Shown piece after piece: positions 1 to 64,000 of a stretch of DNA of 64,000 nt; position 1 is the stretch's first letter; each line of letters opens with the position of its first letter. The position numbers and the translations under genes are program-made. This DNA is from Thermococcus sp. 21S9 (lineage in GTDB: Archaea > Methanobacteriota_B > Thermococci > Thermococcales > Thermococcaceae): positions 186,001 through 250,000 of the forward strand of contig NZ_SNUS01000001.1 in NCBI RefSeq assembly GCF_012027635.1. Direction: 5' to 3'. A model generated the notes under the pieces. The model did not search any database. It worked only from the letters and a program-made list of their open reading frames with translations, and was not told where the DNA came from.

Positions 1-1
1 A

Positions 2-64
2 CTGCCCGAGGGCATGACCAGTGTGGAACTGATTAGGAAGATAAGGGAGGAGGAGTATGATTAG
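2..64 (+). CDS. vapB: VapB-type antitoxin, C-terminal end only (cut by window edge)
   Basis: The frame open at the window edge encodes 20 residues ending ELIRKIREEEYD before a TAG at 62-64. The charged tail and its 8-base overlap with the PIN toxin that follows are typical of VapB antitoxins, whose C-terminus wraps the toxin while the missing N-terminus binds the operator. The N-terminal DNA-binding fold lies outside the window, so the subfamily cannot be named. Confidence 0.6.
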   Translation: MPEGMTSVELIRKIREEEYD

Positions 65-512
65 AGCATATCTCGACACAAATGTCCTTCTGAACGTATG
101 GTTTAAGGAAGAGGACCCAAAAACAGGAGCCAAGCTGTGGGAGGCCCCACTTCGGATTTTAGAGCTCATTGAAGAAGGCAAAATTGAAGGTGTGGTCTCA
201 ATATTCACACTTATGGAAAGCGCCCACGTCTTCAAAAGGAACGGACTGAACCCCGAGAGAGTCAGGGAGATTGAAGACGTTGGTATAGAGGTTTACATTC
301 CCAACGAACTCGTTTTAATTGACGCTTTCTCCTTCCAACTAAAGCTTGGAACCGACCCCTATGACTCCGTTGCGCTGGCTTCTGCACTGGCATCGAGGTG
401 TGATGTTCTGGTAACAAGGGATGAGTCATTCAGAAAGAAGGTACGGGAGCAGATAACAACACTTAGTCCGGAGGAATTTATTGAATGGATTTCCATGCGT
501 GATGAACCATGA
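57..512 (+). CDS. vapC: VapC-type PIN-domain ribonuclease toxin
   Basis: A 151-residue PIN-domain protein. The acidic residues expected of a Mg-dependent PIN nuclease are visible: D7 in YLDTNV, E54 in LMES, D100/D103 in TDPYD and D122 in TRDES. VapC toxins cut tRNA or rRNA unless held by their antitoxin. The gene overlaps the end of the antitoxin by 8 bases, and its own TGA overlaps the ATG of the next gene (ATGA), so at least three genes are translationally coupled. The substrate cannot be read from sequence. Confidence 0.85.
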   Translation: MIRAYLDTNVLLNVWFKEEDPKTGAKLWEAPLRILELIEEGKIEGVVSIFTLMESAHVFKRNGLNPERVREIEDVGIEVYIPNELVLIDAFSFQLKLGTDPYDSVALASALASRCDVLVTRDESFRKKVREQITTLSPEEFIEWISMRDEP

Positions 513-856
513 AAGTAACGGTTGTTCTGCCCCGCGAGAAGTTCAAATCCCTGAAGGGAAGGGACGTTAAAGCCCTAATCAAGGAGAACCTCCCTAAAGT
601 TGAGGAAACCCTCAGAGCCGAGAGGGAGGAGTTCCTTCGGGAGAAAATTGGGAAGCTCGAGGAGAAGCTCCGGGAAATGGAGAACCAGCTCGACGAGCTG
701 AGGGCGTTCTACGAGAAGGCCTTGAATGACAAGGAACTCATGATGACCGAGCGCGATAAGCTGAGAAAGGAGAACGAAGAGCTGAGGAAAAGGCTCGAAG
801 AGAGGAGAAGTTCACAAGACGTGAACAATTCGTTCACGGAGCGTGAACGAAGATGA
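509..856 (+). CDS. Coiled-coil protein coupled to VapC, unknown function
   Basis: 115 residues: a short N-terminal domain (MKVTVVLPREKF) and then a long charged coiled coil from about residue 30 to 98 rich in E, K, L and R heptads. No family is recognised. ATGA overlaps join it to vapC upstream and to another coiled-coil gene downstream. The last 40 bases of the frame hold four GTTCAC/GTGAAC half-sites at exact 11-bp spacing, so its C-terminal tail (after residue 98) may be shaped by a regulatory DNA element rather than by protein function. It could be an accessory partner of the TA pair, or an unrelated gene in the same transcript. Confidence 0.7.
   Translation: MKVTVVLPREKFKSLKGRDVKALIKENLPKVEETLRAEREEFLREKIGKLEEKLREMENQLDELRAFYEKALNDKELMMTERDKLRKENEELRKRLEERRSSQDVNNSFTERERR
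810..848. promoter_or_regulatory. Tandem palindromic operator candidate, 11-bp phased
   Basis: GTTCAC starts at 810, GTGAAC at 821, GTTCAC at 832 and GTGAAC at 843. This makes two identical 17-bp dyads (GTTCAC-N5-GTGAAC) whose centres lie 22 bp apart, about two helical turns. The array ends 4 bp before the start codon at 853. It has the geometry of a cooperative dimer-binding operator, but lies inside the end of a coding frame. No regulator for it is recognised here. Confidence 0.6.
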
Positions 857-1248
857 AGCTCACAATCAAACCCGATAGGGGCTTCGGGAAGGTTGAGGTC
901 GAGCTCGGCGAGCTCTCGGCCGAGATTGAGAAGCTCGCGGAGCGCTACGGCGTTCCCCCTGAGAGGATTATTGAAATCGCACTCACCGGGGAGTTCAAGA
1001 AGTCAAAGGGAGAGCTTGAGCAACTCGAAAAGAAATCTGAGGAGCTTGAAAAGAAGGTCTGGAGGCTCGAAAAGGAGTACGCCCCGCTTCGCTACAAGGC
1101 CTACGGCCTTAGCGAGGACAACAAAATTCTTGCAATCGAGCTATCGGGCCTGATAGCGGAGAACAACCAGTTAAGGCGCTTCTTGAGGCTCCCCCCGAAC
1201 AGGAACCTTGAGCTGAGAAAGCTTATATCCTACTACCTTCAAGGTTGA
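853..1248 (+). CDS. Second coiled-coil protein of the VapBC-linked operon
   Basis: 131 residues. The N-terminus is a small alpha/beta segment, with a stretch (YGVPPERIIEIALTGEF) that looks like a short helical dimerisation or DNA-binding element. Residues about 52-75 form a strong coiled coil and the C-terminus is leucine- and arginine-rich. Its ATG overlaps the previous TGA. The layout (small N-terminal domain plus coiled coil) resembles that of the gene before it, so the two may be distant paralogues. The 3' end carries the TATA box of the small RNA that follows. Function unknown. Confidence 0.7.
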   Translation: MKLTIKPDRGFGKVEVELGELSAEIEKLAERYGVPPERIIEIALTGEFKKSKGELEQLEKKSEELEKKVWRLEKEYAPLRYKAYGLSEDNKILAIELSGLIAENNQLRRFLRLPPNRNLELRKLISYYLQG

Positions 1249-1249
1249 A

Positions 1250-1309
1250 GCGCGGATGATGACAGCGAATTGCACCGAACGCTGTGATGACGAGGACTGG
1301 CCCTGACGC
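1250..1309 (+). ncRNA. Box C/D small guide RNA
   Basis: Box C ATGATGA (1256-1262), box D' CCGA (1275-1278), box C' GTGATGA (1284-1290) and box D CTGA (1303-1306) occur in canonical order. Both guide spacers (1263-1274 and 1291-1302) are exactly 12 nt, the spacing set by L7Ae/Nop5/fibrillarin in archaeal methylation guides, and GCG/CGC can close the terminal stem. A TATA-like GCTTATATCC at 1221-1230, inside the end of the previous gene, sits about 25 bp upstream. By the fifth-nucleotide rule the D spacer would guide methylation of the A in GGCCA and the D' spacer of the second A in UGCAA. The D' box is a one-base variant. Confidence 0.8.
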
Positions 1310-1312
1310 CGT

Positions 1313-1390
1313 CCCGGGCCGGCCGTGAGGAATCCAAGACGGGATGAGCGAAGGCGATGATATACCCTATGAGCGCCGAGCCGGTCCGGG
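1313..1390 (+). ncRNA. Structured RNA candidate with 11-bp closing stem
   Basis: CCCGGGCCGGC at 1313-1323 pairs fully (one G-U) with GCCGGTCCGGG at 1380-1390. Inside, GGCG (1353-1356) pairs with CGCC (1374-1377) around opposed GA dinucleotides and a small ATA/TAT stem, which resembles a kink-turn. No ACA box lies immediately after the stem, so it is not a canonical H/ACA RNA, and the C/D box order is missing. It may be part of a longer transcript with the C/D RNA, or the 5' leader of the amidase. Confidence 0.3.
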
Positions 1391-1420
1391 GCGTTGGATA
1401 AATTCCAATTTTCTGGACAA

Positions 1421-1436
1421 AGCAAAATTTATAAAC
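1421..1436 (+). promoter_or_regulatory. Promoter of the amidase gene
   Basis: AGCAAAATTTATAAAC is a good archaeal BRE/TATA sequence. It lies about 50 bp before the amidase ATG at 1478, predicting a start near 1455 and a short leader carrying the GGGGGTG ribosome-binding site. Confidence 0.6.
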
Positions 1437-1477
1437 CATTGAACCGTTTCTTGCCCTACTGCACGGGGGTGTACAGC

Positions 1478-2452
1478 ATGAAGAGGTTAAGTGCACTGGT
1501 TATCGTGGTTTTCCTTCTGGCCATGGTTCCGGCCTTCCACCCGGTTGGGGCCACCCAGACGGACCTTAGCGGGTACACCATCTGCGTCGATGCTGGCCAC
1601 GGCGGAACCGACCCGGGAGCGGTTGCGAACGGCGTCGAGGAAAAGGACATCAACCTCGCGATAGCCCTCAAGGTTGCCAAGCTCCTTGAGGAGGACGGTG
1701 CGAAGGTCGTTCTAACAAGGGACGGCGACTACTACGTTTCCCTCTCCGACAGGGTGAGCATAGCCAACTCCGCCGGCTGTGACATCTTCATCAGCATACA
1801 CGCCAACGCCGCGAGCGACACCTCTGCGAGCGGATTCGAGGTCTACCACTACTACGGCTCGACCAAGGGTAACCTGCTCGCAACGTACGTTGACGAGGAA
1901 ATAGCCAAGGAAATCCCGCTCAAGAACAGGGGCGTCAAGGAGGCCGGCTTCTACGTCATCAAGTACACCACCATGCCGGCGATACTCATCGAAACCGGCT
2001 TCGTCACCAACACCTACGACGTGAGCATCATCACCGACGAGAACTACCAGTGGAAGTACGCCTACGCGATTCTTCACGGCGTTCAGCGCTACTTCGGCGT
2101 TCCGGTCCACGACCCGGTTCCGACGGTTACAGGCATCAGGTTCGCCCAGCACGACGGTTACTTCCGCGTCGTCCTTGACGTGAGCCAGAACACGAGCTAC
2201 GAGACGTTCTATTACTACTACGGCTACTACGTAGTTGTTGAGGTTCCAAACGCCAAGCTGGCCGACCTCGGCTGGAGCACCGACGGCGACTGGCAGTACA
2301 CCTCGACCGGCTCATCAACCGTCCCCTACATCTACGCCACCGAGTACAACGGAACCGTTTACGTGGTCCTCGAACTCAACACACCGTACGCCAAATACAG
2401 CGCCTTCACCCTGAGCGACCCGTATAGAATCGTGGTGGACGTCTACAGCTAA
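1478..2452 (+). CDS. Secreted N-acetylmuramoyl-L-alanine amidase-family protein (Amidase_3 plus AMIN-like domain)
   Basis: 324 residues from the ATG preceded by GGGGGTG; the longer frame to 1394 lacks a signal peptide at its start and is rejected. Residues 1-25 form a signal peptide ending PVGA. The Amidase_3 zinc hydrolase domain follows: H41 in DAGHGG, E54/E55, H108 in SIHAN and the catalytic E172 in IETGF. The C-terminal 110 residues are beta-rich and tyrosine-rich and resemble an AMIN domain, which targets envelope polymers. Family members cut the amide bond in bacterial murein. Thermococcales have no murein, so the substrate may be another glycopeptide or foreign cell walls. Confidence 0.85.
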
Positions 2453-3528
2453 ACCGCCCCTGCTCTCTCCAATATTTTTGGTATCTCGACCGGCTCGAGG
2501 GCGCTCTCGACGATGTAGCCCTTCTCCACGAGGATTCTCGAAACGAGTTCCTCCCGCGTGAGGCCGTCAAGGGTTCTGTCGCCGTAGAACATCAGCTCCG
2601 GCAGAAGAAGCAGGCCGAGGTCAACCTCTGGAAGCTTTTCAACGGTTCTGAGCACGTCCCTGCCCGTGAGCAGGCCCGCTGTCCCTATGTTCCCGCCGAA
2701 GAACTCGTTTTTAACCGCCACGACGGGAATCCTCGGGAAGATTCGCCTCAGCTCTGGATAAGCCAGCTCCCCGGTCAGTATGTAGGTTGGCATCTCAGGC
2801 TCGATTTCAAAGGGACCAACATCGAGCCGGAACTCGCCGAGAAGGGCCTTGAAAATCGGCGGAATCACGACCTTTATTCCGGTCTCCCTCCCTGCATCGA
2901 GAGCCGTCTCCTTGACGAAGATTAGCTCGTCCCTCGTTAAGGGCCTAACGTCCCGGTTGTATTTCGTCACGCCGACTGGAAAGAGTCTAACCTCGGCAAC
3001 GCCCATCGAGGCCAAATCCCGGATTATCTCCCCGATGTCGTCGACGTTGTAGCCCGGAGTGAGGATTATGTCCGCTATAACGCGGAAAGTTTGGGCCACA
3101 AGGGGAAGGAGGTCTATAAGTTTACCGGCGAGCGGGCTTCTCATGAGGGCGATTCGCCTTTCCTTCTTGGTCGTGTGAACCGAAATCTGCATCTCGTCGA
3201 GACCGGCTTTTTGAAGGCTCTCAACCCTCTTCTCGTCGAGCCCGACGTTTCCAGCTGTATCTGTAACTCGAATCCATAGCTCGGGATAGTGCTCGCTCAC
3301 GTAGGCAATCCTTCTCTCGAGCTCCGGGTCGTTCAGGGTGTCGTGGAAGGAAACGCGGTAAATCATCTCGGGCGGATTCTGCCGGAGGTAGCAGAAGAGG
3401 CAGTAACTCCCGCACGGACCGGCTTTGCTCGATGGGGGGATGACTACCAAATCGTCCCGCTCATCGACGCCGTCCAGCTCGTACTTGGTGATTCTCCTCA
3501 GCTTGAAGTCCTCGGTGAACTCGTACAT
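2449..3528 (-). CDS. Radical SAM protein, DUF512 family
   Basis: 359 residues. A radical SAM cluster motif CX3CX2C (C39, C43, C46) sits near the N-terminus, followed by a TIM-barrel-like middle. The C-terminal DUF512-type segment contains [16 protein letters not shown]. The reaction of this family is not known. Its stop overlaps the end of the convergent amidase gene by 4 bases. On the minus strand a TATA (GCTTTTAAAAACC, 3545-3557) lies about 22 bp before the ATG, suggesting a leaderless mRNA. The same symmetrical TATA appears to serve the divergent Fap7 gene. Confidence 0.8.
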
Positions 3529-3585
3529 GCTCGAAACTCGAGCTGGGTTTTTAAAAGCTTAAGGTGAACCCGGTACGGTGGTGGC

Positions 3586-4119
3586 ATGATAATAGCTGTA
3601 ACCGGAACGCCCGGGGTCGGAAAGACGACGGTTTCGAAGCTTTTGGCTCAAAAGCTCGGCTACGAGTACGTCAGCCTGAGGGACTACGCGATGGAGAAAG
3701 GCATCGGCGAGATGAAGGGCGATGAGCTTGAGGTCGAGGTTGACGAGCTGGCCTACAACTTCGAGCGGGACTTCAAGGGAAAGAACGTCGTCGTTGACGG
3801 GCATCTGAGCCATTTCCTCAACGCCGACATCGTGGTTGTGCTGAGGGCGCACCCGAGGCTAATCGGCGAGAGGCTAACCGAGAGGAGCTATCCGCGGGAG
3901 AAAGTTGGAGAAAACGTCGAGGCCGAGTTGGTTGATGTCATCCTCGTGGAAGCGCTCGAGGAAAACGAGAACGTCATAGAGGTTGACACAACCGGAAAGA
4001 CGCCGGAAGAAGTTGTAAACGAAATTTTAGAGCTGATTGAGAAAGGTGTTAGGAGAAGGGTCGGTGTAGTTGACTGGAGCGAGGTCTACGACGAGGTGAT
4101 TCCCTACCTGCGCCTCTGA
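3586..4119 (+). CDS. Fap7/AK6-type adenylate kinase-like NTPase
   Basis: 177 residues with a P-loop GTPGVGKTT at 7-15 and the compact NMP-kinase fold of the human AK6 and yeast Fap7 group. Fap7 binds uS11 and promotes the last cleavage of small-subunit pre-rRNA; archaeal homologues also show adenylate kinase/ATPase activity. It starts after a GGTGGTGG ribosome-binding site. Its 3' end overlaps the Nob1 gene, the endonuclease of the same step, by 16 bases in tail-to-tail orientation. Confidence 0.85.
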
Positions 4120-4586
4120 CGCCTTCTCTTTTTCGGTACAAGCTTAACGGGACTGCCACAATCGGGACAGATACCTTCAGGGGGCATCTCGGAAAAGCGC
4201 TTCCCACAGCCGATACAGACGTAGTTCCAACGCATCACTCGCTTTATTCCTCGCTTGAGGGTCTTGAAGGGAATTCCGAGGGTTTTCGCTATGTTCTGGA
4301 GATTGTAATCGTCGGTGAGGAGCGTTGCCTTGAGTTCGTAAGCCAATGCCAGAATTTCCAAATCTGCCTCGCTGAGCTCTTCCAGTTCTCCGGTTCTTCT
4401 CGCGGATTCCTTAACGGCCTCAACGCTCTCCTTTGAGGGAACGAGAACCTTAACCTTTCCCGCGCTTATCAGGCCCTCTAAGAAGAGCCTCGACTCCGGG
4501 TCCTTGACCTCTTCAACGACCTTCGGCGTCGTGAAGCCCTCGACGTCTATCCCCTGAATGAATATCGCGATGTCTATCACCTGCAT
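4104..4586 (-). CDS. nob1: Nob1-type rRNA maturation endonuclease (PIN plus zinc ribbon)
   Basis: 160 residues. The PIN domain has D5, D75 and D92/D93 as likely metal ligands. The C-terminal zinc ribbon has C124, C127, C140 and C143, followed by a very basic tail (KKRRRQRRR) suited to rRNA binding. Nob1 cleaves the 3' end of 16S rRNA. A TATA-like TCTAAAAAAGGC at about 4605-4615 (minus strand) lies roughly 25 bp from the start. It is also the region from which pxpA is likely transcribed in the other direction. Confidence 0.85.
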
Positions 4587-4644
4587 GGTTCAAGCTCCGG
4601 GAAAGCCTTTTTTAGACTTCCGTCGAAATGAGGCCGGTGGGAGC

Positions 4645-5412
4645 ATGAGGGTCGATTTGAACTCCGACCTCGGGGAGAGCTTTGGGAGGTACAAGTTGGG
4701 TCTCGACGAGGAGGTCATGAACTACATCACGAGCGCCAACGTCGCCACCGGCTGGCACGCCGGCGACCCGCTGGTAATGAGAAAGACAGTCAGGCTCGCG
4801 AAGGAGAAAGGAGTCGCAGTCGGCGCGCATCCTGGCTATCCTGATTTGATGGGCTTCGGAAGGAGGTACATGAAGCTCACGCCGGAAGAGGCAAGGAACT
4901 ACGTCCTCTACCAGATTGGGGCGCTCTACGCGTTCACGAGGGCTGAAGGCCTCGAACTCCAGCACGTCAAACCGCACGGGGCACTTTACAACGCCCTCGT
5001 TAAAGAGGAAGAGCTCGCGAGGGCAGTTATAGAGGGGATAGCGGACTTCGATAAAAAGCTAATTTTTGTAACGCTCTCAGGCTCGAAACCAGCAGAAATA
5101 GCCGAGGAGATAGGCGTCAAGGTTGCCCACGAGGTCTTCGCTGACAGGGCCTACAACCCCGACGGGACCCTCGTTCCGCGTTCGAAGCCCGGAGCGGTTA
5201 TTCACGACAAGGAGGAGATAGCGGAGCGCGTTATCTCTATGGTCAAGGACGGCGGGGTTAGAGCAACCAACGGCGAATGGATTGAGCTTAAGGCCGATAC
5301 AATCTGCGTTCACGGCGACAACCCGAAGGCCGTTGAGATAGCAAAGCACATCCGGGAGGTCCTTGAGCGGGAAGGGGTTAGGATAGTGCCGATGAAAGAG
5401 GTCGTCCGTTAG
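4645..5412 (+). CDS. pxpA: 5-oxoprolinase subunit A (LamB/YcsF family)
   Basis: 255 residues beginning [14 protein letters not shown], the family's hallmark start, which selects ATG 4645 (behind GGTGGGAG) over the longer frame to 4558. PxpA with PxpB and PxpC opens 5-oxoproline to glutamate using ATP, repairing this spontaneous glutamine product, which forms quickly at high temperature. The motif HPGYPD and the GAHPG region are intact. PxpB and PxpC lie downstream, but a VapBC cassette of about 560 bp is interposed. Confidence 0.9.
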
Positions 5413-5454
5413 GTTTATCATGCCTTAACGAGTATAACAAACCGGGGGAGAGAA

Positions 5455-5658
5455 ATGGAAGTTATAGATGCCGTTTACGAAAACGGTGTTTTCAAGCCAA
5501 CCAAAAAGCCCAACATTCCAGATAAAAGGAGAGTGAAGCTAATAGTAATTGATGAGTTTCTGAAAGACCTGGAGGATGCATTTGGAATCTTTGAAGAGGA
5601 CATTGACGTCAGAAAACTTCGCGAGGAGTGGGACAGGGATGTATCTGGTGGACACTGA
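5455..5658 (+). CDS. vapB: AF2212-like (DUF104) antitoxin
   Basis: 67 residues starting MEVIDAVYENGVFKPTKK, the signature of the AF2212/DUF104 beta-barrel antitoxins that pair with PIN toxins in archaea. The acidic C-terminal half would contact the toxin. The ribosome-binding site GGGGGAG lies 6 bases upstream. An AT-rich GTATAAC at 5434-5440 may be its own promoter. The end overlaps the toxin start by 20 bases. Confidence 0.85.
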   Translation: MEVIDAVYENGVFKPTKKPNIPDKRRVKLIVIDEFLKDLEDAFGIFEEDIDVRKLREEWDRDVSGGH

Positions 5659-6016
5659 TGTCCTGATAGACGTACTGAGGGGAGTCAATGAGGCAAAGCA
5701 ATACCTAACGGAACTGGCAGGGGAAGGGCTTGCGGTCTCCGTAATAACCGTCGCCGAGCTTTTCTCCGGCAGGGACACAAAAGACCCTGTTAAGAGGGAA
5801 AAAGTCCTTAAACTCCTGAGGCACTTTGAAGTAATCCCCATTGATAACGAAATAGCCGTTCTCGCGGGAGAAATTCGGAGGGACTACGGCCTTCATCTTG
5901 GAGACGCAATTATCTCGGCAACTGCAATAATCCACGGCCTAACCGTTGTAACCGGCAACCTGAAACACTTCGGGAAGGTTGAAGGGCTTCCAGTAATCAA
6001 ACCGCCGTATAGGTGA
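5639..6016 (+). CDS. vapC: VapC-type PIN-domain ribonuclease toxin
   Basis: 125 residues from ATG 5639 (MYLVDTDVLID), the normal PIN N-terminus; the longer frame is antitoxin in another register. Acidic site: D5, E40 in VAELF and D89 in LGDA. The fourth position reads TGN (N107) rather than the usual D, common in this subgroup. The stop codon region forms the GGTGAGA ribosome-binding site of pxpB 4 bases further on, so the cassette is joined to the pxp genes on its downstream side. Confidence 0.85.
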   Translation: MYLVDTDVLIDVLRGVNEAKQYLTELAGEGLAVSVITVAELFSGRDTKDPVKREKVLKLLRHFEVIPIDNEIAVLAGEIRRDYGLHLGDAIISATAIIHGLTVVTGNLKHFGKVEGLPVIKPPYR

Positions 6017-6020
6017 GACC

Positions 6021-6707
6021 ATGAACTTCAAACCCCTCGGTGACTCGGCGTTACTCGTCTCCTTCGGAGAGGTCATCGACGAAGAGACCAACGACCGCGT
6101 TCACGCCCTCGCGAGGGCGATAGAGAAAGCGGATTTCGAGTGGCTCGTCGAAGTCGTTCCCGCTTACTCTTCCCTCGCGGTAATCTACGAGCCGGAGCTC
6201 ATAGACTTTGAAGGGGTCAAGCGGGCAATCCAGGGGCTTGAGTTCTCGGCTGAGAAGTTCAAGGGGAGGCTTGTTGAGATTCCAGTTCTCTACGGAGGCA
6301 AGTATGGCCCGGATTTGGAGTTCGTCGCCCAGTACAACGGCCTAACCCCTGAGGAGGTCATCGAAATCCACTCAAAACCTGTCTACCGCGTCTATTTCCT
6401 CGGCTTTCTGCCCGGCTTCGCCTATCTGGGTGGCATGGACGAGCGCATAGCGACGCCCCGCCTCGAAAAGCCCAGACTGAAGGTGCCAGCAGGCTCGGTC
6501 GGGATAGCCGGAAAGCAGACCGGCATCTACCCCCTCGAAAGCCCCGGAGGCTGGAGGCTCATCGGGAGAACACCACTGAGGCTCTTTGACCCATCGAAGG
6601 AACCGCCGACACTCCTTCAGCCCGGCGACAGGGTAAAGTTCGTACCGATTGATGAAGGAGAGTTCGAAGAGCTCTACAGGGCTGAATGGGGGCGCGAAAA
6701 TGATTGA
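6021..6707 (+). CDS. pxpB: 5-oxoprolinase subunit B (KipI family)
   Basis: 228 residues of the KipI/AHS1 cyclophilin-like family, with FLPGFAYLGG and PRLEKPRLKVPAGSVGIAG blocks, GRTPLRLFD near the end and no truncation. It forms the ATP-dependent 5-oxoprolinase with PxpA and PxpC. Its ribosome-binding site lies on the vapC stop codon, and it overlaps pxpC by 8 bases, so B and C are tightly coupled. Confidence 0.9.
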   Translation: MNFKPLGDSALLVSFGEVIDEETNDRVHALARAIEKADFEWLVEVVPAYSSLAVIYEPELIDFEGVKRAIQGLEFSAEKFKGRLVEIPVLYGGKYGPDLEFVAQYNGLTPEEVIEIHSKPVYRVYFLGFLPGFAYLGGMDERIATPRLEKPRLKVPAGSVGIAGKQTGIYPLESPGGWRLIGRTPLRLFDPSKEPPTLLQPGDRVKFVPIDEGEFEELYRAEWGREND

Positions 6708-7692
6708 ACTCCTCAAGGCCCCATCCCTTTTGACGGTTCAGGACTCCGGCCGGAAAGGATACAGAAAGCTCGGCGTCCCGGTTTCAGGCTACATGGACGA
6801 CTACTCCGCGAGGATAGCCAACTACCTCGTTGGAAACCCCGGCGATGCTCCCCTTCTCGAGTTCCTCCTGACCGGGCCGACGCTGAGGTTCAACACCTCC
6901 GCCGTCTTCGCCGTTGCCGGAGACGTTGACGTCAGGCTCAACGGCGTTCCCATCGAACCCTGGACGAGCCACTGGGCAAAGAGGGGAGATATCCTCGAAG
7001 TTGGGACGCTGAGGAGCGGTCTCTACGGCTACATCGCTTTCGCCGGCGGAATAAAGTGCGAGAAGCTCTTAGGCAGTTGTTCGACCTACGCCAAAGCGGG
7101 TCTTGGACGGCCTTTGGAAGTTGGAGATAAACTTATTCTCGGCTATGCAATATTGACCGGCAAAGAGGGGCGCAGACTTCCCGAGGAGCTGAGACCGGAC
7201 TACTCGGCAGAGGAAATAACCGTCGGTGTCGTTCTCGGCCCGGATTTGGAACACTTCACCAAGGAGGGTGTGAGGACGTTCCTGAGCGAGGCCTACACCG
7301 TAACGCCGGAATCAGACAGGATGGGCTACCGCCTCGACGGAAAAGCGATAGAGCACTCCGAGAAAGGCGCTGGAATAGTCACCGGTCCGCTCGTCCCCGG
7401 GACGGTTCAGGTTCCAGCCAACGGAAAGCCCATCGTGATGATGCGCGACGCTCAAACCACCGGCGGTTACGCGAGGATTGGCGTCGTTGCGAGTGCGCAT
7501 CTGCACCGACTTGCCCAACTGAGGCCTGGTTTTAAGGTGCGCTTTAGGGAGACAAGCGTTGAAGAGACCAGAAACGAGCTCTTGAAGAAAGAGAAGACGC
7601 TTGAGGCGATAAGGCGTTTCCTTGCCGGGAGAATGAGGGCATACAGGATAAAAACCGAAAAAGCAGAGACGATAGCATTCGCGGGGGAGTAA
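6700..7692 (+). CDS. pxpC: 5-oxoprolinase subunit C (biotin-dependent carboxylase-like, AHS2 family)
   Basis: 330 residues from ATG 6700 (MIELLKAPSLLTVQDSGRKG), the usual start of the family. It carries VQDSGR, GYMDDYSARIAN and the conserved MMRDAQTTGGYARIG block. Together with PxpB it forms the carboxylase-like half of 5-oxoprolinase. The gene ends on the base before the convergent UPF0179 gene begins its stop codon. Confidence 0.9.
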   Translation: MIELLKAPSLLTVQDSGRKGYRKLGVPVSGYMDDYSARIANYLVGNPGDAPLLEFLLTGPTLRFNTSAVFAVAGDVDVRLNGVPIEPWTSHWAKRGDILEVGTLRSGLYGYIAFAGGIKCEKLLGSCSTYAKAGLGRPLEVGDKLILGYAILTGKEGRRLPEELRPDYSAEEITVGVVLGPDLEHFTKEGVRTFLSEAYTVTPESDRMGYRLDGKAIEHSEKGAGIVTGPLVPGTVQVPANGKPIVMMRDAQTTGGYARIGVVASAHLHRLAQLRPGFKVRFRETSVEETRNELLKKEKTLEAIRRFLAGRMRAYRIKTEKAETIAFAGE

Positions 7693-8127
7693 TCACTCCT
7701 TCTTGCGCATTACCTTGGCAATCTTGTAGGTCTTTCCGTCGCACTCGATTTCTCCCGTTATCTCGATGATTTTCACGTGGTCGCCTTCAAAGAGGCCCTC
7801 CGGCTTGAAGAGGTCCCTCTTCTTGGGGTCACTGCACTCCTCGAACTTCAGCTGGATTATCGAGCCGACTATAGCTAATCTCGGCTCTATCGCCACCTCG
7901 ACGCTCGGCTCGACGACTTCAACAACCCTAACCTTGCCCTCGTGCAGTGGACAGGAGTGCGACGGCATGCTCCTCACGCGCAGAATCTTGTACCTCCTGC
8001 CCGGTTCGAGGTTTCCGACGCAGACTCCTGCCAGCTTGCAGGTTTTGCACGGCTCGGCTGGTCCATAGAATATGAACTCAACACCCGGTTTCGCAAGCTT
8101 TTCACCGACTAACGTGATTATGGCCAT
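7693..8127 (-). CDS. UPF0179 family cysteine-containing protein
   Basis: 144 residues from ATG 8127, which follows an ideal GGAGGTG. The longer frame to 8226 adds an unrelated lysine-rich leader and runs into the neighbouring gene. Conserved cysteines ([15 protein letters not shown]) suggest metal or Fe-S binding; the beta-rich remainder is typical of UPF0179, whose function is unknown. It lies 34 bases after egsA on the same strand, probably in its transcript. Confidence 0.8.
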
Positions 8128-8161
8128 TCCAAACACCTCCGGAAGTTGTGAGAGATGATAG

Positions 8162-9214
8162 TCAAATAACTCCTGTGATTTTAGCGGCTTTTTCGGCCGC
8201 TTCGCGGGTGAGGCCGTCCTTTCCAAGGATTGTGTAGCGCTCGGGCCTTATCGTGTGGGCGATAGTTAGGGCCTCGATTATAATCTCCGGCTCGATTTCG
8301 AGCTCGTATGCTGTAGTTGGTGCGCCGACCCTCTTTAAGGTTTCCCTAACGCGCTCCCACTTCATGCCGTGAAGGTAGGCCATTATAATCGTCCCGAGCC
8401 CCGTCTGCTCGCCGTGCAGAGCCGGTTTGTCGAGGAGCATGTCAAGGGCGTGGCTGAAGAGGTGCTCCGCACCGCTCGCGGGTCTTGAAGAGCCTGCTAT
8501 GCTCATGGCAACGCCCGTGGAAATCAGGGCCTTTATGACCTTCCTTACGCTCTCCTCGTTGCCGAGCCGTATTATGTCGGCGTTCCTCATGACCATCTTG
8601 GCACTCATTAGACTGAGTGAGGCCGCGTACTCGCTGTAGTATTCGCCACGAATCCTGTGGGCCAACTGCCAGTCCTTTACGGCCGTCAGGTTGCTTATCG
8701 TATCTCCAACCCCCGCCGCGAGGTAGCGGTAGGGTGCGGTTTTAATAACTTTAACGTCCGCTATGACTGCTATCGGCGGGACGGCCTTGACTGAAGTTTT
8801 GGCGCCCAAATCCCTTATCGAGGCGTTGGCGCTCGCTATGCCGTCGTGAGAAGCGGTCGTGGGGAAGCTGATGAAGGGAACGCCCGTTTTGAAGGAGGCG
8901 AGCTTGGCGACGTCTATTATGCTTCCCCCTCCAACCGCGATGACCCAGTCGGCGCTCTCGTCCTTTATCAGGCCTATCGTCCTCTCAACTTCCTCCATCG
9001 TCGCGCCCTTTCTAACGGTGAGCGGAACGACTTCGTACTCGGATTTAAGACTTTCCTCAACGTCCTTACCGGCTATCTCCTTCGTTCTCGGCCCGTAGAG
9101 TATGATGGCCTTCTCGCCGAGGCCCAACCGTCTCGCGACGTTCACAACTTCCCCTTTAAGGTCCTCGCCCAGCAGGACCTCGCGGGGAAGTTGCATCAGG
9201 TGAACTCCCTTCAT
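8162..9214 (-). CDS. egsA: sn-Glycerol-1-phosphate dehydrogenase
   Basis: 350 residues. NAD(P)H-dependent reduction of dihydroxyacetone phosphate to sn-glycerol-1-phosphate sets the stereochemistry of archaeal lipids. GGGSIID at 95-101 binds the cofactor pyrophosphate. The metal site is D124 in SHDG plus histidines in EHLFSHALD and LHGEQTG. The first ATG follows GGGGTGGGAG; an internal ATG at residue 7 is possible. It shares a 68-bp divergent promoter region with the DUF63 gene. Confidence 0.92.
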
Positions 9215-9282
9215 TCTCCCACCCCTAACCTCTCGGAAGGAAAAGCTTTAAGGCTATCGGAACAACCGTCTATGGTGGTCGA

Positions 9283-10092
9283 ATGGGACTCTACGAGTTT
9301 TTTTACCGCTATTTCGTCGAACCCATAAAGTACAATCAGGGTTACAACGTCGTGAACACCCTCGTCTACGCCCTAATCCTCGGCGTCGCCGTTCTGCTCC
9401 TGTATAAGATGCTCAAAAAGATGAGGATAAAGGTGGACGAGCGCTTCTTCGTGGCTCTTATGCCCTACATCATCCTCGGCCCGCTGATGAGGAGCATGAC
9501 CGACATAGGCCTGCTCCCGAGGACTTATCTGACCGTCAGCCCCGGTGGCTACTTCGTCATAGCCGGCTTCGCGATAGCGTCCCTCTTCGCTGTCTGGAGG
9601 CATCTCGGGCCGGACGACAGGCTCTATCCAATATACCGTGACTTCGGGTGGGTTCTCGTCGCGGGCCTGCTCTTCATAATGGTGATTAACTGGGACAGGG
9701 TGTCCGTCAGGTGGGACTACTTCAAGTACTTCATTCCAAGCCTTCTCGTTGCTGAATCTTTCATCTGGCTCCTCTCAAGGAAGTTCGAGCTCGTGAGGAA
9801 CAACAGGATACTCTTCTACACCCACTTCTACGACGCGACGACCACTTTCGTTGGAATCCAGTTCTTCGGCTTCTGGGAACAGCACGTTCTCGCGAGGACG
9901 CTGATGAACCTGTTTGGAACGCCAGCCGTCATGTACCTTGAGAAGCTCGTTATAATCACGCTCGTGGTTTACGTTCTCGACAGGCTGATGACGGATGAGG
10001 ACCCCGAGCTTATAAACTTCGTCAAGCTTACGGTCTTCATACTCGGCTTCGGCCCAGGAACGAGGAACCTGCTCATAACGTTGTTGAGGTGA
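9283..10092 (+). CDS. DUF63 family integral membrane protein
   Basis: 269 residues with about seven or eight hydrophobic segments. PYIILGPLMRSMTD and FYTHFYDATTTFVGIQFF are the conserved blocks of the archaeal DUF63 family, whose role is unknown. A TATA (AAAAGCTTTAAGG, about 9240-9252) lies 30 bp upstream. The next gene starts 5 bases after its stop, and the third overlaps that one, giving a DUF63-phosphatase-rhomboid operon. Confidence 0.85.
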   Translation: MGLYEFFYRYFVEPIKYNQGYNVVNTLVYALILGVAVLLLYKMLKKMRIKVDERFFVALMPYIILGPLMRSMTDIGLLPRTYLTVSPGGYFVIAGFAIASLFAVWRHLGPDDRLYPIYRDFGWVLVAGLLFIMVINWDRVSVRWDYFKYFIPSLLVAESFIWLLSRKFELVRNNRILFYTHFYDATTTFVGIQFFGFWEQHVLARTLMNLFGTPAVMYLEKLVIITLVVYVLDRLMTDEDPELINFVKLTVFILGFGPGTRNLLITLLR

Positions 10093-10097
10093 TTTGT

Positions 10098-10868
10098 ATG
10101 GAGTTCGCCTGGAACGAGATTGCACTTAACATGGCAAAGGATTTGGAGAAAACGATAATGCCCCTCTTCGGCACCAAGAAGGCCGGTGAAAACGTTGGAA
10201 CGAACGTGAGCGGTGACGTAACGAAATACGTTGACAAGGTCGCGGAGGACCTGATTATAAGGCACCTCAAACCGCTCGACGTCAACATAGTGAGCGAGGA
10301 AGTCGGGGAGATAGACGTCGGGAGCGACTACACAGTTGTCGTTGACCCCCTCGACGGCTCCTATAACTTCTCGATGGGAATCCCGATATTCGCTTTCAGC
10401 TTCGCCGTCTTCAAGGGAAGGGAACCCGTTTACGGGGCAATCTACGAGTTCTTCCCGAAGGCCTTCTACGAGGCCATTCCGGGTGAGGGGGCTTACCTCA
10501 ACGGAAGGCCGATTCACGTCAACGAGCCCGCGCCGGGGAAGGAGGCGATAAGCTTCTACACGCGCGGAAGATGCCTCGGACTCGTGAAGAGGGTTAAGAG
10601 AGTCCGCGTTCTTGGGGCGATAGCGGTAGAGATGGCCTACACCGCCAAGGGCTCGCTCGACGGGGTCTTCGACATAAGGAACTACGTGAGGCCGACGGAC
10701 ATAGCGGCAGGTGTTATGCTCGTGAGGGAAGCCGGTGGACTGGTAACAGATGAGAACGGAAAGCCCCTTGAGTTCGAGCTGAAGGCTGAGGTGAACACCA
10801 ACGTTATCGCAGTCGCGAACGAGAGAATCCTCAAAATAATCCTGGAGGAGCTGGGGAATGAGCCTTGA
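10098..10868 (+). CDS. Inositol monophosphatase / fructose-1,6-bisphosphatase (class IV, IMPase superfamily)
   Basis: 256 residues from ATG 10098, placed behind GAGGTGAT; the upstream ATG at 10089 lacks this spacing. Metal-binding motifs are VSEEVGE and the DPLDGS block, with the C-terminal RPTDIAAG motif. Archaeal members hydrolyse both inositol-1-phosphate and fructose-1,6-bisphosphate. In Thermococcales the inositol phosphatase role supplies the thermoprotectant di-myo-inositol phosphate, and the true gluconeogenic FBPase is usually a different class V enzyme. Confidence 0.88.
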   Translation: MEFAWNEIALNMAKDLEKTIMPLFGTKKAGENVGTNVSGDVTKYVDKVAEDLIIRHLKPLDVNIVSEEVGEIDVGSDYTVVVDPLDGSYNFSMGIPIFAFSFAVFKGREPVYGAIYEFFPKAFYEAIPGEGAYLNGRPIHVNEPAPGKEAISFYTRGRCLGLVKRVKRVRVLGAIAVEMAYTAKGSLDGVFDIRNYVRPTDIAAGVMLVREAGGLVTDENGKPLEFELKAEVNTNVIAVANERILKIILEELGNEP

Positions 10869-11472
10869 GCGCTACTTCAATCGCTACGGAAAGGCAACCT
10901 TCACGCTCTTCCTCATAAACGTCGCCGTCTACGCCGTCGAGGCAATACTGAGCAGGAACCCGATAAGCATCAGCGGGAACGTCTTGGCCACGCTCGGCCA
11001 GTGGAACTACGCGGTTCTGCACCTCGGGGCCTGGTGGCAACCATTCACGGCGATGTTCGTCCACGTGAACATAATCCACATCTTCTTCAACATGTACTTC
11101 CTCCTCGTCATGGGAAGCCAGCTTGAGAGAATACTCGGGCCCAAGCGGGTCGTGATGATTTACGTAGTCTCTGGCTTAGCAGGGAACCTCCTGACGCTGT
11201 TCCTCATGCCTCCCAACGTCGTCAGTGCGGGCGCGAGCGGGGCGCTCTTCGGTATCGCGGGGGCGCTGATAACAATCACCGGCGTCGTCGGGGGGAACAT
11301 GCAGGGGGCCCTTATTAATGCCTTCGTGCTGTTCCTAATCAACAGCTTCCTGCCAGGAGTCAACGCCTACGCCCACCTCGGCGGACTTCTCGCCGGAATC
11401 CTCATAGGCTACTACTACGGCAAGGTCATAAAGAGGAAGCTAACGTGGGCCTACGCGTACGACTACTATTAG
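10858..11472 (+). CDS. Rhomboid family intramembrane serine protease
   Basis: 204 residues, six predicted membrane spans. The catalytic serine is S127 in GASGALFG and its histidine partner H173 in YAHLGG. H69/H74 and N78 in FVHVNIIHIFFNM complete the oxyanion region. It cleaves membrane-anchored substrates within the bilayer; no substrate is evident nearby. The gene overlaps the phosphatase upstream by 11 bases. Confidence 0.9.
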   Translation: MSLERYFNRYGKATFTLFLINVAVYAVEAILSRNPISISGNVLATLGQWNYAVLHLGAWWQPFTAMFVHVNIIHIFFNMYFLLVMGSQLERILGPKRVVMIYVVSGLAGNLLTLFLMPPNVVSAGASGALFGIAGALITITGVVGGNMQGALINAFVLFLINSFLPGVNAYAHLGGLLAGILIGYYYGKVIKRKLTWAYAYDYY

Positions 11473-11475
11473 CGA

Positions 11476-11488
11476 AAGATTTAAAAAC
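11476..11488 (+). promoter_or_regulatory. Promoter of tRNA-Met
   Basis: AAAGATTTAAAAA lies about 45 bp before the mature 5' end and just after the rhomboid stop codon. This is a strong archaeal TATA arrangement, implying a short 5' leader removed by RNase P. Confidence 0.6.
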
Positions 11489-11524
11489 GCCCGCCGGAAG
11501 GTATAGGTCGAGCGCTCGGGCAGT

Positions 11525-11632
11525 GCCGGGGTAGCTTAGCCTGGTCAGAGCGCTCGGCTCATAGGGCCACTCCCCCTCGGGGGAGCCTGAGAAACCGAGA
11601 GGTCCGGGGTTCAAAGCCCCGCCCCGGCACCA
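11525..11632 (+). tRNA. tRNA-Met (CAT), elongator type, with intron and encoded CCA
   Basis: Acceptor strands GCCGGGG (11525-11531) and CCCCGGC (11622-11628) pair perfectly. The T arm CCGGGGTTCAAAGCCCCG is standard, discriminator A is 11629 and CCA is encoded at 11630-11632. Anticodon CAT is 11560-11562, within the stem CTCGG/CCGAG. G1-C72 and the missing initiator features favour elongator Met over initiator or Ile2. A 30-base intron interrupts position 37/38. Confidence 0.95.
11564..11593 (+). other. tRNA intron with bulge-helix-bulge splice motif
   Basis: CTCA (11558-11561) pairs with TGAG (11588-11591) as the 4-bp central helix. The 3-nt bulges are TAG and AAA, which the archaeal splicing endonuclease cuts after their second base. 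Removal restores a seven-base loop CTCATAA. The intron forms its own hairpin, CTCCCC/GGGGAG. Confidence 0.9.
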
Positions 11633-12159
11633 CAACAGCCCTTTCTGACGAAAGCGCTGGCGGAGAAACTTTTCTGGTGAAAAGTTTCATCAAAAGTAGG
11701 CATGCTTTTTGAATGGCTTGGTCTAACAGGGGGTTTGCTCCCAAACTCGCCGTTCTCGAGCGTGTTTTCTCCCATTAGCGCCCTCCGGGCGCGTTACAAG
11801 TTAAACACCATTCCCAAGAGCCATTATTAAAGCAAACCCAACTCCAACGGATTAGTCTGGAGAGCATGCGCTCTATCTTTACCCTCTTTGAGGGTTTGAC
11901 ACTTTTGGTCAAGCTTTTCCAAAAAGCTTGTTTGGTGAGGGTTTCTCTCTAAGAAGGCGCCCAGAGGGCGCCGATGATAAGTTGAAACCATTAGAAGGGG
12001 CTTGGTTTGAAGTTAAACCCCCCGAATTTCGCCTTTTTGTTAGTGCACGACCGTTTTTCTGCTTCCCGAAGAGGGAAGTGCTTTTTACCGGCCTTCCTTA
12101 AAGGATGTGCAAAGCTTCCTCCGGAAAGTTTATCTAAAAAGATGTCAATGTAGACCCTG
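11633..12159. other. Non-coding gap of 527 bp, dense in short perfect hairpins
   Basis: No convincing gene is present. The stretch is AT-richer than its surroundings. It holds at least nine short perfect inverted repeats: AAACTTTTC/GAAAAGTTT (11666-11687), GCGCCC/GGGCGC (11778-11792), AGAGC/GCTCT (11861-11874), ACCCTC/GAGGGT (11881-11895), TTGAC/GTCAA (11896-11912), AAGCTTTT/AAAAGCTT (11911-11929), GGCGCCC/GGGCGCC (11956-11972), GGTTT/AAACC (12004-12019) and CTTCCC/GGGAAG (12062-12078). It may be a dispersed repeat, a decayed element next to a tRNA, or a structured RNA. Confidence 0.6.
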
Positions 12160-12522
12160 ATGAAGATTGTTAAAGTACCCTCCGATGACAAAGTCGGGGT
12201 CATAAACGTCGGCGCACCACCGGAGGTCGAGCTCGACATCGACGTCAAACCCCGGAAGGGAGAACTCGTCGTCTGGATAACGAACCCAAACACCTTCAAG
12301 GTCGAGACGGACAACGAGATTGAGCTCTACGAGTACGTCGGTTTCTGGCAGAGGCTTGACCCGGGGATAGTGTTCCTGAACCGAAGAATCGTCCTAATCC
12401 CCGGTGAAACTATAGAGCAGAAGTTGCCTGTGGAGCTCCCACCGGGGAGATACAAGGTCATCAAGGTGGCCTACGTGAACGGTGCCAAGGTCAGGGTCGA
12501 AAAGGAGTTCACGGTCCGCTGA
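12160..12522 (+). CDS. Hypothetical beta-rich protein
   Basis: 120 residues, alternating hydrophobic and charged short strands with no helix-rich segment, signal peptide or cysteine. It looks like an immunoglobulin-like or other all-beta fold (for example the ELVVWITNPNTFKVE region). A TATA (AAAGTTTATC, 12125-12134) lies about 28 bp before the ATG, so the mRNA is probably leaderless. The end overlaps the XPD helicase gene tail-to-tail by 14 bases. No family recognised. Confidence 0.65.
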   Translation: MKIVKVPSDDKVGVINVGAPPEVELDIDVKPRKGELVVWITNPNTFKVETDNEIELYEYVGFWQRLDPGIVFLNRRIVLIPGETIEQKLPVELPPGRYKVIKVAYVNGAKVRVEKEFTVR

Positions 12523-14434
12523 ACCAGAAGCGTTTCAGATAGAGCCTCATCCTCGCCAGGTCAACGGGCCTCATAGTTTCAACCATCCAGTCCGGGAAGT
12601 CCTTCCTGACGTTTCTCCAGAGGACGCGGTAGTCGAGGATTATTATCGAGCCCTTCTCCTCCGCCGAGCGGTGGACCCTTCCGGCTGCCTGAACCAGCTT
12701 CCTGTGGGCGGGCAAGTAATAGCCGTAGTAACGGCCCTTTCCCGGGAACTTCCGCTCGAAGTACCTTATCTGAGCCTGCACGCGCGGAGTGGGCCTCGCG
12801 TAGGGAATCCCGACCAGTATGACCCCGTTCATCTCATCCCCGCTGTAGTCCTGTCCCTCGCTGTTCCTCCCACCCATGACGCCGAGCAGAACCGCCCCGT
12901 TGCCCCTCGCGTGGGCTTTAAACGAAGCCACCATCGCATCATTCTCGGCCGAGCTTACCCCCTGCCTCTCGATGAATACCGCCTTTCCCGTTTCCTCAAG
13001 TCTGACCTCAAGGTTGGCCGAAAGGAGGCCCTGAAGGACTTCATAGGAGGCCGTAAAAACGCCAACGTTCTTGGGAATCAGCTTAACGGCCTCGATGATA
13101 TAATCGACCATCTTCCTGTAAACCTGGAGCGAGCGCTCCTCACCGCGCGTCGAGACGTCTTTGGCGACCAGAACCTGCGCGTTTTCGCGTTTCACCATCC
13201 TTGGAAACTTCTTCAGCCTGGCCTTCTCGATGCCCATGACGTCGCGGAAGGCCTCAAGCGGGGTGAGCGTTCCGGAGATGAAGAAGGCGCTGTGGACTTC
13301 CTTGAGAAAGGTTAGGGCCTTCGACGGGTCCAAGGCCACGAGCTCAAGGCTCAAACCCTTCTCCCTGCTGAGCAGGAAGAGGTAGTCCTCCCTTCCGATG
13401 AGCGAGAACCAGAGGAGCAGGAACTCGCCGACGCGACCAATGTAGCTCCTTGGAGGTTTGCCCTTCTCTATTCTGTCCTCCCTTATCGCCTCGCCGATTG
13501 AGACCATCTCGTTCAGCGTTTTCACGAGCCAGCGCTCGCTTATCCCGAGGGTTCTCATCAGGTGAACGAAGACCAGCTCGGGCTGAATCGGCGTTTCCTG
13601 GATTTCCCTGTCGGCGAGCTTCTCGCGGAAGAGCAACTCCAAACCTTTGCCGAGTATGCTAAGGAAATTGGCTATCTCGTTCTCCCTGTACTCGTCGGCC
13701 TCCTTAATGGCCCTGTTGATTGTATGAATGCTCAGCCTGTCGCTCAAAGCAGAGATGGCCTGGTCAGGCAGATTGTGGGCCTCGTCGAAGACGATTATAA
13801 GGTCCGAATAATCCACGCCGAGCGAGCTTATCAGGCTCTCCCTTATGCTGGGGCTTATCGCGTAGAGGTAGCTGGCGACGATGACGTCTGCCTTCTCGGC
13901 TATCTTCCTCGTCAGGTCGTAGGGGCAGAGCTCGAGCGTCTCCGCGTAGCTCAGGATTTCGGACGGGTGGGAAGGGCTTTCAAGGAAAAAATTCACGAGC
14001 TCGTTGAACTCGGCCTTTTTCTTCTTCTCGTTCTCGTAGAAGGGGCACTTTCCGAGCTTCTTTAGGTTCTTGCAGACGACCATGGCGGTGTAGGCGTCGC
14101 TCGTGAACTGGGTGAGGTAGTTGTGGAGGCACAGCTCCTTCCTGCTCCTGAGCTCAACCCCAGAAACCCTCGCCTTCCGGTTTATCGCCTTGAGCTCCTC
14201 TATAACGCGGTCCATCTGCCTGTGCGTTCGGGCTAAGTAGAGAACCTTGAGGCCGAGGTCCTCGGCAACTGGAAGAACGCCGGCCAGAACGCTCACGGTC
14301 TTACCGAAGCCTGTTGGGGCTTCAATTATGGCGTTCTCTCCCCTCTCGGCTGTCTCGCGCACGAGCTCGATGAACTCCGCCTGATTGAGCCTGAGGGTGT
14401 CGTAGGGAAAGTACTGGAGGTCTGGTTCCTGCAT
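12509..14434 (-). CDS. xpd: XPD/Rad3-type Fe-S DNA helicase (superfamily 2)
   Basis: 641 residues from ATG 14434 (MQEPDLQYFPYDTLRLNQ). Walker A PTGFGKT is at 40-46 and DEAH at 217-220. Four cysteines, C102, C121, C130 and C170, form the Fe-S domain between motifs Ia and II. The C-terminal motifs ALLGVMGGRNSEGQDYSGD and AAGRVHRS (motif VI) are intact. It unwinds DNA 5'-3', with a likely role in repair. The promoter AAAGGTTAAAAGC (about 14452-14464, minus) overlaps that of the divergent small membrane protein. Confidence 0.9.
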   Translation of the reverse strand: MQEPDLQYFPYDTLRLNQAEFIELVRETAERGENAIIEAPTGFGKTVSVLAGVLPVAEDLGLKVLYLARTHRQMDRVIEELKAINRKARVSGVELRSRKELCLHNYLTQFTSDAYTAMVVCKNLKKLGKCPFYENEKKKKAEFNELVNFFLESPSHPSEILSYAETLELCPYDLTRKIAEKADVIVASYLYAISPSIRESLISSLGVDYSDLIIVFDEAHNLPDQAISALSDRLSIHTINRAIKEADEYRENEIANFLSILGKGLELLFREKLADREIQETPIQPELVFVHLMRTLGISERWLVKTLNEMVSIGEAIREDRIEKGKPPRSYIGRVGEFLLLWFSLIGREDYLFLLSREKGLSLELVALDPSKALTFLKEVHSAFFISGTLTPLEAFRDVMGIEKARLKKFPRMVKRENAQVLVAKDVSTRGEERSLQVYRKMVDYIIEAVKLIPKNVGVFTASYEVLQGLLSANLEVRLEETGKAVFIERQGVSSAENDAMVASFKAHARGNGAVLLGVMGGRNSEGQDYSGDEMNGVILVGIPYARPTPRVQAQIRYFERKFPGKGRYYGYYLPAHRKLVQAAGRVHRSAEEKGSIIILDYRVLWRNVRKDFPDWMVETMRPVDLARMRLYLKRFWFSGP

Positions 14435-14480
14435 GGGAAGAGTTTTTAACGGGTCGCTTTTAACCTTTCCCGTGGTGAAG

Positions 14481-14738
14481 ATGGAGGAGCGAGAGAAGAA
14501 GCTGGTCGAATACAGCATCGAGGCGGTTATTATAGCGTGGCTCGGCTACCTGTTCCTCTACCAGAACTACCTGCTCCACGAGTGGCACCGCGGTCTCCCA
14601 CTGCCGAGCAAGTGGCCCTTCCTCGTTGCGGGAGTTCTTATGGGGCTAGCTTTCCTGCTCTACGAGCTGTGGAAGCTTGAAAAGAGGTCACCGACGGAGA
14701 ACACTGAGGAAGTACTCTCCCCCGAGCTCGAGGCCTGA
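14481..14738 (+). CDS. Small two-span membrane protein, hypothetical
   Basis: 85 residues from ATG 14481 just behind GGTG. The longer frame to 14433 runs through the divergent promoter. Two hydrophobic segments (about 12-30 and 45-62) are separated by a short loop, with a charged N-terminus and an acidic C-terminal tail. TTTTAACC at 14458-14465 fits a near-leaderless start. The last 51 bases overlap the convergent gene at 14688-15389, unusually long for this window. Function unknown. Confidence 0.65.
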   Translation: MEEREKKLVEYSIEAVIIAWLGYLFLYQNYLLHEWHRGLPLPSKWPFLVAGVLMGLAFLLYELWKLEKRSPTENTEEVLSPELEA

Positions 14739-15389
14739 AAAGTCATCTTCACCGACGCCAAGCAGGGGCTTGTTAACTTCGACTATCGCGCTTCCACCCG
14801 AGCTCTCGTGCTCGATGCTTTTCACCACGTCGTTCTCGACGGTTATCCTGAACTCCTCGCCGTTGCCCTTTCCGTGGAGGGAGAACGTCCCATTCCCAAG
14901 GCTGAAGCGGAGGTACCTGAGAAGGTGGGGAAGGTCATCCTGGGCCATATTCCTCACGTAAAACTCCCCCTCCCCCGTTGGAAGGATTTTTCCGACGATT
15001 CTCCGGTAGCTTTCCGAGAAACGGCAGACCGCCAGGGCGAAGCCGTTGACAAGGGCTTCCAGCTTTCGGCCGAGAAAGCGCTCGACGAGGTCGGCGGAGG
15101 CCCTCGACAGGAGGACATCGTCGTCAACGGAAGCGGAGAGAATCAGGAGCCCCTTTGGACCCTTCATGATGTAGGTGGCCGTCGAATCTGCAAAGGCAAC
15201 CTCCATTCTCCCCGTGAACTCGAATTTGAAAAGCTTTCTCCGGATTCGTATTCGGACGTCGAGGGTCTCCTCCCCGGAGGCCTCGGCCTCAAAGGGCAGG
15301 GACTTGAAGAGTTCCCTCGGCTTCGATGTCACCCACCTAACGGCCTCCCAGTCCGCCGAGAAAGGCATCTCTGCCGTCCTTGATTCCAT
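14688..15389 (-). CDS. Hypothetical protein, alpha/beta single domain
   Basis: 233 residues, no signal peptide or membrane span. A beta-rich N-terminal half (DVRIRIRRKLFKFEFTG) is followed by helices and further strands, which could be an SRPBCC-like or other lipid/ligand-binding fold, but I do not recognise it. The start ATG is preceded by GGGTG, and an AAATTTTATAAGC TATA lies near 15433-15445. It stands alone between the XPD divergon and the M42 peptidase. Confidence 0.65.
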   Translation of the reverse strand: MESRTAEMPFSADWEAVRWVTSKPRELFKSLPFEAEASGEETLDVRIRIRRKLFKFEFTGRMEVAFADSTATYIMKGPKGLLILSASVDDDVLLSRASADLVERFLGRKLEALVNGFALAVCRFSESYRRIVGKILPTGEGEFYVRNMAQDDLPHLLRYLRFSLGNGTFSLHGKGNGEEFRITVENDVVKSIEHESSGGSAIVEVNKPLLGVGEDDFSGLELGGEYFLSVLRR

Positions 15390-15454
15390 CGCTGGACACC
15401 CTTGAGCAGTGCTGGAGAAAATTTGAAGGGAAGCTTATAAAATTTAAGGGAGAA

Positions 15455-16513
<1,059 letters not shown>

Positions 16514-16561
16514 TTAGATAGTCATCGTAATGAGCTTTTAAGGGTTTAGGTGGGTGAAAGG

Positions 16562-16596
16562 TTATCCACCAAATGGATTATCCAAGAACTGGATAA
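16562..16596. promoter_or_regulatory. Duplicated dyad operator candidate between M42 peptidase and sfsA
   Basis: TTATCCA-N5-TGGATTA (16562-16580) and the perfect TTATCCA-N5-TGGATAA (16578-16596) form two 16-bp tandem repeats that share their edges. The element lies between two divergent TATA boxes (about 16540 for the peptidase, 16610-16620 for sfsA). No matching Thermococcales regulator motif is known to me. Confidence 0.6.
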
Positions 16597-16609
16597 CACA
16601 GACGGCGTC

Positions 16610-16620
16610 AAGCTTTATAT
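16610..16620 (+). promoter_or_regulatory. TATA box of sfsA
   Basis: AAGCTTTATAT lies about 27 bp before ATG 16643. A GGGTG at 16634-16638 provides a ribosome-binding site if the transcript starts earlier than predicted; otherwise the mRNA is leaderless. Confidence 0.55.
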
Positions 16621-16642
16621 CCCACCCCTCAAAGGGTGAATC

Positions 16643-17353
16643 ATGAAGGAAGTCCTCCTGAAGCTCAACGTGGTTCCTTGTAAGTTCATGGAGAGGCTCA
16701 ACCGCTTCGTCGCCCTGGTCGAGGTGAACGGCGAAATTAGAAGGGCCCTTCTCACCAACACCGGTCGCCTGGAGGAGTTTATGATTCCGGAACGAAAGGT
16801 CTTCTGCACGCATAAGAGCGGGGGAAAGACCGACTTCGTTCTTATAGCCTTCGAGGATTTAGACGGAAAGGGAGCGATAGTGGACACGAGGACTCAGGCC
16901 AAGGCCTTTGAAAGGGCGGTTGAGCTCGGCCTCGTTCCCTGGCTGAAGGACTGCTCGATAAAGCGGAAAGAAGTTCGCATCGGCAACTCCCGCCTCGACT
17001 ACCTCTTCGAGTGCCCCGGCGGAGAACTCTACGGCGAGATGAAGAGCGCCGTCCTGAGGGGAGGCGAGAAAGGTGAATACGCGATGTACCCCGACTGCCC
17101 GACGCTTCGCGGGCAGAGGCACGTTAGGGAGCTAATCGAGCTTGTCAAAGCCGGAAAGGACGCGATAATCTTCTTCATCGGGGCGATGCCCGGCGTTGAA
17201 AAGTTCAAGCCCTACGAAAAAGGTGACCTCGAACTCGCGAGACTTTTGAGGGAGGCAAAGAGGGCGGGGGTTAGAATCGAGGGTCTCTCGATTTCGCTCC
17301 TGCCCGACGGAAGGGTAATCCTCGAGAGGCCCGAGCTGAAGGTCGAGCTATGA
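16643..17353 (+). CDS. sfsA: SfsA family protein
   Basis: 236 residues, full family length. An OB-like N-terminal region ends in [13 protein letters not shown]. It is followed by a nuclease-like domain with the conserved [16 protein letters not shown] and [16 protein letters not shown] blocks. SfsA was named for a sugar-fermentation phenotype in E. coli; its fold resembles restriction-type nucleases, but the biochemical role is unsettled. The gene follows the duplicated operator at 16562-16596. Confidence 0.85.
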
Positions 17354-17396
17354 GAACGGTTTTAAACCGGGGCGAGAATTATTGACGGTGGTGAGC

Positions 17397-18287
17397 ATGG
17401 CGATAGTTGACGTTAGGATTCTCGTTGAAGGGGCGAGCGACGTTGAGGTCGTCAGCAAGGCCCTCCAGGGGCTCGCGTTGGGGAGCGAGTACAACATCAC
17501 AATCTCCGCCATAATCCCGACGACGAACATCGAGATAGCCAAGAGCGCCGCGGCAGGAGCGGACCTTCTCATCATAGCGACCGACGCCGACAGGGTTGGA
17601 AGGGAGCTCGCGGAGAGGCTCTTCAACGAGCTCGGCGAGATGGTCGGGCACATCGAGAGGATGAAGCTTCCCCTCGGCCACGACCTTGAGCACGTGGATG
17701 TTGAGCTCGTCAGGAAGGAACTGAAGAACACCCTCGTCAGGGCCGGGCTGAAGAGCCTGCAGGTCCTTCCGGAGTACATGGAGCTCAGGAAACAGCTCCT
17801 CGATGTGAAGGGCAAGTACGACCAGCTCGCGAACGAGTACGAGAGCCTCTACAAGGAGCACGAGGAGCTCCAGAAGAAGTATGAAGAGCTTCACGCCGAG
17901 TACGTCAGGCTGAGGAACGAGAACGAGGGCCTGAGGGAGCTCCTCGACAAGAAGAGCAGGCCGGTCAAGATTGAGGAAGCGTGGACGAACCTCTTCCCGG
18001 CCGAGCCCGTTCCGGACGAAAGGATTTTCGCCATAGCGGTTGAGAAGCTCGGCCTTGCCGGAAAGGTTGTCGTCGGCCAGGGCTACGTCTTCGCCGAGGA
18101 AAAGGAGCTCGTGGAGGAGCTCATGAAGACCGTTTACCTGAGCCTTGCCATAAAGGAGGGCCTTGAAGAGAAAGCCGAGAGCGAGGAAACCGTTGAGCAG
18201 AAGGAGGAGAAGCCCGAAACCCCAGAGAAAGCTGGAGAAGAAATAGAAATCATCGAGGCCGAGCTCAAACCGGACGAACTGCTCTAA
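17397..18287 (+). CDS. TOPRIM-domain protein with long coiled coil
   Basis: 296 residues from ATG 17397 behind GGTGGTG. The N-terminal TOPRIM domain has its glutamate E11 in LVEGASD and the DxD pair D63/D65 in ATDADRVG, the metal site of primases, topoisomerases and OLD nucleases. Residues about 125-195 form a coiled coil, and a small globular domain and an acidic tail follow. The promoter TTTTAAACC is at about 17360. XerA begins 11 bases after its stop, so the two are likely co-transcribed. Activity unknown. Confidence 0.8.
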
Positions 18288-18297
18288 GGGCTGAGCG

Positions 18298-19137
18298 ATG
18301 GACACCGAAGTTGTAGAGGAGTTCGAGACCTACCTCGACCTCGAGGGCAAGAGCCCGAACACGATTAGGATGTACTCCTACTACGTTCGGCGATACCTTG
18401 AATGGGGCGGGGCTTTGAACGCGCGCTCCGCCCTCCGCTTCCTGGCGAGGCTCAGGAGGGAAGGCTACTCCAACAGGAGCTTAAACCTCGTTGTTCAGGC
18501 ATTGAGGGCCTACTTCCGCTTCGAGGGCTACGATGAGGAAGCGGAGAAGCTGAAACCGCCGAAGGTGCCGAGGAGCCTGCCAAAAGCTCTTACGCGCGAA
18601 GAGGTAAAGAGGCTTCTATCGGTTATTCCACCGACGCGGAAGAGGGACAGGCTGATAGTTCTCCTGCTCTACGGGGCGGGTCTTCGTGTCAGCGAGCTCT
18701 GCAACCTGAAGAAGAGCGAAGTTGATTTGGAGCGGGGCATAATAGTGGTTCGCGGTGGAAAAGGGGCCAAGGACAGGGTCGTGCCGATTCCAGAGTTTTT
18801 GGTTGAGGAAATCCGTTCATATCTTGAAACGCGCTCCGATTCGAGCGAGTATTTACTCGTCGAGGAGCGGAGGAAGAGCAAGGACAGGCTCTCGACGAAG
18901 ACCGTCTGGTACCTCCTGAAGAAGTACGGGAAGAGGGCGGGCGTTGAAGTCACGCCCCACAGACTCCGCCACAGCTTCGCGACGCACATGCTTGAGCGGG
19001 GAGTGGATATAAGGGCCATTCAGGAACTTCTCGGTCACTCCAACCTCTCGACGACCCAGATTTACACGAAGGTCACCGTCGAGCACCTCAGGAAAGCCCA
19101 GGAAAAGGCGAGGCTCATGGAGGGGCTAGTTGAGTAG
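18298..19137 (+). CDS. xerA: XerA tyrosine recombinase
   Basis: 279 residues. A SAM-like core-binding domain (1-90) precedes the catalytic domain with R130 (AGLRVSEL), K155, H221-R224 in HRLRH, H247 in LLGH and the nucleophile Y256 in TQIYTK. Archaeal XerA resolves chromosome dimers at dif without FtsK. The gene follows the TOPRIM gene, and a palindrome-rich stretch begins right after its stop. The known Thermococcales dif sequence is different, so that stretch need not be its target. Confidence 0.92.
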
Positions 19138-19138
19138 G

Positions 19139-19192
19139 GGTACACCGTGCCGTACCGACCCTTTTTGAAGACTGGTACGGCATACCGTACCA
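19139..19192. repeat. GGTACC-type palindromes after xerA
   Basis: TGGTACGG-CATA-CCGTACCA (19173-19192) is a perfect 8-bp inverted repeat. A related copy, GGTAC...CCGTACC, lies at 19139-19156. CCGTACC recurs in direct orientation 35 bp apart and CTTTTTG lies between them. It may be a terminator or recombination/operator site. Confidence 0.5.
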
Positions 19193-19234
19193 ACCAAAAA
19201 CAAGCCTAACTGTCCCGGAGAGAACGAGAAAACA

Positions 19235-20617
19235 TCAGAGCACACCCTTCTCCCTCAGCAACGCGAGGTAGCTCGTGAAGGCTCCGGTTGAGATTGTGTC
19301 GCCGAGGCCAACCGTCGAAACCGGGTTCTTAACGAGCCTCGTGGGGATTATCACGACTTTATATTCCCTGGTGCGGAGCCTCCTCTTGGCCTCCTCAAAG
19401 CGTAGTTTTACGTACTCCCCGCGCTCGTTGTAGGGAACGCTCAGGCCGACTTTAAAGTCCTCTGGCGAGCGGACGTCGCCGAGCGAGGCCCTCGCGGCCG
19501 CTAAAGTCGTCGCCAGCTCAAGGCTCCTTCTGAGCTCGTCCTCGCTCAATGGATTGTCGGCGTGGGTGATGTACATGAGGTAGTAAATCGTGTGGATTTG
19601 CAAAACTTCGAGGTTCATCTCGTCTATGAGGATTTTTCCGCCTAAGACAGTGTCCTCGATGCGGTTGTAGGTGAATATCCTGTCGGCGAGCTTGGAGTAG
19701 CCGAGGGCGCTCAGGACGTAGGCTATCTCAGACTCGTCCATGCCGACGCTGTCAACGAGCGGGAAGAGGTTGTAGATGACCTTCTTTCTCAATTCTCTGC
19801 TCTGTATCGAGGCGAACTCCAGGTGAACCTTGACGTCCTTCTCGCGCTTGAGGAGGAGAATGTCCTTCTTGGCCTCCCTGAGGTAGTAGTTCGCGTCCTT
19901 CCCGTCGGAATAGCGGAGCCTTATCCCCTGGTAGCCTGAAAGAATAGCGCCGTCAACCTGGAGGCCAATCTCGGGAAGGAACGGTTTGAGCTTCTCCTCC
20001 GTGTAAATCCTTATGCTCTCGAAGCGGGCCGAAACGATGAAGCGACCGGAGTAGGGAACGGTAATCGTCTCGTCGCCCAGCCTGAAGGTCGTTCCGGCGC
20101 GGAACTCAAAAATCCTGTTCACCTTGACCGGGTCGTTCTCACGGTAGGCCTCGCGGGGGTGCTTCAGAACGAGCTTTCCGTTCTCAACGACGGGGTAGAA
20201 GAGGTTCTTCTTTGAAACGAACATCTCGGCCTGCCTCTTTGCGAGGTGTGGGATGTAAACGATTACCTTCCTGAAGTCGAGGTTGGCCAAGAGGTTCGCT
20301 ATTATTCCCGCCTGACCGCCGATTCTCTCAACGTCGTACTTGAAGTGGGTGTCAAACCAGCTCTGGAGCTCCTCGTTGACGAGCGGAACGGCCATCGGCT
20401 TTCCTGTCTTGAGGGCGTGAACGAGCCTCGCGACGAAGTCAATCGGCTCCTCAATCTGCCTGGGGAACTCTTCCATTCTTTTCCTGACCGCATCGGTACC
20501 GAACTCATCTATGAGCCTCTGAACGGTCTCGCCCTTGAGGTAGACTATCGCGTCAACGTTCGCGTTGTAGGCCGTGAAAATCGACAGCTTCCTTGCCTCG
20601 TCGAGGAGCTCCATCAT
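19235..20617 (-). CDS. pfkC: ADP-dependent phosphofructokinase
   Basis: 460 residues, the length of Thermococcales ADP-PFKs. It converts fructose-6-phosphate to fructose-1,6-bisphosphate with ADP as donor in the modified Embden-Meyerhof pathway. Family marks are TAYNANVDAI, RIGGQAGI, SVGMDESE and the catalytic VGLGDTIS near the C-terminus. A TGM-like site overlaps the ribosome-binding site and lies downstream of TATA (CTTTTAAGA, about 20663), the layout of glycolytic genes repressed by TGR/TrmBL1. ADP-glucokinase is a close homologue, but the sequence matches PFK. Confidence 0.9.
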   Translation of the reverse strand: MMELLDEARKLSIFTAYNANVDAIVYLKGETVQRLIDEFGTDAVRKRMEEFPRQIEEPIDFVARLVHALKTGKPMAVPLVNEELQSWFDTHFKYDVERIGGQAGIIANLLANLDFRKVIVYIPHLAKRQAEMFVSKKNLFYPVVENGKLVLKHPREAYRENDPVKVNRIFEFRAGTTFRLGDETITVPYSGRFIVSARFESIRIYTEEKLKPFLPEIGLQVDGAILSGYQGIRLRYSDGKDANYYLREAKKDILLLKREKDVKVHLEFASIQSRELRKKVIYNLFPLVDSVGMDESEIAYVLSALGYSKLADRIFTYNRIEDTVLGGKILIDEMNLEVLQIHTIYYLMYITHADNPLSEDELRRSLELATTLAAARASLGDVRSPEDFKVGLSVPYNERGEYVKLRFEEAKRRLRTREYKVVIIPTRLVKNPVSTVGLGDTISTGAFTSYLALLREKGVL

Positions 20618-20621
20618 TTTG

Positions 20622-20638
20622 TATCACCCACAGTGACT
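20622..20638. promoter_or_regulatory. TGM-like operator of ADP-PFK
   Basis: TATCAC-N5-GTGACT matches the Thermococcales glycolytic motif TATCAC-N5-GTGATA at 10 of 12 positions. It sits between the TATA box and start codon of pfkC, where binding of TGR/TrmBL1 should block transcription when no maltooligosaccharide is present. Confidence 0.7.
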
Positions 20639-20721
20639 AACTATGGAGAAGTTGATGGAGGGCTCTTAAAAGGATTTCGTTTTAAATTAGGGAAGCAAAA
20701 AAGAGTTAGGGACTTGCCAAG

Positions 20722-21435
20722 TCAGTACTCGGTGAAGAGCCTTCCGAGGCTCGGAATCCGCTCCATGACGTCCATCTCCCTCAAAGCCAGCCAGAGGGAG
20801 GCCTGGTTGCTGGTAACCACCGGAACGCCGAGGTCCTTCTCGAGGGTCTCGATGATTTCGAAGGTTCTCCAGTTGGTACAGCTTATGAAAATCGCCTCCG
20901 CCTCGTCGGTGAAGCTCGCCTTCGCGAGGCGGTATGCGGTGTAAGGTTCAAGCTTGCCGATTGCTTGGTTGTCCTCGAGGCCGAGGCCCCTGATATCGAG
21001 AACCGTGAACTCGTTGGCCTCAAGGAACTCCTTCTCGCGCTGGTTAATCTCGTCGGTGTAGGGCGTTACCACGAGTATTTCTCTCGCGTCGAGCATCTTT
21101 AGGGCCTCTATCACTGCGGTGCTCGTGCTTATCACCGGAACGTTCACCTCGTCCTCGATTTCAATCTCAAGCTTTTTCTCGTAGTCCTTTCCGCCGATGA
21201 AGGAACCGCTCGTGCACCCGTAAAGGATTAGCTCAACGCCCGCGTCCCTGAGCAGTCTGGCGCTCTCGACTGCTAAAGTGTTCATCTTCACGAGTTCTTC
21301 TTCATTGACGTTCCTGAGCGGAACCCTGGCGGTGTGAAGCGAAACGCCCTCCGGCAGGTAATCGTGAAGCTCCATCTCCATCGTGGTGTTCGAGGAGGGA
21401 ACTATAAGGCCAAGCCTTCCTCTCCATCCGTACAT
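20722..21435 (-). CDS. Asp/Glu racemase-superfamily protein (maleate isomerase / arylmalonate decarboxylase-like)
   Basis: 237 residues with two catalytic cysteines, C74 in LYGCTSGSF and C186 in ISCTNWRTF, and the N-terminal PSSNTTME block of maleate cis-trans isomerases and arylmalonate decarboxylases. These enzymes move protons or isomerise dicarboxylates without cofactor; the substrate here is unknown. The start is clear from GGAGGGTG 6 bases upstream. It lies between pfkC and a divergent nitroreductase. Confidence 0.8.
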   Translation of the reverse strand: MYGWRGRLGLIVPSSNTTMEMELHDYLPEGVSLHTARVPLRNVNEEELVKMNTLAVESARLLRDAGVELILYGCTSGSFIGGKDYEKKLEIEIEDEVNVPVISTSTAVIEALKMLDAREILVVTPYTDEINQREKEFLEANEFTVLDIRGLGLEDNQAIGKLEPYTAYRLAKASFTDEAEAIFISCTNWRTFEIIETLEKDLGVPVVTSNQASLWLALREMDVMERIPSLGRLFTEY

Positions 21436-21529
21436 GCTTTCACCCTCCGGGGTTTCTCGGCGCTTCTATTAAACCTTTGGTTTCGAAAAGGGATTAATAA
21501 AGGAATCCCCAACGGTGACCGGTGGGAAC

Positions 21530-22138
21530 ATGGAACTGGACGAGGCGATAATGAAAAGGACTTCCGTGCGCTACTTCCTCGAAAAGCCCGTGCCGGAGGA
21601 AGATGTAAGAAAGCTCATCGAGAGCGCAATAAGGGCTCCAAATGCCAGCGGGCTTGAGAACTGGATTTTCGTGGTCTTCAGGAGCGATGAGGCGAGGGAG
21701 AAGCTCTACGAGCTCATCGCCGAGGGCATGGAGGTTTATTACCGAGCGGTCAACCTGCCGGAGGAGAAGATAGAGAAGCTCAGGAAGAGGATGTACGAGG
21801 AGGGCATGTTCAGGGCGCCGGTTTACATAGCGGTCTTCATAGACAGGCGCGTTCGCTTCCTGCCGGGGAAGGAGTTCGACGAGGTTGAGTTCATCTGGAG
21901 CGTCGAGAGCGCATCGATGGCCATTCAGAACCTCATGCTCAAAGCGGTGGAGCTCGGCCTCGGCACGGTCTACATCGGCGTGACGAGCTTCAAGGGCATC
22001 GAGGAGAGGGTTAGAGAGCTCGCGGGTCTCGACGAGAACCACTACCTCGTGGGGGTCATTCCCGTCGGCTACCCGAGGAACGAGCCCAAGCCGAGGAAGA
22101 GGAAGAAGGGCGTTGATGACGTGACGAGGTTCATCTAA
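21530..22138 (+). CDS. Nitroreductase family flavoprotein
   Basis: 202 residues from ATG 21530 (MELDEAIMKRTSVRYF). The FMN-binding arginine-rich start (RTSVR), the APNASGLENW block and the ELGLGTVYIG stretch are typical of nitroreductase-fold oxidoreductases. The C-terminus is basic (PRKRKK). A second member of the family lies at 55861-56424 and shares PxxxxGLG and PKPKYKRKK-like ends. Substrate unknown. Confidence 0.85.
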   Translation: MELDEAIMKRTSVRYFLEKPVPEEDVRKLIESAIRAPNASGLENWIFVVFRSDEAREKLYELIAEGMEVYYRAVNLPEEKIEKLRKRMYEEGMFRAPVYIAVFIDRRVRFLPGKEFDEVEFIWSVESASMAIQNLMLKAVELGLGTVYIGVTSFKGIEERVRELAGLDENHYLVGVIPVGYPRNEPKPRKRKKGVDDVTRFI

Positions 22139-22167
22139 ACTTTTTTATCCCCTTTATCCAAGCAAGG

Positions 22168-22500
22168 ATGATAGCCATGATAGAGTTCGTAATCCTCCTC
22201 GGGGTCATCGGTGGCTGGCTTGTGATGACGTCAACGCTCTTCCTCATGCTCGCCTTCGGCAAGATGATGGGCTTAGTCGGGGTGCTCTTCCTGGTCGGGT
22301 TTATCATTATGAACCAGAACTGGAAGGTCCGCTACATGCGCGCAATAGTTGACGCCACCCCGAGGGCGAAGGAACTGGCGAGGCACATATTTGAGATGAA
22401 CGAGCTTATCCTGCTCTCGTCTTACCTGATGTCCCTCGTGCTCTACACGGTTATCCAGAAGTACATAGAAATTGTTGTCAAGTTCCCGGTGGCGAGGTGA
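22168..22500 (+). CDS. Three-span membrane protein, hypothetical
   Basis: 110 residues with hydrophobic segments at about 5-28, 32-47 and 82-100. A TATA (CTTTTTTATCC, 22140-22150) lies so close that translation probably starts leaderless, at either the ATG at 22168 or the one at 22177. The stop is 5 bases before thiI, so it may be in that transcript. No family recognised. Confidence 0.6.
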   Translation: MIAMIEFVILLGVIGGWLVMTSTLFLMLAFGKMMGLVGVLFLVGFIIMNQNWKVRYMRAIVDATPRAKELARHIFEMNELILLSSYLMSLVLYTVIQKYIEIVVKFPVAR

Positions 22501-22504
22501 TTCC

Positions 22505-23647
22505 ATGAACGTCGTCATAGTCCGCTACGGTGAGATTGGAACGAAGTCGAGGCAGACGAGGAGATGGTTCGAGAACATACTCATGAACAACATACGCGAG
22601 GCTCTGGTGAGCGAAGGAATCGACTTCAAGAAGGTCGAGGCCAAGCACGGGAGGATTCTCGTGAGAACGAACAAAGCCAAAGAGGCCGTTGAGGTCCTAA
22701 CGAGGGTTTTTGGCATAGTCTCGCTCTCACCTGCGATGGAGGTCGAGGCGAACCTTGAGAAAATAAACAAAACCGCGCTAAAGCTCTTCAGGCGGAAGAA
22801 GAGGGAACTAAACCTTGAGAAGCCGAAATTCCGCGTCACGGCAAGGAGAATCACCAAGGAGTTCCCGCTGAAGAGCCCCGAGGTTCAGGCCAAAGTCGGG
22901 GAGTACATACTCGAGAACGAGGAGAGCGAGGTTAATCTGCACGACTACGATATCGAGGTCGGCGTCGAGCTGATGGAGGGCAGAGCGTACGTCTTCGTCG
23001 ACAAGGTTAGAGCCTGGGGAGGACTGCCGATAGGCACGCAGGGCAAGGTCGTCGCTTTGCTAAGCGGGGGCATAGACTCACCGGTTGCCGCTTTCCTTAT
23101 GATGAAGCGCGGTGTCGAGGTGGTTCCGGTTCACATCTACATGGGCGAGAAGACCCTCGAAAAGGTCAGGAAAATCTGGAACCAGCTGAAGAAGTACCAC
23201 TACGGCGGAAAGGCAGAGCTAATCGTTGTTAAGCCGAAGGAGCGCGAGAGAATCCTTGAGAAGCTGAAGGAACTTAAGAAGGAGAAGTACACGTGTGTCT
23301 TCTGCAAGTTCATGATGGTGAGGCACGCCGATAAGATAGCCAAGGACTTCGGCGCGAAGGGCATCGTGATGGGTGACTCCCTCGGGCAGGTGGCGAGTCA
23401 GACGCTTGAGAACATGTACATCGTCAGCCAGGCGAGCGATTTACCGATTTACAGACCGCTGATAGGCATGGACAAGGAGGAGATAGTTAGCATAGCGAAG
23501 AGAATCGGCACCTTCGAGCTTTCAACGCTCCCTGAGGATGAGATACCCTTCATCCCGAAGCACCCGATAATCAGGGGCTCGTGGGAAGAGTTCAGAAAGC
23601 TCTACAAGGCGGTCTTTGGAGAGGAGCCAAGGAAGAGGGAGTGCTGA
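22505..23647 (+). CDS. thiI: tRNA 4-thiouridine synthase ThiI
   Basis: 380 residues: an N-terminal ferredoxin-like/THUMP region (1-170), then a PP-loop pyrophosphatase domain with LLSGGIDSP at 185-193. There is no C-terminal rhodanese domain, as usual in archaea. C264 and C267 form the CxxC of Fe-S type ThiI. The third, distal cysteine seen in such proteins is isoleucine here (I347), while the short paralogue at 24248 keeps a cysteine there. It thiolates U8 of tRNA. Start ATG 22505 follows GGTGA. Confidence 0.9.
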   Translation: MNVVIVRYGEIGTKSRQTRRWFENILMNNIREALVSEGIDFKKVEAKHGRILVRTNKAKEAVEVLTRVFGIVSLSPAMEVEANLEKINKTALKLFRRKKRELNLEKPKFRVTARRITKEFPLKSPEVQAKVGEYILENEESEVNLHDYDIEVGVELMEGRAYVFVDKVRAWGGLPIGTQGKVVALLSGGIDSPVAAFLMMKRGVEVVPVHIYMGEKTLEKVRKIWNQLKKYHYGGKAELIVVKPKERERILEKLKELKKEKYTCVFCKFMMVRHADKIAKDFGAKGIVMGDSLGQVASQTLENMYIVSQASDLPIYRPLIGMDKEEIVSIAKRIGTFELSTLPEDEIPFIPKHPIIRGSWEEFRKLYKAVFGEEPRKREC

Positions 23648-23657
23648 GGTGGTCGCG

Positions 23658-24206
23658 GTGGAACTTGAACGCTTCGCTTCCTACGTGGCCCTTTCACTCC
23701 CAATAATCTTCATCGTGGGCCTTGCAATAGTTATCCACGCCAACCCGTGGTTTTCCTTCACGAACAACGCGCTGAGCGACATGGGCTCGCTCAAGAACCC
23801 CAATAGATGGCTCTTCAACGGCTTCGTGATGTTCTTTGCGGTTGTGGCAATGATACCCGCTGTGGTCGCCTTCAAGCACGGCCTATCCTACCTGATGCCC
23901 CTCGCGCTGGTCTTCCTGTTCCTTGTCGGGGTTTTCCCGGAGGAACTCCCTTACCACACCCCCTCGGCGGTTCTGTTCTACGTTCTGGCTTTAGCCGATA
24001 TAGCGCTCGTCGGGATAAAGCTCGGGCGGAAGAGTCCAGTTAACTACGTCTGGGGCGTTCTTGCGGTTGTCGTGTTCCTCACGATGCTCTACTTGATTAG
24101 GGCGAAGGTCTTCAAGGGGCTGGCGATTCCGGAGTTGATAGGGGCATCGCTAATCCTCGCGTGGTTCGTCTACATCGGCCTTCTCCTTAAAGGTTTGAAA
24201 CCCTGA
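23658..24206 (+). CDS. DUF998-like membrane protein
   Basis: 182 residues, about six hydrophobic segments. FTNNALSDMGSLKNPNRWLFNG is the conserved loop of the archaeal DUF998-type family. The GTG at 23658 is preferred because GAGGTGGT lies 5 bases before it, overlapping the thiI stop; the longer frame would read inside thiI. Function unknown. It sits between thiI and the short ThiI paralogue. Confidence 0.75.
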   Translation: MELERFASYVALSLPIIFIVGLAIVIHANPWFSFTNNALSDMGSLKNPNRWLFNGFVMFFAVVAMIPAVVAFKHGLSYLMPLALVFLFLVGVFPEELPYHTPSAVLFYVLALADIALVGIKLGRKSPVNYVWGVLAVVVFLTMLYLIRAKVFKGLAIPELIGASLILAWFVYIGLLLKGLKP

Positions 24207-24247
24207 GTTGAAGAAAGCCTCATAAAAGCCCGCCCGAAGTTCCGGTC

Positions 24248-24820
24248 ATGAAGGCCGTCGCACTGCTCAGCTCGGGCATCGACTCACCCGTGGCAATCTA
24301 CCTGATGCTCCGAAAGGGTGTCGAGGTAGTTCCGGTTCACTTCAGGCAGGATTCCATCAAGGAGGAGAAGGTTCACGAGCTCTGGGAGGTTCTGAGTAAA
24401 TACGGGAAGCTCGACGAGTTAATCACGGTGGACTTCGCGGAGGAGCACGTGCCGGTGTTTGAGAGGCTGAAGGAGCTCAAGAAGGAGCGCTGGACCTGCG
24501 TCTTCTGCAAGTGGCTGATGCTTAGAAGGGCCTGCAGGATTGGGCACGAGGTCGGGGCGAGCGCGATAATAACCGGCGACTCCCTCGGACAGGTCGCTTC
24601 ACAGACGCTCGACAACCTCCTAATCGTCAGCCGGGCGAGTGATTTGCCGGTTCTGAGGCCTTTAATCGGACTCGACAAGGAGGAAATCGTCAGAATAGCC
24701 AAGAAGATAGGGACCTTCGAGATAAGCGCCCGCGAGGAGCCGAGCTGTCCCTTCACGCCGAGGTATCCGATAGTGAGGGGCTCACCGGGCGAGTTCGAAA
24801 GGATTAAGGGCCTGCTGTGA
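24248..24820 (+). CDS. Stand-alone ThiI-like PP-loop protein (no THUMP domain)
   Basis: 190 residues that align along their length with residues 182-370 of the ThiI encoded 1 kb upstream. The PP-loop reads SSGIDSP (8-14), GDSLGQVASQTL is identical, and CVFC is C84/C87. It keeps C167 at the distal cysteine position. It lacks any tRNA-binding THUMP region, so it must use a partner or another substrate. TATA-like CATAAAAGCC is at about 24220. Probably a tRNA- or metabolite-thiolating enzyme; role not established. Confidence 0.75.
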   Translation: MKAVALLSSGIDSPVAIYLMLRKGVEVVPVHFRQDSIKEEKVHELWEVLSKYGKLDELITVDFAEEHVPVFERLKELKKERWTCVFCKWLMLRRACRIGHEVGASAIITGDSLGQVASQTLDNLLIVSRASDLPVLRPLIGLDKEEIVRIAKKIGTFEISAREEPSCPFTPRYPIVRGSPGEFERIKGLL

Positions 24821-24897
24821 TTACCCATTTTTGTCCACAACTGAACGTTTTAGGAAGGTTTTTAAGGAAAACCCCCAAACTCCCACCGGTGACGGCC

Positions 24898-25005
24898 ATG
24901 AACGTGTTCGAGAACAGTATCGAACTGTTCGAGAGGTACAAGCCGACGCCCCTCCTCAGGCTGAGGACGAGGGGGGATGTCTTTTGCCAAGCTGGAGTTC
25001 TTTAA
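24898..25005 (+). pseudogene. N-terminal fragment of frameshifted PLP-dependent synthase
   Basis: From ATG 24898 (GGTGA upstream, TATA GTTTTTAAGG near 24858-24867) 35 codons run MNVFENSIELFERYKPTPLLRLR and then stop at 25003. RYKPTPLLRL is the standard beginning of cysteine synthase-type enzymes, which should continue into the FAKLEFFNPFSRSIKDR of the next frame. Reading TTTT at 24980-24983 as TTT joins the two. So this is either an inactivating frameshift, a sequencing slip in a homopolymer, or a recoding site. Confidence 0.75.
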
Positions 25006-25762
25006 CCCGTTCAGCAGGAGCATAAAGGACAGAACGGCCTATACACTGCTCTTCTCGGCCCTTGAAAACGGAAACGTTGGGAGCGTTTTTGAAGCCAGTT
25101 CCGGCAACACGGCAATAGCACTCGCCTCGCTGAGCAACGTGCTCGGTGTAAAGTTCAGGGCCTACCTGCCGAGGCCAACGCCAAAATCTACACGTGTTCT
25201 GCTCAGTATTCTTGGGGCAGAGGTCGTTCTAACGGACTTCGAGACGATAGACCGGGAAATGGTGGAGTTCGTCAGGGAAGAGGCCGGGAGGAGCGGGGCC
25301 TTGAACCTGAACCAGTACGAGAACGAGAACAACTTCCTGGCCCACAGGGGAACGGGAAGGGAAATAGCAGAGCAACTGGAGAGCATAGGAAAGAGGCCAG
25401 AATTGCTAATAGCGGGGATTGGCACTTCCGGACACATCGCCGGGATTGGGAGCTACCTGAAGGAGCGCTACGGAACGAGGGTTGTGGGTGTCGTTCCGGC
25501 GCGGGGAGAGAGGATTCCCGGGATAAAGGGCCTTGACACCGGGCCGAAATGGGTGGACTACGTTGATGAGGTCGTCGAGGTCACCCTCGAGGAAGCGGTT
25601 GCAGGGGTCCGGGAAGTGGCGAGGCTCAACGGAATCCTCGTGGGGCTGAGTTCCGGCGCCGTTTACCGGGCGATGAAGGAGCTGAAACCGGAAGGAACGA
25701 CAGTCCTAATCTTCCCGGACGACGGCTTCAAGTACGTCGAGATTTTTGAGAAGTTCTCCTGA
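24977..25762 (+). CDS. Cysteine synthase-family PLP enzyme, main body (N-terminus out of frame)
   Basis: 261 residues of a fold-type II PLP enzyme. The lysine that binds PLP is in SRSIKDR, the phosphate loop is EASSGNTAIALA and GIGTSGHIAGIG follows. The closest groups are cysteine synthase and O-phosphoserine sulfhydrylase. The first 35 residues lie in the preceding frame, one T apart; restored, the protein would be 287 residues. An ATG at 24977 directly behind GGGGGG could allow an N-truncated product, but it would lack the RYKPTPLL entry strand. Confidence 0.75.
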   Translation: MSFAKLEFFNPFSRSIKDRTAYTLLFSALENGNVGSVFEASSGNTAIALASLSNVLGVKFRAYLPRPTPKSTRVLLSILGAEVVLTDFETIDREMVEFVREEAGRSGALNLNQYENENNFLAHRGTGREIAEQLESIGKRPELLIAGIGTSGHIAGIGSYLKERYGTRVVGVVPARGERIPGIKGLDTGPKWVDYVDEVVEVTLEEAVAGVREVARLNGILVGLSSGAVYRAMKELKPEGTTVLIFPDDGFKYVEIFEKFS

Positions 25763-25800
25763 CGGAGGAAAGGCTTTAAAGGCCCCCTCCAACTTTTTCC

Positions 25801-26157
25801 ATGCTCAACCTCAAGCCACCGAGGCTCGCCACGTACCTGCTCACGATAAACGGAATACTCCTCCTCGGCTACGCCTACTACTGGAGCTCCGTCATCTACC
25901 TGTTCTTCGGCCTGCTCAACCTCATCCTGGCCTACGGCGTCGGGCGGGAGAACAGGAGAGCGATAAAGGTCGCGCTGGTCTACATAGCGATAGAGTTCTT
26001 CTTCGCGTTACTCTACCTAATCTCGGGGAACATCTACTCCGCCATCGATGCAGGCATAAGCTTCTTCATAATGCACGACCTTTTGAGCTACATCGAGCTC
26101 GTCTACAAGGAGGAAAAAGAGGCCGAGGAAAGAGAAGAGAGGCCAGAAGGCGATTAA
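25801..26157 (+). CDS. Small membrane protein, hypothetical
   Basis: 118 residues, four hydrophobic segments and a highly charged C-terminal tail (EEKEAEEREERPEGD). GGCTTTAAAGGCC at 25770-25782 is TATA-like, about 25 bp before the ATG, so the mRNA is likely leaderless. The stop overlaps the convergent acyl-CoA synthetase gene by 4 bases. No family recognised. Confidence 0.65.
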   Translation: MLNLKPPRLATYLLTINGILLLGYAYYWSSVIYLFFGLLNLILAYGVGRENRRAIKVALVYIAIEFFFALLYLISGNIYSAIDAGISFFIMHDLLSYIELVYKEEKEAEEREERPEGD

Positions 26158-26915
26158 GCGCACCTCTCCTTGTACTCCGAGCTTATCTCGGGTTTCTTCT
26201 CCTTAGGTTCCTTGAGGATAATCCTCGCGTCGACTATGACCGCGCCCTTGCCCTTCTCGTAGACGAAGACGGGGTTGAGGTCCATTTCCTTGATGTAGTC
26301 CCTGAGCTCATCAACCAGCTGGCTGACCTTGAGGAGCAGGTCAACGATGGCGTCTATATCAGCTGGCTCCTCTCCACGCGCTCCTGCCAAAATCGGGTAG
26401 CTCTTGATTTCCCTAATCATCTTTCTCGCGTCGCGCTCAGTAATCGGGATAATGCGGAAGGTCACGTCCTTGAGGACCTCGACGAAGATTCCGCCGAGAC
26501 CGAACATTATCGCGTGGCCGAACTGCGGGTCCTCGGTGACGCCTATGATTATCTCCCTGCCGGGCCTGAGCATTGGGGCGACGAGGACGCCGAGGATTTC
26601 TGCATCTGGGCGGTATTTCTTCGCGTTCTCGTGTATCTCCTCCCACTTCTGCTTGAGCTCCTCGGGGCTCTTTATGTTCAGCATGACGACCTTCGCGTCG
26701 CTCTTGTGGAGTATCTGGGGCGACATCAACTTCAGGGCAACGGGGTAGCCTATCTCCTCCGCGTACTTGAGAGCCTCATCGAGGGTCTTGGCGAGCTTCT
26801 CGTTCGGAACGGGGAGGCCGTAAGCCTTTAAAACCTGCTTGGCCTCGTACTCAACCATGGCCGTCCTGCCCTGGGACAGGACGGACTCAATAACTTTGAG
26901 GGCTTCCTCCTTCAT
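26154..26915 (-). CDS. ADP-forming acyl/acetyl-CoA synthetase, beta subunit
   Basis: 253 residues with the ATP-grasp fold of the beta subunit. The start EYEAKQVLKAYGLPVP, the phosphohistidine-accepting ILHKSD and MFGLGGIFVEVLKD are diagnostic. With the alpha subunit encoded just upstream it turns acyl-CoA, ADP and phosphate into acid, CoA and ATP, the energy-yielding end of sugar and peptide fermentation in Thermococcales. Several isoenzymes exist per genome, and which acyl group this pair prefers is not visible. Confidence 0.88.
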   Translation of the reverse strand: MKEEALKVIESVLSQGRTAMVEYEAKQVLKAYGLPVPNEKLAKTLDEALKYAEEIGYPVALKLMSPQILHKSDAKVVMLNIKSPEELKQKWEEIHENAKKYRPDAEILGVLVAPMLRPGREIIIGVTEDPQFGHAIMFGLGGIFVEVLKDVTFRIIPITERDARKMIREIKSYPILAGARGEEPADIDAIVDLLLKVSQLVDELRDYIKEMDLNPVFVYEKGKGAVIVDARIILKEPKEKKPEISSEYKERCA

Positions 26916-26934
26916 GCTACCACCACCGTAAGCG

Positions 26935-28356
26935 TTACTCCTTCACCTTCTCCCGGTACTGGGCGTACCTAACGAGGCCCGCTAAGGCGCGCACACCTCT
27001 CTCGGGAGTCGGGTAAACGGGAACGCCCTTCTCCTCCAGCATTCTCGCGTAGCGGTCGGTCTTCTTACCGCCCATAGCTACTGCCACAATCGGCTTGTCG
27101 CTCTTCTTCTGGTAGTCCGCTATGATGTCGATGACCTTCTCCTCCTCGAGGAGCGGAACCTGGAAGAGCACTATGACGAGTATCGCGTCAACGTTCGGGT
27201 CCTTGGTAAAGGCTTCGAGGGCAAGCCTGTAGCGCTCCGCGTCGGTGTCTCCAACGACATCAGTGGGATTGCCAACGACCGCGTGCGGTGGGAACTTCTC
27301 CTTGAGGAACTTGACGGTTTCCTCGCTCAGCTCGGCCATCTTGAGGCCGAACTTCGCCACCGCGTCGCTGGCCATGACTCCGGCCCCACCGCCGTCGGTG
27401 ATGATGCCTATCCTGTCGCCCTTCGGGAGCTTGTGAACGAGCTGGGCGAAGGCCTTGGCCAGGTCAAACATGTGCTCGAAGTCCTCGGCCCTTATTATGC
27501 CGGTCTGCTTGAAGACGGCGTCGTAAATCGTGTCAGCTCCAGCCAGAGAACCGGTGTGGCTCGATGCCGCTTTGGCTCCGTATTCGGTTCTTCCGCTCTT
27601 GAGGGCAATGACGGGCTTGACCTTTGTAATGCGCTTGGCGCTCTCCATGAACTTCCTTCCGTCCTTGACGCCCTCGATGTAGAAGGTGACGACGTTTATC
27701 TCGTCATCGTGGATGAAGTAGTCCATCAAATCGGCGTCGTCGACGTCGAGCTTGTTTCCGTAGCTGACCATCTTGCCGATTCCTATGCCCGCTCCTGCCG
27801 CCCAGTCGAGCATAGCTGCCGCGAAGGCACCGCTCTGGCTGACGAACGCTATCGGCCCGCTCTCGGGCCTGTCCATCTTGCTCTCGGGCAGGAAGACGGT
27901 GTCAACGCCGGTGTCTGGAACGTAGACGCCGACACAGTTCGGGCCGATGACGCGTATGCCGTTGGCCTTGGCTATCTCGTAGATTTCCCTTTCGAGCTTC
28001 TTTCCTTCCTCGCCGAGCTCTCCAAAACCGCCGGTAATGATGATGACTGCCTTTATGCCCTTCTCCGCTATGTCCCTCATCGTGGCCGGGACGTAGGGGG
28101 CTGGAATCGATATGACGGCCAAATCAGTGTCATCGGGAAGCTCCTTGACAGTGTGGTAAACCTTGTATCCGTCAATCTCATCGAGCTTGGGGTTCACGGG
28201 GTAGATGTTACCCTTGAAAATGCCCCTCTCCTTGTTCATCTTGAAGTTCTCGAAGATGACGTTACCAACCTTTCCCTTCTTGTTGGTTGCACCGATGATA
28301 GCGACCGCCTTCGGGTCGAAGAAGGGTTTAAGTTCCTCCACTATCTTCTCAGCCAT
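26935..28356 (-). CDS. ADP-forming acyl/acetyl-CoA synthetase, alpha subunit
   Basis: 473 residues from ATG 28356 (MAEKIVEELKPFFDPKAVAIIGA); the longer frame would extend through the promoter. CoA-binding Rossmann domain first, then succinyl-CoA synthetase-like ligase domains with GPNCVG, SQSGAFAAAMLDWA and the catalytic histidine block SSHTGSLAG. The beta gene begins 19 bases after its stop, giving an alpha-beta operon. A TATA-like CTTTTATAC lies near 28405 on the minus strand. Confidence 0.9.
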   Translation of the reverse strand: MAEKIVEELKPFFDPKAVAIIGATNKKGKVGNVIFENFKMNKERGIFKGNIYPVNPKLDEIDGYKVYHTVKELPDDTDLAVISIPAPYVPATMRDIAEKGIKAVIIITGGFGELGEEGKKLEREIYEIAKANGIRVIGPNCVGVYVPDTGVDTVFLPESKMDRPESGPIAFVSQSGAFAAAMLDWAAGAGIGIGKMVSYGNKLDVDDADLMDYFIHDDEINVVTFYIEGVKDGRKFMESAKRITKVKPVIALKSGRTEYGAKAASSHTGSLAGADTIYDAVFKQTGIIRAEDFEHMFDLAKAFAQLVHKLPKGDRIGIITDGGGAGVMASDAVAKFGLKMAELSEETVKFLKEKFPPHAVVGNPTDVVGDTDAERYRLALEAFTKDPNVDAILVIVLFQVPLLEEEKVIDIIADYQKKSDKPIVAVAMGGKKTDRYARMLEEKGVPVYPTPERGVRALAGLVRYAQYREKVKE

Positions 28357-28443
28357 GCTCGTCCCTCCAGAAGTTATCCGAGAGTTCTTTAGGTGGGGAT
28401 GTATAAAAGGGTTGCGTTTTGTAAAAGTGGGCCTCAATGAACT

Positions 28444-29217
28444 TCAAAGCTCACCAATGTCTCTGAGAAAGGCCAGACTAACCCGGGCGTCGTCGAGGCT
28501 CGAGACCTCAAGGGCACAGCTGAACTTCATAATCCGGGGCAGAACCTTCCGCCAGGGAACGGTTCCCTTTCCGAGGGGCAGGTGCTCGTCGCTCTTCCCG
28601 GAGTTGTCGTGGAGGTGGACGTGAACGATTCGGTCTCCGAGGAGCTCCGTAAAGCGCTCGAAGGGGAAGCCGACGGTGTTGAGGTGACCGACGTCGAGGG
28701 TAACACCCAGTTCCGTCCCCTCTAAAAGCTCGGCCAGCCTCTCAGGCGTTTGGGCGTCGAGTATTGGAAAGCTCGGCATGTTCTCAACGCCAACCTTAAC
28801 GCCGAACTCCCAGGAGAGTTTTTCAAGCTCGCGAAGGGAACCGCGGTGAACTCTGTTGTAGTCCTCCCTGAACTTCCTGCTCGCCGGCGAGCAGTGGCCG
28901 GGGTGAACCGTAACCACGAGCGCGTTCAGACGGGAGGCAACGTCAAGCGTCTCCCGCAGGACTTCGATGGAAGCCATCCTGAGCCTCTCGTTGAGCGAGC
29001 CGATGTTGACGTCGCTGAACGGGGCGTGGACGGTGACCCCAAGCCCGAAGCTCCCGAGAACGTTGGCGTAGGTCTTCCACGTCTCCCTCGTTAGGAAGTT
29101 GGGCCACTCGCTTACCAGCTCGACGAAGTCGAAGCCGAGCCCTTCCGCTTCCTCAAGCCAGCGTTCGAACTCCCCAGGAGTCCTGCCCGTGTAAGACGTC
29201 ATCGAGAGCCCTATCAT
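28444..29217 (-). CDS. Sugar phosphate isomerase/epimerase-like TIM barrel protein
   Basis: 257 residues of the xylose isomerase-like / AP endonuclease 2 superfamily. Metal-ligand candidates are E and H residues in VHAPFSD, TVHPGH, GVENMP, LDVGHLN and VHLHDN. Such proteins either isomerise sugars or act on abasic DNA; the short loops favour a sugar-type role. Its ATG overlaps the stop of the MgtE-type transporter gene (ATGA), so the two are translationally coupled. Confidence 0.78.
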   Translation of the reverse strand: MIGLSMTSYTGRTPGEFERWLEEAEGLGFDFVELVSEWPNFLTRETWKTYANVLGSFGLGVTVHAPFSDVNIGSLNERLRMASIEVLRETLDVASRLNALVVTVHPGHCSPASRKFREDYNRVHRGSLRELEKLSWEFGVKVGVENMPSFPILDAQTPERLAELLEGTELGVTLDVGHLNTVGFPFERFTELLGDRIVHVHLHDNSGKSDEHLPLGKGTVPWRKVLPRIMKFSCALEVSSLDDARVSLAFLRDIGEL

Positions 29218-30377
29218 GCTCCCACCATCAGCTTGGCTATCGCGACGACGTAAAGGGTTCCAAATATGTCGCTGTTGTTCGCTATCAGCGGAATGGCAAC
29301 GCTGTCCGGGTCTATGTTATGCTTGAAGAGGATGTAGGAGAGCGAGTAGGCGTAGAGCATTATGAAGAGGGCCATCAGGGGGTACGTGACCGCGAGCTCG
29401 AAGACGAGCCTTGGCTCCGCCCGAAGGAGGAGGTAGGCTATCCCGGCGCTCAGCAGGTTTATGAGGACCCCTATTATCGGGGCCGTCAGGAGGAGCGCGA
29501 GGATTTCCTCGAAGGGCTCCCGCGAGAAGTAGCTCTCAATTTCACCGAGGTTGAGTTTGGTCGACGTTTTCGCGGCGATTATGGAGCCGTAGTTGCCGAA
29601 GGAGCTGAGGATTGAGGGATAAGCGAAGCCGAGGATTATCGTCGAGGCTATAAGCCCGCTGAAGCGCTCGAGGGTGAAGCCCGAGATTAGGCTGAGCATC
29701 GCGAGGGCTGTTACGGTGGTGAAGAGTTGCTTGTACTTCAGGAACTCGGCAAGCCTGACGCGGGAGAGGAACCAGAGGACGAGCAGGAGGAGGATTGATG
29801 CCCCGTTGAGGGTCCAGAAGGCTTTACCGCTCGCCTCAAGGAGGAGAATGAACCCGATGAGGGTTGGAATCGTCAGCAAATCACCCATTGAGGCAACCAG
29901 CGGTGCCGCGAGGCTGTCGGGGTCAACGTCCCGCTTGAAGGCCAGAATTGTGATTCCAGCCGTGAAGTAGCCGAGGATTAGTGAGACGAGTATCGTCGAA
30001 CCGATGACTATGAAGAGAATCTCGAACGCGTGATATCGGATTCCCCTTATGACGCCTATCGCCCAGAGGAGCGTTACGGGAATCAGCGAGAGGAGCATGG
30101 CGATGACGACGTTCTCGAGGACCTTTCTGTCCTTCATCGAGGGCTCGAGCTCACCGAGGTAGAGCATCGTGGAAAATCTTGACGCCATCGAGCTGAAGAC
30201 GTTTCCGCGGAGGCCCATCATTCCGGGGAGAATTACGAGCAGGCCCGGATAGCTCTTCCGAATCCTATCGAGGTACTTGCCGAGGAACGTTCCACCGAAG
30301 AAACCTATGACTAACGAGACGATGAGAGATGGAAGCGATACCCTGAAGGCGTTTCGAACCTTGTTACCAAACGACAT
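29214..30377 (-). CDS. MgtE/SLC41-type divalent cation transporter (two membrane repeats, no CBS domain)
   Basis: 387 residues from ATG 30377. Two homologous MgtE membrane repeats are visible, each with a DPDS motif (VDPDSLAAPLVASMGD and IDPDSVAIPLIANNSD) in its second half. The cytosolic N and CBS domains that gate bacterial MgtE are absent. CGTTTAAAT overlaps an upstream in-frame ATG (30401) and sits 25 bp before 30377, so the downstream ATG is preferred and leaderless. Two PhoU/TrkA-C genes lie divergently next door. Confidence 0.8.
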   Translation of the reverse strand: MSFGNKVRNAFRVSLPSLIVSLVIGFFGGTFLGKYLDRIRKSYPGLLVILPGMMGLRGNVFSSMASRFSTMLYLGELEPSMKDRKVLENVVIAMLLSLIPVTLLWAIGVIRGIRYHAFEILFIVIGSTILVSLILGYFTAGITILAFKRDVDPDSLAAPLVASMGDLLTIPTLIGFILLLEASGKAFWTLNGASILLLLVLWFLSRVRLAEFLKYKQLFTTVTALAMLSLISGFTLERFSGLIASTIILGFAYPSILSSFGNYGSIIAAKTSTKLNLGEIESYFSREPFEEILALLLTAPIIGVLINLLSAGIAYLLLRAEPRLVFELAVTYPLMALFIMLYAYSLSYILFKHNIDPDSVAIPLIANNSDIFGTLYVVAIAKLMVGA

Positions 30378-30463
30378 CGAGGGAAACTCGCGGGGTGGCA
30401 TTTAAACGTTTGTGCCGAAAAGTTAAATAGTCGCCCGGCCCAACTTAGACCGGTGAATCGGGA

Positions 30464-31069
30464 GTGGAGGAATGGGACGAGGTTGAGGTTCCCAAGAACG
30501 TTAAGGACATCTTCATCGAAATGAAGAACACGGCCGAGCTCATGGTTGATTTGGCCTATTCGGCGGTTCTCTTCAAGGAGAAGGAGATGGCGGAGGAAGT
30601 TCTTGAACTCGAGGAATACCTCGACATACTCAACTACAACCTCACCGTCAGGGCGGTTCTGGCGGCGAGGAACATGAAGGAGGCCGAGCAGATAACGTCA
30701 ATCCTCCAGATGGCCAGGTCGATAGACGACATCTCCAACGCGGCGGGAGATTTGGCAAAGATGGTCCTCGAGGAGAAGCTCCACCCGCTGATTACCGAGG
30801 TAATCCTCGAGAGCGAGGAAACCATCGGCAAGATAGTCGTCTCTCCGGAGTCAATCCTTGTCGGAAAAACGCTCGAAGAGCTCGACCTCGCGACGAACAC
30901 AGGGGTGAGGATAATCGCGATAAGGCGCGGTAAAAGGTGGATTTTCGACCCCGACGAGGACACCAAGATATTCCCCAACGATATACTCATCGGCAGGGGA
31001 ACGAGGACTGCCCTGGACTACCTGAAGGAGATAGCGAGGGGCAACATCAAGGTGATGCCCAATGAGTGA
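30464..31069 (+). CDS. PhoU-like plus TrkA-C (RCK_C) domain protein
   Basis: 201 residues. An N-terminal helical PhoU-like half (about 1-110) is followed by a TrkA-C domain (about 118-195; ILVGKTLEELDL, IIAIRRG, NDILIGRG). RCK_C domains bind nucleotides or ions and control K+ or Mg2+ transport. The start codon is GTG 30464, 7 bases after CGGTGA. It overlaps its paralogue by 8 bases and sits divergent to the MgtE-type transporter, for which it may be the soluble gate. Confidence 0.8.
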   Translation: MEEWDEVEVPKNVKDIFIEMKNTAELMVDLAYSAVLFKEKEMAEEVLELEEYLDILNYNLTVRAVLAARNMKEAEQITSILQMARSIDDISNAAGDLAKMVLEEKLHPLITEVILESEETIGKIVVSPESILVGKTLEELDLATNTGVRIIAIRRGKRWIFDPDEDTKIFPNDILIGRGTRTALDYLKEIARGNIKVMPNE

Positions 31070-31640
31070 GTTCGATGAGATTAGGAACTGCCTCGTCGAG
31101 ATGAAGGATTTATCGGCCCTCATGATTGACCTGGCCTTTTCATCGGTCATGTACAACAGCGAGGACATAGCGGAGGAGGTCTACCTCCTAGAGGAGAAGA
31201 TGGACGACCTGACACTGAAGGTCAAAAAGCTCGCCCTCCGCGCGGCGAAGAAGGAGGAAGACCCCGAAAGCCTACTGAGCGTCATAGATTTGGCCGATAT
31301 CAACGAGCGCATAAGCGATGCCGCCTACGGGATAGCGGACATAATCCTCCGCGACATCGAGCCACACCCGATTATTCAGAAAATAATGGAGGATACCGAG
31401 GAGGAGCTCGGTCGCGTCACTGTAAGGGCCGGCTCGGTTCTCATCGGCAAGACCCTCGAACAGCTCAAGCTACCGAGCAAGATAGGCACGAGGATTCTGG
31501 CAATAAAGCGCGGTGAGCGCTACATCTACAACCCCGGAAGGAAGGACACGATTGAAGAAGGTGACGTCCTCATAGCGGTCAGCTCGGACATGGACAAGCT
31601 GAGGAAGCTCGCAGGGGAGGAAGTGGAAGAGGAGGAGTGA
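31062..31640 (+). CDS. PhoU-like plus TrkA-C (RCK_C) domain protein, second copy
   Basis: 192 residues with the same two-domain layout as the gene it overlaps: helical PhoU-like half (1-105), then TrkA-C (LIGKTLEQLKL, ILAIKRGERYIYNP, GDVLIAV). The pair probably forms heteromers. The C-terminus is acidic. It is separated from the convergent nth gene by 10 bases. Confidence 0.8.
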   Translation: MSEFDEIRNCLVEMKDLSALMIDLAFSSVMYNSEDIAEEVYLLEEKMDDLTLKVKKLALRAAKKEEDPESLLSVIDLADINERISDAAYGIADIILRDIEPHPIIQKIMEDTEEELGRVTVRAGSVLIGKTLEQLKLPSKIGTRILAIKRGERYIYNPGRKDTIEEGDVLIAVSSDMDKLRKLAGEEVEEEE

Positions 31641-31650
31641 CTCCAGTTTC

Positions 31651-32364
31651 TCATTTTATATCCTCGTCCCTGACGAGCCCCTTCGCGTAGGGGCACAGCT
31701 CCTTCAGCGGACAGCTTTCGCACTTCGGCCTTATCGGCTTGCATATGCTCCTCCCGTGGTCGACCATCGCGTGGTTCACGTAAATCCACTTCTCTTTCGG
31801 AATCAGCTCCATCAGGTACTCCTCGACCTTCTCCGGAGGAACCCTCGGCGGAGCGAGGCCAAGGCGCTTGCTTATCCTGTTCACGTGCGTATCCACAGGA
31901 ATGGCCTGCCTCCCGAAGCCATAAGCTAAGACGATGTTGGCGCACTTCCTCCCGATTCCGGGAAGTTTCATCAGCTCGTTGATGTCGTCCGGAACCTTCC
32001 CGCCGTACTTCTCAAGGATTATCCGCGAGGCCTTGACAATCCATTCGCCCTTCGTCTTCCAGAGGCCGACGCCCCTCTTCCTGAGAAACTCGCGCATCTC
32101 ATCAACCGACGTGTTGGCTATCGTCTCGATGTCCCTGTATTTCTCAAAAAGCTCCTCCCAGACGCGGTAGGTAACTTCGTCGCGCATTCTCTGCGAGATT
32201 ATGCAGTGAACCAGCGTCCTGTAGGGGTCGCCGATTAGGAGCTTCTCCCTCGGGTGAGTTTTCATGAGGATTCCAACGATTTTTTCGGCCCTTTTCCTCT
32301 TCTCATCCCAGCTCTCCTCGAAGGTAAAGCCCTCAAGGCTCAACGACCGTGACTTCCCTGCCAT
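31651..32364 (-). CDS. nth: Endonuclease III (HhH-GPD DNA glycosylase with Fe-S cluster)
   Basis: 237 residues. Helix-hairpin-helix LPGIGRK ends in the catalytic lysine K140; the catalytic aspartate is D158 in VDTHV. The [4Fe-4S] loop is C208-X6-C215-X2-C218-X5-C224. It removes oxidised pyrimidines and nicks the abasic site. The start overlaps the end of the upstream gene by 32 bases on the same strand, so translation is coupled. Confidence 0.92.
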   Translation of the reverse strand: MAGKSRSLSLEGFTFEESWDEKRKRAEKIVGILMKTHPREKLLIGDPYRTLVHCIISQRMRDEVTYRVWEELFEKYRDIETIANTSVDEMREFLRKRGVGLWKTKGEWIVKASRIILEKYGGKVPDDINELMKLPGIGRKCANIVLAYGFGRQAIPVDTHVNRISKRLGLAPPRVPPEKVEEYLMELIPKEKWIYVNHAMVDHGRSICKPIRPKCESCPLKELCPYAKGLVRDEDIK

Positions 32365-32761
32365 GCACTACCACCACCTTTCCCTCGGCCACTCTAACTC
32401 TTTTCAGGTTCTCGAACTCTCTGCTATAAATCTTTTGCCCGCTCCAGTTGTAGATTCGAACCTCGCTCCCGAGAACGACGACAAACCCCTTCTCGAATGG
32501 AATTGCATCATCTACTTCCCCTTCGAACTCAAGCGTGAACTCCTCAACTTCTCCAGCGGAGAACTCGATTTTTGTGCTCTTGTCCACCTTCAGGGGGCTC
32601 GGTTCGGCCAGGAGAACCTTGAAGGGCAAAGGTTTTCCGAGGAGCTCCACCTCGACGGTCTCTCCAGTCTTCAGCTCCCTGCCCCGGAGCTTCTCCCTCA
32701 CTATCTCCTCGAATCCAGCGGGAAGCTCAGCCTCGAATAGCGGTTTCAAAACGACCTTCAT
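32333..32761 (-). CDS. Small protein resembling an isolated Cdc48 N-terminal subdomain
   Basis: 142 residues from ATG 32761; the longer frame adds a serine-rich leader with no support. The first 80 residues (ETVEVELLGKPLPFKVL, then a P-rich strand pattern) resemble the second N-terminal subdomain of Cdc48/VAT, without any AAA domain. The rest is beta-rich with repeated VVV/KVVVVHGREV strands. It could be an adaptor or a beta-barrel of other descent. It lies 44 bases after the GH18 gene and overlaps nth. Confidence 0.55.
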   Translation of the reverse strand: MKVVLKPLFEAELPAGFEEIVREKLRGRELKTGETVEVELLGKPLPFKVLLAEPSPLKVDKSTKIEFSAGEVEEFTLEFEGEVDDAIPFEKGFVVVLGSEVRIYNWSGQKIYSREFENLKRVRVAEGKVVVVHGREVTVVEP

Positions 32762-32805
32762 GGAACCACCGAAGGAAGTTGGAGCGGGAGAAGAAAAGGT
32801 TAACG

Positions 32806-33975
32806 TTAGAGAACCTCCCTCCGAAAGCGGGCGAGAACCCAGAAAACGACGTGAGGACGGCATTTCTCTTGGTGCTCAGCCCTCATGTTCTGTTCAGTGT
32901 GTGCGCCTATTTCCTTCACTATCGCCCCAAGCAAAACATGCCTACCGTTTACAACGTCCTCGGTTATCTGCCAGACCATAACTCCGCCGAGGCCCTTTGC
33001 GAGGGCGTAGCGGGTCTTCTCCGCGACGCTCTTCGGGTCGTCGTAGGTCAGGAAAGTTCCGTTGGGGCAGTACGCCCAGGGAACCTCTGCCCTTTCGCTC
33101 CAGAGGACGGAGCAGTTTTCAACGAGCTTCACAACTGAAGAGTAAGGAACCTCGTCGGTTGCGTTTTCAAAGCTCTGGTAGAGGCCGAAGTTCCTCGCGG
33201 GAACGCCGGTGAAGGCCCTCCCGTAGAAGGGAATCCCGAGGAGGAGCTTCTTCGCGGGAACAATCTTGAGGTACCAGCTAACCGTCTCGTTCACGCTTCC
33301 CGGCCCGACGCCGGGATAGTAGAGCGGGGCGTTGAAGTATGTGAAGTTCAGCCAGGGGCCGGCGTAATCGTAGGTCATCAAGCCGATGTAGTCCACGAAA
33401 CGGCTCACGTTGCTCCAGTCAACGCACGATGCTGTATCCGCGTCGGCCGGCGCGGTTACGGTTATGATGTAGCTATCCCCGAGTGTCTCCCTGAGCGTCT
33501 GGACGAGCGCCAGAAACTCCTCACCGCCGTTTGGAACCCAGCAGGGGAACTCCCAGTCGACGTCAACGCCGTCGAGCTCGTATTCCCTGAGGATTGCAAG
33601 AACGCTCTCCGCGAAGGCCCGCCTTCCTGCTTTTGAGGAGGCGAACTTCGAGAAGTTCTCGCTGAAGGTCCAGCCACCGACGCTCACGAGGAACCTAACG
33701 CTCGGGTGGGTTCTTTTGAGTTCCCTGAGCTTTTCAAGGTTAATCCCGTCCGCGTAGGGGTCGCCATAAACGACCGTTCCGTTCGCGAGGGGCCGGAGGA
33801 AGGCGTAGACGACGATGCTGACGTTATCGAGCGGAATCTCCGAAGGGCTGAAGCCGTCGTAGAGTGCCCAGGAGGGATAGTAAACGCTCACCGTGAACGA
33901 AGCCCCGGCTGGCACCGCCGTCAGCAGGAGCACCGCGAGCACCAGGGTTGAGGAAAGGACCGACCTCGACCGCAC
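32806..33975 (-). CDS. Secreted glycoside hydrolase family 18 (chitinase-like)
   Basis: 389 residues from GTG 33975 behind GGAGTGGTT. A signal peptide (about 1-25, AVPAGA) fits this start; the longer frame does not. The GH18 barrel shows LVSVGGW (97-102) and the catalytic DGVDVDWE (135-142, acid E142), plus MTYDYAGPW and MVWQITED. It probably cleaves beta-1,4-linked N-acetylglucosamine polymers. No chitin-binding domain is present. The last about 30 residues are basic and unlike the rest of the family, so the 3' end may be altered. Confidence 0.85.
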   Translation of the reverse strand: MRSRSVLSSTLVLAVLLLTAVPAGASFTVSVYYPSWALYDGFSPSEIPLDNVSIVVYAFLRPLANGTVVYGDPYADGINLEKLRELKRTHPSVRFLVSVGGWTFSENFSKFASSKAGRRAFAESVLAILREYELDGVDVDWEFPCWVPNGGEEFLALVQTLRETLGDSYIITVTAPADADTASCVDWSNVSRFVDYIGLMTYDYAGPWLNFTYFNAPLYYPGVGPGSVNETVSWYLKIVPAKKLLLGIPFYGRAFTGVPARNFGLYQSFENATDEVPYSSVVKLVENCSVLWSERAEVPWAYCPNGTFLTYDDPKSVAEKTRYALAKGLGGVMVWQITEDVVNGRHVLLGAIVKEIGAHTEQNMRAEHQEKCRPHVVFWVLARFRREVL

Positions 33976-34044
33976 GGGAACCACTCCTGAAGATACGGCA
34001 AGGAGGATAAAACGATGTCGCCCGAACCGCAACGCTTTTAAGAA

Positions 34045-34063
34045 ATATATCATTCGATATGTC
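34045..34063. promoter_or_regulatory. Operator candidate shared with padR (copy 1)
   Basis: ATATATCATTCGATATGTC contains the dyad ATATC-attc-GATAT. It lies just downstream of a CTTTTAAGAA TATA in the gap between the GH18 gene and the ferredoxin gene. Its reverse complement matches the site in front of padR at 34521-34539 in nearly every position. Confidence 0.65.
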
Positions 34064-34101
34064 GAAACAGGACATGTCTGAAAACTTAATAGGTGTTGGA
34101 C

Positions 34102-34506
34102 ATGGGAGCGGAGGAAGTGCCGGACTGGAAGGAGTACTACGAGAGAATGAAAGAAACCGCCCCGCTCGTGATACACTACCCCATCTGCGGTGGAGGGGAG
34201 GAATGCATCTTCGTGTGCCCGTTCAGCGATAAAATCTGGGAAGTCATCCCGATGAAGGTGAGCCTCTTCGGCTTCAAGTACAAGGTCAGGCTAAGGCCCT
34301 TCATGAGCCACCCCGAGAACTGCAGGAAGTGCTACATCTGCGTCCAGGCATGCCCGACCGGCGCTCTGAGGCCCGTTGAAAAACCTGTCAAGCATCCAAC
34401 CCTCGTCCTGCTGTACAACACCCTAAAACTGCCCTTCAAGAAGAAGTACGGAATTAAGTTCGTGTTCCGGAAGGAACATGCTGAGAAGTTCAGGAAGAAC
34501 AACTGA
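34102..34506 (+). CDS. 4Fe-4S ferredoxin-type protein
   Basis: 134 residues from ATG 34102 (GGTG 6 bases upstream). Two cysteine groups are seen: C29-x5-C35-x3-C39P and the canonical C74-xx-C77-xx-C80-xxx-C84P, implying one full [4Fe-4S] centre and a partial or atypical second one. The C-terminus is basic. It probably passes electrons to an oxidoreductase that is not encoded nearby. It sits under the same operator as padR, so it is a likely PadR target. Confidence 0.8.
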   Translation: MGAEEVPDWKEYYERMKETAPLVIHYPICGGGEECIFVCPFSDKIWEVIPMKVSLFGFKYKVRLRPFMSHPENCRKCYICVQACPTGALRPVEKPVKHPTLVLLYNTLKLPFKKKYGIKFVFRKEHAEKFRKNN

Positions 34507-34520
34507 AAGCTTTTAAACCA

Positions 34521-34539
34521 ACATGTCGAACGATATATC
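34521..34539. promoter_or_regulatory. Operator candidate of padR (copy 2)
   Basis: ACATGTCGAACGATATATC lies between TATA (CTTTTAAACC, 34510-34519) and the padR start at 34550, overlapping the expected transcription start. It is the reverse complement of the 34045-34063 site at about 16 of 19 positions, which suggests autorepression. Confidence 0.65.
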
Positions 34540-34549
34540 GGTGAATTAA

Positions 34550-35026
34550 ATGGAGAGGCCGAACTTCAGGGGTCAGCTCAAGCTCCTAATCCTCAAGATG
34601 CTCGAGGAGAAGCCGATGCACGGTTACGGGATAATGGCCGAGCTCGAGAAGCGCTATGGCGTCCCTCACCCCAGCCCGGGAACCGTTTATCCGATTCTGG
34701 CATCGCTCCGGAGGGCGGGGTTAATCGAGACCGTCGGCTCGGGCAAGAGGGAGAAGAAGCTTTACAGGACCACGGAGAAGGGAAGTGAATACCTGCGGGA
34801 GCACGAGGAGGAACTCCAGAACGTCCTGAGCCTCGCCGAGAAGTTCATAGAGTTCCGGAAGATTGGAGGTTTCGAGCTCGCCAGGGCGCTGAAGGACGTT
34901 TTCAACTCGGTTAACGAGCTGAGCGAGGAGCAGAAGAGGGCCCTCGCCGAGGAGTTTATGGACTTCACCAAGCGGGTCAGACTGATTCTCCTCGGGGAAA
35001 CAAAGGGTCAGGAGAAGAGCTCATAG
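34550..35026 (+). CDS. PadR family transcriptional regulator
   Basis: 158 residues. The winged helix (residues 5-85) has the PadR marks HGYGIMAEL, SPGTVYPILASLRRAGLIE and KKLYRTTEKG; a C-terminal helical dimerisation region follows. PadR proteins bind palindromic operators and release them on ligand binding. The two matching sites at 34045 and 34521 point to control of itself and of the ferredoxin (and perhaps GH18) gene. The 3' end overlaps pgk tail-to-tail by 19 bases. Confidence 0.88.
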   Translation: MERPNFRGQLKLLILKMLEEKPMHGYGIMAELEKRYGVPHPSPGTVYPILASLRRAGLIETVGSGKREKKLYRTTEKGSEYLREHEEELQNVLSLAEKFIEFRKIGGFELARALKDVFNSVNELSEEQKRALAEEFMDFTKRVRLILLGETKGQEKSS

Positions 35027-36228
35027 CTTATCCTGAAGGCTTCAAGAACCGGGAGCTTCTCCCCGGCAAAGAAGCTGAGCATGGCCCCTCCGCCGGTCGA
35101 GACGTGGCTTATGCCCGTTATGTTGTACTTGTAGATGCTCGCTATCGAGTGGCCACCGCCGACGACGCTGAAAGCAGGACTCTCCGCTATCGCCCTGAAG
35201 ACGCCGACAGTTCCGACAGCGAACTCTTCCCTCTCGAAGACACCCATCGGACCGTTGGCAACTATGATTTTCGCCTTCTGGAGAATCTCGCGGTATTTCT
35301 CCACCGTCCGGGAGCCGATGTCAAGGATTGGGTAGCGGTCGAAGAGCCACTTCTCGTCGCTCAGCAGGTCAACCTCAACGCGCTCACCATCGCGGTCAAC
35401 GGCGAAATCAACAGGGGTTCTCACATAGGGGTAGAACTCGTCGAGTATTCTCTCGGCCCAGTCAACAAGCTCAAGGAGGCCCTTCTTTTCCATGAACTCA
35501 AGGTTGGCATCGCCGAGGTTGAAGCCCTTCGCGAGGGTGAAAACGTGGCCGACGAGACCGCCTGTTAGGATTAGGTCTGCCTTGTCCTTCCTAAGGACGT
35601 TTTCGGCAACCCTGAGCGAGTCGTCAACCTTCGCACCGCCGAGCACGTAAACCCTCGGCCTTTCGTCGCTCTCGTAGGCCCTGCTAAGGGCGTCTATCTC
35701 CCTCTCCATAAGGTTGCCCATCACCATAGGCTTCAGCCGGGCGAAACCGACGAGCGAGGGCTGGCTCCTGTGTGAAGAAGCGAAGGCGTCGTTGACGACG
35801 TAGTCTACGAGCGGGGCGAGCTTTCTCACGAAGAAGGTCCTCTCGCACTCCTCGAGGGGCCGGTAGAAGACCTCCTCCGCAGAGAAGCGGAGGTTTTCGA
35901 GCATGAGAACTTCGCCAGGTTTCAGGGACTTTATTCTATCCCTCGCGAGCCTTCCAAAGATGTCCTCGACGTACTCAACCTCCTGCCCGAGAAGCTCGCC
36001 GAGGATTTGGGCGTGTTGCTCTGTCGTTATGTAGTCGCCCTTGTAGGGCCTGCTCTGGTGGGTTCCGATTACGACCCTGGCACCGTCCTCCACGAGGTGC
36101 TTCACCGTCGGTAGAACCGCCCTGAAGCGCGCGTCGCTCGTAATCCTGCCGTTCTCAACCGGAGAGTTCAAATCCACCCTCAGAAACACCGTTTTGCCGT
36201 GAAAGTTGAAGTCGGTGAGCCTGAACAT
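35008..36228 (-). CDS. pgk: Phosphoglycerate kinase
   Basis: 406 residues, normal archaeal length. FLRVDLNSPV, GTHQSRP, LENLRF and the C-terminal VVGGGHSI and STGGGAML blocks are conserved. It interconverts 1,3-bisphosphoglycerate and 3-phosphoglycerate; in Thermococcales glycolysis GAPOR bypasses this step, so PGK works mainly in gluconeogenesis. I see no TGM in its upstream region (36229-36300). Confidence 0.93.
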   Translation of the reverse strand: MFRLTDFNFHGKTVFLRVDLNSPVENGRITSDARFRAVLPTVKHLVEDGARVVIGTHQSRPYKGDYITTEQHAQILGELLGQEVEYVEDIFGRLARDRIKSLKPGEVLMLENLRFSAEEVFYRPLEECERTFFVRKLAPLVDYVVNDAFASSHRSQPSLVGFARLKPMVMGNLMEREIDALSRAYESDERPRVYVLGGAKVDDSLRVAENVLRKDKADLILTGGLVGHVFTLAKGFNLGDANLEFMEKKGLLELVDWAERILDEFYPYVRTPVDFAVDRDGERVEVDLLSDEKWLFDRYPILDIGSRTVEKYREILQKAKIIVANGPMGVFEREEFAVGTVGVFRAIAESPAFSVVGGGHSIASIYKYNITGISHVSTGGGAMLSFFAGEKLPVLEAFRISYELFS

Positions 36229-36351
36229 TGCATCACCGGGAAAATGTTAAATATGGCCATTAATAAAGCTTATTTGGACACTCTCGGTGAATAACGGAGC
36301 TCAAGTAAGTTCTTAAGGGGAACGTATTATTCCTTTCGGAAGGTGAACGGC

Positions 36352-38472
36352 ATGACCTGGACGGCCCAACTGGTGAGAAAGCTCCCCCGCGAGACGCTCA
36401 TCGACTACATCATCGAGGTTCTCGGAAGAATGGGGTTTAAGAACTACGAGCGCGTCAGCGACAGGGGAAAGTGGGGCATAGACATAGTTGCAATCAGAGA
36501 TGACCCGATAGCCGGGATGGAAAAGCTCATCATAAAGGTTCACACGGATTCACTTGCATCCGCCAAGGACATCAACGTCTTCGGCGACCTGCTCGACAAG
36601 TACAAGGCCGACAGGGGAATCCTTGTGGCTCCGATAGGCTTTACTAAGGACGCGAGGAGCACCGTCGCCAAGGAATACCGCGGAAGAATAGTTATGTGGG
36701 ACGCCGACAAACTGGCCCAGACGTTCTCCAACTACGGCATAGAGGCGCCGAAGATTGAGGAGGAAAAGGACGAGGAAGAAGAAAAGAGCCCGCTCGAAGA
36801 GTTCGACCTTGACGCACCGCTTCTCTACGAGTTCTCGCCCGAGGAGATAACGAAGCTCATAGCCAAGAAGGCCAGCGCGGAGTACCCCGTTAAGCCGGCC
36901 GAGATGAGGATAAAATCGATGAAGGTCGTCCTCACGAGCGCTTACATACTCTCCTGGAGCGTTGACGAGAAGAACGAGCGCGACAAAGCCGTGGTGTTCT
37001 CGAAGGAAAAGGTCGTTCCAAAGGCACTCTCAAGCGAGCTCGCAACTCCGGTTAAGAAGGCCCTTCTCAACGATAGCTCAAGGATAAAGGCCACCGAGCG
37101 GGAGGTAATCAACAGGATAAGCCCGAGCGAATCCGTGATAGTCCTCAAGGAGAGGCTCGCGAAGGAACTCGGCGTTCCAGAGGGGGACATCAGGATACAG
37201 GAGAGGAAGAAGGTCTACGTCCCGGAGAGCGTTGAGGTAGAGCTTCAGATTGGGGAGAATGAGGGGAAAGCGAGGGTGAACCCGGTAACGGGTGAAGTGG
37301 AGTTCGAGATGGAGCCCCTGCCGGAGGAGTTCTTCAGAGAAAAGGTACGGGAAATCGTGGAAAAGCGCCTCGGAGAGAGGCCAGAGGAGATAAACCTCAC
37401 CCGCGACGGCTGGAAGGTAAAGGTAACAGGAAGAACCAGGCGCTTCACCTTCGAGTTCAAGTTCAACGCCTACACAGGAAAGGCCCTGATGGCCGAGACT
37501 GTAATGACCGACGAGGCCCTCAGAGAGCTCCTCGAAAGGACATATCCGGAAGGTGAAATCCTGAGCCTTGAGAAGGGCAAGAAGGTGGCCATCGCTGACG
37601 TCAAGCTCAAGGACGGGATAGCGGTCGTTGAGGTCAACCTCGAGAACGGAAGCCTGAAGGAAGTCAGAAAGCTCCCCTCGCCCGAGGAGGCCCTCGACAA
37701 CGCGAAGAGGATTATAGAGGAGAACTTCCCGCTGAGAAACCTTGAGATGAAGGGAAGCAGGGTAATAGAGCACAAGTTCCTTGAACTGGAACTTGAGGGC
37801 GAGGGAGGAAAAGCTCTCGTAAAGGTCGACGGCGCGACGAGGGACGTTCTGGATTACATCGTCGAGATAACCCCTGAGAAGGCTAAAGAGCTGGTGAAGG
37901 AGAAGTATCCCGACTTCGAGGTAAAGAGCGTTGAGGAGAAAGAGGCTTCATACCTCGTCACCGCAGAGAACGGGAGGCACGCGATAAAGGTCAAGGTCAG
38001 CAAGGACGGCAAGCTGATAGAGGAAACCGACCGCGTTCTGCTCGAGGACGTTGCGAGGGAGATAGCGGTTGAGAGGATAAAGGGAATCGACGAGACGGCG
38101 GAGCTCAAGTCGTTAAGGCTTGAAAACGACTGGGTCGCGGAGTTCCAGGGCGGAACGAAGGTCGGAAAGCTAATCCTCGACAGGAAGACCGGCGAGGTCA
38201 AGGAGGAAGACGTCCGCTTCACGGAAGTTGCCCTCGAGAACAGCTTCCACGAGCACATACGGAAGATTTACGGCGAAACCGAGCTGAGGACCGAGAGGCT
38301 GACCCACTACAAGGAGCAGAACTACGTCCACATAAAGGTCGCCGGAAAGGACCACCTCTACTACGCGAGGATTGACACGAGAACCGGGAAGATAATAAGC
38401 GAGGACAGGGCCCCGGCGAAGGGCCTGACGGCGAAGCTCAAACAGCTCCAGCTGGAGAGCAAGTACAAGTGA
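36352..38472 (+). CDS. Large protein: N-terminal Mrr-like nuclease-fold domain plus PepSY-like repeats
   Basis: 706 residues from ATG 36352 (GGTGA 6 bases upstream). Residues 1-135 resemble the Mrr/RecB-type restriction fold (WGIDIVA with D44, then a hydrophobic strand LIIKVH, GILVAPIGFTKDAR, VMWDADKL). The usual E/Q-x-K of the active site reads K62-V63-H64, so it may be catalytically dead. An acidic linker (about 133-150) follows. From about 240 to the end come five or so repeats of helix plus strands ending in a turn like NPVTGEV, NAYTGKA, DRKTGEV or DTRTGKI, resembling PepSY units. No signal peptide. Function unknown. Confidence 0.7.
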   Translation: MTWTAQLVRKLPRETLIDYIIEVLGRMGFKNYERVSDRGKWGIDIVAIRDDPIAGMEKLIIKVHTDSLASAKDINVFGDLLDKYKADRGILVAPIGFTKDARSTVAKEYRGRIVMWDADKLAQTFSNYGIEAPKIEEEKDEEEEKSPLEEFDLDAPLLYEFSPEEITKLIAKKASAEYPVKPAEMRIKSMKVVLTSAYILSWSVDEKNERDKAVVFSKEKVVPKALSSELATPVKKALLNDSSRIKATEREVINRISPSESVIVLKERLAKELGVPEGDIRIQERKKVYVPESVEVELQIGENEGKARVNPVTGEVEFEMEPLPEEFFREKVREIVEKRLGERPEEINLTRDGWKVKVTGRTRRFTFEFKFNAYTGKALMAETVMTDEALRELLERTYPEGEILSLEKGKKVAIADVKLKDGIAVVEVNLENGSLKEVRKLPSPEEALDNAKRIIEENFPLRNLEMKGSRVIEHKFLELELEGEGGKALVKVDGATRDVLDYIVEITPEKAKELVKEKYPDFEVKSVEEKEASYLVTAENGRHAIKVKVSKDGKLIEETDRVLLEDVAREIAVERIKGIDETAELKSLRLENDWVAEFQGGTKVGKLILDRKTGEVKEEDVRFTEVALENSFHEHIRKIYGETELRTERLTHYKEQNYVHIKVAGKDHLYYARIDTRTGKIISEDRAPAKGLTAKLKQLQLESKYK

Positions 38473-39090
38473 CTACGCCATCAGCATGTTCTCTATCATC
38501 TTTATTGCTTCCACTATCTTTTTCTCCGGTTTGTCCTCGTTGCGCGGTATCTCGAGGTTTATTACCAGCCTCTCCTCCTTGCCGTCGTCGAAGTCGTAAA
38601 TCTCAAGCTCCTCAACCTCAACGTCCTCGAAGATGCTTTCGAGTTCCGGACTGAGGATTTTGCCCTCGTTGCCGTAGACTTCGACGCGAACCACATCGTC
38701 GGTCGTTGAAGCTACCACGACAATCTCGTAGGGGCCGACCTTCTTGACGAAGCGGAGGACGCTTCCGTAGCCTTCAACGGCCTCCTTAAAGCCGAGCTGG
38801 AGCATCGTCGAGCGTATCGCCTCGGTCTTGCTCCTAATCCTGTTAAGGATTCTCTCGCGGAGCTTGTAGCTCTCCTCAAGGGCCTTCTTTATGCCCTCTC
38901 CAGCCCTCTCAACGGGCCCCTCCCATATGCCGATGACCTTTATACCGGATGAGGTCGGCTTGAGCTCAATCTTGAGGGAATCAACGTCAAAGTCTCTCAA
39001 ATCATCAATCTTAAGCTCGCCGAGGGTGAGTATATCGAACTCAATCCTCACGACGTTTCCGAAGGCCTTGCCTTTGAACTTCACCCCCAT
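38473..39090 (-). CDS. Hypothetical protein, possible sensor or adaptor
   Basis: 205 residues from ATG 39090. GGGTTTTTAAACCG near 39110-39123 is 25-30 bp upstream, which fits a leaderless start and rules out the ATG at 39132. Alpha/beta with an acidic C-terminal half; no motif recognised. It ends on the base after the convergent Mrr-PepSY gene stops, with no gap between them. Confidence 0.65.
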   Translation of the reverse strand: MGVKFKGKAFGNVVRIEFDILTLGELKIDDLRDFDVDSLKIELKPTSSGIKVIGIWEGPVERAGEGIKKALEESYKLRERILNRIRSKTEAIRSTMLQLGFKEAVEGYGSVLRFVKKVGPYEIVVVASTTDDVVRVEVYGNEGKILSPELESIFEDVEVEELEIYDFDDGKEERLVINLEIPRNEDKPEKKIVEAIKMIENMLMA

Positions 39091-39251
39091 CACCAAGGGA
39101 CGCTCAAAGCTACGGTTTAAAAACCCTTCCATGCCGGTCGGGTGAAAGCTATCCCTTCCGAAGGTTTTTCGAGAAAAATCAAGAAAACGGCGGGGTTTGG
39201 AAAGGCCATACGGGTTTGATTTTTCTGAAAATAAAGATAGGGGGGAGAACC

Positions 39252-40940
39252 TCAGAATATCAACGGCGCCCTGTACTCGCCCCAGACCTCGCGAAGGACG
39301 TCGGTGACCTCGCCGAGGGTCGCGAGGTGCCTGTGGGCCTCGATGATGTAGGGCATGAGGTTCTCGTCGTCTGTTTCGGCCGCGTTCCTGAGCTTGTCGA
39401 GGGCTTCTTCGACCTTCTTGTTGTCCCTCTCGGAGCGGAGCTTCTTGAGACGCTCAATCTGCTTCTCGCGAATGCTCGGGTCGACCTTGAGTATCTCGAC
39501 CTCAAGGGGCTCGTCGGTCTGGAACTTGTTGACGCCGACGATTATCCTCTTGCCTTCCTCGATTTCCTTCTGGTACTTGTAGGCGGCATCGGCAATCTCC
39601 TTCTGTATGTAACCGCGCTCTATGGCCCTCATCATTCCGCCCATCTTCTGAATCTTCTCGATGTACTTCAGGGCCTCCTCGTAGATGTGGTCGGTGAGCC
39701 ACTCGATGTAGTAGGCACCTCCGAGCGGGTCAACGGTGTCAACGACACCGCTCTCGTAGGCGATAATCTGCTGGGTTCTCAAAGCTATTCTCACGCTCTT
39801 CTCGGTCGGGAGTGAAAGGGCCTCATCGTAGGAGTTGGTGTGTAAACTCTGGGTTCCACCGAGAACCGCCGCGAGGGCCTGAATGGCAACGCGGATGATG
39901 TTGTTCTCGGGCTGTTGAGCGGTGAGCGTTGAACCTGCCGTCTGGGTGTGGAAGCGGAGCATCATGGAGCGCGGGTTCTTGGCGTTGAACCACTCCTTCA
40001 TGATGTATGCCCAGAGCCTCCTCGCGGCCCTAAACTTCGCAATCTCCTCAAGGAAGTTGTTGTGGGCGTTGAAGAAGAAGCTCAGCCTCCCGGCGAATTT
40101 ATCAACGTCCATACCGCGCTCGATGACGGCCTTGACGTACTCTATACCGTCGGCCAGGGTGAATGCAACCTCCTGGACCGCGTTGGCTCCGGCCTCTCTG
40201 ATGTGGTATCCACTTATGCTTATCGAGTTCCACTTGGGAATGTTCTCGGCGCAGTACATTATTATGTCCGTTGTAAGGCGCATGCTCGGCTGGGGCGGGA
40301 AGATGTAGGTTCCCCTCGCTATGTACTCCTTCAGGATGTCGTTCTGAACCGTTCCGCGGAGCTGGTTCTGGGCAACGCCCTGCTCCTCGGCAACAAGGAT
40401 GTACATCGCGAGCAAATTGGCGGCGGTCGAGTTAATCGTCATGCTCGTTGAGACCTTGTCGAGTGGAATACCGTCAAAGAGAATCCTCATGTCCCAGAGC
40501 GAATCAATGGCAACGCCGACCTTTCCGACTTCACCTTCGGCCATCGGGTGGTCGGAGTCGTAGCCCAGCTGGGTCGGCAGGTCAAAGGCGACGCTCAAAC
40601 CGGTCTGCCCCTGCTCGAGGAGGTACTTGTAGCGCTTGTTGCTCTCCTCGGCGGTGGCGTAGCCCGCGTACTGCCTCATCGTCCAGAATCTGCCACGGTA
40701 CATCGTTGCGTAGACACCGCGCGTGAATGGATACTCACCCGGAAAGCCGAGCTTCTCAAGGTAGTCCCAGTCCTCGCCGAGGTCAGCGGGAGTGTAGAGC
40801 CTCTTAATCTCGAAACCGTCATCCGTCATGAACTTTTCCTTTCTCTCGGGCCTCTTCTCAATGAACTTCTTGACGGTGGTCTCCTCCCAGCGCTTCTCCT
40901 CCTCGCGAATCTTGGCGAGCTTCTCCTTATCGAAGGTCAT
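39252..40940 (-). CDS. Methylmalonyl-CoA mutase, large (catalytic) subunit
   Basis: 562 residues from ATG 40940 behind GGTGG. This is the TIM-barrel catalytic part of the mutase ([59 protein letters not shown]). The B12-binding domain is not fused, as in other archaea where it is a separate small subunit, and that gene is not within this window. It interconverts (R)-methylmalonyl-CoA and succinyl-CoA. Confidence 0.92.
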
Positions 40941-41026
40941 ATCAACCACCGCTTAGGGTAGGGCGGGGAACTATAAAAACCTTTTACATAGCGAAAGGAA
41001 GCATTTGGCATTGGATAAAAAGTCCA

Positions 41027-41797
41027 TCAGTCCGGGAACTCCCCTTTAACGAGGAGGAGCCACGTGGCAGAGAGCAGGCCGGCGGAGGCAACTGCAAAGG
41101 TCACCACAGTCTTCCAGGGCGTTCCGGCCACGCTCAGGTTTTCAAAGCCCGCCTTCAACATCACGAGGGCCTGGTAGCCGAGGGTCAGCCTCTCAGGGTG
41201 CTCGAAGTAGGGAACCTGGGGAAGGAGGAACTGGCCGAGGAAGAGTATTCCGAACGTGGCGAGGGTTGCGTAGAGGGGCCTCCTGACGAGGACCGCCAAA
41301 AACATCGAGAGCGCCCCGAGGAAGGCCAGGATTACGGCGGTCGAAGCGAGGACCGCCCCAAAGTCAACGGCGAGGGCCTTAACCCCAGCCAAGCCCGCGT
41401 GGTAAGGAAGGGGGGCGTAGAGCCAGATTACTGCGTAAGGAACTCCAAAGAGCACGAGGAGCGCCGATAAACCCGCGAGGAACTTCCCGGCAAGGAACTC
41501 GCCGATTCCGATGGGCCTCGCGAGGATTAGCCTTATCGTGCCCCTGTCAATCTCTCCTGCGATTAGGTCACTCATTATTATGACCGCTATTAGCTGGCCG
41601 ATTATCCCAAGCCAGTAGTTTGGAAGCAGGTCGGAGAAGAGGCCCTCAAATCCCCTCTTAAGTTCCTCAACCCCCGTCCCGCTCGCGTTGGGGTTAAGCA
41701 GGTAGATTACCGCCGGGAAAATCGTAACGAGGAAGAGTAGCTTGAACTTCCGCGAGCGGATTAGCCTTAGAAACTCGGTCTCGAAAACCGGCGTCAT
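41027..41797 (-). CDS. ABC-2 type transporter permease
   Basis: 256 residues, six hydrophobic segments. RGTIRLILARPIGIGEFLAGKF is the hallmark segment of ABC-2 exporters. Its ATG lies at 41797 within the ATGA that ends the ATPase gene, so the pair is coupled. The substrate is unknown; drugs, lipids or polysaccharides are typical. Confidence 0.85.
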   Translation of the reverse strand: MTPVFETEFLRLIRSRKFKLLFLVTIFPAVIYLLNPNASGTGVEELKRGFEGLFSDLLPNYWLGIIGQLIAVIIMSDLIAGEIDRGTIRLILARPIGIGEFLAGKFLAGLSALLVLFGVPYAVIWLYAPLPYHAGLAGVKALAVDFGAVLASTAVILAFLGALSMFLAVLVRRPLYATLATFGILFLGQFLLPQVPYFEHPERLTLGYQALVMLKAGFENLSVAGTPWKTVVTFAVASAGLLSATWLLLVKGEFPD

Positions 41798-42732
41798 TCC
41801 TCCCACCCCGCGTTGAAGCGCTTCATGAGGATTCTCTCCAGCGGGCTCGTGTGGGGCTTGAAGAGCTTCAGCGCGAGGCCGTTCTCACCTATGAACCGCG
41901 GAACCTCCGTGAAGAACCTCTCTGCAAAGCGCCCGTCGAGGCGAACCCGCAGGATTCCCTCTTCCTCCCAGACCTCGCGCACGTAAACCTTGTCGCGCAG
42001 GAACTCCATCAGCCGGGCGTTGTCCGAGACGACCACGTCGTAGTCGTTGCTCTCGAACCTCGTCAGGTCTTTGACGCGCCCCTGCTCTATCATCTGGCCG
42101 TCCTTGATTATGCCCACGTAGTTGCACGTCCTCTCGATTTCGCTGACTATGTGGCTCGACAGGAAGACCGTCTTCCCGGCCTTCGCCAGCTCGAGGACCT
42201 TTCCTATGAACTCTATCCTGCCGATGGGGTCGAGGTTGCTGGTCGGCTCGTCGAGGATGAGCAGTTCGGGGTCGCCGATTAGGGCGGACGCGAAGGAAAC
42301 CCTCTGCCTCTGCCCGCTCGAGAGCTCCCTCACCCTGTTGAAGGCGAGCCTTCCGACGCCGGTGTAGGCCATCAGCTCCCTCGCCCGCTTAATCGCTTCC
42401 TCCCGTCCGAGGCCGGAGAGCCTGCCCATATAAACCAGAAACTCAAAAACCGTCATGTCCTCGTAGGCCAGGGGCTTCTCGGGCATGTAGCCGACTTTCC
42501 TCATGATTTCAACCCTCTCGCGGGACATCTCGAGGCCCAGAATCTTAATCTCGCCGTAGGTCGGCTTCAGCGCGCCGGTGAGCATTTTGATTGTCGTCGT
42601 CTTTCCGGCTCCATTCGGCCCGAGAAAGCCGTAAACGACCCCCTTAGGAACCCTGAGGTCGAGGTTGTAGACGACGTTGCGCTTTCCAAAGAACTTGGTG
42701 AGCCTGAGGGTCTCAATGGCGTAGTCGACCAT
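41794..42732 (-). CDS. ABC-2 type transporter ATP-binding protein
   Basis: 312 residues. Walker A GPNGAGKTT (38-46), signature LSSGQ, Walker B LLILDEPTSNLDP and switch H in LSSHIVSE are intact. A C-terminal accessory region of about 90 residues is typical of DrrA/NatA-type exporter ATPases. It forms a two-gene exporter with the permease that overlaps it. Confidence 0.9.
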   Translation of the reverse strand: MVDYAIETLRLTKFFGKRNVVYNLDLRVPKGVVYGFLGPNGAGKTTTIKMLTGALKPTYGEIKILGLEMSRERVEIMRKVGYMPEKPLAYEDMTVFEFLVYMGRLSGLGREEAIKRARELMAYTGVGRLAFNRVRELSSGQRQRVSFASALIGDPELLILDEPTSNLDPIGRIEFIGKVLELAKAGKTVFLSSHIVSEIERTCNYVGIIKDGQMIEQGRVKDLTRFESNDYDVVVSDNARLMEFLRDKVYVREVWEEEGILRVRLDGRFAERFFTEVPRFIGENGLALKLFKPHTSPLERILMKRFNAGWEE

Positions 42733-42934
42733 CTTAACACCTAAATTGAAATCGAAGCGGTGCTAATAAGCTTTGTGCCGACGTCCCGACAAAATTAATG
42801 GGTTTGCTTAGCATTTTGACGAAGAGCCAGCCGAGGGCGCTTCCCCTCTTGAACATTTTACAAAAACCCGCCCGAAATTCTAATAATCTTCGAGTACTAT
42901 CTCAAATTTCGAAAAACTTTGCGGAGGTGATGGC

Positions 42935-43222
42935 GTGCAGAGCGTAGCCAGGAGGGCGCGCTCCAAGTGGGTCACGGGATTGAGGCCCAAACTGGAGGAA
43001 GCCTTTTCGCGCGGGGCCTTCGAGGGGACCCTCTTTGGCAAGGCCGAGCTCAAGGGGCTCGACATGCTGGAGGTCGTTGAGATAAAGCTCGTCCCCGGAA
43101 AGCCCGAGGGGCCGTCCTTCGAGGTCTCGGGTAGAATCGTGACGTTCAAGTTCCCCGTGGAGAAGGGGGAGAGCCTTGACGACGTTTACTATCCCCTGAT
43201 GGGCATGCTCAACAGGGTCTAA
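42935..43222 (+). CDS. Small hypothetical protein
   Basis: 95 residues from GTG 42935, which lies 5 bases after GGAGGTGAT. The overlapping ATG (42929) in another frame reaches a stop after five codons. An N-terminal helical basic segment precedes an alpha/beta body. No family recognised. CGAAATT (42873-42879) and AATTTCG (42905-42911) form an inverted repeat around its expected transcription start, a possible operator. Confidence 0.55.
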   Translation: MQSVARRARSKWVTGLRPKLEEAFSRGAFEGTLFGKAELKGLDMLEVVEIKLVPGKPEGPSFEVSGRIVTFKFPVEKGESLDDVYYPLMGMLNRV

Positions 43223-43252
43223 AGCTTTAAGCTTCCTCCCCAAGTTTTTCTG

Positions 43253-44110
43253 ATGCTCGTCAAAGGTATCGGCCTCGACAGCTCGGCAAAGCTGGCCTTC
43301 CAGAGCCACGCCCACAGCGACCACTTCGTTAGCGGAGAAGTTATCTTCGCGACCAGGGCGACGAAGTTCCTCAGCCACCTGCGCAAGGGCGGTTTCTACC
43401 GCGAGGTTAGGTTCGGGAAGAGGTTCTACATCGGCGACGTTAAGGCGAAGCTCTATCCAGCTGGACATATGCTCGGTTCGGCCGGAATAAAGCTCTGGCT
43501 CGAGGCCGGAACGCTCTTCTACACCGGCGACACCAAGTGGTTCAAGCTGAGAACGGCCGAAAAGAGTCGCTTCCCGAGGGCAGACTTCCTGATAATCGAG
43601 GCCACCTTCGGCGTTCCGGCCTTCACGTTCCCCTCGCCGAGGGAAGCGGAGAAGAAACTGGTCGCCTTCGTTGAGGAAGCGCTCGACAGGGGGAAGAGGC
43701 CCGTCCTTTACGTGAACCAGACCGGAAAGGCGCAGGAGGTCATGAAGATACTCGACGTCCACGGGATAACGGTTAAGCCCTCGCGCGAGATGCTGAAAGT
43801 GGCGAGGGTTTACTCCAAGTTCGGGGTTCGCTTTGGCAACATCGAGAGCGATGGAGAGGTAATCCTCCGTTCCTACCGCTCGCCGAGGGTCGAGAACTCC
43901 CTGAGCCCCTGGGAGCTAACCGTTTCCGGCTTCGGAAGGCTTAAACTGAGCAACCACGCCGACTTCTGGGAGCTGGTGAGGATAGTCGAGAGGGTGAATC
44001 CGGAGAAAATTTTTACGGTCTACGGCTTTGCCCGGGAGTTCGCCGAGATTCTCAGGGGTTTGGGCTATAACGCTATTGACATTATGCCAAAGGATATAAT
44101 AGATTTATGA
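43253..44110 (+). CDS. Metallo-beta-lactamase-fold nuclease (SNM1/exonuclease-like)
   Basis: 285 residues with the metal motif HAHSDH at 19-24, further ligands in AGHMLGSAG and YTGDTKW, and a C-terminal NHADF that may give the last histidine. The layout (short MBL core plus beta-CASP-like insert) resembles archaeal RNase J/SNM1-type putative exonucleases. TATA-like AAAGCTTTAAGC (43222-43233) lies about 28 bp upstream, so the mRNA is leaderless. Confidence 0.78.
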   Translation: MLVKGIGLDSSAKLAFQSHAHSDHFVSGEVIFATRATKFLSHLRKGGFYREVRFGKRFYIGDVKAKLYPAGHMLGSAGIKLWLEAGTLFYTGDTKWFKLRTAEKSRFPRADFLIIEATFGVPAFTFPSPREAEKKLVAFVEEALDRGKRPVLYVNQTGKAQEVMKILDVHGITVKPSREMLKVARVYSKFGVRFGNIESDGEVILRSYRSPRVENSLSPWELTVSGFGRLKLSNHADFWELVRIVERVNPEKIFTVYGFAREFAEILRGLGYNAIDIMPKDIIDL

Positions 44111-44257
44111 ATGATTACCAAGATTTCTTGAATTAATCCGACTAACTTTTGAGCAGGGGACGAAAATCAAACCGCAACCTTAATATATTCGAAAGTGAAA
44201 AGTAAGAATAGAAACATATTCGTGCACAGGAAATATTTATAGAAAAAGTTGCGGGCA

Positions 44258-44349
44258 CGTGGCAGGGACTCCCGTGGCCTGACGGAGTGAGTGCTCAAAT
44301 CAGAAAAAACCAAAGGGGGTGATACCCCGTAGGGACCCCCTATTTTTCT
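44258..44349 (+). ncRNA. Small RNA candidate with own promoter and terminator
   Basis: TATA (ATATTTATAG, 44233-44242) predicts a start at about 44260. The transcript can fold CACG/CGTG and ACTCC/GGAGT stems. It ends in AGGGGGT...ACCCCCT (44314-44320/44335-44341) followed by ATTTTTCT. No conserved RNA family is recognised and no C/D boxes are present. An alternative is an upstream leader of hsp20, but the T-run should end transcription about 160 bp before that gene. Confidence 0.45.
44314..44349 (+). terminator. Hairpin plus oligo-T terminator
   Basis: Perfect 7-bp stem AGGGGGT/ACCCCCT with a 14-nt loop, followed by ATTTTTCT. It is the only good bacterial-looking intrinsic terminator I saw in the window. 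Confidence 0.6.
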
Positions 44350-44435
44350 AACGCCCCGCCCCGGCGACTTCTAATGCCTTTTCTATCCCTCTGCGCGGTA
44401 TGTATGCACTTTTAGTCACCTTTTGTATAGTAAAT

Positions 44436-44483
44436 CGAAAAGTTTATAAAGGGTTCCTTTTTAGTAACTACTGGTAACCAAAA
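44436..44483 (+). promoter_or_regulatory. hsp20 promoter with Phr operator
   Basis: TATA is at 44438-44450 (AAAAGTTTATAAA). The operator has the three conserved blocks of the Thermococcales heat-shock repressor Phr: TTTA at 44460, TGGTAA at 44472 and AAAA at 44480, placed across the expected transcription start as described for Pyrococcus furiosus hsp20. Release of Phr on heat shock should switch on hsp20. Confidence 0.8.
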
Positions 44484-44509
44484 TAAAGGCCGTCGGGAGG
44501 TGATGCCCG

Positions 44510-44992
44510 ATGGTCTGGAGAAGGGACCGCTACTGGGACCCGTTCGACATAATGAGGGAAATCCAGGAGGAGATTGACGCAATCTTCCGCGACTTCATGA
44601 GGGGCCCAAGGCTCTGGAGAACCGAGCCCAGGGAGAGCATTGCCATCAGCGAGACCTGGCGCGAGCCCTTCGTGGACATCTTCGACAGGGGAGACAGGTT
44701 CGTCATCACCGTCGAGCTCCCAGGGGTCAGGAAGGAGGACATCAAGCTCCGCGTTACGGAGGACACCGTCTACATCGAGGCCCAGATAAAGCGCGAGAAA
44801 GAGCTCGAGGAGGAGGGCGCGATAAGAATCGAGCGCTACTACAGCGGTTACAGGAGGGTCATCAGGCTTCCGGAGGAGGTCATTCCCGAGAAAGCCAAGG
44901 CCCGCTACAACAACGGCGTCCTCGAAATCGAGCTTCCCAAGAAGGCCCCGAAGAAGCCCGAGGGAGAGGGCTTCGAGGTCAAGATTGAGTGA
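44510..44992 (+). CDS. hsp20: Small heat shock protein, Hsp20/alpha-crystallin family
   Basis: 160 residues. A variable N-terminal arm (1-50) precedes the alpha-crystallin domain (about 55-145: PFVDIFDRGDRFVITVELPGV and NGVLEIELPK) and an IxI-like C-terminal VKIE. It holds unfolding proteins in large oligomers. The ribosome-binding site is GGAGGTGAT. Phr-type control is predicted. The AAA+ chaperone gene follows at 45089, the same pair that Phr controls in Pyrococcus. Confidence 0.93.
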   Translation: MVWRRDRYWDPFDIMREIQEEIDAIFRDFMRGPRLWRTEPRESIAISETWREPFVDIFDRGDRFVITVELPGVRKEDIKLRVTEDTVYIEAQIKREKELEEEGAIRIERYYSGYRRVIRLPEEVIPEKAKARYNNGVLEIELPKKAPKKPEGEGFEVKIE

Positions 44993-45088
44993 AGTCAGCT
45001 CTTTCGTTGTTTCCATTTGAACGGGCTCTGCCCTTCAGGTAAAATAAAGCCCATCACAATCATCGCTCACAAAACGGAGGTGGTGTAT

Positions 45089-47479
45089 ATGAGCGAGAAG
45101 AAGGAAATCAAGCTTAAGGTCGCGTCCGCTTATCAGAGGGACGTTGGAAGGGGAATCGTCAGGATTGACAGGACTGCCATGCGCGAGCTTGGCGTCCAGC
45201 CCGGCGACATAGTCGAGATTATCGGAACCAAGAACACCGCCGCGGTCGTCTGGCCCGCCTATCCAGAGGACGAGGGACTCAACATCATCAGAATGGACGG
45301 AACCATCAGGAAGAACGCCGGCGTCGGACTCGGCGACGAGGTTACGGTCAGAAAGGCCGACGTCAAGGAAGCTAAAAAGGTCATCGTTGCTCCGACCGAG
45401 CCAATTAGGTTTGGAAGGGACTTCGTCGAGTGGCTCCACAGCAGGCTCGTCGGCAGGCCCGTCGTCAGGGGAGACTACATCAAGATAGGAATCCTCGGTC
45501 AGGAGCTCACCTTCGTCGTCACCGCCACGACTCCAGCCGGAATAGTCCAGATAACCGAGTTCACCGACTTCCAGGTCAGCGAGAAGCCCGTCAAGGAGGT
45601 AAGCAAGACCGCCACGCTCGGCGTTACCTACGAGGACATCGGTGGCCTGAAGGACGTCATCCAGAAGGTCAGGGAGATGATTGAGCTCCCGCTCAAGCAC
45701 CCGGAGATATTCGAGAAGCTCGGCATCGAGCCCCCGAAGGGTGTCCTGCTCTACGGTCCGCCGGGAACCGGTAAGACTCTACTCGCCAAGGCCGTCGCGA
45801 ACGAGGCAAACGCCCACTTCATAGCAATCAACGGACCCGAAATAATGAGCAAGTACTACGGTGAGAGTGAGGAGCGCCTCAGGGAGGTCTTCAAGGAAGC
45901 CGAAGAGAACGCGCCGGCGATAATCTTCATCGATGAGATTGACGCCATCGCTCCCAAGAGAGAGGAGACCCACGGCGAGGTTGAGAAGCGCGTCGTCAGC
46001 CAGCTCCTGACGCTGATGGACGGTCTCAAGAGCAGGGGCAAGGTCATAGTCATAGGTGCCACCAACAGGCCAGATGCCATCGACCCGGCCCTCAGGAGGC
46101 CCGGAAGGTTTGACAGGGAGCTTGAGGTCGGCGTTCCCGACAAGCAGGGCAGAAAGGAGATACTCCAGATACACACCAGAGGAATGCCCATCGAGCCTGA
46201 CTTCAGGAGGGACAAGGTGCTGGAGATACTCGAGAAGCTCCGCGGTGACGAGAGGTTCAGGGACGTTATAGACAGGGCCATCGAGAAGGTAGAGAAGGCG
46301 AAGGACGAGGAGGAGATAAAGAGGGCCCTCAGGGAGCTCGACGAGAGGCTCTACGACGAGGTCAAGGCGAGGCTCATCGACGCGCTCCTCGAGGAGCTGG
46401 CCGAGGTCACCCACGGATTCGTCGGTGCCGACCTCGCGGCTCTGGCGAGAGAGGCAGCGATGGCCGCACTCAGGAGGCTCATCAAGGAGGGCAAGATTGA
46501 CTTCGAGGCCGAGCACATACCCAGGGAAGTCCTCGAGGAACTCAAGGTCACGAGGAAGGACTTCTACGAGGCCCTCAAGATGGTCGAGCCGTCAGCGCTC
46601 AGGGAGGTCCTCCTCGAGGTGCCGAACGTCCGCTGGGAGGACATCGGAGGCCTCGAGGACGTCAAGCAGGAGCTCAGGGAGGCAGTGGAGTGGCCACTCA
46701 AGTACCCGGAGGCCTTCATGGGACTCGGAATCACCCCGCCGAAGGGAATCCTGCTCTACGGTCCGCCGGGAACCGGTAAGACCCTCCTCGCCAAGGCAGT
46801 AGCGAACGAGAGCGAGGCCAACTTCATCGCCATCAAGGGCCCAGAGGTGCTCAGCAAGTGGGTCGGCGAGAGCGAGAAGAACATCAGGGAGATATTCAGG
46901 AAGGCTCGCCAGGCGGCTCCGACGGTGATATTCATCGACGAGATTGACGCAATAGCTCCGCGCAGGGGAACCGACGTCAACCGCGTCACCGACAGGCTCA
47001 TCAACCAGCTCCTCACCGAGATGGACGGAATCCAGGAGAACAGCGGTGTCGTCGTCATCGGTGCCACCAACAGGCCGGACATCATCGACCCGGCCCTGCT
47101 GAGGCCAGGAAGGTTCGACAGGCTGATACTCGTGCCAGCTCCGGACGAGAAGGCCAGGCTGGAGATATTCAAGGTGCACACCAGGAAGGTCCCGCTGGCC
47201 GAGGATGTCAACCTCGAGGAGCTCGCCAAGAAGACCGAGGGCTACACCGGTGCCGACATCGAGGCCGTCGTCAGAGAGGCCGCGATGCTCGCCATGAGGA
47301 GGGCACTCCAGGAGGGCATCATCAAGCCCGGCATGAAGGCCGACGAAATCAGGAGGAGGGTCAAGGTCACCATGAAGGACTTCGAGGAGGCCCTCAAGAA
47401 GATTGGACCGAGCGTCAGCAAGGAGACGATGGAGTACTACAGGAAGATACAGGAGCAGTTCAAGCAGTCCCGCGGTTGA
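45089..47479 (+). CDS. cdc48: Cdc48/VCP-type AAA+ ATPase
   Basis: 796 residues from ATG 45089 behind GGAGGTGG. N-terminal double-psi barrel (about 10-90) and second subdomain (about 105-190), then two AAA modules with GPPGTGKT at about 222 and 560, [12 protein letters not shown]-type Walker B and arginine-finger regions. The D1 module carries a charged insertion (about 370-430; [20 protein letters not shown]) typical of the Thermococcales protein. It extracts and unfolds proteins, probably feeding the proteasome. Confidence 0.94.
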
Positions 47480-47535
47480 CCGCGTAGCACCTTCACATTT
47501 TTAACTTCTTCCGTTCTATCCTCTGAGGTGGTTCG

Positions 47536-48003
47536 ATGAGGAGGAAGCTTGAGGTTTTGGTTTTTCTGGCGGTAGTTCTGATGATGTACCTCTATCCACT
47601 CTCGATAGTCCCGCTCCTGCTCCTCGCGAGGGAGTGGGAGGAATTCCGGGAGGAGTGGAAGAAGTCGGCCCTTTTCATAGGGCTCTCGATACCGCTCTAC
47701 GGGGCGAAGATTGCCCTCGGCATCTCAGGCTGGGCCAAGACCCTTGGAATAACGCCGGTTCACGTTTCGTCGGCGGTCTGGTGGGCGGTTTATCTGGCCT
47801 TCACGGCACTCCAAACGCTGGCGGTTTACTACGTCTACCGCGTCGGAAAGGGGCTGGGCGACTACGCGAGAACCGGTGGGCTCGTAATGCTGATTGCCGT
47901 CCCGCTCCACCTGCTCAGCCTCAAGCTCTACTTCATCCTCACGTGGACCGGGTTGCTCCTCTTCCTGCTCGGTCTTGAAAAGAGGAAGGAGGTGATAGGA
48001 TGA
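47536..48003 (+). CDS. Four-span membrane protein, hypothetical
   Basis: 155 residues, hydrophobic segments at about 6-28, 44-62, 82-102 and 112-145. The ribosome-binding site AGGTGG lies 6 bases before ATG 47536. Its stop overlaps the next ATG (ATGA at 48000), so the two genes are coupled. No family recognised. Confidence 0.7.
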   Translation: MRRKLEVLVFLAVVLMMYLYPLSIVPLLLLAREWEEFREEWKKSALFIGLSIPLYGAKIALGISGWAKTLGITPVHVSSAVWWAVYLAFTALQTLAVYYVYRVGKGLGDYARTGGLVMLIAVPLHLLSLKLYFILTWTGLLLFLLGLEKRKEVIG

Positions 48004-48245
48004 TTTACGGAGTGCTCTTGAGCATACCCGCGAAGTTCGTGACCAAGTACGAGGACGAGGTCAGGAAGACCATCGGCTACGGCATAGCAAGGGGCGACAT
48101 AATAAGCTTCACAGAGGCCCGCTACAAGGGCGACGTCGCCTTCGTGATGCTCGCCCGCTCCAACAGGGCCGCGGAGAGGGTCGTAAACGAGCTCAAGGAA
48201 CTGCCGATAAATGTCAAGGTCATTGAGATTGAGGGCGAGAGCTGA
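48000..48245 (+). CDS. Small alpha/beta protein, hypothetical
   Basis: 81 residues with a beta-alpha-beta pattern (YGVLLSIPAKFV, then a helix, IISFTEARY, VAFVMLARS, helix, KVIEIEGE), compatible with a ferredoxin-like or ACT-like dimeric fold. Coupled to the membrane protein upstream by ATGA. Function unknown. Confidence 0.65.
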   Translation: MIYGVLLSIPAKFVTKYEDEVRKTIGYGIARGDIISFTEARYKGDVAFVMLARSNRAAERVVNELKELPINVKVIEIEGES

Positions 48246-48317
48246 GTTTCCATCGTTCTTTATATTTTTGTACCAAAAATTAATAAAAACCTGTTGCCCA
48301 CTCCCATTGGTGATTTC

Positions 48318-49043
48318 ATGGATACTTTGTTTGCACTCTATCTGTTCTTGTACGCGGTTGGAAGTATTGGAATGGTGCTCTGGTTTCTGGTCAAGGTCCG
48401 CCCGAAGTTCCCCTCGGTGCTGGCAACGGTCATCGTCGTGTTCTTTGGTGTGATGGTCGTTCTGTTCATAGACCTAATCCTCGAGTTCGCAATGGCACCG
48501 CTGACTGGTGGCGTTGACGCCTCTCTGGGCTACATGTTCAAGATATCCATCACAGAGGAAACGATGAAGATACTAATCGTCTTTCTGGGGATTTTTATAG
48601 CGCGGGAGGAATCAACGTGGACGGACACGAAGCTTACACTCGCGCTCATCGCTGGAATCGTGTTCGGCATCGTGGAGGGGCTGGGGTACGTCTTCAACTA
48701 CAACTACACTCCCGTGGGAACCCTGATTCTGTTCGCCACGAGACTGCATCACGCGATTTTAACGGCCACACTGATGGCAGGAATTCTCCTCATAACGAAG
48801 GGCAGAAAACTTGAAGGGGCGGTTATCGCGGTCTCCCCGTACCTGGTCCACGCGTTCTTCGATTACTTTGTGTCCGTCAGAAACTACGTTGGGACCTCCC
48901 TCATGGTGATAGTGAGCTTCGTGATGTTCTTCGCAGGAATCCGCCTTCTCCTGCCGGTAATCAAGGAGGAAAAGAGAACGAGGGAGAGATTCCAGCGCGA
49001 GGCCACCGTGAGTATAAAGGACAACTGGTTCAACAAGATGTGA
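48318..49043 (+). CDS. PrsW-like intramembrane protease
   Basis: 241 residues from ATG 48318 (GGTGAT 6 bases upstream), about eight spans. The PrsW/CPBP glutamic-type motifs are in order: SITEETMK, GIVEGLGYVF, RLHHAIL and LVHAFFDYF. PrsW cleaves anti-sigma factors in bacteria; the archaeal substrate is unknown. TATA-like TTAATAAAAACC is at about 48279-48290. No sigma-factor system exists here, so another membrane protein must be the target. Confidence 0.75.
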   Translation: MDTLFALYLFLYAVGSIGMVLWFLVKVRPKFPSVLATVIVVFFGVMVVLFIDLILEFAMAPLTGGVDASLGYMFKISITEETMKILIVFLGIFIAREESTWTDTKLTLALIAGIVFGIVEGLGYVFNYNYTPVGTLILFATRLHHAILTATLMAGILLITKGRKLEGAVIAVSPYLVHAFFDYFVSVRNYVGTSLMVIVSFVMFFAGIRLLLPVIKEEKRTRERFQREATVSIKDNWFNKM

Positions 49044-49045
49044 AC

Positions 49046-49195
49046 TCAAGCCACCCATTCAAGCTCGTAGCTCCTCGCGCGGAGCTTCGCCATTTCTTCC
49101 ATCGCTATCCTTTCCGCCTTCTTTATGTCGTTTGTAACGACTATCTTCTCTTTGGGAAGGGCATTGTTCAGGTAGTAGACAATCCTCACGAGCAT
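49046..49195 (-). CDS. 49-residue microprotein A
   Basis: 49 residues from ATG 49195, preceded by GGGGGTGAT. The C-terminal half (AERIAMEEMAKLRARSYELE) matches its neighbour at 49370 in pattern and both end YELE plus a few residues. TATA-like GTTTTTAAAATTGG at about 49243-49256 on the minus strand. The longer frame to 49309 lacks a supporting start. Alpha/beta, no known family; likely DUF-type small archaeal protein. Confidence 0.6.
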   Translation of the reverse strand: MLVRIVYYLNNALPKEKIVVTNDIKKAERIAMEEMAKLRARSYELEWVA

Positions 49196-49212
49196 CGTTA
49201 TCACCCCCAGTG

Positions 49213-49229
49213 TATCACCCGTGGTGAGG
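49213..49229. promoter_or_regulatory. TGM-like site (weak)
   Basis: TATCAC-N5-GTGAGG matches the glycolytic TGM at 10 of 12 positions and lies between TATA and start of microprotein A. The duplication of a GGGTGATA ribosome-binding sequence could produce it by chance. Confidence 0.25.
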
Positions 49230-49369
49230 AAATTTTGTCCCAATTTTAAAAACATTATTGTCTCTAAAGTGACACCAATGAACAGAAAGGTTCGGACATA
49301 AATAGGCATTGATAACCAATTAAGAACACGAGAACGTATGTGGTCAGCTGAAGAATTATGGAAGAAGAG

Positions 49370-49519
49370 TCACTCGAGCTTCTCAAGCTCGTAAACGACA
49401 GCGTCCTTCCGCCTGAGCTCCTGAACCGCTATCCTTCTGGCCTCGTCGGCCGTTTCGGCCTCGAACACTATCGTCTTCCCGCTCTCCTCTCCGCCGTGGA
49501 GGGTGAGGGCCCACTTCAT
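49370..49519 (-). CDS. 49-residue microprotein B (sister of A)
   Basis: 49 residues from ATG 49519, which follows GGTGATAAC. Sequence begins MKWALTLHGGEESGKTIVFE and ends VVYELEKLE. Same length, same spacing of a central helix (A-RIA-xE) and the same YELE end as microprotein A, so they are tandem paralogues. It shares a symmetrical TATA with the divergent JAMM gene. Too short for routine gene calling. Function unknown. Confidence 0.6.
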   Translation of the reverse strand: MKWALTLHGGEESGKTIVFEAETADEARRIAVQELRRKDAVVYELEKLE

Positions 49520-49546
49520 GTTATCACCGCGAAGGTTGTCATATTG

Positions 49547-49563
49547 CCAAACTTTATAAGTTT
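49547..49563. promoter_or_regulatory. Symmetrical TATA shared by microprotein B and JAMM protease
   Basis: CCAAACTTTATAAGTTT reads as a good TATA on both strands. The JAMM ATG at 49584 lies about 28 bp to one side (leaderless) and microprotein B about 30 bp to the other. Confidence 0.5.
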
Positions 49564-49583
49564 ATTGGGGCCAGATTTGTCAC

Positions 49584-49991
49584 ATGAGGCTCATCATAAG
49601 GCGTGAGATTATCAAAATGCTCATCGAGATGGCCAAAAACGCCAACGTTGAGGTCTGTGGCTTTCTGCTTGGACGAAAGGAGGGACCAGAGAAAATAAAC
49701 TTTTTGGTCCTTGAGGCCAAGCAGGTGAGGAACCGGCTCGACTCACCGAGCGCCTTCGAGATGGAACCGGAGGAGATGGTTAAAATTCTCGACGAGGCCG
49801 AAGCGAAGGGCCTCGAAGTCGTCGGAATCTTCCACTCCCACCTCAAGTGTCCTCCAGTGCCGAGCGAGCGCGATTTGGAGGGAATGAGGAACTGGCCGAT
49901 TGTTTGGCTCATCATCACGCCGGAAAGGGAAGTTAGGGCGTGGGTTTTGGGTGATGGAGGGATAGAGGAAGTTAAGATTGAGGTCACTTAG
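49584..49991 (+). CDS. JAMM/MPN+ metalloprotease (desampylase-like)
   Basis: 135 residues. The JAMM site is complete: E23, H84 and H86 in FHSH, then S94 and D97 (HxHx7Sx2D). Archaeal homologues remove ubiquitin-like SAMP proteins from targets. It is transcribed divergently from the two microproteins, a context worth testing for substrate or inhibitor roles. Probably leaderless from the symmetrical TATA. Confidence 0.85.
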   Translation: MRLIIRREIIKMLIEMAKNANVEVCGFLLGRKEGPEKINFLVLEAKQVRNRLDSPSAFEMEPEEMVKILDEAEAKGLEVVGIFHSHLKCPPVPSERDLEGMRNWPIVWLIITPEREVRAWVLGDGGIEEVKIEVT

Positions 49992-50006
49992 AATCATGAA
50001 TCGAGC

Positions 50007-50741
50007 TCACTCATCCCTAATCACTATCTCTATCCTCCTGCCCTCGCGGTAGCCCTTCATCGCCGAGAGCATGCCCTTTATAGTCTTCTCGACGAGCTCC
50101 TGAACCCAGTCCTTCATCGGAAGAACCTGTCCGTCTATCTTGACGGTGACTTTGGGCTTCGAGCTCAGCACAACGCAGTCCTTGAGCGTTTTCTCGCCCT
50201 TAACTATCATCTTCGCCATCTCGGCGCACTTGAAGCCACAGAGGCCACAGTCTATGTTGGGAAGCATAAAAGCCCTCTTCTCGACGAGGTCGGCGAGCTT
50301 TTCAGGCTCTTTGGTGGCGTCAATGACGGGGAGACCGCCAATCTCCTCAACACCCGTCGAAGCTATGACCCCGCTCACCGCTATGGCGAGTCCATCGTTG
50401 AGCTCCTTAACGTCTTCCTCGCTCCTCGCACATATCACCTTGGGGACGTGCCCTATCGATTTGAACCCCTCAATCAGGAGGAAGTCTGCCGAAACCATTG
50501 AGAAGAGCGCGTTTACGTCCTTGGCCTTAAACAGGAGCGCGTCGGTGTCGTGGGCGTGAACTATAACCTCATCTGCAACCTTCGAGAACCGCCAGGTGTC
50601 GCTCCCTTCCCTGTCGAAGTCCGCGTGCATGCTCTTCGCTATCGCAACGCGGTAGTTTCTCTCCTTCAAAACCCTCGCGACGGCCTCAACCGTCGTCGTC
50701 TTCCCGCTCTTCTTGAAGCCGACGAAGGCAACTCCCCTCAT
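50007..50741 (-). CDS. mobB: MobB-like molybdopterin-guanine dinucleotide protein with Fe-S domain
   Basis: 244 residues. P-loop GFKKSGKTT at 8-16 and the MobB pattern (SMHADFDREGSDTWRF, FLLIEGFK) are clear. The C-terminal part has a cysteine cluster CGLCGFKC plus a distal C, a likely [4Fe-4S] site that bacterial MobB lacks. It supports guanylation of the tungsten/molybdenum pterin cofactor, which Thermococcales oxidoreductases need. It begins 9 bases after the Sm-like gene on the same strand. Confidence 0.82.
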   Translation of the reverse strand: MRGVAFVGFKKSGKTTTVEAVARVLKERNYRVAIAKSMHADFDREGSDTWRFSKVADEVIVHAHDTDALLFKAKDVNALFSMVSADFLLIEGFKSIGHVPKVICARSEEDVKELNDGLAIAVSGVIASTGVEEIGGLPVIDATKEPEKLADLVEKRAFMLPNIDCGLCGFKCAEMAKMIVKGEKTLKDCVVLSSKPKVTVKIDGQVLPMKDWVQELVEKTIKGMLSAMKGYREGRRIEIVIRDE

Positions 50742-50750
50742 GCTACCACC

Positions 50751-50966
50751 TCACAGCAGGGTTATCCAGTTGAGGTCGTCTATTTTGACTATCAGCTCCT
50801 TTGCCCTGTTGCCGGCGTAGTCGTTAACGTCCCTGAGCAGGATTACCTCCTCGTCGAAGTCCTCAAGGATTCCCGAAAAGCTGGTCTCGCTTCCAACGCC
50901 GACCGCTACTCTCTTACCCTTCCAGCGCTCCAGCGTCTTGTCGAGCAGGTACTGCTTCTCGCTCAT
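50751..50966 (-). CDS. Sm-like (LSm-fold) small protein
   Basis: 71 residues from ATG 50966 behind GGGGGTGG. The pattern GKRVAVGVGSETSFSGILEDFD ... ELIVKIDDLNWI fits the Sm1/Sm2 strands of an archaeal Sm-like fold. It may bind RNA or act as a ring-forming adaptor. It is co-directional with mobB. Confidence 0.65.
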   Translation of the reverse strand: MSEKQYLLDKTLERWKGKRVAVGVGSETSFSGILEDFDEEVILLRDVNDYAGNRAKELIVKIDDLNWITLL

Positions 50967-51060
50967 AGCCACCCCCGCCGTTGCTATGCGCTCCTCTTTT
51001 AATACTTTCCCGCATCACAAAGCCTATAAGCGGGCCACCGTTCCTCCTTCAGGTGGTGGT

Positions 51061-51888
51061 ATGAGACTCGTCACGAAGAACGAAGCCGTTAAGCGCGCGC
51101 TTATCGAGGAGCTCAGGAAGGCGGGAATACGCTTCGAGGTCCGCTCAAGGGAGGGCTATGAAGCCTTCGTCGGCTACCTCATCGAGGGAACGCTGAAGGA
51201 AATCGAGGAGAAGATTGAGAACCTTGAGGGGGCCGACGTCGAGGCGATAAAGGAGGGCTTCCTCTCGTTCAGGGAGAGCCTCAACCACGTTCTCGAACAC
51301 CTCAAGGCCGGCGAAAAGGCCGACGAGCTACTCAAAGAAGGCCTCTGGGTGGCTGAGCTTCTCGACCAGCTTTACCGCAACGGGGCGATAGAGTACGACG
51401 GCGTCAACGTCAGGCTCAAGGAGGGAATCAATGTCGATGAACTGAAGTTCGAGTTCAAGTTCCCCTTCAACCTCGTCCACAATCCAGAGGCGGTGGAAAA
51501 GCAGGTGAAGCAGTTCGCCTTCGTTGATTTGGTCATAGAGCATGAGTTCGAAATCCTTGAGCTGAACATCGCCAAGGTGAACGCCCTCGGAAAGATAGCG
51601 AGCAAGTACTTCCCCGAGGACTACCTGCTGAAGGTCTACTTCGCCCTCGTCGGCAGGGCAATCCTCGCGGAGGAAATCCTGAAGGCCCTCGGCGACAAGA
51701 AAATCCCGGAGGAGGAGCTCGTCAGGGGCTTCCTAAGGGCCTCGCCGATAGCAGTGCCAACGCCGAAGGGGACGCTCGTCATTAACTACTCGCGCGACTC
51801 CTTCGAGGAGACTCTCAGGCTTCTAAAGAGGCTCGGCTACGTCGAGATAAAGGGCGGAAAGGTCAGGAAGCTCAAGGAGTTGAGCTGA
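51061..51888 (+). CDS. Hypothetical helical protein with C-terminal winged-helix-like segment
   Basis: 275 residues from ATG 51061, 3 bases after GGTGGT. Mostly helical and acidic up to about 130, then an alpha/beta stretch, and a C-terminal FEETLRLLKRLGYVEIKGGKVRKLKEL that resembles a winged-helix tail. No family recognised. A long inverted repeat with T-runs follows the stop. Confidence 0.65.
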   Translation: MRLVTKNEAVKRALIEELRKAGIRFEVRSREGYEAFVGYLIEGTLKEIEEKIENLEGADVEAIKEGFLSFRESLNHVLEHLKAGEKADELLKEGLWVAELLDQLYRNGAIEYDGVNVRLKEGINVDELKFEFKFPFNLVHNPEAVEKQVKQFAFVDLVIEHEFEILELNIAKVNALGKIASKYFPEDYLLKVYFALVGRAILAEEILKALGDKKIPEEELVRGFLRASPIAVPTPKGTLVINYSRDSFEETLRLLKRLGYVEIKGGKVRKLKELS

Positions 51889-51899
51889 TTTCAGTTTCT

Positions 51900-51925
51900 T
51901 TTTTGGTCAACGAAATGACCAAAAA
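51900..51925. terminator. Bidirectional terminator between convergent genes
   Basis: TTTTTGGTCA (51900-51909) and TGACCAAAAA (51916-51925) form a perfect 10-bp stem with loop ACGAAA. The T-run precedes one arm and the A-run closes the other, so it can end transcription from both sides between the gene at 51061-51888 and mptE. Confidence 0.6.
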
Positions 51926-51959
51926 CGGCACCCAATCGTTCACTCGAATGACCACTTAA

Positions 51960-52670
51960 TCAGTCAGTTTCCGGCTTCAAATACTCAATCCTCGCCCTTC
52001 TGTTTTTCTCCAGCCACTCCAGCAGTTCCTTCGCGAACTCGAACTTCTTGCGCTTGCTCTCCCAGACCGGCGAGTGCTCCTTAAGTGAGGGCTTACTCCA
52101 CCTCCCGACGGTCTCGCCGAAGTCGAAGCCGACCAGCGTTATCTCCCTGGCCCCAAGTTCTTCAGCAAGAAAGACCGCTCTGTCGCCGTCGGTAAAACCG
52201 CCGAAGTTGTAGATGATGTCCAGAGGCTCGGTCTGGCAGGTGCCAAGGATTCTCGACAGAAACGGGACGTAGGAGACGAGCTTATCTCTGTTGTCCCCGT
52301 GAGCGTGGACCACAAGGAAAGCGCCCCGGTCGTTGGCGAGCTTTATGTCCGAAATCCTTCCGTCGAGGTCCGTGACGATTACATCGGGAATGAGGTCAAA
52401 GTCGAGCAGGGCAGTCGTCGCGCCGTCGGCAGATATGAGCGTCCTGTCGGAAAAGTCGAACTCTTTTAATGCGTTTTCAAGGCTTGGACCCGCGCCGAAG
52501 ACGTAAACCTTCCGGCCGGTTACTGCCTCAAGCTCCTCGCGGAGGATGTACTCATCACTCTCAAGGAGGAGCGAGCGGAGTAGCTCGGCTGACTTCCGGT
52601 CTTCCTCGATTGAGTAGCCCATCTCCCTCACGATGCGAAGGTAGAAGGGTTCCCAGTCCTCCCACCTCAT
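51960..52670 (-). CDS. mptE: 6-Hydroxymethyl-7,8-dihydropterin pyrophosphokinase MptE (DUF115)
   Basis: 236 residues with FGAGPSLE, SADGATTALL and VTDLDGR, the glycine-rich and acidic motifs of the archaeal MptE/DUF115 family. It makes the pterin diphosphate of methanopterin-type or folate-type cofactors. The start overlaps the Mut7-C gene stop (ATGA). Confidence 0.85.
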   Translation of the reverse strand: MRWEDWEPFYLRIVREMGYSIEEDRKSAELLRSLLLESDEYILREELEAVTGRKVYVFGAGPSLENALKEFDFSDRTLISADGATTALLDFDLIPDVIVTDLDGRISDIKLANDRGAFLVVHAHGDNRDKLVSYVPFLSRILGTCQTEPLDIIYNFGGFTDGDRAVFLAEELGAREITLVGFDFGETVGRWSKPSLKEHSPVWESKRKKFEFAKELLEWLEKNRRARIEYLKPETD

Positions 52671-53131
52671 TTTAATCCCCTCAGCTTTTTATCCATTTTC
52701 AGCATCTCTCGCCACTGCTTTCCCGGCCAGTAGATTTGTCCGCAGTTCTGGCAGACGTAGAACTCGTCGTAGCTCTCATAGACCCCCGGCGGGACCTTGC
52801 CCTTAACGGCTTCCCTTGGAACCGCTTTTATGGGTCCGTTACACTTCGGACAGCGCGCGTTAGCTGGAAAGAGCTCCTCAAACTGGACGCCGAGGCACTT
52901 CAGTTCTTCAACCTGCCCCTCAAGCGAGTTGGAGCGTAGCAGGAAAGCTTTGACGCCGAGCCTTTCAGCTTTCTTTGCGAGGGCTACGTCCTTGGTGAGG
53001 ATTACCCTGCCCTCTTTCCGGGCAACCTCGATTATCTCATCGTCGTCCTCGATTCCGTAGAGCGTGTCGTAGCCGTAGAGCCTGAGCCAGCGGGCGAGTC
53101 TTCCGAGCATCATGTCGGCGATGAACCTCAT
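52667..53131 (-). CDS. Mut7-C (PIN-like) RNase domain protein with zinc ribbon
   Basis: 154 residues. The N-terminal PIN-like part (MRFIADMMLGRLARWLRLYGYDT, ILTKDVAL) carries the acidic residues of the Mut7-C/DUF82 family, and the C-terminal zinc ribbon has CPKC and CQNC. Thought to act on RNA. It shares an ATGA overlap with mptE, so the two are coupled, although no functional link is obvious. Confidence 0.82.
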   Translation of the reverse strand: MRFIADMMLGRLARWLRLYGYDTLYGIEDDDEIIEVARKEGRVILTKDVALAKKAERLGVKAFLLRSNSLEGQVEELKCLGVQFEELFPANARCPKCNGPIKAVPREAVKGKVPPGVYESYDEFYVCQNCGQIYWPGKQWREMLKMDKKLRGLK

Positions 53132-53205
53132 CGGAAGGGGTTACGGGAGAACCCTTATAAACTAAGCCTCTATTTCACGACCATAAAATAAAACCGGTGG
53201 TCCTC

Positions 53206-53955
53206 ATGCTCGTCTACTTCATCGGCACCGGCGGGAGCGAGGGGATTCCGGCCCATCTCTGCACCTGCTCGACCTGCAACGAGGCGAGAAAGTTTGGCTT
53301 CGCCCAGAGAAGGCCCTCAACGCTCGCCGTCATTACTGACAACAGGAAAGCCGTTCTCTTCGACGTCGGGACCGATATAAGGGACTTTCTCAACGTCCCG
53401 CTGGAGGCCATCTTCCTGACCCACTGGCACCACGACCACATCTACGGCCTCTACAAGCTCCGCTGGATGGCGAGGGAAACTGTTCTCTACGCGCCTGAGG
53501 GGAGCGCCGACGCGCTAATCTTGCAGGACCCCAAGAACCTCCGCCCGAGGACGTTAAGGCCCTTCGAAACGGTCGAGCTCGACACGCTGAGGATTACGGC
53601 ACTAAGGCTGAACCACGGCGTTGAGACGCTCGGCTACCTCATTGAGGAGGACGGGAAGAGTGTGGCCTTGCTCTACGACACCAAGGGTCTTCCAGAGGAG
53701 ACGCGGGAGTTCTTAGAAAAGAAAGCCCCGCTTCGGCTGGCGATTGTCGATGCCACCTACCCGCCCGGCTTCGACGACACCTACCACAACAACGTTGACG
53801 AAGCGGCCGAACTCGGCCTTAGATTGGCGGAGAGAACAGTTCTAAGTCACATCTCCCACAAGAACCTGCCGTTCCTTGAGCTGACGGACTACGTGCGGAA
53901 GAGATGGGGGAACAGGGTTTTAGTTGCCTACGACGGCATGGTTTTCTACGTTTAG
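53206..53955 (+). CDS. PhnP-like metallo-beta-lactamase phosphodiesterase
   Basis: 249 residues from ATG 53206. Metal ligands: HWHHDH at 73-78 with further H and D residues in VDATYPPG and LSHISHKN. A CTCSTC set (C19, C21, C24) near the N-terminus is like the structural zinc site of PhnP. PhnP opens cyclic phosphates of phosphonate breakdown; in archaea without a phn cluster it may cleave other cyclic or nucleotide diesters. It overlaps the next gene tail-to-tail by 4 bases. Confidence 0.8.
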   Translation: MLVYFIGTGGSEGIPAHLCTCSTCNEARKFGFAQRRPSTLAVITDNRKAVLFDVGTDIRDFLNVPLEAIFLTHWHHDHIYGLYKLRWMARETVLYAPEGSADALILQDPKNLRPRTLRPFETVELDTLRITALRLNHGVETLGYLIEEDGKSVALLYDTKGLPEETREFLEKKAPLRLAIVDATYPPGFDDTYHNNVDEAAELGLRLAERTVLSHISHKNLPFLELTDYVRKRWGNRVLVAYDGMVFYV

Positions 53956-54779
53956 CCATTCTCCGGAAATCCGAGAAAGGCTATCGCTGTCATGGAAGTC
54001 GTCTCGGTGTTCGGGTCTCCGACGGGAATTACCCTCCCATCTTTGACCTCGTAACCCGTCACAATTCCTCCCCCACTCGACTGAAGCGCCGTCAGAATCC
54101 GGGAGCAGGAGAGGTAAACACTTCTTCCCTCCTCCGGTTCTTCGAGTGCCCGGTAGAGGTAGACGAAGAGGGCGCACTTGTAGGACTGGTAGACGCCGGA
54201 GAAGGCCTTGTCCCTGAAACCGTTGCCGTCCCACATAGAGAGCAGATGGGAGTAGAGACGAAACGCTTCATCCCTCTTCCCCCGAAGGAGGTCGCTCAAG
54301 GCACCGTAAACGACCAAATCGGCGTAGGAGCGCCAGTCGCGCATAACGCACGAGCGGTTCGCGGTTTCAAGCTTCAACGTGAAGGTCGCGTTGAACCTCT
54401 TCGAGTTAATCCTGCCGAGCGTTTTGACCTCGGGGCAGTAAAAGCCGTCGAGCGGTCTGCCGAGGAGAGGGTCAACCCTGCCGTTGTAGGAGACGCCGTA
54501 GGCCGCGAGTGAACGGCTCACGTTCCTCCAGAGGCTTGAGTTGAGGAGTTTCAACGCCCCAACGGCCAGAATGTTGTCGTTGGCGAGCCATATCGTCTCG
54601 TTGTCCGGATAGGAGGTTACTGAAGCCCTCAGAAGACCCGCTTCGAGGACGTACTGGGACTGGAGGAAGGCCCTCATCGCGGAGGCATCGGGAGTGGGAG
54701 CTCGGGCCGGGGGCTCGATTAGGGGGATGGCAACGAGGAGGATGAATAAAAGCGCGAGCAGAGCAAGCTTCCGGGCCAT
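53952..54779 (-). CDS. Secreted protein, hypothetical (helical toroid-like)
   Basis: 275 residues from ATG 54779; a signal peptide or anchor (about 4-25, LALLALLFILLVAIPL) is followed by helix-rich sequence with several N-glycosylation-like NxS/T sites and four cysteines. The layout suggests an alpha/alpha barrel such as polysaccharide lyase-like or prenyltransferase-like folds, but no family is certain. No good ribosome-binding site is visible. Confidence 0.6.
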   Translation of the reverse strand: MARKLALLALLFILLVAIPLIEPPARAPTPDASAMRAFLQSQYVLEAGLLRASVTSYPDNETIWLANDNILAVGALKLLNSSLWRNVSRSLAAYGVSYNGRVDPLLGRPLDGFYCPEVKTLGRINSKRFNATFTLKLETANRSCVMRDWRSYADLVVYGALSDLLRGKRDEAFRLYSHLLSMWDGNGFRDKAFSGVYQSYKCALFVYLYRALEEPEEGRSVYLSCSRILTALQSSGGGIVTGYEVKDGRVIPVGDPNTETTSMTAIAFLGFPENG

Positions 54780-54922
54780 CAAAGGCACTTGGGGTGGAGA
54801 ATAAAGGGCTTGCGGTCGCTGACTTTACACCGCGACCAAAAGATTATTAACTACCGCAGAACTATGTGTGAATAACACTTTTTAAAGTACTGCGGGGAAT
54901 CCACAAAATCCGGGTGACGGGG

Positions 54923-55762
54923 ATGGGGGTTGGGGAGCTTATAACCGCAGGAAGGCTCGAAGATGCGGAGACAATGCTCCGGAGCGTGAACCGAGAGGGG
55001 CTTGACGAAATGAAGCTGCTCAACTACACCCATAACGTTGTGGAGCTTGCACTCGCTTTCCTTCAGAGGGATGGGCTTGAAAGGGCCGTCAATACGGTTC
55101 TATCACTCATCGATGCCCCCGATGACATTTCATGGGGACTCGAGCGGATTTTTGAGGAATACCTGGTGGAGTGCACACCCGAGCGCGCCCGCAGAGTGTG
55201 GAGAAGGGCTTACATTATTCCCGAGCCTAGAAGGAAGGTCGAGATTCTGCTGAGAGTTTTGGACTGTCTGGATGGCGAAGAAGAGAGGAGGAAGGTTCTC
55301 GCTGAAGCGTTCGGATGGGCCCTTCGAGTTAGGGGACGCTCCTGGAGAACGTACACTCTTTCAGAGGTTCTCTACAGGGTTCACGACCTCGAATACTACG
55401 ACCTGATGCTAGAGCTCTGCAGAAGGATAAGGTGGCGGGAGAGGCGACTCGTATTCGAGGACTTTCTCTTCGAAGACGAGAACGCGGAAACATGTGAGGA
55501 GTTCGTTGAGACCCTGAGGAAACGCCTCGAGGCCTCGGGGAGGGCTCTCGATACCGTCATCGAGGTTCACCTGAAGTACGAAAAGGAGCTCCTGCGAGCG
55601 AAGGGGCTCGACCCGAGGTTTTACAAGCTCATCTCTCGAAGGATTCCGGAGGGTGTTATCTTTTACGCCGTTCCAAAACCCCTCTATCCCCTAGCGGTGC
55701 TCTACCTGCGGCTGAGGAGTATCGCCGGGAGGTGGGGAGTTCGGGTAGTAAAGGCCGATTAA
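54923..55762 (+). CDS. Helical repeat protein, hypothetical
   Basis: 279 residues from ATG 54923 (GGGTGA upstream), almost entirely helical. Repeated helix-pair units (LEDAETMLRSV, LERAVNTVLSLI, RRVWRRAYI, RRKVLAEAFGWA) look like a TPR or other alpha-solenoid. TTTTTAAAGT at 54880-54889 is TATA-like. Related solenoid proteins are common in Thermococcales and have no defined role. Confidence 0.65.
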   Translation: MGVGELITAGRLEDAETMLRSVNREGLDEMKLLNYTHNVVELALAFLQRDGLERAVNTVLSLIDAPDDISWGLERIFEEYLVECTPERARRVWRRAYIIPEPRRKVEILLRVLDCLDGEEERRKVLAEAFGWALRVRGRSWRTYTLSEVLYRVHDLEYYDLMLELCRRIRWRERRLVFEDFLFEDENAETCEEFVETLRKRLEASGRALDTVIEVHLKYEKELLRAKGLDPRFYKLISRRIPEGVIFYAVPKPLYPLAVLYLRLRSIAGRWGVRVVKAD

Positions 55763-55860
55763 AACCCCGATGAGGCCGAGGGGAAGGCACCTCAAATTGA
55801 ATTCCGTCAGGGCACCCAAAACCCCTAAAACTCCCCGCGCCTATTTATTACGGTGATGCC

Positions 55861-56424
55861 ATGCGAGTCCTTGAGCTGGCGAGGCGAAGGAAGACCGTGA
55901 GGGGTTTTCTCCCGGACAAACCGCCGAGGGAGGACATCCTAAAGGCCCTGAAGGTGGCGAAGGAAGCGCCGAGCGGGGCCAATCAACAGCCCTGGAGGTT
56001 TGTTGTTATTGACGACGACTGGCTGAAGGGGAAAATACGGGAGCTCTGCGAGAGGGAAGAGGAGAAGTTCTACTCCGGAACGAAGGGCGACCTGATGGCG
56101 TGGCTCAACGCCAAGGGCTTCAAACCGGAGAAGCCGTTCCTCAGCGAGGCACCCTATCTGATTCTTGTCTTCGGCCACACCAAAGCGCCGTACTGGCTCC
56201 AATCGACCTGGATTGCCATCGGATACCTTCTCCTCGCTCTCGAAGAGCTCGGCCTCGGAACCGTAACCTACACTCCACCAAATCCAAAGCCGGTCGAGGA
56301 GCTCCTGAACGTCCCATCGGAATACAAACTCCAGACGATTCTGCCCGTTGGGTATCCCGCCGACCCGAAGCCGAAGTACAAGAGGAAGAAGCTTGAGGAG
56401 GTCGTAAGTTTCAACGAGTTTTAA
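55861..56424 (+). CDS. Nitroreductase family flavoprotein, second member
   Basis: 187 residues. RRKTVRGF, APSGANQQPWR and LEELGLGTVTYTPP are the FMN-binding blocks. Differs from the 21530 protein by a tryptophan-rich middle (PYWLQSTWIAIGY). GGTGATGCC precedes the ATG, and CTATTTATTA is TATA-like about 15 bp further upstream. Tail-to-tail overlap of 14 bases with the phosphatase gene. Confidence 0.85.
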   Translation: MRVLELARRRKTVRGFLPDKPPREDILKALKVAKEAPSGANQQPWRFVVIDDDWLKGKIRELCEREEEKFYSGTKGDLMAWLNAKGFKPEKPFLSEAPYLILVFGHTKAPYWLQSTWIAIGYLLLALEELGLGTVTYTPPNPKPVEELLNVPSEYKLQTILPVGYPADPKPKYKRKKLEEVVSFNEF

Positions 56425-56863
56425 TGGTTCTTTCCAGCCCCTTCAAAAGCTCAATCTGGGACTCGGTCTCGACGGCACAGTGCCTCAGCCTCCTGACCTC
56501 TGAGAGGGCCTGTCTGAGGGGCAAACGCCGGGAGTACATAAGCCACGCGACCGATACCGTACCGCTCCGCCCGCAACCGCCGATGCAGTGAATCAGAACT
56601 CTCTTCCCTTCCTGAACCTTGGCTTCAATCCACTGGAGGACGGTGAGCAATTCTTCGAGCGAGGGTGCCGAGAAATCCGGAATTGGGAAGTGGAGAACCT
56701 CAACACCCCTCTTTTTCCACCCCTCAAGCGAATACGGGAGCTCGAAGTCTTCAACGAGAACTACAACCGAGTTAAAGGCCTGCGATAACTCATTTAAGCT
56801 TCCCTCCGGGGGCAGAGGGCCGAATGCGACGTTTTCGTCAATAAAAGTTGCGGGATACCCCAC
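56411..56863 (-). CDS. Dual-specificity protein phosphatase
   Basis: 150 residues from GTG 56863, 6 bases after GGTGG; an in-frame GTG at 56872 is the alternative. The P-loop HCIGGCGRSG has the nucleophile C93 and R99, and a general acid D63 lies in IPDFSA. It dephosphorylates tyrosine and serine/threonine; similar Thermococcus enzymes are well characterised. Confidence 0.85.
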   Translation of the reverse strand: MGYPATFIDENVAFGPLPPEGSLNELSQAFNSVVVLVEDFELPYSLEGWKKRGVEVLHFPIPDFSAPSLEELLTVLQWIEAKVQEGKRVLIHCIGGCGRSGTVSVAWLMYSRRLPLRQALSEVRRLRHCAVETESQIELLKGLERTIKTR

Positions 56864-57025
56864 GGAAACCACCGCTGAAAACTATGCAGAAGAGTAGATA
56901 AGCTTTTGGAAAACAGTTAAAAATTCGAATGTCGAAATATTCTGGGTGGAATCGAGAAACCACAAGGTTTTTAAATAGTGAGACATATGTAATAATAAGA
57001 TTGCATATGGAGAGGTGAACGAACC

Positions 57026-57775
57026 ATGAGGAGAATTCTCGCCCTGCTACTGCTGGGCATAGTGGCCATGAGCGTCCTCGGCGCCGGATGTATAAGCAGT
57101 GAAACCACCAGCAACACTTCAACGTCCTCGTCCCCTACAGCATCGCCAACGGAGTCCGACCAGATACCCCTGGCGGTCAACGATAACGGCAACATCAACA
57201 CCGCCGACCTCAAGACGTACATAGACTCCCTGCCCGCCGGACAGCTGACACCGGAGGAGAAGCAGGGCCTTCTTTACATGGTTGAGGAGGAAAAGCTCGC
57301 GCACGACGTTTACACAAAGCTCTATGAAAAGTGGGGTCTGCCGATATTCAAGAACATCGCCGAGAGCGAGAGCACCCACGTTAACGCAGTCAGGCTACTC
57401 CTTGAGAAGTACAACCTGACAGACCCGACCCAGAACGAGGGCATCGGCGAGTTCCAGAACAAGGACCTTCAGAACCTCTACAACCAGCTCATCGAGATGG
57501 GCTCAAAGAGCGAAATCGACGCGCTGAAGGTCGGAGCACTGATAGAGGAGACGGACATAAAGGACCTGGAGGAGTGGCTTGCGCTGACAGACAAACTGGA
57601 CATCATAACCGTTTACGAGAACCTGATGAAGGGAAGCAGGAACCACCTCCGCTCCTTCGTGAGCCAGCTTGAGAGCAGGGGAGTTACCTACGAACCGCAG
57701 GTTCTGCCCAAGGACGAGTTCGAGGAAATTATAAACAGCCCGATGGAAACCGGTGGAAACGGCAACGGGCACTGA
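57026..57775 (+). CDS. DUF2202 ferritin-like lipoprotein
   Basis: 249 residues. The signal peptide ends in the lipobox LGAGC (C22), followed by a serine/threonine-rich spacer (25-45) and a DUF2202 helical domain (about 65-220; ARMEEEKLAHDVYTKLYEKWG-like E and H residues of a ferritin-type di-metal site). TATA AAGGTTTTTAAATAG at 56966-56980 and GAGAGGTGA ribosome-binding site. Probably an extracytoplasmic metal-binding or redox protein. Confidence 0.8.
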   Translation: MRRILALLLLGIVAMSVLGAGCISSETTSNTSTSSSPTASPTESDQIPLAVNDNGNINTADLKTYIDSLPAGQLTPEEKQGLLYMVEEEKLAHDVYTKLYEKWGLPIFKNIAESESTHVNAVRLLLEKYNLTDPTQNEGIGEFQNKDLQNLYNQLIEMGSKSEIDALKVGALIEETDIKDLEEWLALTDKLDIITVYENLMKGSRNHLRSFVSQLESRGVTYEPQVLPKDEFEEIINSPMETGGNGNGH

Positions 57776-58112
57776 CCTTTGAATCTCTTTTCTTCATTAT
57801 CCGTTTCTTCATTAAGATGCGTTTCATAACGTTCTGAATATTTTTCGATGATATCTTTCTATTGTGCAATGGCAATATGTTAGATTGTTCCGGCCCGATA
57901 CGCCGTTAAGTGGGTCTAAGAGTATAACGCACCGTCAGAAAAATAGGTGAAAAATTTCTCTACAGTTAGATACGGGGAATTAAGGGCAACAATATAACAT
58001 AAAATACCAAATTCAACCGCCATATAGACAAATGAACCAAAAGTAGTATAACACACAGTTACGAACATTTTTCGAAGATTCCGCTGGAACAAATCGCACG
58101 GTGGTGGCAAAG
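57776..58112. other. 337-bp AT-rich intergenic region
   Basis: No gene seen. The 5' part has T-rich runs consistent with termination of the lipoprotein gene. AGTATAACGCACCG (57921-57934) and AGTATAACACACAG (58045-58058) are near-identical 14-mers 124 bp apart, the second 55 bp before amt, so they may be a repeated regulatory or promoter motif. Confidence 0.5.
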
Positions 58113-59321
58113 ATGTTCAGCCCAGGTAGCGACGGTTTTATGCTGATAGCGGCGGCGCTGGTGTTTATAATGACCCCCGGTTTGGCTTTGTTCTACGGGG
58201 GTATGGTCAACAAGAAGAACGCGGTAACGATGATGATGCAGAACTTCTTCTCTGCCGGATGGACGACCGTAATCTGGGTTCTCTTCGGTTTCAGCCTCGC
58301 CTTTGGACCTGACGTCAAGGGCATAATCGGAAACGCCCACTACTTCTTCCTGAACAACATAACCCCCAGCACCCTCTACCCGGGGAACCATGTAATCAGC
58401 ATGTACACCTTCATGGTCTACCAGCTCATGTTCGCCATAATCACCCCGGTTCTCATGACGGGAGCCTTCGCCGACAGGATGCGCTTCAAGGCCTTCATCG
58501 TCTTCATGACCCTCTGGCTGTTCCTCGTGTACTTCCCCTTCGCCCACTGGCTCTGGGGCGGTGGCTTCCTGCAGAAGTGGGGCGTTGAGGACTTCGCCGG
58601 TGGAATAGTCGTCCACACGAGCGCCGGTTTCGGTGCCCTCGCGGTCGTGTTCTACCTCGGCATGAGGAAGCACGTGAAGGAAGGAAACCACAGCCTCCCG
58701 CTGATACTCATCGGAACGGCCCTGCTCTGGTTCGGCTGGTTCGGTTTCAACGCGGGCTCTGCTTTGAGGGTCAACGTCGACACTAACGTTGCCTTCGTCA
58801 ACACGATGGAGGCGGCCGCCTTCGCCGCGGTTACGTGGATGTTCCTTGACTACTGGAGAACCGGAAAGTGGAGTGCCCTCGGCTTCATGACGGGCTCGAT
58901 AGCGGGTCTCGCGACCGTTACCCCGACGGCGGGATTCATAAGCCCACAGGCCGCGATGATTGTCGGCGTTCTCTCGGCCATAATCTGCCACCTGGCGGTC
59001 GACTTCAAGAACAGGAGGGGCTGGGACGACGCCCTCGACGTCTGGGGCGTTCACGGCATCGGAGGTTTCTCCGGAATAATCCTCCTCGGAATCTTTGGAA
59101 GCTCGGCGATACTCGGAAGCAACGGCCTAATCCACGGGAACGCCACCTTCTTCGTCAAGCAGGTCGCCGCGGCGGTCTTCTGCGCTATCTACGCCTTCGT
59201 GGTGACCTACATCCTGATATGGATAACCGACAGGATAACCCCCGTCCGCGTTCCGGAGGAGGCCGAGAAGACCGGTCTCGACGCCTACGAGTGGGCCGAG
59301 GCGACCTACGTGGACGCCTGA
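58113..59321 (+). CDS. amt: Ammonium transporter, Amt family
   Basis: 402 residues from ATG 58113 behind GGTGGTGG. Eleven spans with the family marks ALVFIMTPGLALFYGG, FGFNAGSAL and HGIGGFSGIILLG; the histidine pair in VHTSAG and VHGIGG lines the pore. It carries ammonium across the membrane. No glnB/glnK gene lies within the window, unlike in many genomes. Confidence 0.93.
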   Translation: MFSPGSDGFMLIAAALVFIMTPGLALFYGGMVNKKNAVTMMMQNFFSAGWTTVIWVLFGFSLAFGPDVKGIIGNAHYFFLNNITPSTLYPGNHVISMYTFMVYQLMFAIITPVLMTGAFADRMRFKAFIVFMTLWLFLVYFPFAHWLWGGGFLQKWGVEDFAGGIVVHTSAGFGALAVVFYLGMRKHVKEGNHSLPLILIGTALLWFGWFGFNAGSALRVNVDTNVAFVNTMEAAAFAAVTWMFLDYWRTGKWSALGFMTGSIAGLATVTPTAGFISPQAAMIVGVLSAIICHLAVDFKNRRGWDDALDVWGVHGIGGFSGIILLGIFGSSAILGSNGLIHGNATFFVKQVAAAVFCAIYAFVVTYILIWITDRITPVRVPEEAEKTGLDAYEWAEATYVDA

Positions 59322-59350
59322 CTCCCTCTTTCTGTTCTTCTCACTTTTCC

Positions 59351-60016
59351 TCAAAAGTCCTGGAGGAGAATCTTTTCCCGCCGGGATGAGGCCAGGAGCC
59401 CACCGTTCTCATCGAAGACCCACGCGCCTCCCGGAGGGTAGCTGTTGACGATAAACGCTTTAACGCCGAGCAACTTCACCCGCTCCGCCATCGCCTTAAC
59501 ATCGTCATCGTTAAGCTCCCCGTAGTCAGGTGAGTACTCCATCGGCACGAACAGGTAGTCCGGCCTCTTCCGCCTAACCCACTTCGCTATCCTCTTGTTG
59601 TAGAGGTCGCCACAGATAATTACCGCCACCCTTCCAAACTCCGTTCTGGCGGTTCTGACGGTGTTCCCTGTGCAGAACTTCATCGGCTCCTGGAACTTCC
59701 TGTGCTTGAGGAGAACCTCACCGTTGCGCCCAATGAGGAGGGCGGAGTTGTAGATGCAGTTTTTGTATGGCTCAAGGAGGCCGAAGACGACGTAAACCCC
59801 GGCCTCCCGAGCCAATGCGCTCACCCTCTCGACTATCTCACCGTAAAGTTCCGCCCCGCTGAAGTCCCACTCTTCAAAGCCGGTCAGGCAGTACTCGGGG
59901 AAGACGAGGAAGTCCGGCCCGTACTTCAGAGCCTCGTTAAAGCGCCTTTCGAACTCCACCCAGTTGGCCTCGAAGTTTCCGACCTCAACGTGCATCGGGA
60001 TTAGCGCGATTTTCAT
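59351..60016 (-). CDS. Carbon-nitrogen hydrolase (nitrilase superfamily)
   Basis: 221 residues, short for the family. Catalytic triad E41 (FPEYCLTG), K107 (LLKHRKF) and C135 (IICGDLYN) are present. It hydrolyses an amide or nitrile; omega-amidase or deaminated-glutathione amidase roles are common. It is divergent from the MFS gene. A TATA-like region TTAAAGACTACAA lies near 60035 on the minus strand. Confidence 0.85.
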   Translation of the reverse strand: MKIALIPMHVEVGNFEANWVEFERRFNEALKYGPDFLVFPEYCLTGFEEWDFSGAELYGEIVERVSALAREAGVYVVFGLLEPYKNCIYNSALLIGRNGEVLLKHRKFQEPMKFCTGNTVRTARTEFGRVAVIICGDLYNKRIAKWVRRKRPDYLFVPMEYSPDYGELNDDDVKAMAERVKLLGVKAFIVNSYPPGGAWVFDENGGLLASSRREKILLQDF

Positions 60017-60090
60017 TCTCCCACCGCAGGTTGTAGTCTTTTACCGACATAAAGTTTTTGAGAACCGAAGGTGTTGGATGTTAGGTAACC

Positions 60091-61299
60091 ATGGAACTGC
60101 TCAACCGCTACCGGCTCCTGATGGTGCTGATGCACACGGGCTTCCTCGGGAACCTTGTGGTCATCTACTACCTCTCCAAGGGGCTGAGCTACGCCCAGAT
60201 AGGACTCGCCACGGCCCTTACCGCGTGGGGCATAGTCCTCCTTGAAGTGCCCACCGGAGTGGTCGGCGACAGGGTGAGCAGGAAGCTGAGCGTTCTCATC
60301 GGGCTGACGCTGAACGCCATCGCCACTCTCGTCCTGGTATTCCTCAACGGCTTCCCGATGCTCCTCCTCTACGCCCTTCTGATGGCCCTGAGCGTTGCCT
60401 TCGTCAGCGGGAGCCTGCAGGCGTGGCTCTTCGACACAATGAGGCACCTCGGCAGGGAGAGGGAGTTCCGGGAGTTCATGAAGGGCACCAAGAGCCTGAC
60501 GATTCCCGTCTCTGCGCTGACGCTTGTAATAGGCGCCTTCCTCGCCCAGTTTTACGGCTTCACCCTTCCGCTGGTTCTCTCTTTCATAGTCGAGGTTGCG
60601 ATGATAATTCTCGCGCTCTCAATTCCGGAGTACGACTTCGAGCCGGTTAAGGAGAGCTACGGAAAGCACACCCTTGGAGCCTTCAGGGAGCTTTTCAGCG
60701 GAAGAATCTTCCCGCTCGTTGCCGTTTCAATCCTCGTCTCGCTTGAGACCAACCAGTTCAGGAAGTTCTTCGAGCCATATCTCGGGAAAGTTTTAGCCAT
60801 CTACCTCGGCACGACCATTACCGGAACCCTTGGACTCCTTGGAATAGCTGAGGTTACGGTAAGAACCCTCCCGAAGTTCATCGGGATTAGAATAAGGGAC
60901 TCGTGGAGCCTCAGGTTCTATTCGGTCGCCCCCGTTCTCGTCCCAATCCTGACGGTTCTCTCCGTCCTCTATAAAAACCCGCTCTGGATTGTGCTCCTCG
61001 GCGTCGTCGCGACGGTCGTCTCAACGGCTTTTCAGTTCAACATCGCGATAGAGCTTCAACACAGGCTCCCGAGCGAGAAGAGGGCGACGATACTCTCGGC
61101 CGATTCAATGGTCTCGGCTCTGACCATGGGAAGCTTCTACACAGTTTACGGCTTCGCCGTGAACGCCCTCGGGCTTGCGACGGCGAGGCTGGTCTTTGCA
61201 CTCGCGCTCCTCGCGCTCAGCCTCCTCGTGAAGGCGCTTGAAGTTATGGGACCTTTGGGGGATGTTCTTAAAGTGAGACACATTAAACGGGAACATTGA
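60091..61299 (+). CDS. MFS transporter
   Basis: 402 residues, about twelve spans. The loop 2-3 MFS motif reads GVVGDRVSRK (about 55-65) and the FRNLLGRG-like positive charges are partly seen in the 120-130 loop. It probably exports drugs or imports a sugar or acid; no clue in the sequence. Next gene starts 20 bases after its stop. Confidence 0.82.
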   Translation: MELLNRYRLLMVLMHTGFLGNLVVIYYLSKGLSYAQIGLATALTAWGIVLLEVPTGVVGDRVSRKLSVLIGLTLNAIATLVLVFLNGFPMLLLYALLMALSVAFVSGSLQAWLFDTMRHLGREREFREFMKGTKSLTIPVSALTLVIGAFLAQFYGFTLPLVLSFIVEVAMIILALSIPEYDFEPVKESYGKHTLGAFRELFSGRIFPLVAVSILVSLETNQFRKFFEPYLGKVLAIYLGTTITGTLGLLGIAEVTVRTLPKFIGIRIRDSWSLRFYSVAPVLVPILTVLSVLYKNPLWIVLLGVVATVVSTAFQFNIAIELQHRLPSEKRATILSADSMVSALTMGSFYTVYGFAVNALGLATARLVFALALLALSLLVKALEVMGPLGDVLKVRHIKREH

Positions 61300-61319
61300 A
61301 GGAATGGGAGGCTTGTAAA

Positions 61320-62243
61320 ATGAGAACGTACTCCTTCGGCACCGAGACCGTTCCAGTCGCTTTGGCTGGTGACCTGCTCGTTGGGAGCGTTCACGACGGA
61401 AGGAACTACAGGATAATGCTCGCAAGGCTCGACGGGGAGGAGATAGTCAAAACGCGCTTTTTGGCGGGAGAGAACGACTGGGAGGGGCACAGTGGGGTTA
61501 AGCTCAACGACGGCTACCTCATTGGCGGGTCTGTCGAGGGGACCGCAACGCCTGACGGCGGGAAGGGCTGGAAACCCTACCTCGCGAGACTCGATGGGAA
61601 CTTAAACGTTCTCTGGGAGCTGAAACTCAACGTTAGGAACAACGGCGCCGTTTACTCAATCCTTCCTGCAAAGGACGGCTTTTTCATCGCCGGCGAAACC
61701 GGAAGGCCCGGAGATAAGGGCTTCTTCATTGGCAAGGTCTCCCCGGAAGGCGAGCTCCTCTGGCTGAAGGAGTTTGGGAGCTGGGAGGACGCGGTATATA
61801 CTGCCCTGCTTCCATCGGAGAACGGCCTAAAGTTCATCGGGAGCGTCCGCGACGGGAGCTGGACGGTTAGGAGCTTTGACTTCGACGAGAACGGCGAGCT
61901 TCGTTGGGAGGAGGCCCTCGCGGAGGGGATAACCCTCACAGCCGGCCTCTGGAACGGAGAACTCGTCCTGGCCGGCTACCGCGGGGAGAACTTCTGGCTC
62001 AGGATTGGTGAAAGAGATGTTGAGCTCGGAGAGGGAAGCGCGACCTCGCTTCTGCCCCTAAGGGACAATCTCCTCGCCGGAGGCGAGCTCGAAGGAAACG
62101 CCGTCGTCGTTGAAATCGCAGAGGGGAGAGAACCTAAAGTTCGGGAGCTCTGGGAGAACGGCTGGGTCGAGGTTTTGGGAGAGGGAATTATAGCGGGCGT
62201 GACGAAGGATTGGGAGATGGTCATCGCCCGCTTCTCCTCCTAA
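61320..62243 (+). CDS. Beta-propeller-like hypothetical protein
   Basis: 307 residues from ATG 61320 (GGGAGG upstream). Repeats of about 45 residues start with strand blocks such as GDLLVGSVH, GYLIGGSVE, GFFIAGET and GELVLAGYR, the pattern of a PQQ- or delta-60-like propeller. No signal peptide, so it is cytoplasmic or secreted by other means. Role unknown. Confidence 0.65.
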   Translation: MRTYSFGTETVPVALAGDLLVGSVHDGRNYRIMLARLDGEEIVKTRFLAGENDWEGHSGVKLNDGYLIGGSVEGTATPDGGKGWKPYLARLDGNLNVLWELKLNVRNNGAVYSILPAKDGFFIAGETGRPGDKGFFIGKVSPEGELLWLKEFGSWEDAVYTALLPSENGLKFIGSVRDGSWTVRSFDFDENGELRWEEALAEGITLTAGLWNGELVLAGYRGENFWLRIGERDVELGEGSATSLLPLRDNLLAGGELEGNAVVVEIAEGREPKVRELWENGWVEVLGEGIIAGVTKDWEMVIARFSS

Positions 62244-62397
62244 TGGCCTTTGTTCCAGCATAGACAAAGCCAAAGTGAAGACCGAGAGCGGGTTCACAAG
62301 TATCACTGAAACCAACGTCATGGAAAACGCTTAAAACTCCCCCATGGAGTAAACGCTTATAAAGGGTTTTTATTTTTATTAGGTTTTGGGGAGTGGG

Positions 62398-63072
62398 ATG
62401 TTAAGAGAAAAGACCAAACAGCTGACTCTCTTCGCGCTCGTCTGGTTCCTCTGCATCAACTGGGGGCTTGAAATTGTAATCGGCATGGCTTTTAAATGTG
62501 CAACAGGCTCGTGGATTTCAAAAACCGCCTACGTTTACCTCGCCAAGGTATGGATAATAAACCTTCTGAAGCTTTTGGCGGGAATTCTAACACTCAAATG
62601 GCTGGGCCTGAATTTCAGAGACTTAATAAGGGGAAAATTCGGAAGAAAAGAACTCTCATACTCGACCGCGGTTGTCCTGCTATTCCTCGCCGTTGAGATA
62701 GCGTATTTTGGAGGAAACTACTTCCCTCAGATTATCCGTGAGTTCCGCTATCACCTTAGCATCTCCCCAAACGAATGGCTTGCCGTCCTGTCGTTTGCCT
62801 CGGAGTATGTCTATTACGTCATTGAAATCCTGATGGTGAACCTTCTCTACGTTGGGGCATTGAAGCTGGGCGGTAAAAGGCCAGCGGTTTTACTACCAAC
62901 GTTTCTCTGGGGCTTTGCCCACGTTCTCAACATCATAATCGTCCCGCCTGTTCAGGCCTTCCTGCTTGGAGTGTACATGATGCTCTTCGCCCTGCTGACC
63001 TACGGACTAGCCCTAAAAACGAGGAGCCTTAAGGTTCCGATTTTCATATGGCTGGCTACGATGGCCCTGTGA
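62398..63072 (+). CDS. CPBP-like intramembrane protease, putative
   Basis: 224 residues from ATG 62398 behind GGAGTGGG, about seven spans. VYYVIEIL and FLWGFAHVLNI resemble the E and H motifs of CPBP/CAAX-type proteases, but the classic EExxR is weak. TATA-like TTATAAAGGG (62357-62366). If inactive it would be a membrane scaffold. Confidence 0.55.
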   Translation: MLREKTKQLTLFALVWFLCINWGLEIVIGMAFKCATGSWISKTAYVYLAKVWIINLLKLLAGILTLKWLGLNFRDLIRGKFGRKELSYSTAVVLLFLAVEIAYFGGNYFPQIIREFRYHLSISPNEWLAVLSFASEYVYYVIEILMVNLLYVGALKLGGKRPAVLLPTFLWGFAHVLNIIIVPPVQAFLLGVYMMLFALLTYGLALKTRSLKVPIFIWLATMAL

Positions 63073-63094
63073 AACGATAACCGGGGGGAGTGCG

Positions 63095-64000
63095 ATGATT
63101 AACCGCCTAAACCTTCACTTAAACTTCGACTTCAAAAAGGGAGCGCTGGAAGGAGGGGCAAAGTTAAAGCTGGCCGGAAAAGCGGGAACCTTCCTCCTCA
63201 ACAGGGGGCTGAAAGCGGACTCCGCGAGCGCCCCGTTTTCATGGCGCTTGGAGGGTCTGAGGGGCTTTGAGGCCTTCGAGGCCAGTGTCGTTCGGCTTGA
63301 GAATCCTCTCGAGGAAGTTGAGCTTAGCTATTTGGGAATGCTTGAGAGCTATGAAAACGTCCTCCCCTATCTCAAGGACTCCATAAGCCGGGAGTACACC
63401 CTGCTCAGAACGGACTCGCTCTTTTATCCAATCCCGTCGGAGCCGGACTTTGAAAGCCTCATCAAGTCGGTCGTGGGCTCCGAATTTAACGCGGAAATAA
63501 CGGTCGAGGGTGCTCCGGAAGGGCTGGTGGTGGCGTCTGGCGGAGAAATACGCGGGAATCGGCTGAAGATTGAGGAAACGAACCGGCTCGACATTGCCAT
63601 AGCGCCCTTCACAGTGATTGAGGAGGAGCCCTTCAGGCTCTTCGTTCTGGGCGGGGAAGGAATTGAAAGGACGCTCGAACTGCTTGAGAAGGCATACCGG
63701 TTTTATTCGTCCATCTTGGGTCGCAAAGCTGATAAGTTCACCGTCATCGAGACGCCGGAGAACTACGGTGGGCAGGCCGGGAAGGGCTACGCGCTCGTTT
63801 CGGGAAGCTCGCTCAGGGCTGAGATACCGGCAAATCTCTACCACGAGCTCGCCCACCTCTGGAACCCGAGGGCAACGCCCGAGGCGCACCTGAGCAGGTT
63901 CTTCGACGAGGCTTTTGCCAACTACCTGACGGCGCTTGCGATTAGAGAGATACACGGCGAAGAAGCGTTCAACCGCTTCATTAAAGGTTTGAAAAGGGAC
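63095..64000 (+). CDS. M1/M61-like metallopeptidase, N-terminal part (runs off the window)
   Basis: 302 residues are visible from ATG 63095 (GGGGGGAG upstream), still open at 64000. A beta-rich N-terminal half precedes the gluzincin motif HELAH (H250, E251, H254), with the next ligand glutamate likely in FFDEAFANY about 20 residues on. The HELAH replaces HEYTH-type M61 signatures. It is probably an aminopeptidase-like or glycyl-type peptidase; the end and domain count cannot be seen. Confidence 0.7.
   Translation, partial: MINRLNLHLNFDFKKGALEGGAKLKLAGKAGTFLLNRGLKADSASAPFSWRLEGLRGFEAFEASVVRLENPLEEVELSYLGMLESYENVLPYLKDSISREYTLLRTDSLFYPIPSEPDFESLIKSVVGSEFNAEITVEGAPEGLVVASGGEIRGNRLKIEETNRLDIAIAPFTVIEEEPFRLFVLGGEGIERTLELLEKAYRFYSSILGRKADKFTVIETPENYGGQAGKGYALVSGSSLRAEIPANLYHELAHLWNPRATPEAHLSRFFDEAFANYLTALAIREIHGEEAFNRFIKGLKRD

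Follow-up and report, generated by a model that had tools for sequence, protein, structure and literature searches.

A Conserved Palindrome as Predicted Operator of a PadR-Type Drug-Efflux Regulon in Thermococcaceae

In the window, i.e., the whole stretch of 64,000 nucleotides of Thermococcus sp. 21S9 DNA analyzed here (G000:C1:186001–250000), two matching sequences beside a padR gene appear, judging from their position and conservation, to be genuine operators of a PadR repressor that is conserved across the Thermococcaceae. Very probably, a PadR dimer binds this palindrome and represses its own gene, a 4Fe-4S gene, the gene of a DHA2/EmrB-type exporter and, in most relatives, the DrrA/DrrB genes; release from the DNA by a ligand is proposed. 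PadR binding, repression and the inducer are what we infer from operator conservation, site position, sequence-based regulon membership, gene order and the predicted fold of the protein. The theme of the predicted regulon is drug efflux rather than polymer use, because a third site lies at the DHA2-type exporter and the relatives possess a padR–DrrA–DrrB operon.

Two Predicted Operator Copies in the Window

The relevant features, with the basis of each assignment in brackets, are as follows.

32806–33978, minus strand: GH18 glycosidase with signal peptide, a divergent neighbor and probably no target (PF00704, E 3.2e-75)
34035–34042, plus strand: TATA box CTTTTAAG of the 4Fe-4S gene (sequence; aligned across 6 promoters)
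34045–34062, plus strand: predicted operator ATATATCATTCGATATGT of the 4Fe-4S gene (shuffle test; kept at 6/6 stand-alone orthologues)
34072–34078, plus strand: extra half-site ACATGTC of 4Fe-4S promoters, putative function (ACAT core at the same spacing in 6 stand-alone promoters)
34102–34506, plus strand: small ferredoxin-like 4Fe-4S protein of 134 aa with 7 Cys, a PadR target by prediction (Fer4 domains; cysteine positions)
34510–34517, plus strand: TATA box CTTTTAAA of padR (sequence; T/A-rich box at that position in padR promoters)
34521–34538, plus strand: predicted autoregulatory operator ACATGTCGAACGATATAT of padR (palindrome in the same place at 57/57 Thermococcus and 20/20 other-genus loci)
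34540–34544, plus strand: putative ribosome-binding site GGTGA of padR, adjoining the operator (sequence)
34550–35026, plus strand: padR, winged-helix PadR-family regulator, 158 aa (PF03551; AlphaFold model; PadR/LmrR folds; orthologues)

The genes at the locus are, in order, an nth-like endonuclease III (−), a CDC48_2/DUF6849-type protein (−), GH18 (−), 4Fe-4S (+), padR (+) and phosphoglycerate kinase (−). The last of these (window 35008–36228) is convergent with padR, whose final 19 bases it overlaps. As the first-pass annotation of this DNA had described, site 1, ATATATCATTCGATATGTC (34045–34063, +), sits in the intergenic stretch that separates the divergently oriented 4Fe-4S (ferredoxin) and GH18 genes; site 2, ATATATCGTTCGACATGTT (minus strand, 34538–34520), lies directly 5′ of padR. 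The annotation had also paired these two 19-mers and placed both just downstream of TATA boxes, and both statements hold. The sites are identical at 16/19 positions, or at 16/18 over the palindrome after a one-base shift of the second 19-mer, each being a copy of the 18-bp palindrome ATATATCG-NN-CGATATAT, and the TATA boxes CTTTTAAG and CTTTTAAA end 2–3 bp 5′ of their respective sites. A search of the window at ≤3 mismatches returned sites 1 and 2 as the sole matches, and 100 dinucleotide shuffles returned 0.

Conservation of the Predicted padR Operator

At 57/57 Thermococcus loci, the orthologous padR gene has the palindrome 3′ of its TATA box and 5′ of its start codon, beginning 28–31 nt from the latter; the palindrome is placed likewise at 20/20 sampled loci of five other genera, including Pyrococcus-type genomes. 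Conservation at orthologous loci, on which the first-pass annotation had beforehand made its proposal depend, is therefore complete in this sample. Seven palindrome positions (A1, T4, T6, C7, A13, A15 and T18) are invariant over the 57 Thermococcus loci, and the 100-bp upstream regions of all 57 reach an operator score of at least 13/16, a value attained by 0.18% of dinucleotide-shuffled regions. At one other-genus locus, L250, the best-scoring 18-mer is displaced by 12 bp, with a second copy overlapping. The PadR orthologue itself is present in 88 of the 94 family genomes and in all 74 genomes with completeness ≥90% and contamination ≤5%. The annotation's proposal of one PadR protein with an operator on its own gene, as in LmrR-type autoregulation, is hence supported by the sequence at 77/77 orthologous loci.

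Exporter Genes as Predicted Targets

Genome scans were conducted as pattern searches, with the reversed pattern as a control. In the window's own genome, the scan at ≤3 mismatches, a search that had been suggested with the original proposal, gave the two window sites, a third site (G000:C1:90306, 130 kb away and outside the window) and one match in a coding region (C1:324595, 3 mismatches), which was dropped as chance; the reversed control gave one match per strand. The third site, missed in the first-pass annotation, follows the TATA box and precedes the start codon of the gene encoding a 497-aa DHA2/EmrB-type exporter (TIGR00711, E 2e-50, under the strict family cut-off). Among 24 complete or near-complete genomes scanned, the padR site was found in 24/24 and the exporter site in 19/19 exporter-bearing genomes, with no such site in the five that have no orthologue (G011, G014, G017, G029 and G058). 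In 20 further genomes, scanned at a stricter setting, the matches were confined to padR, the 4Fe-4S gene and the exporter, with 0 for the reversed pattern. The few 2-mismatch matches in other genomes are comparable in number to those of the reversed control. A weaker 2-mismatch site, ACATATCGGGCGAAATTTC, occurs in identical form in L150 (G005:C1:1308897) and at G028:C6:28544; in G005 it is located 5′ of a gene for a secreted, subtilisin-type protease-like protein, and it may represent either a minor additional target or chance.

The operator is present at 29/29 exporter promoters with upstream sequence and in 8 further genomes, i.e., 37/37 in Thermococcus, and also in two genomes of other genera, which brings the total to 39/39 promoters. 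Exporter paralogues at 41–43% identity have no site in their promoters. Two exporter orthologues carry in-frame stops (G012:C1:885698–887176 and G060:C1:595083–596498; one TGA and three TAA) and may be decaying; the operator is still there.

A second exporter, likewise missed in the first-pass annotation, appears in the relatives, where an ATPase and a permease (a DrrA/DrrB drug-exporter pair) are encoded 3′ of padR at 40/57 Thermococcus and 20/20 other-genus loci. A representative pair scored 410 against an NCBIfam cut-off of 312 for DrrA and 383 against 223 for DrrB. Next to padR, no such pair exists in the window genome or in either of its two closest relatives, and since a search for DrrA homologues in the own genome gave paralogues only (best 49%), the pair is taken as absent from it. 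Control of a drug exporter, another feature of LmrR-type regulation, is predicted from both the DHA2 promoters and the padR–DrrAB operon of the relatives.

The 4Fe-4S Gene

The 4Fe-4S gene is carried by 25 of the 61 genus genomes. It lies directly 3′ of padR, in the padR operon, in 19/25, while the stand-alone gene has its own operator in 6/6 (G000, G010, G013, G055, G021 and G007). Because these two arrangements account for all 25, the gene is, on this genomic evidence, a genuine member of the predicted regulon, and the operator on an Fe–S gene proposed in the first-pass annotation is upheld. All six stand-alone promoters contain, in addition, an extra ACAT half-site after the palindrome at a fixed spacing, which is seen in none of the padR and exporter promoters read and may admit a second PadR dimer.

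A speculative and rather unlikely thought is that the efflux module employs the 4Fe-4S protein as a functional component, which might, for instance, reduce a redox-active toxin before export or help to sense the toxin, with the promoter half-site giving separate tuning. If true, such a role would mean that this archaeal drug-efflux regulon includes a redox partner of its own.

The Regulator

The protein encoded by padR is a PadR-family transcriptional regulator. Its PadR domain (PF03551) scores 69.9 bits against a cut-off of 27 (E 1.9e-19), and a sequence search of the PDB placed PadR-like entries at the top. The AlphaFold model (pLDDT 88) contains a winged helix and then three helices (86–104, 107–123 and 126–147); as modeled, these C-terminal helices after the wing are as expected for the dimerization part of the family. 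PadR/LmrR structures were the top Foldseek matches (probability 1.00), and the solved fold neighbors include LmrR with daunomycin, Hoechst dye and riboflavin. A second PadR ORF in L048 was rejected as an ORF-calling artefact. Within the 18-bp palindrome, the operator has the form ATRT-N6-AYAT, which is of the PadR half-site type with a spacer of 6 and not the strict ATGT-N8-ACAT. For PadR operators, ATGT-N8(-10)-ACAT is common, not universal, and degenerate variants are also known (PMC3506622).

The palindrome was assigned to PadR by genomic association, which leaves a small chance that another regulator binds it and controls padR, the exporters and the Fe–S gene. Exporters can indeed have other regulators: in Pyrococcus, a different ABC exporter operon is under TFB-RF1 control (PMC5937170). 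However, the TFB-RF1 motif, TCTG-N5-CAGA, differs from the palindrome and sits 5′ of BRE/TATA (PMC5937170). Moreover, the padR promoter is the one place that always has the site, the usual mark of autoregulation, and the site resembles PadR operators of the ATGT/ACAT type.

A PadR protein of P. furiosus, PF1476, is reported to be a target of the sugar regulator TrmBL1 (PMC4706686). PF1476 and the window PadR both belong to the PadR family in Thermococcales, and TrmBL1 control of the window padR was considered because of PF1476. The TrmBL1 motif is TATCAC-N5-GTGATA; no site of this kind was seen by eye 5′ of the window padR, and this candidate was set aside.

The GH18 Neighbor

The first-pass annotation had also placed a chitinase under possible PadR control and derived from it a new link between sugar polymers and redox control. 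In this scenario, the operator at 34045 would additionally control the divergent GH18 gene, and PadR would couple chitin or polymer use to redox. In its favor, a divergent GH18 gene stands beside padR or the Fe–S gene at 8/57 Thermococcus loci and at two Pyrococcus-type loci, and the two TATA boxes in the window are within about 30 bp of each other, with CTTTTAAG readable in both directions. The window GH18 gene has its own TATA-like element, GGATAAAA (+ strand, 34005–34012), 32 bp beyond the operator. Although this neighborhood recurs, the GH18 proteins differ among the loci. In the nearest relatives, G010 and G013, the divergent GH18 is a different protein (about 1,250 aa) with a TATA box some 140–145 bp off, whereas the operator stays at the Fe–S promoter. 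When GH18 promoters were placed by reading ORF starts, several adjacent GH18 genes were found to have their own TATA box and AT-rich element well away from the operator, and in the genome scans, GH18 genes located elsewhere (G006, G010, G012, G013 and G056) were without a site. Furthermore, at the cut-off applied, 49 of the 61 genus genomes lack a GH18 match, yet nearly all of them keep the PadR system. Since the GH18 promoters are variable and distant and the scans put no site on GH18 genes remote from padR, neither chitinase control nor the polymer–redox link finds support, and we regard both as quite improbable; an incidental influence of the operator on the window GH18 gene, or co-regulation confined to the window, is conceivable, though no observation speaks for it.

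The AT-rich element of several GH18 promoters (e.g., GATTACAAAAAC) has similar versions at GH18 genes that are not beside padR. An GATTACAAAAA-like element of this kind lies 5′ of the TATA box in the GH18 promoters of L229, L230, L224 and L227, also where there is no adjacent padR. The shared element may be bound by a distinct regulator of chitinase genes.

Proposed Mechanism

In the favored model of PadR repression, a PadR dimer would occupy the 18-bp palindrome, which covers the expected transcription start in the interval from TATA box to start codon, and would thereby block the loading of RNA polymerase. PadR would in this way repress its own gene, establishing negative feedback, as well as the 4Fe-4S gene and, via G000:C1:90306, the DHA2/EmrB-type exporter gene; in most relatives, the DrrA/DrrB ABC exporter shares the padR promoter and would be repressed along with padR. 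Binding of a metabolite or toxic compound to PadR would then free the DNA and switch on the pumps. When archaeal regulators bind 3′ of the promoter elements, they keep RNA polymerase from being recruited (PMC5937170); a palindrome that follows the TATA box, precedes the start codon and adjoins the ribosome-binding site is consistent with such a block.

The direction of regulation is not given by sequence alone, and PadR might instead bind and activate the exporters. This is very improbable, since the site is located 3′ of the TATA box in all three target classes and archaeal activators usually bind 5′ of BRE/TATA (PMC5937170). Finally, the AT-richness of the site and the adjoining GGTG ribosome-binding site could suggest a chance match or a core-promoter or ribosome-binding element, but this can practically be dismissed for a palindromic site that never arose in the shuffles, is confined to three gene families over six genera and is missing at the exporter paralogues.

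Comparison with Known Systems

The closest parallel is the LmrR–LmrCD system of Lactococcus lactis, in which LmrR, a PadR-family repressor, binds both its own promoter and the promoter of the multidrug ABC exporter LmrCD (PMC4534193). The two systems share the PadR winged-helix fold and, as predicted here, an operator in the regulator's own promoter, autoregulation and the linkage to an ABC drug exporter. Unlike LmrR, the regulator described herein would act in an archaeal TATA/TFB promoter context, with one near-perfect palindrome over the start region (spacer 6 versus ATGT-N8-10-ACAT), has a longer C-terminal helical part (158 aa versus chains of about 116–126 aa), and its predicted regulon includes a second exporter of the DHA2 type and a 4Fe-4S protein. 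While drug-bound structures are available for LmrR, a drug response of the archaeal PadR is suggested by analogy. The DrrAB daunorubicin-resistance ABC exporter (TIGR01188/TIGR01247) is a second point of comparison, as the representative pair 3′ of padR exceeds both cut-offs; in contrast to that setting, the pair is absent next to padR in the window genome, and in the relatives it is assigned by family score. Within the Thermococcales, the TFB-RF1 regulon of Pyrococcus furiosus also involves a regulator of a putative multidrug ABC exporter, but TFB-RF1 is an activator with another palindrome, 5′ of BRE (PMC5937170).

In 2016, the function of PadR in Archaea was described as unknown (PMC4706686), and no published account of the regulon predicted here was found in the searchable literature. 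The archaeal regulon would work like LmrR-type control but differ from it in operator spacer, in having a DHA2 exporter and in its Fe–S member.

Outlook

This analysis assigns an operator to the PadR orthologue of nearly all sequenced Thermococcaceae, together with a regulon that is small and sharply delimited. Control of drug or toxin efflux is thereby predicted in hyperthermophiles, and Thermococcus, being genetically tractable, allows a direct test of the prediction. Should the repressor prove responsive to small molecules, it would also serve as a useful inducible switch in these organisms.
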